Positions 1 through 33,553 of a stretch of DNA of 33,553 nucleotides are shown one piece after another. Position 1 is the stretch's first letter, and the number at the start of each line of letters is the position of its first letter. Made by a program: the position numbers and the translations under genes. The notes under the pieces are model-generated. The model ran no database searches. It was not told the DNA's origin and saw only the letters and a list, made by a program, of their open reading frames with translations. The DNA comes from Candidatus Methanoperedens sp. BLZ2 (lineage in GTDB: Archaea > Halobacteriota > Methanosarcinia > Methanosarcinales > Methanoperedenaceae). Location: the NCBI RefSeq assembly GCF_002487355.1, contig NZ_NTMG01000033.1:1-33553 (forward strand). The letters run 5' to 3'.

Positions 1-36
1 GTTCTCATAAATTAGAGTGAGGGGTTTATAATTATG

Positions 37-53
37 ATTTATTGGATGGGCTC
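37..53 (+). repeat. 17-bp dispersed repeat copy
   Basis: A 17-base string ending in GGATGGGCTC is identical to 8187-8203 and is nearly matched in inverse orientation at 8053-8068. The copy here stands alone upstream of the PAS gene, while the two distant copies form the arms of a palindromic element. This suggests a short interspersed element family. Function is unknown. Confidence 0.5.
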
Positions 54-117
54 GTGGTAGACACAAATCTTATATGTAACATTGGGATTTATGAATCATT
101 AAAATGAAAAAACTATA

Positions 118-1236
118 TTGGTGAGTATTTGTCTACACATTTTCGATCAATATATGAAAAATTCTGATAAAAACAATCTTGAAGAATTGCTGCTGGAACA
201 AGAAGAGAAATCCAGTTTATCTGAAAAATATCTCAGAACGATAATCGAATCATCTTTGTATGGAATAACTGTTGTGGATGAAAATGGCAAATTTGAGTTC
301 GGAAACGATTCTTTTTTTAGAACAATCGGCTGGCGCAAGGAAGAAATTATCGGCCAATATTTCATGAAAATAATCCCTGATGACGCAAAAGAATTTGTAA
401 TGGGGCATTGGCAAGGTGTTCAAACCGACAGGGGAGGATTTCATGAGATCAAAATCAAAACGAGATATGGTGAAATAAAATATCTGAATGTATCAAGCTC
501 TTTCGTAGAGATCAAAGGGAAGAACAAAGTTGTTGCCATTGTTCATGATATCTCCGAAAATAAAAAACAGGAGATAAAGCTGAAAGAATCCGAGGAAAAA
601 TATCGTGATCTCTTTGAAAACGCCCAGGATGCCATGTACGTGGTCGATGATGAAGGTAATTTTTTGAAAATGAACAGGATTGGACTTCAAACACTCGGAT
701 GTGTTAAAGAAGAAGTAATTGGTACCAATATTTCTAAATGGATCACACAAGAAAGTATAATAACCGTTAATGAGCGCCGGAAAAAATGTCTTTCCGGAGA
801 AAAGGTGGATCAGACAGATATCCTTGAGATCGTGCGCAAGAATGGAGAGCACAGGTGGGTTGAGATAAAAATCAGGGAAATCAAAGAAGGTAAGAAAACA
901 ATTGAAATTCACGGTATAGCCAGGGATATTACTGAAAATAGACTATTAAAACAAGAACTTAAGAAATCCAATAAACAACAGAAGCTTCTTTGCTATCTGA
1001 TTCAGGGTACGCGTGGAGGAAAGACCAGAGCATTGATCCTGAAACATCTTAATGAAAGATCTTATAATGCGCATCAATTATCAACAGTTATGAATATGGA
1101 TTATAAAACTATCAGGCACCATCTTGGTGTTTTAATTAAGAATGGAATAATAGGAAAAGGTAATGATGGATACTCTGATCTATATTTCATTTCAAAAAAT
1201 ATGGAAGAAGATTTAAACAAGTTTAATGAGATTTGA
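118..1236 (+). CDS. PAS-PAS sensor protein with C-terminal winged helix
   Basis: Probable one-component sensory regulator of 372 aa. Two PAS domains can be read at about residues 38-150 and 160-275, each ending in the typical HDI/RDI-S/T-E-N/K element, and each preceded by a short helical linker rich in Glu/Lys. The C-terminal part (about 290-362) is a winged-helix DNA-binding domain of the ArsR-like type common in methanogens (RTHR-like helix with the pattern TIRHHLGVLIKNGII). There is no histidine kinase, GGDEF or receiver domain, so PAS sensing probably acts directly on DNA binding. The ligand or cofactor cannot be read from sequence. The listed start is TTG, followed directly by GTG at 121. 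An ATG at 154 (residue 13) is an equally possible start, and no clear Shine-Dalgarno distinguishes them. It is monocistronic, with the next gene convergent. Confidence 0.8.
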   Translation: MVSICLHIFDQYMKNSDKNNLEELLLEQEEKSSLSEKYLRTIIESSLYGITVVDENGKFEFGNDSFFRTIGWRKEEIIGQYFMKIIPDDAKEFVMGHWQGVQTDRGGFHEIKIKTRYGEIKYLNVSSSFVEIKGKNKVVAIVHDISENKKQEIKLKESEEKYRDLFENAQDAMYVVDDEGNFLKMNRIGLQTLGCVKEEVIGTNISKWITQESIITVNERRKKCLSGEKVDQTDILEIVRKNGEHRWVEIKIREIKEGKKTIEIHGIARDITENRLLKQELKKSNKQQKLLCYLIQGTRGGKTRALILKHLNERSYNAHQLSTVMNMDYKTIRHHLGVLIKNGIIGKGNDGYSDLYFISKNMEEDLNKFNEI

Positions 1237-1394
1237 CACAAAGTGGAATTCTTTGCATCAGGAAATACCACCGCCCCCCAACCCGCCCATCTTTTTCTAC
1301 AGAAGCTTAGATTTTTTTATCTATTTAAATCTCTTTTCCCAAACATTACCCTATAACTTGTATATTAATTTAATAAAAATATGAAAATATGAAG

Positions 1395-2729
1395 TTATTT
1401 CCAGTATGGTTTTCTCAATTCAACATATGCATTGTGAGCCACAGTTGCTCCATTCGCCACTGCCACTACAACGAGCGCAAGATCAGAAGCGATATCTCCG
1501 ACAGCATAAATCCCATCGATATTGGTCTTCTGGGTTTTATCAGTTTTAAGATATCCCCTGTCATCCATTTCAAGACCGAGCTTCTTGAAAATCTCAGTGT
1601 TCGGAATCAGGCCCACAGCCAGCACGACCGAATCCACAACCTGCTGGATTAACTCATCTTCCTTCAGGTCTTTCATTATAACTTTTTCGACCTTGTCAGT
1701 ACCGGAAATTTCAACCACTTCGGTATTATAGAGTACCTTGACTTTATCGATCGCTTTAAGACGCTCGATCTTATTCGGTGCTACCTTTAATTCATCACTC
1801 CTGCAGGCAATGGTGATAAGATCCGCTGTATCGGCCAGGCTTAGAGCTGCGTCCGCTGCTGAATTCCCGCCGCCTACTATTACGACGCGCTTCCCCTGGA
1901 AATTCTGGGGATTCCTGACATAATAATATACTCCCTTTTCATCCTTACTGAATTTGTCTTCACCCTTTATACCGCCTGTCGCAGGAGAACTGCCGGTTGC
2001 AAGAACCAGGATCTTCCCCCTGTATTCGCCGCTTTCTGCAATGACCTTCCTGTCTGGCGTAATCTCATTCACACGTTCTTTTTTCATTTCCACTTTCAGT
2101 TTCTTTGCTTCATTCATCCAGCTATTGACAAGGTCGGAACATGTTGATTTTTCACATAGTCCGGGGAAGTTCTCGATCATCTTGTCCGGGCATAACCATG
2201 ACAGGATACCACCCCAGCTGGAAGCTTCAAATATCGCTGTCTTAAGTCCCCGATATGCACACAGAATCCCTGTTGTCAGCCCGCCCGGCCCCCCGCCCAC
2301 GACGATCACATCAAAATCATATTTTTCAGCTTCAAGCTTTGCCTTCTCCTCTTTTTTAGACATGTAATCCTTGATGGCTGCATGAAGCGCATCTGCTGCA
2401 AGGTTAGAGCAGTGCATCTTGATAAGGGGCAAGCCTCCAAGTTCCGCGGCAACCTCACCGCGTGTGATCTTAAGGGCTTCCTCAAGAGTTTTTCCGATAG
2501 CCATTTCCGTAATCATACTGCTTGTTGCGATAGCAGACCCGCAGCCGAAAGTCTTGAATTTCACATCCTTCAGTATATTATTCTCGACTTTGATCTGTAT
2601 CTCCATTAAGTCCCCACACACCGGATTTCCAACTCTTCCTGTGCCATCTGCATCCTTTATCTGCCCCACGTTTCTCGGATTCCTGAAATGATCCATTACC
2701 TTTTCTGAGTATTCGAATTGTTCTTCCAT
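1395..2729 (-). CDS. iscU: IscU scaffold fused to thioredoxin-reductase-like (FNR-type) flavoprotein
   Basis: A 444-aa two-domain protein. Residues 1-123 are an IscU/NifU-N scaffold for Fe-S cluster assembly with the three ligand cysteines C38 (NPVCGD), C63 (FGCGSA) and C107 (MHCSNLA) plus D40. A charged linker (about 124-137) leads to a two-nucleotide-fold flavoprotein (138-444) with an FAD GGGPGG loop at 145-150, an NAD(P)H GGGNSA loop at 286-291 and the C-terminal FAD motif AVGD at 409-412. The position where thioredoxin reductase carries CxxC reads YYYVRNP (268-274). The domain therefore resembles the TrxR-like ferredoxin-NADP reductases rather than a true thioredoxin reductase. It lies 2 nt behind the iscS-like gene, with GAGGAAAT as ribosome binding site inside that gene. 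I infer that it feeds electrons from NAD(P)H to clusters built on the scaffold. The true acceptor is unknown. Confidence 0.88.
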   Translation of the reverse strand: MEEQFEYSEKVMDHFRNPRNVGQIKDADGTGRVGNPVCGDLMEIQIKVENNILKDVKFKTFGCGSAIATSSMITEMAIGKTLEEALKITRGEVAAELGGLPLIKMHCSNLAADALHAAIKDYMSKKEEKAKLEAEKYDFDVIVVGGGPGGLTTGILCAYRGLKTAIFEASSWGGILSWLCPDKMIENFPGLCEKSTCSDLVNSWMNEAKKLKVEMKKERVNEITPDRKVIAESGEYRGKILVLATGSSPATGGIKGEDKFSKDEKGVYYYVRNPQNFQGKRVVIVGGGNSAADAALSLADTADLITIACRSDELKVAPNKIERLKAIDKVKVLYNTEVVEISGTDKVEKVIMKDLKEDELIQQVVDSVVLAVGLIPNTEIFKKLGLEMDDRGYLKTDKTQKTNIDGIYAVGDIASDLALVVVAVANGATVAHNAYVELRKPYWK

Positions 2730-2731
2730 AA

Positions 2732-3895
2732 TTATTTCCTCGTATAAAGCGGTGACAATTCCCTTAATCTTGCAACGATCTTCGGTATTGATTCAATAAC
2801 ATGATCCACATCTTCTTCGGTGTTGCCGCGTCCAAGCGTTAGCAATAATGAGCCGTGAGCTTCCTCATGCCTTAATCCCAATGCGATAAGAACATGCGAT
2901 GGCTCAAGAGTTTTTGAAGAACAGGCCGATCCTGTGCTTGCTGTTATCCCCAGGTCATTAAGCTGTAATATGATGCTTTCACCTTCTATGAAGCTGAACC
3001 TGAAACTTGCATTATTGGGAAGCCTTTTTATCCTGTGGCCTGTAAGATAGGTATATTCCATTTTAAGGATATTATCGATAAGCTTATCCCGCATTTTCAT
3101 ATTTCTTGCGCTTTGTTCTGACATTTCTTTTTGTGCGATCCCGGCGGCTTTACCCATCCCGACAATACCCGGAATATTTTCCGAACCGCTTCTCATCCCG
3201 AATTCCTGCCCTCCACCGAGCATGAAAGGAATAATTCTTACGCCCTGTTTGATATAAAGCGCACCTGTGCCTTTCGGACCGCCAAGGTCATTTGAAGAAA
3301 GAGTCAAAAAATCGATATGTTCATTTTCAACATCCACCGGAATTTTTCCAATAGCAGAAGTCCCGTCAACATGGAACATTACCTTCGCATCAGTTGCTAT
3401 CTGGCCAATTTCCCTTATCGGCTGGATTGTTCCAATTTCACCGTTGGCATACATTATTGAAATCAGGATCGTTTTATCTGTTATGGCATTCTTTACCTGT
3501 TCGGGATTCAGGAGTCCGTCCTTATCAACAGGAAGATATGTGACATCAAATCCGTTCCTTTGCAGGTCTTTTAAGGTATTCATCACTGACATATGCTCTA
3601 TCGAAGTCGTGATTATATGATTTCCTTTATCCTTATAGCGTAAAGCTGCGCCGCGCAGTGCAAGATTGTTGGATTCTGTTGCGCCGGAAGTGAATATAAT
3701 GCTCTTTGGGTTCGGTGCTCCGATCAATTTCGCCACGCTGATCCGTGCGTTTTCCAGTTCCCTCCTGGCTTTTCGTCCCTGTGAGTGAAGGGATGATGGA
3801 TTCCCGATCTCTTTTTCAAAAAACGGTATCATGGCTTCCATCACGCGTTCATCTACGGGTGACGCCGATCCGTAATCCATGTAAACTTGTTTCAT
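2732..3895 (-). CDS. iscS: Cysteine desulfurase homologue (IscS/NifS) lacking the PLP lysine
   Basis: A 387-aa class V aminotransferase-fold protein, full length for IscS/NifS. Conserved parts are the N-terminal YMDYGSASP, the ring-stacking His H101 (SIEHMSV), the PLP-binding Asp D177 (FHVDGTSA) and the sulfur-carrying loop Cys C325 (GSACSSKTLEPS). The Schiff-base motif, normally S-x-H-K followed by GPKG, reads SSNDLGGPKG (200-209), so His-Lys is replaced by N202-D203. I rechecked this on the nucleotide sequence (codons AAT GAC near 3285-3290). The same Lys-to-Asp change is described for Archaeoglobus fulgidus IscS, reported to have no desulfurase activity but to offer a cysteine ligand during cluster assembly on IscU. 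Its position next to an IscU fusion fits such a structural role. The start at 3895 has only a weak upstream GTGA. Confidence 0.9.
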   Translation of the reverse strand: MKQVYMDYGSASPVDERVMEAMIPFFEKEIGNPSSLHSQGRKARRELENARISVAKLIGAPNPKSIIFTSGATESNNLALRGAALRYKDKGNHIITTSIEHMSVMNTLKDLQRNGFDVTYLPVDKDGLLNPEQVKNAITDKTILISIMYANGEIGTIQPIREIGQIATDAKVMFHVDGTSAIGKIPVDVENEHIDFLTLSSNDLGGPKGTGALYIKQGVRIIPFMLGGGQEFGMRSGSENIPGIVGMGKAAGIAQKEMSEQSARNMKMRDKLIDNILKMEYTYLTGHRIKRLPNNASFRFSFIEGESIILQLNDLGITASTGSACSSKTLEPSHVLIALGLRHEEAHGSLLLTLGRGNTEEDVDHVIESIPKIVARLRELSPLYTRK

Positions 3896-3939
3896 ATTGT
3901 CACTTTTATTAATCTGTTTTTGACCATTATATTTTTTTC

Positions 3940-4101
3940 CTAGATACGCCTGTCTCTGCCTTCAGGCCCTTCGCACTCCGGTATATAGCATGTCGCATCT
4001 ATGAAAGAGCATGTTTCTTTGCAGCCTGGGTAGCTTTCCGGCGGAGTGGCTTTGCCTTCGAACTGGTATCCGCATAATGAACATTTCCATTGTATTTTCA
4101 T
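3940..4101 (-). CDS. Six-cysteine mini-protein, rubredoxin/zinc-ribbon-like
   Basis: A 53-aa ORF read by hand. It starts MKIQWKCSLCGYQFEG and has cysteines at 7, 10, 27, 31, 38 and 43. The N-terminal CxxCGYxFEG is the half-site seen in rubredoxins and zinc ribbons. The second half (C27xxxC31 then C38xxxxC43) does not match a classical rubredoxin CPxCG, so the metal could be Zn, Fe or an Fe-S cluster. A good Shine-Dalgarno (AGGAGAT) lies 4-5 nt before the ATG. It sits between the dsrE-like gene (9-nt gap) and the iscS-like gene (44-nt gap), in the same direction, so it is likely part of the Fe-S/sulfur operon. A small electron carrier or metal chaperone is a reasonable guess, but not shown. 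Confidence 0.75.
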   Translation of the reverse strand: MKIQWKCSLCGYQFEGKATPPESYPGCKETCSFIDATCYIPECEGPEGRDRRI

Positions 4102-4110
4102 AATTATCTC

Positions 4111-4470
4111 CTAAAACCACATAGTTCCGTCAGCTTCAAGCACAAGATCATTAAGAGTAGCAGCTCCAACTATCTCAGCTGTTGGAATGAAATCACCTGT
4201 TGTCAGGTTTATCAGCTGGCAGCTTTGCTCACAAACCATGAGTTTAACACCTGCTTTTATGCTCTGGTCCATTACTTCTTGAAGTGTGGGAAAAGCTCCC
4301 ATCTTTATTTTTTCAGCATTTCCCTTTTTTACTACCGTAACTCCCATCCCGAGGAAATAGATTATAGGATCAATTCCCATCGCCTTTGCAGTCTGTGCAA
4401 GGATGAATGGGGAATAAAGGCGTTCTGGCGTATCGATTCCGCTTGTCTGGACATATAAAAGGTTTGTCAT
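4111..4470 (-). CDS. DsrE-family sulfur-relay-like protein
   Basis: A 119-aa single-domain protein with the DsrE/DsrF-like fold pattern: an N-terminal beta strand (NLLYVQTSG), an alternating alpha/beta core with IIYFLGMGV, and a C-terminal strand. Two cysteines, C80 and C84 (VCEQSC), sit where DsrE-like proteins carry their sulfur-binding Cys. Family members pass persulfide sulfur between partners in tRNA thiolation or sulfur metabolism. It is the first gene of a four-gene minus-strand operon with a six-Cys protein, an IscS homologue and an IscU-reductase fusion, so a role in delivering sulfur to Fe-S assembly is plausible. The ATG at 4470 is supported by GGGAG 6-7 nt upstream. The exact partner is unknown. 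Confidence 0.75.
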   Translation of the reverse strand: MTNLLYVQTSGIDTPERLYSPFILAQTAKAMGIDPIIYFLGMGVTVVKKGNAEKIKMGAFPTLQEVMDQSIKAGVKLMVCEQSCQLINLTTGDFIPTAEIVGAATLNDLVLEADGTMWF

Positions 4471-4540
4471 TTGAATCTCCCGGTATGATATTAGGTTTTA
4501 TAATAGATACACTTTTGCTTTTTATTTTATTGTTATACCC

Positions 4541-4555
4541 CGCAGCTGTGCTGCG
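4541..4555. other. Perfect 6-bp stem hairpin between operons
   Basis: The string CGCAGCTGTGCTGCG folds into a 6-bp stem with a 3-nt loop. It lies just past the stop of the coiled-coil gene and upstream of the dsrE-like gene's 5' side. No U-run follows closely on either strand, so I do not call it a terminator. Confidence 0.3.
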
Positions 4556-4570
4556 ATTGGGAGCTTCACT

Positions 4571-5821
4571 TTATGTAATCTTCATTTTACCATCAATCAC
4601 AGATACATGATCCTGCAATTCGCGTTTTTTAGATCCAATTTCGATTTTAAGTGAATCAAGCTGCTTTCTTGAAGTATCAAGTTCTTTTTCGGATGCCATA
4701 AGCTTATCCCGTAAAGTGGATAACACATCGTTCACATCTTTTTCATCCTTAATTATCTTCATCTTTGATATTTCATCTTTTTTAAGTTCGATATCTTTAA
4801 TGATCGCGTAATATTCTGTTTTCTTATCTCCAAGAGACGATGACGCATGTTGAATATGTGAAAGGATTTTATCAGTTTTTGGAAGATTCAATACCCCGCC
4901 TTCAACGATTTTCTGTAATTCGATAAAGAACCCGGGGGGAACATCCACCGGACAGGATAAGCATAAATTCAATGCATCCCGGTCTTCGGGTTTTAGGACA
5001 AGTCTGCCACTATCACTTAACTGTTTCAGCCTGTTGATAACTTTATTCAGTGGTGATATGATGCTGTTAATTTCAGATATTTTAATTTCAGCATCATTTT
5101 CAAGCAAAATCAGTTCATCTTTTGACCTTGTATATTGTATCCATGATTCACTTGCATACAGGAGGTTCTGTGCTTCTTGTTTTTCTTCGATCTCTTTTTT
5201 CAATGAAACGATCTTTTGTTCGTTTTCTTTTATTGATCTTTCCATTTGCCCGATATCAAGAGTGATCTTCCTGATAACCAGCACAAGTTCCTGAGCTTTG
5301 GCGAGGGCATCAAGCACTTGCTTTCTTGAATTTATGGGTTCGATGAGATCATTAAGAAGCCTTCCAAGGGAATTAACGTCAGTTATAACATTTTTTGATT
5401 CCTCAAAATACACAAGTTTTGTATATTGATAGCTTTTCATCATATTCTCAAGGCATACTCCAAGGGTCTGGATCGTGCTTTCATGAAAAGCCGCTATTGA
5501 TTTGACGCCTTTTTCCCCGGGGATGGTTATATTCTCAAGAAGCATCCTTACCTGTTTTGCCATGTTATCCCTGTTGCTTGAGGCGACCTTGACCATCTTT
5601 AGATGGAATCTTCCTTCAGGCTTTGCGTTTTCAAGCTCAGACGTGCTGTTTTTTATTTTCCTGAGTGTTTTTTCAATCAGGGGATAAAAAGAAGATGTCT
5701 CCTTTTCTATTTTTTCAGAAATTTGCCGGGATATCAACTCAAGCCATTCCGGAAGCTTATCCTGAGCTATTGATTCTCCGGCATTATCTTTTTTTCCAAA
5801 GAGCCTTTCTATCAGTTTCAA
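4571..5821 (-). CDS. Coiled-coil protein of unknown function, overlapping trpB2
   Basis: A 416-aa protein, not recognised. It is almost entirely helical, with strong heptad-like stretches at about 195-260 and 330-405 (Lys/Glu-rich with regular Ile/Leu). Between them a compact segment holds [12 protein letters not shown] (residues 286-297), a CxxC that could bind metal. There is no Walker A, no signal peptide and no membrane segment, so it is not an SMC-type ATPase despite the coiled coils. Its start overlaps the trpB2 stop by 4 nt, so the two genes are co-transcribed and probably translationally coupled. This hints at a functional link or common regulation but does not reveal the function. 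The ORF is long and uninterrupted with normal codon use, so it is a real gene. Confidence 0.75.
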
Positions 5822-7125
5822 CTTGAGTCCTTCATATTCCCGCTGAAATAACTATCATATGCACTCATATCAAAATGCCCGTGACCGCTCAGGTTGAACA
5901 GGATCGTCTTTTTTTCACCGTTCCTCTTACATTCGAGCGCCTTATCTATTGCGCATTTAATTGCATGTGATGATTCAGGCGCAGGAACTATACCTTCACT
6001 TCTTGCGAACGTAACTGCAGCTTCAAATACTTCTTTCTGGTGATATGCAACAGCATCTATAAGTTTATCGGCATATAACTGGCTTACGATCGGTGAAAGT
6101 CCATGGTATCGCAGTCCTCCTGCGTGGATGGATGGAGGTATGTATTCATGTCCCATTGTGTACATTTTTAAAAGCGGTGTAAGTCCGGCTGTATCTCCGA
6201 AGTCATACCTGAATTCTCCTTTTGTCAGGCTTGGACATGCGGTAGGTTCAACCCCTATTACTTTTACGTCATGTTTACCTGATATCTTATCACTGAGGAA
6301 CGGGAAACTGATGCCTGCAAAATTACTTCCGCCGCCAACGCTTCCGATTATATAATCCGGGTATTCTTCAACCCGGGCAAGCTGTTCTTTGGCTTCCATG
6401 CCTATTACTGTCTGGTGAAGCATTACATGGTTCAAAACGCTTCCAAGTGAGTAATGCGTATCTTCATGGCTTGCAGCATCCTCAATAGCTTCACTTATTG
6501 CGATCCCAAGACTGCCTGGTGACCCGGGATCTTTAGACAGTATCTTTTTTCCTGAATCTGTATGGTTGCTTGGAGACGCGATAACATCAGCGCCCCATAG
6601 GTGCATTAGAGACCTGCGGTATGGTTTTTGCGTAAAACTTACTTTTACCATATACACAGTGCATTTAAGGTCAAAATATGTAGTTGCAAGCGCGAGTGCA
6701 CATCCCCACTGTCCTGCTCCGGTTTCGGTTGCCAGTCTTTCTGTACCTTCTTTCATGTTATAATATGCCTGGGCTATTGCAGTATTGGGTTTATGGCTGC
6801 CTGCCGGGCTTACGCCTTCATACTTATAAAAGATCTTTGCCGGAGTTTTTAGCGCTGCTTCAAGACGATGAGCCCTGTAGAGGGGAGCGGGGCGCCATAA
6901 TGCATAGATATCCCTGACTTCATCCGGGATCGTAATAAATCTATCCTGGCTGACTTCCTGTTTGATCAGTTCCATAGGGAATATCGGCGATAGGTCTTTC
7001 GGACCTATTGGTTCTTTCGTTCCTGGGTTCAGGGGCGGGGAAACAGGGGTAGGCATATCCGGAAGGATGTTATACCATTTCCTGGGAATATCATTTTCAT
7101 CTAAAAGTATTTTTGTTTTTTGCAT
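5818..7125 (-). CDS. trpB: Tryptophan synthase beta-like protein, TrpB2 type
   Basis: A 435-aa PLP enzyme of the TrpB2 subfamily, longer than classical TrpB (about 400 aa) because of an N-terminal extension ([18 protein letters not shown]) characteristic of TrpB2. The PLP lysine is K112 in [11 protein letters not shown], and the phosphate-binding glycine loop is [11 protein letters not shown]. TrpB makes tryptophan from indole and serine. TrpB2 forms are thought to act without a stable TrpA partner, salvaging indole or working with serine derivatives. No trpA or other trp gene is nearby, which supports the stand-alone type. A GGAG site precedes the ATG by about 9 nt, and an AT-rich TATA-like stretch lies near 7165-7180, so this gene probably heads the transcript that includes the coiled-coil gene. 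Confidence 0.92.
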
Positions 7126-7233
7126 GGAAATAACTCCAGAACTACTATTTACGCAGGGGTATATTAAGATTATATAAATAAAAATCTCAATTCATAAATA
7201 TATAACAAAATATAATGTTGTTTCTTGATCTTT

Positions 7234-7368
7234 CTAAAAAGCCAATTCTATCAAAACAGGAGTTTTTATTATTTCGATATTATTCCCTTCAATATAGAGC
7301 TTCTCTATTTCCTTGCCGGTAAAACCAGCTTTTAATAATTTAGCTCTCTCTTGTGAAGTTTCTAACAT
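7234..7368 (-). CDS. Small conserved-looking ORF (44 aa)
   Basis: A 44-aa ORF found by hand, beginning MLETSQERAKLLKAGFTGKE and ending in LIELAF. A GGTGATT ribosome binding site lies about 4-5 nt before the ATG. The composition (an amphipathic helix with QERAKLLKAGFTG, then an IEKLY segment) resembles short unannotated proteins I associate with methanosarcinal genomes. No function is known to me. It stands alone between trpB2 and the nuclease-like gene and shares their strand. Confidence 0.5.
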   Translation of the reverse strand: MLETSQERAKLLKAGFTGKEIEKLYIEGNNIEIIKTPVLIELAF

Positions 7369-7494
7369 TCCAATCACCTATCTATCAAAAATTATTCCTA
7401 TCTATTATATAGTAATTGAAATGTATTTTTCAGCATATATAGATGACTTGAAATTTTATGCTCAAAATAATTGTTATCATTATGTTGAGATTAT

Positions 7495-8004
7495 CTAAAA
7501 TTGAAGAAGCGTTCTCTGGAAAGGATCTTCAACCACACCCGTTAATACCTGGTAATGTTTCTTTATCCGCTTCATCAGGTGCGCCCTGAAATCAGGATTG
7601 GGAAAAAGATATGCAGGATTCTTAATTACCATCATGGTATTAAGATCAAATAATCCTATATCTTTTATGTCAAATATTGCTTTTGAGAAATGTTTTGCAG
7701 CCAGATAAAAATATTCACATGTGTCACGATATGTTTCAAGGTATGAAAGGGCAAGTTTTGGATTAACTACACCATTCCATTCCTTGATCTCGATTCCTAC
7801 AATATAAAATCTTTCAGATTTTTTGTAGACTGCAATTATATCCGCGAGGTTGCATACGCTTTTTCTACAAACGAAGGGCTTGATGTGTATCTCAGGTGTG
7901 TGAAAAACAGGAGTGCCCCGGTCTGTAATGGAATTGACGATCTCATGGGAGTTGATCGTCATACCGAAATGAGAGAACATCATTATATTCAAGCATGGGT
8001 TCAT
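7495..8004 (-). CDS. Putative PD-(D/E)XK nuclease-like protein
   Basis: A 169-aa protein. The central region reads LADIIAVYK...FYIVGIEIKEW, giving D55 and E72-I73-K74. This matches the D...(D/E)xK core of PD-(D/E)XK nuclease folds, with the beta hairpin between them and a following helix (KLALSYLETYRD). The same fold serves restriction enzymes, repair nucleases and transposon-end nucleases, so the biological role is open. It has no recognisable partner gene, and AT-rich repeat-bearing DNA on its upstream side suggests an accessory locus. The start at 8004 was kept as the first in-frame ATG, with no strong ribosome binding site. A degenerate or inactive relative cannot be excluded. Confidence 0.6.
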   Translation of the reverse strand: MNPCLNIMMFSHFGMTINSHEIVNSITDRGTPVFHTPEIHIKPFVCRKSVCNLADIIAVYKKSERFYIVGIEIKEWNGVVNPKLALSYLETYRDTCEYFYLAAKHFSKAIFDIKDIGLFDLNTMMVIKNPAYLFPNPDFRAHLMKRIKKHYQVLTGVVEDPFQRTLLQF

Positions 8005-8050
8005 TAAATAAATAGGTAATTTTGTATGGTTTTATAATCTTCTGATAATT

Positions 8051-8205
8051 GCGAGCCCATCCATTAATTCCAACTTTCTGAGTTGCACGCTATTTTTAAA
8101 GGCTATGACCAGCTAATAGACAGGATTAACAGGATTGACATGATAGATTTCTGGCAATTCATCCCGTCAATCCTGTTATCCTGTCCATTTATTGGATGGG
8201 CTCTC
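8051..8205. repeat. Nested palindromic element (MITE-like)
   Basis: Two nested inverted repeats occupy a gene-free stretch (8005-8413). The outer arms are GAGCCCATCCATTAAT at 8053-8068 and its near-complement at 8187-8203. The inner arms are at 8119-8139 and 8166-8185 and pair over about 20 positions with one bulge, around a 26-nt loop. The outer arm recurs at 37-53. No transposase is present. It could be a non-autonomous mobile repeat or fold into a long RNA hairpin. The rest of 8005-8413 is AT-rich, with nothing else recognised. Confidence 0.6.
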
Positions 8206-8419
8206 GATTATGCCAAATGTCTTAAAAGTAAAGCCATAGTGAGCCTAAAAAATCAATAAGCAAAATGAAAATTAAATATGAATTTGATGCTTTTCAAGCC
8301 TAAGCATGGAGATTTTTATGAATAATAAAATATTTCTAATATTTCAATTAAACCTCAGTATTTTTATTTTTCCACCTATAGAAAAGTATAAAGGTGTTTA
8401 ACAATATAAAAAATTGACT

Positions 8420-8896
8420 ATGGATTTAATTAAAGCTGAATTGGATAGTTTATTTAGCAGGGTTCCAATTTTGGGGAGCGTTTGGAAAGGAATAATAGAT
8501 GCATTAATTAACAAACATTTGAAAAAACCGACATCTAGTCTAAACGACTTTCAAGAAAAAATGAAGGGATTTGATTTATATACATTAAAAAATCTTCAAA
8601 AAATAGTTGAGTTGAGGTTCGCATATAAAATGCAAATTATCACTATCGGTGTGCTTTTATTAAGTATAGGCATATCTTTCTTATTATCTGGATACACTTT
8701 AACTCCCAAATTGATATCAATATCTTTTTATGACAAATATATTTTTTATCTTATTGGAACAATTATATTTATTGTGGGAATTGTTCTTTGTGTCGTATCA
8801 TTTATAAATTTTCAAATATGTGAATCAATTATCGAAACATCCGAAATAGAAATTGAAAGAAAAATAAAAGAAAACGATGAAAAATGTCCACGCTAA
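8420..8896 (+). CDS. Small two-TM membrane protein, unknown
   Basis: A 158-aa protein from the ATG at 8420 (a TTG two codons upstream is possible but less likely). The N-terminal 70 residues are soluble and helical (SLNDFQEKMKGFDLYTLKNL). Two hydrophobic segments follow, at about 73-93 and 107-131, and then a short charged cytoplasmic tail (IEIERKIKENDEK). The topology suggests both ends in the cytoplasm. No catalytic motif is visible. The gene is very AT-rich, more so than the biosynthetic genes around it, and sits alone between two repeat-bearing intergenic stretches, which suggests acquired or lineage-specific DNA. Function not recognised. Confidence 0.55.
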   Translation: MDLIKAELDSLFSRVPILGSVWKGIIDALINKHLKKPTSSLNDFQEKMKGFDLYTLKNLQKIVELRFAYKMQIITIGVLLLSIGISFLLSGYTLTPKLISISFYDKYIFYLIGTIIFIVGIVLCVVSFINFQICESIIETSEIEIERKIKENDEKCPR

Positions 8897-9107
8897 TTAG
8901 TTTACATTTTATAATTTAGATATAGATATATTTTTTAGATCTTAATTAAGTTTATTTTTCAAATTTTTAACATATTTCAATCCCCCGATACTTATTTAAT
9001 AAAAGTATTGTGTGAGGGAAGTGAAAGTACTTCAATTGTAGCAAGATTCTTAATTTTTTGTAAATATTAGCCGCAGATAAACGATTGTGGGGTATATATT
9101 GTGATGG

Positions 9108-9178
9108 AACGCGGATTGTACGGATGGCGCGGATGTGCGCGGAAAAGGTATCCATGAAAATCCGCCAAATCCGTGTGC
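9108..9178. repeat. CGGAT-rich inverted repeat
   Basis: Repeated GCGGAT/ACGGAT words at 9108-9135 face ATCCGC/ATCCGT words at 9158-9178, giving an imperfect hairpin. It stands out by high GC in an otherwise AT-rich gene-free stretch (8897-9326). It resembles short dispersed palindromes seen in many environmental genomes. No gene is seen in the stretch. Confidence 0.45.
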
Positions 9179-9326
9179 TATACAGCGCAATTATGTATAT
9201 GCGGTTTGTTTTTTTTACAATATGCGATTAATTCGGAATCTGACTATAACTTAACATGATTGAATGAGGGCAATTTTTATATCAAATAAAATTGATTTAA
9301 CACAACTTTATTTAAGTTGATCATAT

Positions 9327-9854
9327 ATGCTTTATCCACCAGGAACACCTACGCAGCCGGAAATAATTGCAATTGCCTTATCAAAGCTTAATATCAAATC
9401 CACCGATGTATTTGCGGATATTGGTTGCGGCAGCGGCTCTGTCTCAATAGCTGCTTCCGGATTAGCAAAACATGTATTTGCAATTGACAACAGGGATGAT
9501 GCTATTAATGCAGCATCAGGAAATATTAAAGAATGCAGCATAAAAAATATCTCATTATTAAAAGGAGACGCCATTATACTGCTTCCCGATATTGATATGG
9601 ACTGTGCGTTCATCGGAGGAAGCAAAAATATCAAACAGGTTATGGAAATATTGATCGAAAAGAAAAAGCCGAAAATGCGGTTCGTTGTAAGTGCCGTTAA
9701 GGTCGAAACAGTTGCCATTGCCATGGAGATTATGAAAAAAAATAATGTTTTTAAGGAATTGTTACAGATACAAATATCAAGGGGAAATGAGCTTGCAGGA
9801 GGTACTATGTTCAAACCTGAAAATCCGATTTTCCTGGTAGTTGGTGGAGCATAA
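9327..9854 (+). CDS. cbiT: Cobalt-precorrin-6B/7 C15-methyltransferase (decarboxylating) CbiT
   Basis: A 175-aa class I SAM methyltransferase. The SAM-binding glycine loop DIGCGSGSVS is at 31-40, followed by the acidic strand end FAIDNRD. The N-terminal start LYPPGTPTQPEI aligns with the conserved opening of CbiT, where P-G-x-P/T-xx-E-I precedes the SAM domain. CbiT methylates C15 and removes the C12 acetate carboxyl group of the corrin precursor. It is the first gene of a five-gene plus-strand cobalamin cluster and its TAA shares one base with the ATG of the next gene, so translation is probably coupled. CbiE, often fused or adjacent to CbiT, is not in this window. Confidence 0.92.
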   Translation: MLYPPGTPTQPEIIAIALSKLNIKSTDVFADIGCGSGSVSIAASGLAKHVFAIDNRDDAINAASGNIKECSIKNISLLKGDAIILLPDIDMDCAFIGGSKNIKQVMEILIEKKKPKMRFVVSAVKVETVAIAMEIMKKNNVFKELLQIQISRGNELAGGTMFKPENPIFLVVGGA

Positions 9855-11179
9855 TGTTGATCGGTGTTGGTCTTGGTCCCGGAAATCCGGATCTTCTTAC
9901 TCTTGCTGCCATAAAAGCCCTGAAAGAAAGCAGGAAAGTATACGTTCCCGGAAAACTCGCAGAAAAGCTCGTTTCGCCCTACGCTAAAGCCCATATACTT
10001 GATTTTCCCATGATACAGGACAAGAAAGAGCTGTCAAAATTATGGGAAAAAAATGCAGAGATCGTAGCAGTTGAGGCAAAAAATAAAATGGTCTCATTTG
10101 CAGTCCTGGGCGATCCGAATGTGTTTTCAACATTCTCACACCTTAAAAGGACGATAGAGGAAAAATATCCTGACATCGAAATTACAACGATTCCCGGCGT
10201 AAGCTCAATAACAGCCCAGGCAGCCCGCACAAATACCAGCATGGACAGCTCCTTTGTGGTAAGTGACGGTTCACCTGTCAATACAAAAATAATCCTGAAA
10301 TCAAAGCATCCTGAAGATGTTAAGAAAACATTGGTAGAAGAGGGTTTTAACGAATTTATTTTTGCCCGGCGCCTGTTCATGGAAAATGAACTGGTTACAG
10401 GTGAGATACCGCAGACAGGGGACTATTTCAGCCTGATGGTAGCAAAGCGGGGAAAAACCAGGGTAAATAATAAAAAAATCATTTATTTTGTGGGAGCAGG
10501 CCCTGGAAATCCCGGATACATCACTGTCAGGGGACGCGAACTTCTGGAATCAGCAGACTTTGTCATGTATGCTGGTTCGCTTGTCAATCCGGTTGTTTTA
10601 AATTACGTGCATGGTGAGAAGCTTGATAGCTTCGGAATGAAACTGGAAGATATCGCTGATGTCCTTTCAAAGAAAGTGAATGAGGGAAAAAACGTTGTCA
10701 GGCTGCATAGCGGTGACCCTTCATTATATGGCGCGATCATTGAACAGATAGACAGCCTGAAAAAACGCGGGATAGATGTGGAGATTGTTCCAGGGGTGAC
10801 TTCGTTGTTTGCCGCCGCAGCTGCGCTAAAAACCCAGCTTACGATAAACGGCATTACAGAGACGCTTATTATCACAAGACCCGCGGGAACGACACTTGAG
10901 AAAGACTCGATCAGGGAACTGTCACGCCATAATGCCACGATGGCAATTTATCTTGGGACTGATAAACTCAGGAAGATCATGCAAGAAGTGGAATATCCTG
11001 AGGAAACACCCGCTGCTGTTGTGTATCATGCCTCCTGGGAAGATGAATTAGTGATACTTGGTACAGTTGGCGATATTGCAGACAGGGTCGAAGCAGAAAG
11101 GATCAATAGATCTGCAATGATAATTATCGGGAATGTCCTGGCACCGCACAATTTCAAGAGGTCTCATCTATATGGGTGA
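9854..11179 (+). CDS. cbiL/cbiF: Fused CbiL (C20) and CbiF (C11) cobalt-precorrin methyltransferases
   Basis: A 441-aa tandem fusion of two tetrapyrrole methyltransferases. Residues 1-205 are CbiL (precorrin-2 C20-methyltransferase): N-terminal [28 protein letters not shown] at 85-97 and IPGVSSITA at 113-121. Residues 208-441 are CbiF (precorrin-4 C11-methyltransferase): [15 protein letters not shown] at 211-225, MYAGSLV, a [12 protein letters not shown] substrate loop and a [12 protein letters not shown] motif. Both use SAM in the anaerobic B12 ring pathway, at non-consecutive steps (C20 early; C11 after C17). The junction at about 206-209 is a short basic linker. It overlaps cbiT by 1 nt and cbiG by 8 nt. 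The fusion is uninterrupted with no sign of a frameshift. Confidence 0.92.
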
Positions 11180-12041
11180 GCTTGCAATAATCGCTTTTTC
11201 ACGAAATATTGATATTGCGAAAAAAATAAAGGATGTTACTGGTGGAGATATAATAGAATACTCAAAAGATGCCTTCATGATTGCTTTTGAGGAATACAGG
11301 TCGATAATAGCCATTATGGCATCAGGCATTGCTGTAAGAAATATCGCCCCTCTTATTTGCGATAAATGGAAAGACCCGGCAGTTGTGGTCGTAGATTCGG
11401 GACTGAACTATGCAATTCCCATCCTTGGGGGTCACCATGGCGGGAATGAACTGGCAAAAAAACTTGCAGTTATGGGCATTATTCCGGTAATAACGACAGC
11501 CACGCAAGCCATGGGAAAAGAATCTGTGGAGGGGATCGCAGATAGTCTTGGTTGCAGGATAATAAACAGGGATTCAACAAAAAAAGTCAATCTGGCATTG
11601 CTGGAAAGTGAGCTTGAGGTTCTGGATATCAAAGGTCCAAAGATCGTAGTTGTTGAAGATGATGTCAGTGTTCTTAAAAGAAAGGGGCTTGTTGTGGGAA
11701 TAGGGGCAAACCGGGGCGTCAGCAAGTCGGAAGTTATTAAAGCAATAAATGCAGCACTTCTGGAATTGGATGCAAGGATTGAGGATGTGAATTATTTTGC
11801 ATCTGCAATGATAAAAGAAAATGAAAAAGGAATTATCGATGCTTCAGAAGCATTCGGAAAAGAGATGAGATTCATTTCGCATGATATCATTAATTCCATA
11901 CATGCACCAACTCCATCCAGAGCAAAAAACCTGGGACTGAACGGGGTATGCGAGCCAGCTGCGCTTGCGCTTTCAGAGGAAAAGAAACTGTTACTAAAAA
12001 AGAGGATTTATGGAAATGTCACAATCGCGATCGCACGGTAA
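11172..12041 (+). CDS. cbiG: Cobalt-precorrin-5A hydrolase CbiG
   Basis: A 289-aa CbiG, which opens the delta-lactone of cobalt-precorrin-5A and releases the two-carbon fragment (acetaldehyde) in the anaerobic B12 route. Recognisable stretches are the N-terminal MASGIAVRNIAPLI, the VDSGLNYAIPILGGHHGGNE motif of the central domain, and the C-terminal domain starting GLVVGIGANRGVSKSE. I placed the start at the ATG at 11172 rather than the more upstream GTG-type start, because the protein then opens with the usual short [10 protein letters not shown] strand and the overlap with cbiL-cbiF is only 8 nt. An AGAGGT ribosome binding site lies about 8-10 nt upstream. Confidence 0.9.
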   Translation: MGELAIIAFSRNIDIAKKIKDVTGGDIIEYSKDAFMIAFEEYRSIIAIMASGIAVRNIAPLICDKWKDPAVVVVDSGLNYAIPILGGHHGGNELAKKLAVMGIIPVITTATQAMGKESVEGIADSLGCRIINRDSTKKVNLALLESELEVLDIKGPKIVVVEDDVSVLKRKGLVVGIGANRGVSKSEVIKAINAALLELDARIEDVNYFASAMIKENEKGIIDASEAFGKEMRFISHDIINSIHAPTPSRAKNLGLNGVCEPAALALSEEKKLLLKKRIYGNVTIAIAR

Positions 12042-12777
12042 ATTATACATAGTAGGAATAGGGCCCGGTGGAAACGGGCATCTTACGAAAAAGGCGGAAA
12101 GCGCCCTACTTGAATCCGAATACATAATCGGGAATGGCACTTATCTTGACCAGATAGCTTTGATCATTAAAGACCAGAAGATCATACGAAGCGGAATGGG
12201 CGGCGAGGTTGAACGAGCAAGGAAGGCGGTAGAACTCGGAAAAAGCCATATTGTTTCAATTATCAGCGGCGGGGATGCAAATGTGTACGGGATGGCCGGG
12301 CTTGTATTGGAGGTAGCCCGGAAGACTGAAGAGATCGAAATTGAGGTCATACCTGGTGTGACTGCAATAACTGCCGCAGCTTCACTTCTTGGAGCGCCTT
12401 TAGTGAATGATTTTGCAGTAATAAGTTTAAGTGACCTCCTTACTCCCATTGAGATGATCAAGCGCCGCCTGAACAGCGCGGCAGAAGCTGACTTTGTGAT
12501 AGCCATATACAATCCGAAAAGCAGGAACCGCAAGGAGAATTTTGCAAAGGCTATTGAGATCATCCGGAAATACAGGAATGAAAATACACCTGCAGGGATC
12601 GTAAAAAGCGCTACACGTCCTGATGAGACCGTTCTTGCAACAACACTTGGCAGGATAATGGAGTACAATGATATGATCGATATGAGTACGATCGTTCTTA
12701 TCGGTAACAGTGAGTCAAAATTATGGAAAAACAGGATAATAACACCCCGCGGATACCAGAGGAAATATGAATATTGA
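12010..12777 (+). CDS. cbiH: Cobalt-precorrin-3B C17-methyltransferase CbiH
   Basis: A 255-aa SAM-dependent methyltransferase that methylates C17 and contracts the ring in cobalamin synthesis. Family features are YIVGIGPGGNGHLT near residues 13-26, IISGGDANVYGMAGL (the GD-xx-VYGM loop) and VIPGVTAITAAAS, followed by AIYNPKSRNRKENF and VLIGNS. It overlaps cbiG by 32 nt from the listed ATG; a second ATG at 12016 would shorten the overlap to 26 nt and drop two residues. It also overlaps cbiC by 11 nt. These overlaps support a single polycistronic mRNA for cbiTLFGHC. Confidence 0.93.
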   Translation: MEMSQSRSHGKLYIVGIGPGGNGHLTKKAESALLESEYIIGNGTYLDQIALIIKDQKIIRSGMGGEVERARKAVELGKSHIVSIISGGDANVYGMAGLVLEVARKTEEIEIEVIPGVTAITAAASLLGAPLVNDFAVISLSDLLTPIEMIKRRLNSAAEADFVIAIYNPKSRNRKENFAKAIEIIRKYRNENTPAGIVKSATRPDETVLATTLGRIMEYNDMIDMSTIVLIGNSESKLWKNRIITPRGYQRKYEY

Positions 12778-13378
12778 ATTTGGCGCGCGAACAAGGGAAG
12801 CAAAAGAGATCAACGAAAAAAGCTGGGGAATTGTGCAAAGTTTCATAAAAGGAGATACACCGCAGGACAGGATACGACAGCGCTGTGTTATAGCAACAGG
12901 TGACCTGGCATTTGCAGAACTCATGAGGTTTAACAATGATCCTGTAAATGCAGGAATAGATGCAATCAGGAATGATGCCACAATATTTACGGATATCAGG
13001 ATGGCTCAGGTGGGAATTACAAAGCAGAGGCATAAATGCGACGTCAGGTGTGTCCTTGATGTAGAGACCGATATTGCCAGGGATACAGGAGTAACAAGAA
13101 CAAGCGCTGGTTTCGTGGCGCTTGGAAAAGAACTCAATGACGCAATAATCGTTATCGGGAACGCACCCTCAGCAGTGCTCACTGTTTGCAGGCTGATCGA
13201 TGAGGGTCTTCACCCTGCACTTCTTGTGGCGACCCCTGTGGGTTTTGTGAATGCTGCCGAATCGAAGGAACTTGTAAGAACGCTTGTTGTGCCATCCATC
13301 ACATGCATCGGGACAAGAGGCGGGACACCTGTGGCTGTGGCTGTTGTTAATGAACTTGTGGAGCTGGCATTTCGATAA
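12767..13378 (+). CDS. cbiC: Cobalt-precorrin-8 methylmutase CbiC
   Basis: A 203-aa CbiC/CobH-type enzyme that migrates the C11 methyl group to C12, producing cobyrinate. Family features include TPQDRIRQR near the N-terminus, TDIRMAQVGI, TRTSAGF, VVIGNAPSAVLTVCRLI and ATPVGFVNAAESKE with a terminal TRGGTPVAVAVVNEL. The ATGD motif near residue 43, commonly preceded by a histidine in bacterial members (HATGD or HTTGD), here reads VIATGD, so the expected catalytic His is Ile42. Since the rest is well preserved, either this clade uses another residue or my alignment recall is incomplete. It is the last gene of the cobalamin cluster. Confidence 0.9.
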   Translation: MNIEFGARTREAKEINEKSWGIVQSFIKGDTPQDRIRQRCVIATGDLAFAELMRFNNDPVNAGIDAIRNDATIFTDIRMAQVGITKQRHKCDVRCVLDVETDIARDTGVTRTSAGFVALGKELNDAIIVIGNAPSAVLTVCRLIDEGLHPALLVATPVGFVNAAESKELVRTLVVPSITCIGTRGGTPVAVAVVNELVELAFR

Positions 13379-13454
13379 AATCGATTGAACTATTTTCAAA
13401 AAATCACATGCTCATAATACCAATGGTAAGAAAACCTGGAAAAGATTAAAATAC

Positions 13455-13545
13455 ATCTTAGTCATATAGTATAAGTTGACGAGCGGGAACATTTTTTTAC
13501 TAACCCCCACTCCCCAACCTGCTCGTCATTCTTGTTATATTTTTT
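13455..13545 (+). repeat. Hairpin repeat unit, copy 1 (candidate small RNA)
   Basis: First of two direct copies. The unit has an AT-rich leader, a 10-bp stem GACGAGCGGG (13479-13488) pairing with CCTGCTCGTC (13518-13527, one mismatch), a loop containing a T-run and then CCCCCACTCCCCAA, and a downstream T-rich tail. The T-rich tail after the stem could serve as an archaeal terminator. The C-rich loop could pair with purine-rich ribosome binding sites. The orientation is assumed to be plus, from the T-rich tail. Confidence 0.55.
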
Positions 13546-13640
13546 AGCAATCTTCAGTATTATCGCAAATGTCTGGACTAATTTTAAACAAATGTTTGAA
13601 CTAATTTAAACTCATGATGGAAATCATAATAGTACATTTT

Positions 13641-13740
13641 AAGTATATCTTATGCATATTAGGAATTGACGAGCGGGTAACATTTTTTTACTAACCCCCA
13701 CTCCCCAACCTGCTCGTCATTCTTGTTATGTCTTCTAGCA
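13641..13740 (+). repeat. Hairpin repeat unit, copy 2 (candidate small RNA)
   Basis: Second copy, 189 bp downstream of the first. Stem and loop are nearly identical (stem 13668-13677 with 13709-13718), and the flanks match more loosely, upstream (ATCTTA-type words) and downstream (CTTGTTAT, TAGCAA, CTTCA). Stem and loop conservation exceeds that of the spacer between copies, which suggests selection on the RNA structure or recent unit duplication. The stretch 13379-13785 holds no gene. The copy ends about 50 nt before rtcA, so a leader role for rtcA is also possible. Confidence 0.55.
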
Positions 13741-13785
13741 AACTTCAATACAAACTTCAATATTATCTCCAGACAATAGCTATTC

Positions 13786-14781
13786 ATGAAACTTGATGGA
13801 TCTTATGGTGAAGGGGGTGGCCAGATATTAAGAACAGCTGTTGCGCTTTCTGCTGTTACGGGAAAGCATGTCGAAATAGAAAATATACGAAAGGAAAGGC
13901 CAAAACCCGGGCTTTCTGCACAGCATGTTAAGGCAGTGGAAGAGCTGGCCAGGATATGCGGCGCACAGGTTTCAGGGTGCCGCCTCCGATCAACAAGGAT
14001 TAGTTTCACACCCGGAAAGATAAATAGTGGAAATTATGACGTTGATATCGGTACAGCAGGCAGCATATCACTTTTTCTACAGTGCCTTATGCCTGCACTT
14101 ATGCATGCGGATGTTGCGATCAGTATAAAGATTACGGGTGGAACTGATGTCCGGTGGTCTCCTTCTATCGATTATATGAGATTTGTAACACTTGCTGCCC
14201 TGGGAAAGATGGGATATAAATGTGATATCAGTTTGATCAAAAGAGGTTATTATCCAAGGGGAGGAGGCAGCGTCTGCGCCATTATCAATCCATCGAACCT
14301 CAAGATTACGAATTTTGATACAAACAATTGTCCTATTATAGAAGGGATCTCCCATTCATCCGGTCTTCCATCCCACGTGGCACAAAGGCAGGCGGCTAGC
14401 GCTGAAAAGCTCCTGCATGAACAGGGCTACAAATCAAATATATCTATAGAAGTTAACGATCATCCTTCAACAGGAAGCGGCATTACCCTTTGGTGCGGCA
14501 CCGCTGGCAGCTCTATCCTCGGAAAACCGGGTCTGAAAGCAGAAAAAGTTGGCTCCATTGCAGCTGAGGCGCTGGTCAATGAATTGAGGCCTGGTGGGGG
14601 CGTTGATGAATACCTCGCAGACCAGTTGATTCCCTATATGGCGCTGGCCAAAGGCGGTTCTTTCACTACGCGGATAATTTCCATGCACACAAAGACCAAT
14701 ATCTGGGTGACAGAGCAGTTCCTGCCTGTGAAATTCGAGATAGAAGAAATGGAAAATGGATTATTCAAAGTCCGGATTTAA
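13786..14781 (+). CDS. rtcA: RNA 3'-terminal phosphate cyclase RtcA
   Basis: A 331-aa RtcA, near the usual 340 aa. It uses ATP to convert RNA 3'-phosphate ends to 2',3'-cyclic phosphates through an enzyme-AMP intermediate. Visible features are the N-terminal GSYGEGGGQILRTA, RPKPGLSAQH (39-47), DIGTAGSISLFLQ (87-99), the GYYPRGGG motif (155-161) and the adenylated histidine H301 in SMHTKTN. It shares 4 nt at its 3' end with the convergent kptA gene, another RNA-end or phosphate-processing enzyme. Upstream lie the two hairpin repeats. Confidence 0.94.
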   Translation: MKLDGSYGEGGGQILRTAVALSAVTGKHVEIENIRKERPKPGLSAQHVKAVEELARICGAQVSGCRLRSTRISFTPGKINSGNYDVDIGTAGSISLFLQCLMPALMHADVAISIKITGGTDVRWSPSIDYMRFVTLAALGKMGYKCDISLIKRGYYPRGGGSVCAIINPSNLKITNFDTNNCPIIEGISHSSGLPSHVAQRQAASAEKLLHEQGYKSNISIEVNDHPSTGSGITLWCGTAGSSILGKPGLKAEKVGSIAAEALVNELRPGGGVDEYLADQLIPYMALAKGGSFTTRIISMHTKTNIWVTEQFLPVKFEIEEMENGLFKVRI

Positions 14782-15398
14782 TCCTGCATTACGCTCAGGT
14801 ACTGTGGTGGAATCTCATCAGCAAGCACAATATTCTCGGTAGCAGAAAGCATGGTCACTCCTTCTTCCTGTGCCAATTGTGCGTTTACTACAAGTAAAAC
14901 CGGGTCTTCCGTATGGATCTTTGCTACTTCTTTTGCTTTTTGCGCTGATGTACTCAGATGAACATACCTTTGCCTCATGGATCTTATTCCTTTTTCAAGT
15001 AGTATATCCACCTCTTCCCTGCTTGCGCCGTAATACAGTTCCGGAAGGAGATTTTCATCATAATCAAGGTCAACATCCACGGAATGACCATATCGCGCCC
15101 TGATCTTCGTTCCTTTTATTTCATATCTGCCTTTCTCATCAGATTCGATTATCGAAAAAAGCTTTTCCTTGTTTGCCCATTTATACCGCGTTACCATGGC
15201 ATCCACAAGTACATCAACGCCTACCCAGCCGTGCTGGTTCATTGCAAGCCCCAGGTCATCCGGGAAATGCCGCAGCGCACCTGAGATGAAACGGCCAAGC
15301 CGTTCGGTCTGCTCATCATTAAGCATGAGCGTCCCTGCTTCACCGCATGCGCAAGTTTCGCCTCTAAAGAACCCGTGATTCTGGCATTTCTTGATCAT
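14778..15398 (-). CDS. kptA: RNA 2'-phosphotransferase (KptA/Tpt1)
   Basis: A 206-aa Tpt1/KptA enzyme, which transfers an internal RNA 2'-phosphate to NAD+, releasing nicotinamide and ADP-ribose 1'',2''-cyclic phosphate. An N-terminal mini zinc ribbon (C5, H8, C16, C18) precedes the catalytic core, as in many archaeal members. Core motifs are ISGALRHFPDDLGL with R43-H44, a wing domain (about 58-95), IRARYGHS (99-106), LYYGAS (121-126) and RYVHLS (144-149). Yeast Tpt1 completes tRNA splicing; the substrate in archaea is uncertain because their ligation route leaves no 2'-phosphate. It converges with rtcA with a 4-nt overlap of stops. Confidence 0.92.
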   Translation of the reverse strand: MIKKCQNHGFFRGETCACGEAGTLMLNDEQTERLGRFISGALRHFPDDLGLAMNQHGWVGVDVLVDAMVTRYKWANKEKLFSIIESDEKGRYEIKGTKIRARYGHSVDVDLDYDENLLPELYYGASREEVDILLEKGIRSMRQRYVHLSTSAQKAKEVAKIHTEDPVLLVVNAQLAQEEGVTMLSATENIVLADEIPPQYLSVMQD

Positions 15399-15447
15399 TT
15401 ATAGTGTGTATAGAATCACTTTGTTATATATTTTGCCAAACAATACC

Positions 15448-15687
15448 TTAGCTGTTCTTCAGGTCTTTTCTTACGTCCATATTGGCATTTTCAAGTTGAG
15501 GAACTTCTTTTGTAAGTTCACTCATCTCCTGTTCCCTTTTTTTTGCAGCAGGAGACTTGCTTTTCTCATGGCAATCCTCGCACCTGTATCCGATCACTGC
15601 CAGTCTTTGTGAATAGACCGGATACCTTTTCCTGCCATAAAGCTCTGTTTTGCAGCTAATGCATCTATCCTGATTGTTATTTTTCAT
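15448..15687 (-). CDS. Small zinc-ribbon protein
   Basis: A 79-aa protein with two CxxC pairs, C9xxC12 and C36xxC39 (RCISC and RCEDC), spaced as in a four-Cys zinc ribbon, then a charged helical tail (about residues 45-79) rich in Lys/Glu. No catalytic signature is visible. It follows the UPF0179 gene by one nucleotide on the same strand, so the two form an operon of cysteine-rich proteins. A nucleic-acid- or protein-binding adaptor is a reasonable guess, but I do not recognise the family. Confidence 0.7.
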   Translation of the reverse strand: MKNNNQDRCISCKTELYGRKRYPVYSQRLAVIGYRCEDCHEKSKSPAAKKREQEMSELTKEVPQLENANMDVRKDLKNS

Positions 15688-15688
15688 C

Positions 15689-16138
15689 CTATCTTCTGAC
15701 CTCTACGATCTTCATTGAATAACCTTTCCTGCATGGTTCCAAGATATCACTTTCAACATCAGTAACTACAAATTTTTCACCGGTCTGCAGTCCGGATGGC
15801 CGGCAAATGAGATAATTTTCGCAATCCTGGTTATTGCATGGAGGCTGCTCAAAAACTATCCTTGAACCCTTTATCGCTTTTCTTGATTCAATAGCCATCC
15901 TGATAGGAGCTTCTATAACTTCCACTGCGGACACACCGGAATCATGCACGAAACACTCAAGCTTTGACGAATTCCGGATGTTTATGATTTTATATTTGCT
16001 TCCAGGATTAAGGCTCAGGCAGGTTTTATTGAGTTTACACGGTTGGCATTCTTTTGCTGCACTTTTAAAAACAAATTCATTACCTACTTTTGCAAGCCTT
16101 GTTCCTATCAATGTTATTATTGTATCCGATTCTTCCAT
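15689..16138 (-). CDS. UPF0179 family cysteine-rich archaeal protein
   Basis: A 149-aa protein matching the archaeal UPF0179 family in length and layout. The family has no known function. Eight cysteines fall into two clusters: C31xxC34 with C40, and C101, C106 and C112, with further Cys at 62 and 136. This pattern is typical of a metal or Fe-S binding fold. The opening IITLIGTRLAKVGNEF is the conserved N-terminus. It is followed one nucleotide later by the zinc-ribbon gene. A long AT-rich gap with an 11-bp tandem repeat separates it from egsA upstream. Confidence 0.8.
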   Translation of the reverse strand: MEESDTIITLIGTRLAKVGNEFVFKSAAKECQPCKLNKTCLSLNPGSKYKIINIRNSSKLECFVHDSGVSAVEVIEAPIRMAIESRKAIKGSRIVFEQPPCNNQDCENYLICRPSGLQTGEKFVVTDVESDILEPCRKGYSMKIVEVRR

Positions 16139-16217
16139 AAAATTTCACCTGATTATATGTTATATATTATTATTTGATCGTAATTATTATATTATAGCCA
16201 TGATTAGATCATTATGT

Positions 16218-16285
16218 TTTTATTATTATTTTATTATTATTTTATTATTATTTTATTATTATTTTATTATTATTTTATTATTATT
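16218..16285. repeat. 11-bp tandem repeat (TTTTATTATTA) x about 6
   Basis: Six near-perfect copies of an 11-bp A/T unit. The last copy runs into the stop codon of egsA (TAA at 16281-16283 on the minus strand). Read on the minus strand the array gives TAA stops in all three frames. Slippage here could change the 3'-UTR length of egsA but not its reading frame. Confidence 0.9.
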
Positions 16286-17354
16286 GTGGGATTACTTTTG
16301 TGATTTTTGCTGCTTTTTCTGCTGCTTCCCGGGTTAATCCTGTGCCAAGTATAGTGTATCTCTCAGGACGGATATTATGGGCATGAAGGAGTGCTTTTAT
16401 AATATACTCTTCCTCTATCCCCAGTTCGGAAGCATTTGTGGGTGCTCCGATTGTGCTAAGGGATGTCCTGATCTCCTGCCAGTTCCCGCCGTGAAGGTAC
16501 ATCATCATAATAGTTCCCACCCCGCACTGTTCGCCATGAAGTGCTGGTTTTGGAGCAAGTTCATCAAGCGCATGGCTGAACTTGTGTTCAGAACCGCTTG
16601 CAGGACGCGAAGAGCCTGCTATACTCATAGCTACACCGCTTGCCACAAGCGCTTTCATGACAGTCCATGCTGATTCTTCAAGGCCGGGTCTTATCAGTTC
16701 TGCAGATTCAATAAGTATTTTTGCCGTCAGCTTTGATATGATGGATGCATATTCACTGAATGGTTCGTCCCGAAGCCTGTGGGCGAGTTCCCAATCACGT
16801 ACTGCCGTATAGTTGGAAATGATGTCGGCACATCCCGATGCAAGTAAGCGGTAAGGAGCCCGGGCAATAATAGACGTATCCGCAACGACCGCAAGAGGGG
16901 TTTGTGCGGATTCGGAAACGGTTTTGTTATCCCGGATAATAGACGCTCTTGATGAGACGATACCATCATGGGATGCCGCAGTCGGAACACTGACAAAAGG
17001 GATATCAAGATGCATGGAAGCAAGCTTGGCAATGTCTATGGATTTTCCCCCGCCAACGCCCAATAAAAAAGAAGCTCTGGTCTCGCTGGCAAGTCGTTCT
17101 ACTTTTTGTACCTCAGCAATTGTGGGTTTTTCGACTATTGTAGTATTAACATTAAACCCTGAATCTTCAAGCGAGACTGCAACTGTTTTTCCCGCAGTAT
17201 TGAGCGTTGTAGCTCCGGCAACTATCAGCGTGCTCCCATTAAGTTTAAGGTCTTTACAAACCTTACCTGTGTCACTGATCACACCATGACCTACGACCAC
17301 ATTCCTGGGCAGCTGCATCCATTTATTCTTGTAGTTTTCTTTAGTTTCTTTCAT
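16281..17354 (-). CDS. egsA: sn-glycerol-1-phosphate dehydrogenase EgsA
   Basis: A 357-aa enzyme that reduces dihydroxyacetone phosphate to sn-glycerol-1-phosphate, the stereospecific backbone of archaeal ether lipids. It belongs to the iron/zinc alcohol dehydrogenase fold. Motifs are [12 protein letters not shown] near the start, nucleotide-binding GVGGGKSID (99-107), TAASHDG (125-131), GCADIIS with D177, [11 protein letters not shown] with H257/H261, and [10 protein letters not shown] with H273, the usual metal-ligand set. It diverges from the DUF63 gene with only 11 nt between start codons, so at least one promoter must lie inside a neighbouring ORF or the mRNAs are leaderless. The stop is part of a tandem repeat. 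Confidence 0.95.
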
Positions 17355-17365
17355 AAGGATTCAAT

Positions 17366-18226
17366 ATGAGTATAATAGATAGCGTCTGGCATTATATAGA
17401 TAAGTATTACTTAAGCGGCATAATCAACGACACTTCTTATAATCCTGTGGATACGCTGACATATGCAATCGTGCTTGGTATAAGCCTTTTTGGGGTCTTA
17501 AAGTTATTGGAAAAACTCAACGTGAAGGTCGATAGCCGGTTCATGATCTCAGTAACGCCCTATATTATTGCAGGTTGCGCTCTTCGCGTGCTGGAAGATT
17601 CAAAAATATTCACTCCCCCATTGAAGTATCTTTTTGTAACGCCTATAATCTATTTTTTTATGTTCGCGGTGACTGTAAGCATCCTTGCGATCGCAATTTA
17701 CCTTGAGCGAAAAGGAAAGATCAGGGATTACCATACGTTTTTTGGATATACGGGTGCAGTATGGGGATTTTTAAATATCAGCGCGCTGCTGGCAGTTGGC
17801 AGTATTGAGAATCCATATCCTGCTGCTGTTATATTTATATTAGCCATATCGTCGACAGGAATTGTATATTTCATATCCCGCCAGCTCAATTTCACGCTTC
17901 TTACGGATAGAGTCAATATATCAATTCTTTTTACACATCTTCTTGATGCGTCATCAACATTTATCGGCATGGACTGGCTCAATTATTATGAAAAGCATGT
18001 TGCTCCAACATTCTTTATTGATATTGCGAGCAATTATACTGATCATCCTGCCCTGGTTATGTTCCCGCTTAAATTGCTGGTATTCATACCAGTTTTATAT
18101 ATGCTTGATAACAAATTAGAAGATGAAAAAGAAAAAAAGCTTATTGGTATTATAAAGCTTGCAATATTGGTGCTCGGGCTTTCACCAGCTGTCAGGAACA
18201 CACTCAGGATCCTTATGGGGGTATAA
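17366..18226 (+). CDS. DUF63 family integral membrane protein
   Basis: A 286-aa polytopic membrane protein of the archaeal DUF63 family, with about seven or eight hydrophobic helices (first near 33-45, last near 265-280). Family-like landmarks are YNPVDTLTYA at 26-35, IIAGCALRVLEDS near 67-79 and HLLDASSTFIGMDW near 192-205. Several polar residues sit inside membrane segments (R, D, H), which suggests a transport or enzymatic role, but the family function is not known. AAGGAT lies about 5 nt before the ATG. It is followed 1 nt later by the SpoIIM-like gene and is divergent from egsA. Confidence 0.85.
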   Translation: MSIIDSVWHYIDKYYLSGIINDTSYNPVDTLTYAIVLGISLFGVLKLLEKLNVKVDSRFMISVTPYIIAGCALRVLEDSKIFTPPLKYLFVTPIIYFFMFAVTVSILAIAIYLERKGKIRDYHTFFGYTGAVWGFLNISALLAVGSIENPYPAAVIFILAISSTGIVYFISRQLNFTLLTDRVNISILFTHLLDASSTFIGMDWLNYYEKHVAPTFFIDIASNYTDHPALVMFPLKLLVFIPVLYMLDNKLEDEKEKKLIGIIKLAILVLGLSPAVRNTLRILMGV

Positions 18227-18227
18227 A

Positions 18228-18812
18228 ATGGAAAGAGAATTAAAATACATCAGATCGTCATGGAAATATATATTAATAGTCGCCGGCGTTTTTATATTTT
18301 CGCTAATTATAGGATTGCTGTTATCTTTAAAGAATCTCGGATTATCGGAAAATTACCTTGAAGTATTAAAGAACTCTTTTGGCTGGATAAAAACTCTTTC
18401 TCCAATCGAAATAGTGCTTCTTATTTTCCTGAATAATGCAGTTAAAAGCCTATTTTCGATCGTTCTTGGCGCAGGTTTAGGAATAATCCCTATAATTTTC
18501 ATAGGAGGAAATGGGATTATAATAGGTTTGATCGTAAATGAAGTGTCAAAGGAACAGGGGATCATTTTTGTACTTGCTGCACTTTTGCCGCATGGTATTA
18601 TAGAAATTCCCATGGTATTGATCAGTGCTGGCCTCGGGTTTCGCCTTGGATATTCTATGTATGTTTCCATGAAAGGAGAAAAGAGAGATATGAGATATGA
18701 ATTAACTGAGAGTTTACATGTATTTATAAAGATAATTATGCCTCTCCTGTTCGTTGCTGCAGTCATCGAGACTTTTGTGACACCATTAGTTGTTTCAATG
18801 GTCCTGCCATAA
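18228..18812 (+). CDS. SpoIIM/DUF95-like integral membrane protein
   Basis: A 194-aa membrane protein with about five hydrophobic helices and the family core NNAVKSLFSIVLGAGLGIIPI, followed by a PHGIIEIPMVLISAGLGFRLG segment. It belongs to the stage II sporulation protein M-like family, found widely in archaea with unknown role. The start at 18228 is preferred over an upstream in-frame start inside DUF63, because it gives a 1-nt spacing and a normal N-terminus with positively charged residues before the first helix. In the same operon as DUF63, both may form one membrane complex. Confidence 0.85.
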   Translation: MERELKYIRSSWKYILIVAGVFIFSLIIGLLLSLKNLGLSENYLEVLKNSFGWIKTLSPIEIVLLIFLNNAVKSLFSIVLGAGLGIIPIIFIGGNGIIIGLIVNEVSKEQGIIFVLAALLPHGIIEIPMVLISAGLGFRLGYSMYVSMKGEKRDMRYELTESLHVFIKIIMPLLFVAAVIETFVTPLVVSMVLP

Positions 18813-18846
18813 ATAACACCAGACTTTTTGACAGCATCGTAAGCCT

Positions 18847-19356
18847 TTATCTTTTTTCACTCTGGACAAGTTTTGCCCCGCGGTTCATCGCGATCTTACC
18901 TGTCCTGACCATTTCTTTTATCCCGAACTGTCGAAGCAATTGCTCCATGGCATTGATCTTGCTCTCATCCCCTGTCACTTCAATAACAAGCGATTTTATT
19001 CCAACATCAACGATTTTGGCCCTGAATATATCCACGATCTGCATTACTTCAGCGCGGGTTGTTGTATCTACTCCGACTTTAATGAGTGCAAGTTCCCTGT
19101 TTACGGATTCATCTGCCGGGATATCACTTACCCTGATAACATCAATAAGCTTATTCAGCTGTTTTTCAACCTGTTCAAGGATATTATCATCTCCGCTTAC
19201 AAGAATTGTAATACGCGAAATGTCCTTGTTTTCTGTAACACCAACAGCAAGGCTTTCTATATTAAAACCTCTCCTTGAGAATAATCCAGCGACCCTTGTT
19301 AAGACCCCGGGTTTATTTTCCACAAGTATGGCAAGCGTATGTTTCATTCTTGTCAC
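18847..19356 (-). CDS. ilvN: Acetolactate synthase small (regulatory) subunit
   Basis: A 169-aa regulatory subunit of acetohydroxyacid synthase. The N-terminal ACT domain begins [21 protein letters not shown] and continues [12 protein letters not shown], the typical valine-binding region. The C-terminal domain spans about 80-169. It binds the large subunit and gives feedback control by valine. The gene overlaps the ilvB stop by 4 nt, as expected for the catalytic/regulatory pair. Confidence 0.95.
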
Positions 19357-21032
19357 TCCAGGTCCAGTATCTCATTGATGGCTGCTCCGGCCGGGACCAT
19401 CGGGGATACATTTTCTTCCCGCTCAACTACAAAGTCAATAACTGTTGGCCTCTTAGATGCTACAGCTTCTTCAATAACATCCTTTACTTCACTTTTCCTG
19501 GTTGCACGCAATCCAAGAGCCCCATAAGCCTGTGCAAGTTTCACGAAATCCACGCTGTTTTCAACACATGTTGACGAATACCGCCTGTCAAAGAACAGTT
19601 CCTGCCACTGCCTGACCATTCCAAGGAACCCGTTGTTCAGTATTGCAACGATAACCGGAATGTCCTCCTGGACAACTGTTGCAAGCTCCTGTGAATTCAT
19701 CTGGAAAGATCCGTCACCGGAGATATCAATAACCGTAGATTCGGGTTTTCCAACCTTTGCGCCTATGGCGGCAGGGAAGCCGTAACCCATAGTGCCAAGA
19801 CCTCCGCTTGATATGAATGTCCCGGGAGTCTTATAATTGAAAAATTGCGCTGCCCACATCTGGTTCTGTCCGACTTCAGTAACTATTATCGCGTCAGGGC
19901 ATATCTCGCTTATCTGCTCAACCACATACTGGGGGCGAAGCAATTTATCCTTTTTATAGGTTAGAGGATATTCTTTTTTCCATGCTTCTATCTTCTTGAT
20001 CCACCCATCCGTCTTTGCCTGTTCAATTTTTATATATTTTGTAAGGCTTTTCAGAACATTCTTAGCATCCCCGACTATAGGGATATCTACGCGAACATTC
20101 TTACTTATCTCAGCCGGGTCGATATCAATATGAATTATCTTTGCATTGGGCGCAAATGCGGATATCTTACCTGTCACCCTGTCATCAAAGCGTACTCCAA
20201 CTGCGATTATCAGGTCAGATTCCTGGACAGCATAATTTGCATACCTTGTACCATGCATCCCCAGCATTCCAACAGACAACGGATGAGCTGTGGGAAAAGC
20301 GCTCATTCCCATAAGGGTTGTGGTAACAGGAGCAAGTATGGTTTCAGCAAGGGTTCTCAATTCTTCAGCCGCCTTTGAGAAAATAATACCTCCGCCTACA
20401 TAGAATATAGGCTTTTCAGCTTTTACGATCAAAGACGCAGCCTTTTTTATCTGCTGTTCATTTCCTGCATACGTTGGTTTATACCCGCGCAATTTTACTT
20501 CCTGCGGATATTCAAAGTCTATTACCTCTATTTGAGTATCCTTGGGTATATCGATCAGAACTGGTCCGGGCCGGCCTGTCTGGGCAATATAGAACGCTTC
20601 CTTGAAAATCCTGGGTATGTCTTTTGCATCCTGGACTAAATAATTGTGTTTTGTGATCGGAAGTGTTATGCCTGTGATGTTGGCTTCCTGGAATGCGTCA
20701 TAACCTATAAGCGGCCTTGGTACCTGGCCCGTGATTGCTATCATGGGTACGGAATCCATATATGCAGTTGCAATACCTGTTACAAGGTTTGTAGCCCCGG
20801 GTCCTGAGGTGGCAAGACATACACCCGCTTTACCAGTAGCTCTTGCATAGCCGTCAGCAGCATGAGCGGCAGCCTGCTCATGTCTTACAAGAATATGCCT
20901 TACATCTGCATCGTATAATTCATCGTAAAGCGGAAGAACCTGTCCTCCCGGATATCCAAAGATAACTTCAACATTTTCGCAGTGGAGCGATTCAATTACT
21001 GCACGCGCACCAGACATTTTCTGTTTTGTCAT
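19353..21032 (-). CDS. ilvB: Acetolactate synthase large (catalytic) subunit
   Basis: A 559-aa ThDP-dependent enzyme making 2-acetolactate (valine/leucine) and 2-aceto-2-hydroxybutyrate (isoleucine). Features are the activating glutamate E52 in [13 protein letters not shown], the FAD-site region around residues 280-310 and the ThDP-Mg motif opening [10 protein letters not shown] and ending near [11 protein letters not shown]. The length matches the family. It is read after cimA (about 50-nt gap) and overlaps ilvN. Together they supply 2-oxobutyrate through citramalate and then the branched-chain intermediates. Confidence 0.96.
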
Positions 21033-21082
21033 TTTTTATCTACCTTTAACACTGACTGATATTGTATAAATATTTCTAAAAT

Positions 21083-22558
21083 CTACCTATTATTTTCCTG
21101 TTGTATTAGCCTGTTTATGCCCTCAAGAACTGCCTCAACTGATGCCATTATGATGTCTGTCCTTGCTCCTCTTGCGGTTATTGTTTTTCCGCCTTTGCTG
21201 AGTTTTATCCAGACTTCAACCAGGGCATCGGTTCCGCCGGTGATGGCATCAACATGGTATTCATCAAGATGTATATCCGCTACCCCTGAAAGGGCTTTTT
21301 TCAATGCATTTATTGCAGCATCCACAGGTCCTGTTCCCACGCCTGCTTCAACGACATGATTCCCGTTGACTTTCAACCTGACAGAAGCAGTAGGCATTAC
21401 AGTATTTCCTGCTACGACCGTAAGTTCTTCAAGCTTGATCTTTGCTTCCTGGTATATTCCAAGAACTGTTTCAGCTATTGTCTGGAGATCTGCATCCGTG
21501 ACCCGTTTTCCTTTATCTCCAAGTTCTTTCATCCGGATAACGATATCATCGATCTGCTTTTCACTTGCATCCAGCCCCAGTTCTTTTAATGCAAGAACTA
21601 CTGAACTTCTGCCTGCATGTTTTCCGAGTACGATCTTTCGCTCACGCCCCACAAGTTCAGGTGTTATTGGTTCGTATGTAGCGGTATTTGCCAGGAGCCC
21701 ATGAACATGGATGCCTGCTTCATGAGTGAACGCATTCCCACCTACTATTGATTTATTGGGGGCAACAGGAATGCCGCTTAACCTGCTCACAAGACGCGAT
21801 GTCGTGTATAAACCTTTTATATCGATTGATGTTTTATATTTATATAGTGAATAAAGAACCATGACCACTTCTTCAAGCGAGGTGTTCCCGGCGCGTTCTC
21901 CGATACCATTTATGGTAACATGCGCTTCATTTGCGCCTGCACGCAGAGCGCAAACAGTATTGGCTGTAGCCATTCCGAAATCATTGTGGCAGTGAATGCT
22001 TACAGGAGCACGAAGCTTGGACAGGTCAGTGAAGATCTCATAGGTATTTTCAGGAAGAAGTATGCCCACAGTATCGCAGAAACACAGCCTGTCAGCTCCG
22101 GCATCGATCCCTGCATTATAAACGGATTTAAGATATTCAATATCTGCCCTTGATGCATCTTCCCCGCTTAATTCCACAATTAATCCATGAGATTTTGCGT
22201 ACTCTGTCATTTGCGCAGCCAGTTCCCGGACAGAATCCCTATCTTTTTTCAATTTCTGCTGGATATGAAGGTCAGATACAGGAACAACAAGATGGATTGA
22301 GTCAACATCACATCCAAGGGCTGCATCAATATCTTCTTTCTTAATACGGCAGTAGCTGCATATCTCGGCATTTAACCCTGCCGCTGCTATTTCTTTTATC
22401 GAAGCGCGCTCACCCTCAGAAGTGATAGCAGAACCTGCTTCCAGAATATCAACCCCAAGGCTGTCTATCTTCCTTGCGATCAATAGCTTGTTCTCTGTTG
22501 TGAGTGAAACTCCAGGTGTCTGTTCTCCATCCCTGAGGGTGGTATCGAGTATTTTTAT
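21083..22558 (-). CDS. cimA: (R)-citramalate synthase CimA, without a canonical start codon
   Basis: A LeuA/CimA-family enzyme of 491 aa if started at 22558. It condenses pyruvate with acetyl-CoA to (R)-citramalate, a threonine-independent route to 2-oxobutyrate for isoleucine. The AGSAITSEGER segment and the HCHNDFGMATANT, NGIGERAGN and GKHAGR motifs resemble the Methanocaldococcus CimA I remember more than its LeuA, so CimA is preferred, with LeuA the alternative. The frame stays open above the first canonical start (TTG at 22483) and encodes KILDTTLRDGEQTPG, the essential metal- and substrate-binding segment. Upstream to the in-frame TAG there is no ATG, GTG or TTG, and ATA at 22556-22558 lies exactly where Met is expected. 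Co-directional with ilvB and ilvN. Confidence 0.85.
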   Translation of the reverse strand: MKILDTTLRDGEQTPGVSLTTENKLLIARKIDSLGVDILEAGSAITSEGERASIKEIAAAGLNAEICSYCRIKKEDIDAALGCDVDSIHLVVPVSDLHIQQKLKKDRDSVRELAAQMTEYAKSHGLIVELSGEDASRADIEYLKSVYNAGIDAGADRLCFCDTVGILLPENTYEIFTDLSKLRAPVSIHCHNDFGMATANTVCALRAGANEAHVTINGIGERAGNTSLEEVVMVLYSLYKYKTSIDIKGLYTTSRLVSRLSGIPVAPNKSIVGGNAFTHEAGIHVHGLLANTATYEPITPELVGRERKIVLGKHAGRSSVVLALKELGLDASEKQIDDIVIRMKELGDKGKRVTDADLQTIAETVLGIYQEAKIKLEELTVVAGNTVMPTASVRLKVNGNHVVEAGVGTGPVDAAINALKKALSGVADIHLDEYHVDAITGGTDALVEVWIKLSKGGKTITARGARTDIIMASVEAVLEGINRLIQQENNR

Positions 22559-22681
22559 ATTTTTAAATAAAGGAAATCCCTTCTATTATTTTATTGATTG
22601 TGAATCCAGTATAACGGTCTTGAGTTGTATATTACTTTTTCTGTTACTCTTTATGTAAAGCCATAATATCTGCATTAGTAT

Positions 22682-23836
22682 TTATTCGGGCCTATGAATT
22701 ATTACCTTAAATCGCTCAGCTTTAGTATCGTTAATAAATTCAATAGCAGGATCATCTCTCAGGGCTCTGACTATGCCAGTGCCAAGGCCACGGTAGGGCA
22801 GCATTTTTGAAGCAAATGATGCTAATATCCGGTTTCGCATGCATGATATCCCATGTTTTATATTTTCGATTGTCATATTGTTGGGCAATTTTCCAGGACT
22901 ATCAATCTCTATACGATTATCGAATATCAATATGCGAATAGTGGCATTAATAAAATAATCCCTGTGAATCAGGGCATTAACCAGGATCTCCTGCAAGGCG
23001 ATTTCTGAAACCTCAAGGACCCCAGGTACATTGAAATCCTTTCCTTTTTGGATTTTCCTTAGATTCCGCAGCAGAAATGCCATTGCGTTCCTGTATTGTT
23101 TTGGAAGATTGCTATCAATGTCCTCACTGTCCCGGTATTGAGTGCCACCTAAATCATTTCCGAAAAAAGAGACCGCTTTTATCAAGAATTCTGGCCTATA
23201 TTTTTGGGGGTTTTTTCCAAAAAGCATCAATCCCGCCTGATTGAGTATAGAATTCTTTGCAAGGTTCAGGTTTTCGAGTATTTTATCAAGCGGTATTCCT
23301 GTCGCTTCTATGCTTTCCCCATATTGTTTCTCATAGAAAGAATATAAAAGCTCTTTATCAATATCTTTTATAGATGAGCCATATACAATGGTTTCATCTG
23401 CATATATTTTCCCTGATTCCTGAAAAAGCCGTAGCAGTTCTTCCTGTGAAATTTTCCGTTTGTCAGCTCCCACCTTGGCAAAATAGATACCTTCGCTTGT
23501 ACAGTACGGTTTGTTTACTCCTTCTTTTATCTCTATGACAAGTAGTTTTCTTTCTCCTATTTTAATTATTTCGCTGAATGGTGTAATGGGAGGTTTCACA
23601 TTCTCATTTGCACTATTTGAGATCAACTGGTTCAGTCTGCGAATTTCACTGCTTTCAAGACCTGCAATATTTCCATAATCATCAACTCCGACTATGATAA
23701 AACTGCCTCTCGTATTTGAAAAAGCGACCATCTCCTGTGCAAGCTGGACTGCGTTTGTAATATCTTTTTTAAACTGCGTCCTGCTGTCCTCACCTTTTTC
23801 AATAATTTCCAGTAATTCCGCCGGTTGCATAATCAT
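22682..23836 (-). CDS. AlbA_2 (Schlafen-like) DNA-binding protein with ATPase-like C-terminal domain
   Basis: A 384-aa protein. The N-terminal part (about 14-125) is an AlbA_2/Schlafen-type domain: E-D-x-x-x-QFKK, AFSNTRGSFIIVGVDDYGNI, and IEIKEG...PYC with YFAKVGADKRKIS. The C-terminal part (about 285-375) has an EILVNALIHRDY N-box-like stretch and IEIDSPGKLPNN, as in HATPase_c_4 domains of RecG-like transcriptional regulators. Such proteins are scattered through archaea and bacteria, usually annotated as regulators or putative DNA-binding proteins, without proven function. It shows no fused winged helix at the C-terminus. The neighbouring 59-aa gene lies upstream, about 90 nt away. Confidence 0.85.
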   Translation of the reverse strand: MIMQPAELLEIIEKGEDSRTQFKKDITNAVQLAQEMVAFSNTRGSFIIVGVDDYGNIAGLESSEIRRLNQLISNSANENVKPPITPFSEIIKIGERKLLVIEIKEGVNKPYCTSEGIYFAKVGADKRKISQEELLRLFQESGKIYADETIVYGSSIKDIDKELLYSFYEKQYGESIEATGIPLDKILENLNLAKNSILNQAGLMLFGKNPQKYRPEFLIKAVSFFGNDLGGTQYRDSEDIDSNLPKQYRNAMAFLLRNLRKIQKGKDFNVPGVLEVSEIALQEILVNALIHRDYFINATIRILIFDNRIEIDSPGKLPNNMTIENIKHGISCMRNRILASFASKMLPYRGLGTGIVRALRDDPAIEFINDTKAERFKVIIHRPE

Positions 23837-23926
23837 TAATCTCCTTTTAGAGTTTAATCATTGCCTCAATGATGTGCAAAGACCTGAATGCTCCCCCAGA
23901 AACTCAATTCTGGGCGCCTTATCTGC

Positions 23927-24106
23927 TTATTTCTTCTTATACACATTCAATCCTATTTTCACGTTTTCTTTGCCAGGTATGGACTGGTTGCCTTCGCTTG
24001 AAGCGATGATAATTGTTTTTCCTGATGTTGATGGTCCGAAATCCTTCGTTAAATCTACCTTTATCGTTAAGATGTTCCCTTCTACCGACATTTCAACATT
24101 CTTCAT
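23927..24106 (-). CDS. 59-aa conserved small protein
   Basis: Short ORF read by hand: it opens MKNVEMSVEGNILTIKVDL and ends NVKIGLNVYKKK. The AAGGAT ribosome binding site is 5-6 nt before the ATG. The beta-strand-rich composition and the DFGPSTSGKTIIIASSEGN core resemble a small unnamed protein found in methanogens and bacteria. I do not know its function. It lies between the M42 peptidase and the AlbA_2 gene on the same strand. Confidence 0.8.
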   Translation of the reverse strand: MKNVEMSVEGNILTIKVDLTKDFGPSTSGKTIIIASSEGNQSIPGKENVKIGLNVYKKK

Positions 24107-24162
24107 ATATTTATCCTTCTTTGTTTATTATTTATGTTAATATCAAAAATCTTCGGCTTTAT

Positions 24163-25221
24163 TCAGAAAAACTTATCCACGATTTCAACCGCTCTTGCGA
24201 TCAATTCTGCGCTCTTTTCAAGGTCTGCCATGCTCATTACCGATACCGGAGTATGGATATAACGTGTTGGGATGCTGATAACGCCTGTGGGTATTCCTTC
24301 CTTTGTAAGGTGTATCGCTGTTGCATCAGTAGTGCCGCCGCTTCCCACTTCGAGCTGGTATGGGATGCTGTTTGCCCCGGCAGCCTCCTTTAGCCATTTT
24401 AACACAGATTCAGGAACGATTATCCCGCGTCCGTCAGCATCACTTACAGTTACAGAAGGGCCTTTTCCCATCTCGATAGAAGAATCTTTTTTATCAATTC
24501 CGGGATGGTCTCCGGTTATAGTGACATCCGTAGCAAGAGCAACATCAGGGTTCAGTCTGAAAGCAGATGTTTTTGCTCCTTTTAATCCTACTTCTTCCTG
24601 TACTGTAAATACTGCATGGACTGTGGCTTTGACATCTTTCATCATGCTAAGCGCTTCGATCAGCATCACACAGCCTGCCCTGTTATCAAAAGCCTTTCCG
24701 GTGACAAAGTCATTTCCCAGGGATTTAAAATCAATATCAGAAGTGACAGGGGTTCCGGTTTTCACACCTATTTTATCCGCATCTTCTTTGCTTGTTGCTC
24801 CGACATCAATGAACATGTCATCGGCTTTTATTATTTTTTTCTTCTCCTCTTCTTTTATCATATGCGGGGGTTTAGAACCAAGAACACCATAAACAGGGCC
24901 GTTCTCCGTATGCATGATCATTCTCTGGTTAAGAAGGGTCTGGTCGAACCATCCTCCGGTTTTTGTGAAACGGGCAAAGCCCTTATCATCAACGTATTTT
25001 ACCATTAATCCGATCTCATCCATGTGAGCGGCAAGCATCACAACAGGTTTTTTTCCTTTTTTTGTAGCAGTGAGGTTACCCATCTTATCAATTGAAATTT
25101 GATCAACATAGGGCTTTACTTCTTCTTCAATGATCTGCCTTATATTTCCTTCATACCCTGAAACACCGTGTGCATTTGATAATCTCTCTAAAAGCGCTTT
25201 TCTATCAAACATAAATTTCAC
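24163..25221 (-). CDS. M42 family metallo-aminopeptidase
   Basis: A 352-aa cytosolic dinuclear-metal peptidase of the M42 (tetrahedral aminopeptidase/FrvX) family. Metal ligands can be placed at H66 (AAHMDE), D179 (AFDNRAG), E210 (QEEVG; E209 is the catalytic base), D232 (ATDVTI) and H323 (RYIHTP). These enzymes form large self-compartmentalised dodecamers that trim peptides released by the proteasome. An inserted lysine/glutamate-rich piece (about 120-135) belongs to the PDZ-like dimerisation domain. The listed start opens MKFMFDRKALLERLSNAHGVSGYEG, which is the usual N-terminus, and a second ATG three codons later is possible. Confidence 0.94.
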   Translation of the reverse strand: MKFMFDRKALLERLSNAHGVSGYEGNIRQIIEEEVKPYVDQISIDKMGNLTATKKGKKPVVMLAAHMDEIGLMVKYVDDKGFARFTKTGGWFDQTLLNQRMIMHTENGPVYGVLGSKPPHMIKEEEKKKIIKADDMFIDVGATSKEDADKIGVKTGTPVTSDIDFKSLGNDFVTGKAFDNRAGCVMLIEALSMMKDVKATVHAVFTVQEEVGLKGAKTSAFRLNPDVALATDVTITGDHPGIDKKDSSIEMGKGPSVTVSDADGRGIIVPESVLKWLKEAAGANSIPYQLEVGSGGTTDATAIHLTKEGIPTGVISIPTRYIHTPVSVMSMADLEKSAELIARAVEIVDKFF

Positions 25222-25368
25222 TCCGGTTCTAATTGTATGCTGATGTAATTAAATTATTGGGAAAAACGAGAACGTTTCAATTCGTCCTGGTATTTAGGCC
25301 AGTGTGCAACACAAAACCATTTACTTCAAATAGTATGTAGTGGAGAATTAGGGTCTAATAGGGTGGTT

Positions 25369-25440
25369 GATGCACTTATACAGGCCTCGTACATCGTATG
25401 GTGTATACCGGTGACTGAAGGCGATAAGAATATGTGCATC
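25369..25440. other. Possible structured leader, long-range inverted repeat
   Basis: GATGCAC (25369-25375) pairs with GTGCATC (25434-25440), and after one mismatch three more pairs extend the stem inward. The enclosed 58 nt have mixed base composition, unlike the AT-rich surroundings. It lies about 46 nt upstream of the next gene. No riboswitch class is recognised. Confidence 0.3.
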
Positions 25441-25485
25441 CTTAAGAATATATCTTAAACCAGTGCAAAAATCGAGGCGTAAAAA

Positions 25486-26070
25486 ATGGGCACGGATAAA
25501 ACTGCAAAAAAAGGTAGAAGGATAAAAATTTGTTTAGTAAATCCCACCGAAGAAGAGAGATTATCACAAGAACCCTTGATTGCATTTTCATATTATTTAT
25601 CTGAACGGAATAACGTTCTTTTATCAGTATCAGATGAAATTATTGAAAACCTTGATAAAGGTTTTACAAATAATCATACAGGTCTAATAGGACATGCTTC
25701 AACTTTGATGTGGTTTTGGACATTGGGAGCATATGAAGTTATCAGAACTATGTGTCAGGCAAAGGTATGTTTTTCTGAGAGCTTCTATGAAAAAATTTCT
25801 GAATTAAAAAACGATTTGGCAAAAGCAAGAATGCCAAGCGCAAAAATGGAGAAAAAAAAGAAGAAGAAAGGTAATTTGATACCTGTAGGCTCAAACCGAA
25901 GTCCAGATGGATGGGATATCCCTAATAAGGATTTATTGGTAGGTGATCCTGAAGATCCGATATCTGGACGTATGTTGCTTGAAAAGTATGATAATGTTTT
26001 ATCTTCGCTAACTATTAAAGATATAAAAGCACGCCATGAAAATGCATACAATAAAGAGAGCAGGGAATGA
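25486..26070 (+). CDS. Hypothetical protein in accessory region
   Basis: A 194-aa soluble protein I do not recognise. The N-terminal third is basic then mixed alpha/beta (RIKICLVNPTEEERL). The middle is a likely helical core (HASTLMWFWTLGAYEVIRTMCQ, about 65-86) followed by an ELKNDLAKARMPSAKME helix and a run of lysines (about 123-129). The C-terminal part has PDGWDIPNKDLLVGDPEDPISGR. It has no membrane segment or clear catalytic motif. A GAGGCG stretch lies 6 nt before the ATG. It precedes the hicBA toxin-antitoxin pair and a group II intron, so it belongs to an accessory island. Confidence 0.6.
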   Translation: MGTDKTAKKGRRIKICLVNPTEEERLSQEPLIAFSYYLSERNNVLLSVSDEIIENLDKGFTNNHTGLIGHASTLMWFWTLGAYEVIRTMCQAKVCFSESFYEKISELKNDLAKARMPSAKMEKKKKKKGNLIPVGSNRSPDGWDIPNKDLLVGDPEDPISGRMLLEKYDNVLSSLTIKDIKARHENAYNKESRE

Positions 26071-26201
26071 AAACAACCTCAATATGAGAGTAAATATGAT
26101 GTTGAAGAAAAGTCTGGTCGATAAAAAAGAACTAACAGAAATGGGAAATGTAATCATTAAATACTTTCCAAATCAATTAGACTTGAAAGGAGAATCTATC
26201 T

Positions 26202-26426
26202 ATGGAAAAATATACCCTCCCTGTAGTAATAGAAAAAGACGATGATGGCTATTTTGCAATGTGTCCGGCTTTGCAGGGCTGTTACTCTCAGGGGGATACT
26301 TATGAGGAAGCACTCGAAAATATAAAAGACGCTATCCGCCTGCACATAGAAGATATTCTCGAAAGCGGCGAGGTAATTGAAAAGATTAACTCTTTCAGTC
26401 TTGTTGCCCTTGAAGTGACAGCATGA
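26202..26426 (+). CDS. hicB: HicB-type antitoxin (short form)
   Basis: A 74-aa HicB with the partial RNase-H-like fold: YTLPVVIEKDDDGYFAMCPALQGCYSQGDTYEEALENIKDAI is the conserved family pattern (split here only for description). It neutralises HicA by direct binding. No C-terminal ribbon-helix-helix or HTH domain follows, so it probably cannot repress the operon by itself. AAAGGAG lies about 8 nt before the ATG. Its stop overlaps the hicA start by 4 nt, with antitoxin first, the less usual order for hicAB but common in archaea and cyanobacteria. Confidence 0.9.
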   Translation: MEKYTLPVVIEKDDDGYFAMCPALQGCYSQGDTYEEALENIKDAIRLHIEDILESGEVIEKINSFSLVALEVTA

Positions 26427-26653
26427 GCGAAAAGCTACCAAGAGTAACTGCAAATGAAATAATCAAAATTGTTGAAAAATTGGGCTTCCGTTTCTCAAGA
26501 CAATCAGGCAGCCATAAAATATACAAGAATGAAGAAGGAAAAAGAGTAACTATTGCTTATCATAGCGGAAAAATCCTGCATCCAAAAGTTGTTAAAAGTA
26601 TATTGGTTGATGCTGGATTATCTGTGGATGAATTTAAGAAGATGATGAAATAA
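26423..26653 (+). CDS. hicA: HicA-type mRNA interferase toxin
   Basis: A 76-aa HicA toxin with a double-stranded-RNA-binding-like fold. The diagnostic stretch is G-F-x-x-x-RQSGSHKIYKN, where the His (H31 or so) is the catalytic residue, followed by RVTIAYHSGKILHPKVVKSIL, the conserved second half. HicA cleaves mRNA and blocks translation; HicB pairs with it. Full length for the family and apparently intact. Downstream (157 nt) lies the group II intron. Confidence 0.93.
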   Translation: MSEKLPRVTANEIIKIVEKLGFRFSRQSGSHKIYKNEEGKRVTIAYHSGKILHPKVVKSILVDAGLSVDEFKKMMK

Positions 26654-26778
26654 TAAGAACCACGAATTCTTGAGCCTATATCTGCTCCCTCTCTATACCG
26701 ATTACGTGCCCCTCCTTTTTGGCAAATCCAATACATCGAATGAACGATACTAATCCTCATGCACCCAAGCGGGGATGC

Positions 26779-26799
26779 CCTCCGAATTCTATTCGGGGG
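26779..26799. other. 9-bp stem hairpin at intron insertion site
   Basis: CCTCCGAAT pairs with ATTCGGGGG (one G-T pair) around a TCT loop. It ends 10 nt before the proposed intron start. It may be the transcription-termination hairpin of hicBA or a target-site feature of the intron. Confidence 0.5.
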
Positions 26800-27522
26800 T
26801 CGTTGACGCGTGCCTTGAAGCACAGGAAAGAAAGAACAAAAAGGATATAAAACATGAATGTAACGGCACATATCCACCGGGGTGAAAATCCCACCATGCG
26901 GAACTGCTCCCGCATGAAGAGAAGGGAAGTGCAATGCTGTGAAGCATTGTGCAGAGTTCCCGTATCGGCAGCCACAGCCCGAAACAACAAGTGAACCAGA
27001 AGTGGCCTTGACAGGATGCGATGTTCCGTCAACAAACAGAAGCTTGATCAGAATAATGACTGTCGGGATGATCATGGTCGGGATGGTCGAAAACGCTCTC
27101 CTGTGTGACCGAGGGAGGTCTCATAACGTCCTACTTGAAACTGGAAACAAACCCTACACGTTCCTGGGTCACTGGATTCAGTGGAAAAGATACGAGGTAG
27201 CCGAGGTATAACCTTACGGGAAAGCCAAAGCAATGCGTTATGAGACGTCGGAAGAACTCATAGTAGCGATGAACGTAGAGCCGATGAAACAGAGAACCTG
27301 CATCGATGGATGCAGGGGGCGACTCTGTCAAGGGAAAACTCAACCGAGCAAAGGAGTTCCAGTCTGGATAGAGTCGAGGTGAACAGCACGATAACACCAA
27401 TCAGATTAAAAGAAGATACCAGAAAGGTAAGCACTGCCGAAACGGCAATAAAACGCCCTCTGATGACAGTATATGAAGATAGTGGAATAACTGCTGGAAG
27501 CCGAAACCGATGGAAACAGTAA

Positions 27523-28731
27523 ATGAAGAAATGGAATCAGCAGTACCATGACAAATTCAAGGCATTTGCCCTGATACATAAAGTATGGGATCAAAAGAAC
27601 CTTGAAAAGGCATGGAAAAGCGTAAAAGCAAATAGAGGAAGTGCTGGAAACGATAGAATAACCATTGAGCAATTCGAACAAAATTTACCGCAAAACTTAG
27701 CCGAAATAAAGAGACTGCTCAAAGAGAAACGCTATGAGCCAAGCCCGGTCTTAAGAGTATTGATCCCGAAAGACAACGGGAAGATGAGGAAACTTGGGAT
27801 TCCTACAGTGAGAGACAGAGTAGTCCAGCAGGCATTAAAGAACGTACTTGAACCCATCTTTGAAGAAATATTCCTGCCCCAGAGCCACGGTTACAGACCC
27901 AACACTAATGCCCATGCGGCAGTCAGGAAGGGTGAAGCATACCTTGAAAGAGGCTACCACTGGGTAGTGGATGCTGATATTGAGGGATTCTTCGACCATG
28001 TTGACCATCAGATATTGATGGATCTTGTATGCGAAAAGATCGCAGACGGCAGAGTTCTTTCTCTTATAGAATCGTTCCTGAAAAGTGGAATAATGAACGA
28101 AGGCATATTCGAGGAGAGCAATGAAGGCACTCCTCAGGGCGGAAACCTCAGTCCGCTGCTATCGAATATTTATTTAAACCATTTCGATAGGAGAATGGGC
28201 GATTGTGGCTATCTGCTCCTGAGATATGCAGATGACATTGTTATTTTCTGCAAGTTCGAATCAGATGCACAGGATGCCCTGAAACGAGCAAAGGAGATTC
28301 TGGAGGACGAGTTAAAGTTGAAACTCAGCCCTGAGAAAACAAAGATCATCAATGCAAGAAAGAAAGGGGTTGAGTTCCTTGGTTTTCACTTCAATGGAAG
28401 ATGGAAAAGACCGAGGGACAAAGCAAGGAAGAGGTTCAGGGAAGAGATAAAGCGTCGAACAAGACGGCAGCAACCTAAGAACCTTGAAATGGCGATAGAA
28501 TCCATCAATCCGGTTATCCGGGGTTGGGGGAACTATTTCAAGGGCGGCACTGTGAAGAAATCGTTCGAGGAGCTTGATGGATGTATCAGGGGACGCTTAA
28601 GGAGCTTTGTAGCTAAGAGGCGTACTCTGAAGATACTTGTTTTCGGGATACATCCTGCCGAGTTTGCCAAGATGGGGCTGGTTTCACTTTCTTCGATGCT
28701 GGATGATACCATCTCTTGTAAAGGGATATGA
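27523..28731 (+). CDS. ltrA: Group II intron reverse transcriptase/maturase
   Basis: A 402-aa RT/maturase. RT blocks can be followed in order: RKLGIPTVRDRVVQQA (89-104), DADIEGFFDHVDH (150-162), GTPQGGNLSPLLSNIYLN (202-219), the catalytic YADD at 235-238 (RYADDIVIF) and LSPEKTKI. The maturase (X) domain covers about 300-390 (IRGWGNYFKGG, RLRSFVAKRR). There is no HNH endonuclease domain, so target-site cleavage is not done by this protein; retrohoming into single-stranded or hairpin targets is typical for such ORFs. The frame is intact, so the element may be active. It lies in the intron's domain IV. Confidence 0.93.
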   Translation: MKKWNQQYHDKFKAFALIHKVWDQKNLEKAWKSVKANRGSAGNDRITIEQFEQNLPQNLAEIKRLLKEKRYEPSPVLRVLIPKDNGKMRKLGIPTVRDRVVQQALKNVLEPIFEEIFLPQSHGYRPNTNAHAAVRKGEAYLERGYHWVVDADIEGFFDHVDHQILMDLVCEKIADGRVLSLIESFLKSGIMNEGIFEESNEGTPQGGNLSPLLSNIYLNHFDRRMGDCGYLLLRYADDIVIFCKFESDAQDALKRAKEILEDELKLKLSPEKTKIINARKKGVEFLGFHFNGRWKRPRDKARKRFREEIKRRTRRQQPKNLEMAIESINPVIRGWGNYFKGGTVKKSFEELDGCIRGRLRSFVAKRRTLKILVFGIHPAEFAKMGLVSLSSMLDDTISCKGI

Positions 28732-28737
28732 CAGACG

Positions 28738-28771
28738 AAAGCTGCATACGGGAAATCCGTCTGTGCAGTTT
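28738..28771 (+). ncRNA. Group II intron domain V
   Basis: The 34-nt hairpin has AAGCTGCATACGG and TCCGTCTGTGCAGTTT strands, a GAAA tetraloop and a 2-nt bulge. It begins with an AGC catalytic triad. This is the catalytic core of a group II ribozyme. It lies just after the RT stop, in the expected position. Confidence 0.8.
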
Positions 28772-28969
28772 GATGAGGGGGTGGTGCCTGAAAGGGCACT
28801 GCTCTACTCTGCGAAGGCGATATGAACCCTCATCTCCCTAAAGGCGATGGATTCCAGAATAACCTCTGAAATGCTGAGAATCGGGCGTATGGAGAGTATA
28901 TCTAAAATTGCATATGACAAAAATTATATGCAGAAAAGTTATAGGAGATTTCAAAGGTGATTATAGAAT

Positions 28970-29290
28970 ATGGGAAGCATTTCTATTGTGATTTTAGAGG
29001 AATTAGGTAATCAAAAATATATTTTGAAATGTGCGGTTTGTGGCGGTTCAGGAGAAATGTCACGAGATCACGATGGTCATAGTCCGTATGTCATATGTTC
29101 AGTTTGCTACGGTAGAGGAAAAGTCTTGGTAGAAGTTAGCGGCTCTCTTCCTTTTGTAACATGTGCGGTTTGCAACGGTTCAGGAGAAATGTCAAGAGAT
29201 CACGATGGTCATAGTCCATATGTCATATGTAGTGCATGCCTGGGAGTTGGAGCTCAACCAATTACAGGAGGAATGGAACTTATTAGGTAA
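28970..29290 (+). CDS. Stand-alone DnaJ-type zinc-finger protein, internally duplicated
   Basis: A 106-aa protein with four CxxCxGxG motifs: C21/C24 (CAVCGGSG), C43/C46 (CSVCYGRG), C65/C68 (CAVCNGSG) and C87/C90 (CSACLGVG). DnaJ's central domain has four such motifs forming two zinc sites, so the cysteine set is complete, but the J domain and C-terminal substrate domain are absent. The two halves (20-47 and 64-91) are almost identical, period 44 aa (132 nt), including GEMSRDHDGHSPYVIC between motifs. This is much closer than in any DnaJ, so a recent in-frame duplication is likely. It follows the group II intron. A protein-binding or RNA-binding role is possible. Confidence 0.75.
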   Translation: MGSISIVILEELGNQKYILKCAVCGGSGEMSRDHDGHSPYVICSVCYGRGKVLVEVSGSLPFVTCAVCNGSGEMSRDHDGHSPYVICSACLGVGAQPITGGMELIR

Positions 29291-29524
29291 AATTGTTAAT
29301 TAACTCTGTTAAACTCTCCTATCAACTCTGGTTCATAAATAACGATTCAGCGCCTGAATTAAAGATAAAAATCAAGTTAACAGACAGGAATGCAAAATCT
29401 CTGAGCATCCTCCTGATGCCAACGCAATTCATTGCGTGGTCGTGTGACGAATATTCCTTTGCTAAATGTTCTGTTATTCACATTTCCCGATGCCTGAAAA
29501 AAGATCAAAATATTAAAAAAAGTA

Positions 29525-29686
29525 TTATTTCTTAGCTAATAGATAGCTGGCGATAATGATAACGATCACAGATACAATACTTATCACAAGGCTCAGTTCC
29601 GGGCGCACATCAGTAGCGCCTTCCACGCCGCCAATAATTCCTACTGCATACAATATGTAACCAACGGTTTTTTCATTGAATTCCAT
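29525..29686 (-). CDS. 53-aa single-TM membrane protein
   Basis: Read by hand: opens MEFNEKTVGYILYAVGIIGG and ends with a hydrophobic run (about 31-50, IVSVIVIIIASYLLAKK). The GAGGT ribosome binding site lies about 7-9 nt before the ATG. It probably has a first membrane-associated segment (9-20) and one full TM. Function unknown. It lies between the DnaJ-type zinc-finger gene and the radical SAM gene. Confidence 0.65.
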   Translation of the reverse strand: MEFNEKTVGYILYAVGIIGGVEGATDVRPELSLVISIVSVIVIIIASYLLAKK

Positions 29687-29810
29687 AATTCGACCTCTTA
29701 TTGTTTATATAGGATTGCAACTATTATAAATAGTTTACTACTGTATTTGCTTTTGCCCTTTATTTTCTACGATAATACGAAAATCCCCCCATCGATACCG
29801 AAAATATCAT

Positions 29811-31619
29811 TCAGATCCTTCTATTCTCTTTTCCTCTCTTTATCAGGCACTTCCTATCACTCCCGATAAGATCCTCCCTTCCTGCCATCTTCAGTCCCTC
29901 GGTCACAAATCCGTAATTTCGTTCATCCCTGTACTGCAAAAGCGCCCTCTGTATCCTTTTTTCCCGTCCTTTTGCCACGTGCACTTTTTCCATCGTAAAA
30001 GGATCAATGCCTGTGTAATACATACATGTTGAAGCGGTCATAGGCGTGGGTGTGAAGTCCTGCACCTGTTCGGTGTAAAGGTTGTTATCGCGGATATATT
30101 CTGCAAGCTCAACCATGTCCTCGACGCTGCATCCGGGATGCCCGGACATGAAATACGGAAGAATATATTGCCGTTTCCCCGGCCTTTTATTTTCTGCGTC
30201 AAATCGTTTCCTGAAATCCTCGAACATTTCTTTTCCTGGTTTGTGCATAATATCTGTAACATGTTTTATTATGTGTTCAGGCGCAACTTTGAGATGTCCG
30301 CTCACATGATGCTCGCATAGTTGGGAAAGGTACCCGGATGTATCTTTAAGCACAAGGTCATAGCGTATCCCCGAACCTATGAACACTTTTTTAACTCCTT
30401 CTATTTCAAGAAGGCGCCGGAGGAGTTCGACCTGGTTCTTATGGCTTGCGTCAAGACTTTTGCAACCCATACATATTTTATCGGGACATGCTCCCTCTCC
30501 CTGCCACCTCTTGCAATGCATCGAATACATATTTGCAGTTGGTCCTCCCACATCCTGCACGATGCCCTTAAAATCAGGCATCTTCGTCATTCTTTTTACT
30601 TCCCGTACAATTGATTCTATGCTCCTGCTCTGGATTATCCTTCCCTGGTGATGCGTAAGGGCGCAAAAGGAGCATGATGCAAAGCATCCGCGGTGGCTCA
30701 CGACCGAGAATTTGACAGGGGCAAGCGCTGGTATGGGCTTATTATAAGAGGGATGCGCTTTTCTTGAAAAAGGAAGTTCATATACATGGTCAAGTTCCTG
30801 TGTACTCAACGGCATTGCGGGTTTATTCTGGATTATTATGGTTTTCGGGTGCGTTTGCACCACAGGTCTTCCCCTGACCGGGTCTTGTTCCTGGTAATGA
30901 AGATTAAATGCTTTAGCATAAAGCTCTTTATCGCGCGACACATCAGGAAATCCGGGAATTTCCATATAGCTCTCATGCTCCATGGAGCGCCATTTGCTTA
31001 TTTCCACTTTAATAGCGGTTCCTGCTAAATCCCTGATCTCTTTAATGTTCTGGCCTTTTGAAAGACGATTTGCGATCTCTACAACCTGTCTTTCTCCCAT
31101 CCCGAAGACAATCATATCCGCAGGCGCATCTGCAAGGATGGACTGGCGCACCGAATCAGACCAGTGATCATAATGGGCAAACCGCCGCAGGCTTGCTTCA
31201 ATTCCACCAAGAATTATCGGTGTACCAGGGAAAATCGAATGAAGCTTATCAGAATATACAATTGATGCGCGGTTTGGCCGCAGTCCCCCTTTTCCGCCTG
31301 GTGAATAGACATCATCACTCCTGATTTTGAGGTTCGCAGTATAATTATTTACCATGGAATCAACATTTCCCGAACTCACACCGAAGAATAACCGCGGTTT
31401 TCCTAACTTTTTAAAATCATCATTACTTTTCCAGTCAGGTTGTGCTATGATACCAACAGTGAATCCTGCATCCCGGAGAACGCGCCCGATCAATGCTGTC
31501 CCAAAAGAAGGATGGTCAACATAGGCATCGCCTGTTACAAGGATTATGTCAAATTCCCGGATGCCGGGTTTTTTAGCTTCCTGAAGTGATATCGGAAGGA
31601 TTGGGGGTTGGGATTTCAT
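29811..31619 (-). CDS. YgiQ-family radical SAM protein
   Basis: A 602-aa protein of the YgiQ family (UPF0313). The N-terminal half is a B12-binding-like Rossmann domain (GDAYVDHPSFG, LGGIEASLRRFAHYDHW, FGMGERQVVEIA). The [4Fe-4S] cysteines are C312, C316 and C319 (GCFASCSFCALTHHQGR), after which the TIM-barrel and a C-terminal DUF3362-like tail follow. The family function is not established; B12-dependent radical chemistry is likely given the domain. It overlaps the 127-aa gene by 4 nt, with that gene upstream on the same strand, so the pair is probably co-transcribed. Confidence 0.9.
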   Translation of the reverse strand: MKSQPPILPISLQEAKKPGIREFDIILVTGDAYVDHPSFGTALIGRVLRDAGFTVGIIAQPDWKSNDDFKKLGKPRLFFGVSSGNVDSMVNNYTANLKIRSDDVYSPGGKGGLRPNRASIVYSDKLHSIFPGTPIILGGIEASLRRFAHYDHWSDSVRQSILADAPADMIVFGMGERQVVEIANRLSKGQNIKEIRDLAGTAIKVEISKWRSMEHESYMEIPGFPDVSRDKELYAKAFNLHYQEQDPVRGRPVVQTHPKTIIIQNKPAMPLSTQELDHVYELPFSRKAHPSYNKPIPALAPVKFSVVSHRGCFASCSFCALTHHQGRIIQSRSIESIVREVKRMTKMPDFKGIVQDVGGPTANMYSMHCKRWQGEGACPDKICMGCKSLDASHKNQVELLRRLLEIEGVKKVFIGSGIRYDLVLKDTSGYLSQLCEHHVSGHLKVAPEHIIKHVTDIMHKPGKEMFEDFRKRFDAENKRPGKRQYILPYFMSGHPGCSVEDMVELAEYIRDNNLYTEQVQDFTPTPMTASTCMYYTGIDPFTMEKVHVAKGREKRIQRALLQYRDERNYGFVTEGLKMAGREDLIGSDRKCLIKRGKENRRI

Positions 31620-31999
31620 GATTTCGATATAAAATAATCACGGTTTCTTAATACCAGCTCACAAAAATTATCACCATCGCTCCGTCTCTTCGTGCAAATA
31701 TGTAATATATTTTTATCAATACGGCTTTTTGTCCCGAATACGCGATGCATTCCCATCAATGCAATTGCACATCCATGCAGGTTTCTTTCTATCTTCAAAG
31801 TTTCTACAACTTCGCCTGCATCTTCAAGACCCCATGAATGCATCATTTTTGTCAATTTAATTCGTTCATTTTTATCGAGCATATGAAAAACATCATTGAA
31901 CATCCTGCCAATCCTACTTGCACTTTTTCCCCATCTTATTCGCACAGGGACAAGGTCATGCACGATCATGAATTCGATTAATTTACCCTTAAGTTTCAT
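31616..31999 (-). CDS. Conserved hypothetical protein coupled to the YgiQ gene
   Basis: A 127-aa basic, mostly helical protein starting MKLKGKLIEFMIVHDLVP. The middle holds DKNERIKLTKMMHSWGLEDAGEVVETLKIERNLHGCA (only the pattern WGLEDAGEVVETL is distinctive). Single Cys at about 77, 101 and 113, without metal-ligand spacing. No domain is recognised. Its 3' end overlaps the radical SAM gene's start by 4 nt, suggesting translational coupling and perhaps a shared role. Upstream is a divergent gap of 186 nt towards tatC. Confidence 0.6.
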   Translation of the reverse strand: MKLKGKLIEFMIVHDLVPVRIRWGKSASRIGRMFNDVFHMLDKNERIKLTKMMHSWGLEDAGEVVETLKIERNLHGCAIALMGMHRVFGTKSRIDKNILHICTKRRSDGDNFCELVLRNRDYFISKS

Positions 32000-32185
32000 C
32001 TCTCAACCCTTTCACTATTTCTTCAATGAAATTTCATGTATATGGATTATTGTATAAATATTTCACGCCGGTGTAATATTTTATGAACATCCGATATCGG
32101 TTAAGTTTTGCAGCTTATTCGAGGACAGGACATGATCTAAAAGTATTGCTACCCTTTTATTAAGAAAAAGAACCAATACAGCATA

Positions 32186-32893
32186 ATGAATTCTGTACCT
32201 GGCGATCAGGAACTGCCTCTTGAGGAGCATATCAAGGAACTACGTTCAAGGATGCTGGTAGTGGCTGTTCCGATCATCCTGATTACTTCTATTGCTTTCA
32301 TTTATTCCGGAGTGCTCTTAAAACTGATATGGAACAACGCAATTCCGCTGCCAATGACCATATACTCCCCGATGGAACTGATCCTTACACGATTTAAACT
32401 CTCTTTAGTTACAGCACTTTTTATAGGGATACCTCTTCTTGTTTATGAGGGATTCATGTTTACTGCAAAAGGACTTTATAAAAATGAAAAAATGTTTTTC
32501 ATCAAGATCGTGCCATTTTCATTTATACTATTCATGCTGGGGGCAATTCTTGCTTATTTTTTTGTATTGCCCATTCTGTTCAAATATACGATATTTTATT
32601 CAAATGATGTTGCAAACCCGCAGGTTTCGGTCATAAAAACAATTGACACGATAATTACACTGATACTGGGATTTGGACTTATATTCCAGTTTCCTTTACT
32701 CCTCATATCTGCGATCAAGATGGGTCTATTGAAACGTGATTTCATTAGAGGAAAACGAAAATTCGTTTATGGGGCTCTTATTGCGTTTGCATTTTTTATA
32801 ACTCCCGATCCCACAGCCATTTCGGAACTGATAGTGGCATTAGTTCTTGTAATGTTGTTTGAGTTCAGTTTGATGATTGCCAGATATTTTTGA
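32186..32893 (+). CDS. tatC: Sec-independent translocase subunit TatC
   Basis: A 235-aa TatC, the multi-spanning receptor of the twin-arginine protein export pathway for folded redox proteins. The family signature LEEHIKELRSRM lies at 12-23, right before the first TM (about 24-44). Further helices are near 72-95, 105-130, 152-176, 190-205 and 212-232, six in all. The conserved glutamate of the second periplasmic loop region is in a MILTR-like segment (about 64-70). No tatA is next to it. The short C-terminus ends at the last helix. It is followed by an IS605-type hairpin. Confidence 0.92.
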   Translation: MNSVPGDQELPLEEHIKELRSRMLVVAVPIILITSIAFIYSGVLLKLIWNNAIPLPMTIYSPMELILTRFKLSLVTALFIGIPLLVYEGFMFTAKGLYKNEKMFFIKIVPFSFILFMLGAILAYFFVLPILFKYTIFYSNDVANPQVSVIKTIDTIITLILGFGLIFQFPLLLISAIKMGLLKRDFIRGKRKFVYGALIAFAFFITPDPTAISELIVALVLVMLFEFSLMIARYF

Positions 32894-32924
32894 TCTGCTC
32901 AATCTGCTCAATTTTCACATCGTT

Positions 32925-32980
32925 GGGGTGCAGGGGTAGAGGAAGCCCCTGATTTATAATCAGGGGAGAAATCGTACCCC
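32925..32980 (+). repeat. IS605-type end/omega-RNA-like hairpin
   Basis: GAAGCCCC, a 9-bp stem (32946-32966: CCCCTGATT with AATCAGGGG, TAT loop), then GGGGAG, matches the general form of IS605/IS1341 right-end and omega-RNA 3'-terminal hairpins. Outer bases GGGGTGC (32925-32931) can also pair with GTACCCC (32974-32980). It lies upstream of tnpB, where a right end is not expected, so it may belong to an earlier element or a rearranged one. Confidence 0.5.
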
Positions 32981-32992
32981 GCCTTCAAATAA

Positions 32993-33001
32993 CTATATAT
33001 A
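32993..33001 (+). promoter_or_regulatory. Archaeal TATA-box candidate
   Basis: CTATATATA is centred 27 nt before the ATG at 33024. That is the usual TATA-to-start distance in archaea and predicts a leaderless mRNA for the small zinc-finger ORF and tnpB. Confidence 0.5.
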
Positions 33002-33023
33002 CAGATTGAACATTTATATCAAT

Positions 33024-33203
33024 ATGAACAGCATTGCTAAAACCCATTGGTACAACGAGAATACCCAATCTCCAATATGTAAATCGGCGGGAAATAGTTT
33101 TCAATTTGCTGACATTCCAGTAGATGTAACCTGTAAAAAATGTTTAGAACTATTAAAAGAAAATCGTGGGTTTGTATTAAAACATACTGGATATTTGATA
33201 TGA
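33024..33203 (+). CDS. Small zinc-finger ORF upstream of tnpB
   Basis: A 59-aa protein with the pattern H8...C19...C42xxC45 (THWYNENTQSPIC and VTCKKCLELL), a likely zinc site. Similar small His/Cys proteins occur in plasmids and mobile elements. The ATG at 33024 is chosen because a TATA box lies 27 nt upstream; a TTG at 33006 is the other option. Its stop overlaps the tnpB start by 4 nt (ATGA), so both are expressed together. Function unknown; it may be an accessory protein of the element. Confidence 0.65.
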   Translation: MNSIAKTHWYNENTQSPICKSAGNSFQFADIPVDVTCKKCLELLKENRGFVLKHTGYLI

Positions 33204-33553
33204 AACAAACGCTTGTGGTTAAACTGGATACAAACAAGGAACAGCATAGTGCTATTCTTGAAACAATGCACAGGTTTAATGAAGCGTGTAATTATATTGC
33301 CGATATTGCTTTTGAACTGAAAACCGCAAACAAGAGGGAACTTCAAAAGGTTGTCTATTATGATGTCAGGGATAAATTTAAACTTTCTGCACAGCTTACC
33401 ATAAGGGCTATTGCTAAGGTTTGTGAATCCTATAAACGCGATAAAACCATCAAACCGACATTCAAGCCTACCGGAGCTATCGTTTATGATCAAAGAATCC
33501 TGTCCTTCCGAAAGCTGGAAGCCATATCTATCCTTACCAACAGTGGAAGGCTG
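33200..33553 (+). CDS. tnpB: TnpB/IS605 OrfB-type RNA-guided nuclease, N-terminal part (runs off window)
   Basis: The first 118 aa of a TnpB-family protein. The N-terminus (KQTLVVKLDTNKEQHSAI) and HRFNEACNYIADIAFE, then YYDVRDKFKLSAQLTIRAIAKVCESY, follow the wedge/recognition region of IS605 OrfB. The RuvC and zinc-finger domains lie beyond the window. TnpB uses an omega RNA from the element's right end to cut DNA and helps retain the transposon. No tnpA transposase is seen here, so this may be a stand-alone tnpB (IS1341 type). The gene is open to the edge. Confidence 0.85.
   Translation, partial: MKQTLVVKLDTNKEQHSAILETMHRFNEACNYIADIAFELKTANKRELQKVVYYDVRDKFKLSAQLTIRAIAKVCESYKRDKTIKPTFKPTGAIVYDQRILSFRKLEAISILTNSGRL

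Follow-up and report, generated by a model that had tools for sequence, protein, structure and literature searches.

The described protein closest to the one considered here is the IscS of Archaeoglobus fulgidus, which is reported to be without desulfurase activity owing to an Asp residue and to provide the IscU cluster with one of its ligands, a Cys (PMC7585200, a secondary source here, citing Pagnier 2014 and Marinoni 2012). In Methanosarcina acetivorans, loss of the lysine has been noted for IscS1, the neighbors of which were called genes of unknown function (PMC7585200). The Asp change, the inactivity and the ligand idea were thus already known for A. fulgidus, as was the lysine loss for M. 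acetivorans IscS1. The ISC and MIS (MisS-MisU) systems likewise consist of an IscS-like and an IscU-like gene pair, but their cysteine desulfurase is an active one (PMC12442378, PMC7585200); the name MIS for archaeal IscS-IscU pairs comes from Garcia et al. (as quoted in PMC12442378). Persulfide carriers of the TusA and DsrE families are known from the TusA-TusBCD-TusE relay of Escherichia coli and the DsrEFH-DsrC relay of Allochromatium, in which the sulfur originates from IscS or from a sulfur-oxidation route. In E. coli, TusA binds to IscS (PMC11302665), and in Allochromatium, sulfide alone is enough to persulfurate DsrE (PMC3397948).

The locus described here lies in a stretch of 33,553 nucleotides from Candidatus Methanoperedens sp. 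BLZ2 (contig NZ_NTMG01000033.1), referred to below as the window. Its gene order is dsrE, a rubredoxin-like gene, iscS, and iscU fused to a flavoprotein gene (Table 1), and there is no TusA in the cluster. The first two genes are separated by 9 bp, and the fused iscU starts 2 bp after the end of iscS. The plus-strand translation of 2732-3895 is full of stops, and the iscS reading frame is on the minus strand. Elsewhere in the window, a reverse transcriptase ORF of 402 aa, group II intron-like as read by eye, is found at 27523-28731 (plus strand), and a Schlafen/AlbA_2 protein whose C-terminal ATPase domain is of the RecG type at 22682-23836 (minus strand).

Table 1. Features of the lysine-less iscS cluster, in window coordinates.
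Feature	Position	Strand	Basis
DsrE-like sulfur-carrier protein (predicted), 119 aa, first gene of the cluster; Cys80 codon at 4231-4233	4111..4470	-	Pfam DsrE (PF02635), 64.6 bits
Rubredoxin-like protein, 53 aa, 44 bp ahead of iscS	3940..4101	-	Pfam RUBY_RBDX, E 9.5e-5, under its cut-off
iscS homologue, lysine-less N-D clade, 387 aa	2732..3895	-	ORF; Pfam Aminotran_5, 252 bits; 56% identity to A. fulgidus IscS2
N202 (3290-3292) and D203 (3287-3289) codons, in place of the PLP Schiff-base His-Lys	3287..3292	-	Translation; clade comparison
Cys325 codon, mobile-loop persulfide cysteine	2921..2923	-	Present in every sequence checked
IscU (NifU_N, residues 6-127) fused to a thioredoxin-reductase/FNR-like flavoprotein (residues 139-427), 444 aa	1395..2729	-	Pfam NifU_N, 168 bits; Pyr_redox_2, 144 bits
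Cys180 codon of the flavoprotein domain, in an insertion adjoining the FAD region	2190..2192	-	Conserved 40/40; alignment to 7jyp, 2q7v, 4zn0

The window IscS is a full-length member of the aminotransferase class V family (PF00266 spans residues 4-365 at 252 bits), and it scores under the NCBIfam equivalog cut-offs for IscS and NifS. Active type I cysteine desulfurases (IscS, NifS, MisS) carry a Schiff-base Lys preceded by His, a Gln at the PLP ring and an Arg at the substrate carboxylate. In the window protein, the corresponding motif is SSNDLGGPKG, with N202-D203 where His-Lys is usual (the D203 codon reads gtc on the plus strand and GAC on the minus strand), and the other two residues are Ser180 and Leu351. 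H101, D177 and C325, the last being the mobile-loop Cys of the SxGSAC motif, are retained. The translation thus agrees with the initial annotation of the gene, which had described an IscS homologue with Asp in place of the PLP lysine and these three residues kept, and places it on the minus strand. The best PDB match is A. fulgidus IscS2 (4eb5), which is 56% identical and also reads N-D; the structures 4eb5, 4eb7 and 4hvk belong to this protein, and its Lys variant, 4r5f, has Lys at the place equivalent to D203. The alignment with A. fulgidus IscS and its structures that had been proposed therefore bears out the claim of a common change, and the accompanying claim of absent activity is in line with the report cited by PMC7585200. 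The two proteins have the N-D motif, the loop Cys, an adjoining IscU and common descent in common.

A sequencing error at 3285-3290, named initially as a refuting possibility, is excluded, because at least three bases would have to change to turn HK into ND, the Methanoperedens orthologues also read N-D, and so do 115/115 members of the clade described below. Many relatives at 73-96% identity carry the name Methanoperedens, and dN/dS against relatives is 0.06-0.15, indicating purifying selection; with the conservation in 115/115 sequences, this rules out a pseudogene as well and upholds the idea of a protein kept under selection without its catalytic lysine. The other refuting possibility, a substitute Schiff-base lysine, found no candidate: no newly gained active-site lysine occurs in the N-D clade, in which only K109 is Lys in more than 90% of the sequences, and this residue is common in lysine-type enzymes too.

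In a non-redundant set, N202 and D203 are present in 115/115 N-D clade sequences from several archaeal phyla, and His-Lys in 58/58 lysine-type sequences. The difference extends beyond one residue. Position 180 is Ala in 111/115 N-D sequences (Ser in the window IscS) and Gln in 58/58 lysine-type sequences; position 351 is mostly Leu or Val in the N-D class (Leu in 74/115) and Arg in 58/58 lysine-type sequences. Hence, the whole PLP/cysteine site of the N-D IscS is altered (H202N, K203D, Q180A/S and R351L/V). The only columns that separate the two classes at 85% or more on each side are 76, 103, 176, 180, 202 and 203, which sit beside known PLP-holding residues. T73, H101, D177 and Thr/Ser at 238 are retained in the N-D class, and C325 is invariant. 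From this comparison and the low dN/dS, it appears that the chemistry of the PLP/cysteine site has been lost and that the persulfide Cys and the partnership with IscU remain under selection.

A scan of named genomes, with search patterns that did not contain the N-D motif itself, returned N-D in 78 of the best 80 IscS relatives, the other two being N-G and N-N; these 80 come from Methanoperedens, ANME-2, Archaeoglobi, Bathyarchaeota, Hadarchaeota and others. The N-D sequences form a single clade (support 100/99). Rare members have N-E, N-G or N-N in place of N-D (L230, L101 and L107), so the Asp as such may be dispensable. A metagenome-assembled genome labelled Actinomycetota (L090) contains an N-D IscS and IscU with neither TusA nor DsrE, which could reflect lateral transfer or a mis-binned contig. 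Methanosarcina IscS1 is of a His-Thr type. It was considered as proof of a second independent lysine loss and then dropped, since the AU test did not support this (p 0.31 for one clade with the N-D sequences).

The neighboring genes are the telling part, and they were passed over in the initial annotation, as were the changes at Q180 and R351. TusA and/or DsrE genes are located upstream on the same strand in 113/119 lysine-less IscS loci and in 0/57 lysine-type IscS loci, the latter drawn mostly from one archaeal phylum. The count used HMMs built here for DsrE and TusA, a distance of 1.5 kb upstream, and lysine-less loci with at least 700 bp of upstream sequence available; in six lysine-less loci, neither gene was found within that distance. 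The Fisher p of 8e-40 is calculated on related sequences and hence is not a tally of independent events: since all N-D sequences belong to a single clade, few such events underlie the association, and a phylogenetic sign test had just one or two independent pairs, too few to be informative. The order tusA-dsrE-iscS is found in 55/55 loci that have both carriers, with a median DsrE-to-IscS gap of 27 bp, and IscU adjoins IscS in 113/119 lysine-less loci, giving a typical cluster of tusA-dsrE-iscS-iscU. The rubredoxin-like gene occurs in most, though not all, Methanoperedens loci. Archaeoglobi that have no DsrE gene retain TusA. In the A. fulgidus genome (assigned by sequence), both IscS loci have a DsrE-like gene directly upstream, and one has TusA before that. 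The identities of TusA and DsrE are backed by Pfam. As in the Tus and DsrEFH carriers, the persulfide Cys is kept: the active-site Cys is conserved in 63/65 N-D-linked DsrE proteins and 4/4 Methanosarcina DsrE proteins, the linked TusA proteins mostly retain CxGxxCPxP, and the window DsrE, with Cys80, is a predicted carrier. M. acetivorans IscS1-IscU1 (MA0808/MA0807) resembles the N-D loci in that a lysine-less IscS stands in a tusA-dsrE2-iscS1-iscU1 cluster. It differs in having Lys replaced by Thr with His kept, H101 replaced by Asp, Gln replaced by His, Arg kept, and a carrier of the DsrE2 type. In one Archaeoglobi genome (L200:4837-9983), genes for SepCysS-like, DUF169-like and ThiI-like proteins (labels read by eye), TusA, IscS(ND) and IscU follow one another on one strand, possibly as a shared sulfur-trafficking operon. 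No paper joining DsrE, IscS, IscU and archaea was found in the open-access literature; closed papers could contain the tusA-dsrE linkage.

The IscU domain of the window has the invariant scaffold ligands of NifU_N (C38, D40, C63 and C107). The domain behind it finds its best sequence and fold matches among low-Mr thioredoxin reductases and FNR-type ferredoxin-NADP reductases (7jyp, 3f8p, 3lzw), from which it differs in its fusion to IscU, in a new invariant Cys180, and in the absence of the thioredoxin reductase CxxC, in place of which it reads YYYVRNP. An AlphaFold model of the fusion is of moderate confidence (pLDDT 77, pTM 0.54), too weak to put Cys180 at the flavin. The fusion was seen only in Methanoperedenaceae and ANME-2, where it is present in nearly all Methanoperedens and ANME-2 loci having the region intact; among 197 genomes of the phylum, it was detected at E<=1e-90 only in the genome of the window and in one ANME-2-family genome. 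By contrast, no flavoprotein is attached to the IscU of A. fulgidus. M. acetivorans IscU1 (L193:5251-5961) is also a fusion, but to FeS_assembly_P (PF01883, MIP18/SufT-like), which accounts for its size of 24 kDa. In a Sifarchaeum genome, an intein that contains a LAGLIDADG domain splits the IscU (L109:4650-6248). A search of the open-access literature found no paper on an IscU-flavoprotein fusion; closed papers could contain one.

The search for a second iscS with the lysine, suggested initially, was successful: the genome encodes one at C73:26776-27921 (motif SAHKIYGPKG, with Arg retained) that has an ordinary IscU behind it, and also encodes a SufS-type enzyme. Neither had been noticed in the initial annotation, and together they weaken its proposal that the organism takes sulfur from sulfide rather than from cysteine. 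PAS-HTH regulators flank both isc loci of this genome (window 118-1236, plus strand; L002:3050-4081, minus strand), and their 75% identity over 238 aa suggests shared control or a local duplication of the lysine-less locus and the C73 lysine-type locus. Two strong IscS matches were found in 25/31 genomes of the genus Methanoperedens. On the other hand, 14/17 Archaeoglobaceae genomes contain lysine-less IscS only, with no other match at E<=1e-10, so that their sulfur must have another origin; A. fulgidus itself yielded no further desulfurase of type I or II, whereas the genome of the window has both. Thus, the proposal concerning sulfide fits Archaeoglobaceae better than Methanoperedens, and the lysine-less system can stand alone in a genome or accompany a normal one. 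In methanogens without cysteine desulfurase, tRNA thiolation is regarded as probably drawing on sulfide as its donor (PMC5372739).

The loss of the catalytic machinery, together with sulfur-carrier genes adjoining across many archaea, suggests that the lysine-less IscS has been re-tooled to pass on sulfur made elsewhere, not to extract it from cysteine. The model that we favor, and that we regard as somewhat better than an even prospect, is that the inactive IscS serves as a persulfide-accepting, IscU-docking platform fed by a TusA/DsrE relay, within a cysteine-independent IscS-IscU machine to which the flavoprotein gives electrons. In this model, DsrE, with TusA where present, would carry sulfane sulfur in the form of a protein persulfide, with sulfide, polysulfide or some other donor as its origin. 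The carrier would hand this sulfur to Cys325 in the IscS loop, and Cys325 would give it on to the IscU docked on the same IscS dimer. The carriers would therefore feed an inactive IscS and IscU, in a direction that is the reverse of E. coli IscS to TusA. Persulfide-reducing electrons in bacterial ISC come from ferredoxin and its reductase. By analogy, the flavoprotein fused to IscU in Methanoperedens and ANME-2 may donate the electrons with which persulfide sulfur is reduced to sulfide, and the rubredoxin-like protein may join it in this supply in Methanoperedens. What has been observed is the residue loss, the gene order and the domain fusion; persulfide transfer, its direction and the electron flow are read from these, and a Tus relay running in reverse is read from gene order and residue loss. 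Gene neighborhood by itself gives no direction of sulfur flow. The Methanoperedens cluster is without TusA and its genome has normal desulfurases elsewhere, both of which count against such a relay in this organism. In its broadest form, the proposal of a widespread archaeal cysteine-independent ISC that is fed from inorganic sulfur via TusA/DsrE persulfide, with an IscU carrying its own reductase in Methanoperedens and ANME-2, seems to us evenly poised.

The strongest competing explanation is the published A. fulgidus model, in which IscS is structural, its loop Cys is a ligand to the IscU cluster, free sulfide is the sulfur source, and no persulfide passes through IscS. The N-D motif, the loop Cys and the 56% identity that the window protein has in common with A. 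fulgidus IscS speak for it, as does the reported ligation of a [2Fe-2S] cluster by this Cys in an IscS-IscU complex without desulfurase activity (PMC7585200 and PMC9769115, both relaying structural papers); however, the cluster in the crystal was observed in a complex with IscU D35A, according to the account in PMC9769115. The structural or ligand-donor role put forward in the initial annotation holds up in so far as the ligand idea is published for A. fulgidus, but a purely structural role leaves the linkage to TusA and DsrE (113/119 versus 0/57 loci) unexplained. One Cys could serve both purposes, so this model is compatible with a relay; as a full account, we consider it unlikely, though worth keeping in view. 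It is also conceivable that the hub works in the opposite direction, with TusA and DsrE drawing on IscS/IscU, or on some other source, to supply sulfur to tRNA thiolation and related pathways. E. coli IscS does donate sulfur to TusA and ThiI (PMC11302665), and the single-strand Archaeoglobi locus in L200 places a ThiI-like gene beside TusA and IscS(ND); ThiI-like neighbors were noticed by eye in that one locus, and a lysine-less IscS cannot be the sulfur source for such a hub, because no persulfide is made from cysteine without the lysine. This arrangement therefore seems to us quite improbable. Finally, the pocket may still hold PLP, since T73, H101, D177 and Thr/Ser238 are retained and A. 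fulgidus IscS is drawn with PLP in a published figure of 4EB5 (PMC9769115, for the figure). But that the protein is a PLP enzyme catalyzing some other reaction, or pairs as a regulatory subunit with the lysine-type IscS in a mixed dimer, is very hard to credit when the reaction Lys, His, Gln and Arg are all replaced and 14/17 Archaeoglobaceae genomes have no lysine-type partner, which rules out such a partnership as a general role for most of that family.

Lysine-less IscS was reportedly known earlier from single proteins and taken as a structural oddity. How sulfur enters Fe-S clusters in archaea that have no active cysteine desulfurase has yet to be worked out (PMC5372739), and the linkage to carriers across several archaeal phyla offers a concrete, testable route from inorganic sulfur via TusA/DsrE and IscS to IscU. 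If the relay through the inactive IscS is correct, the annotation of lysine-less IscS genes as cysteine desulfurases would be wrong, and the sulfur economy of anaerobic methane-oxidizing archaea and Archaeoglobi would have been misread.
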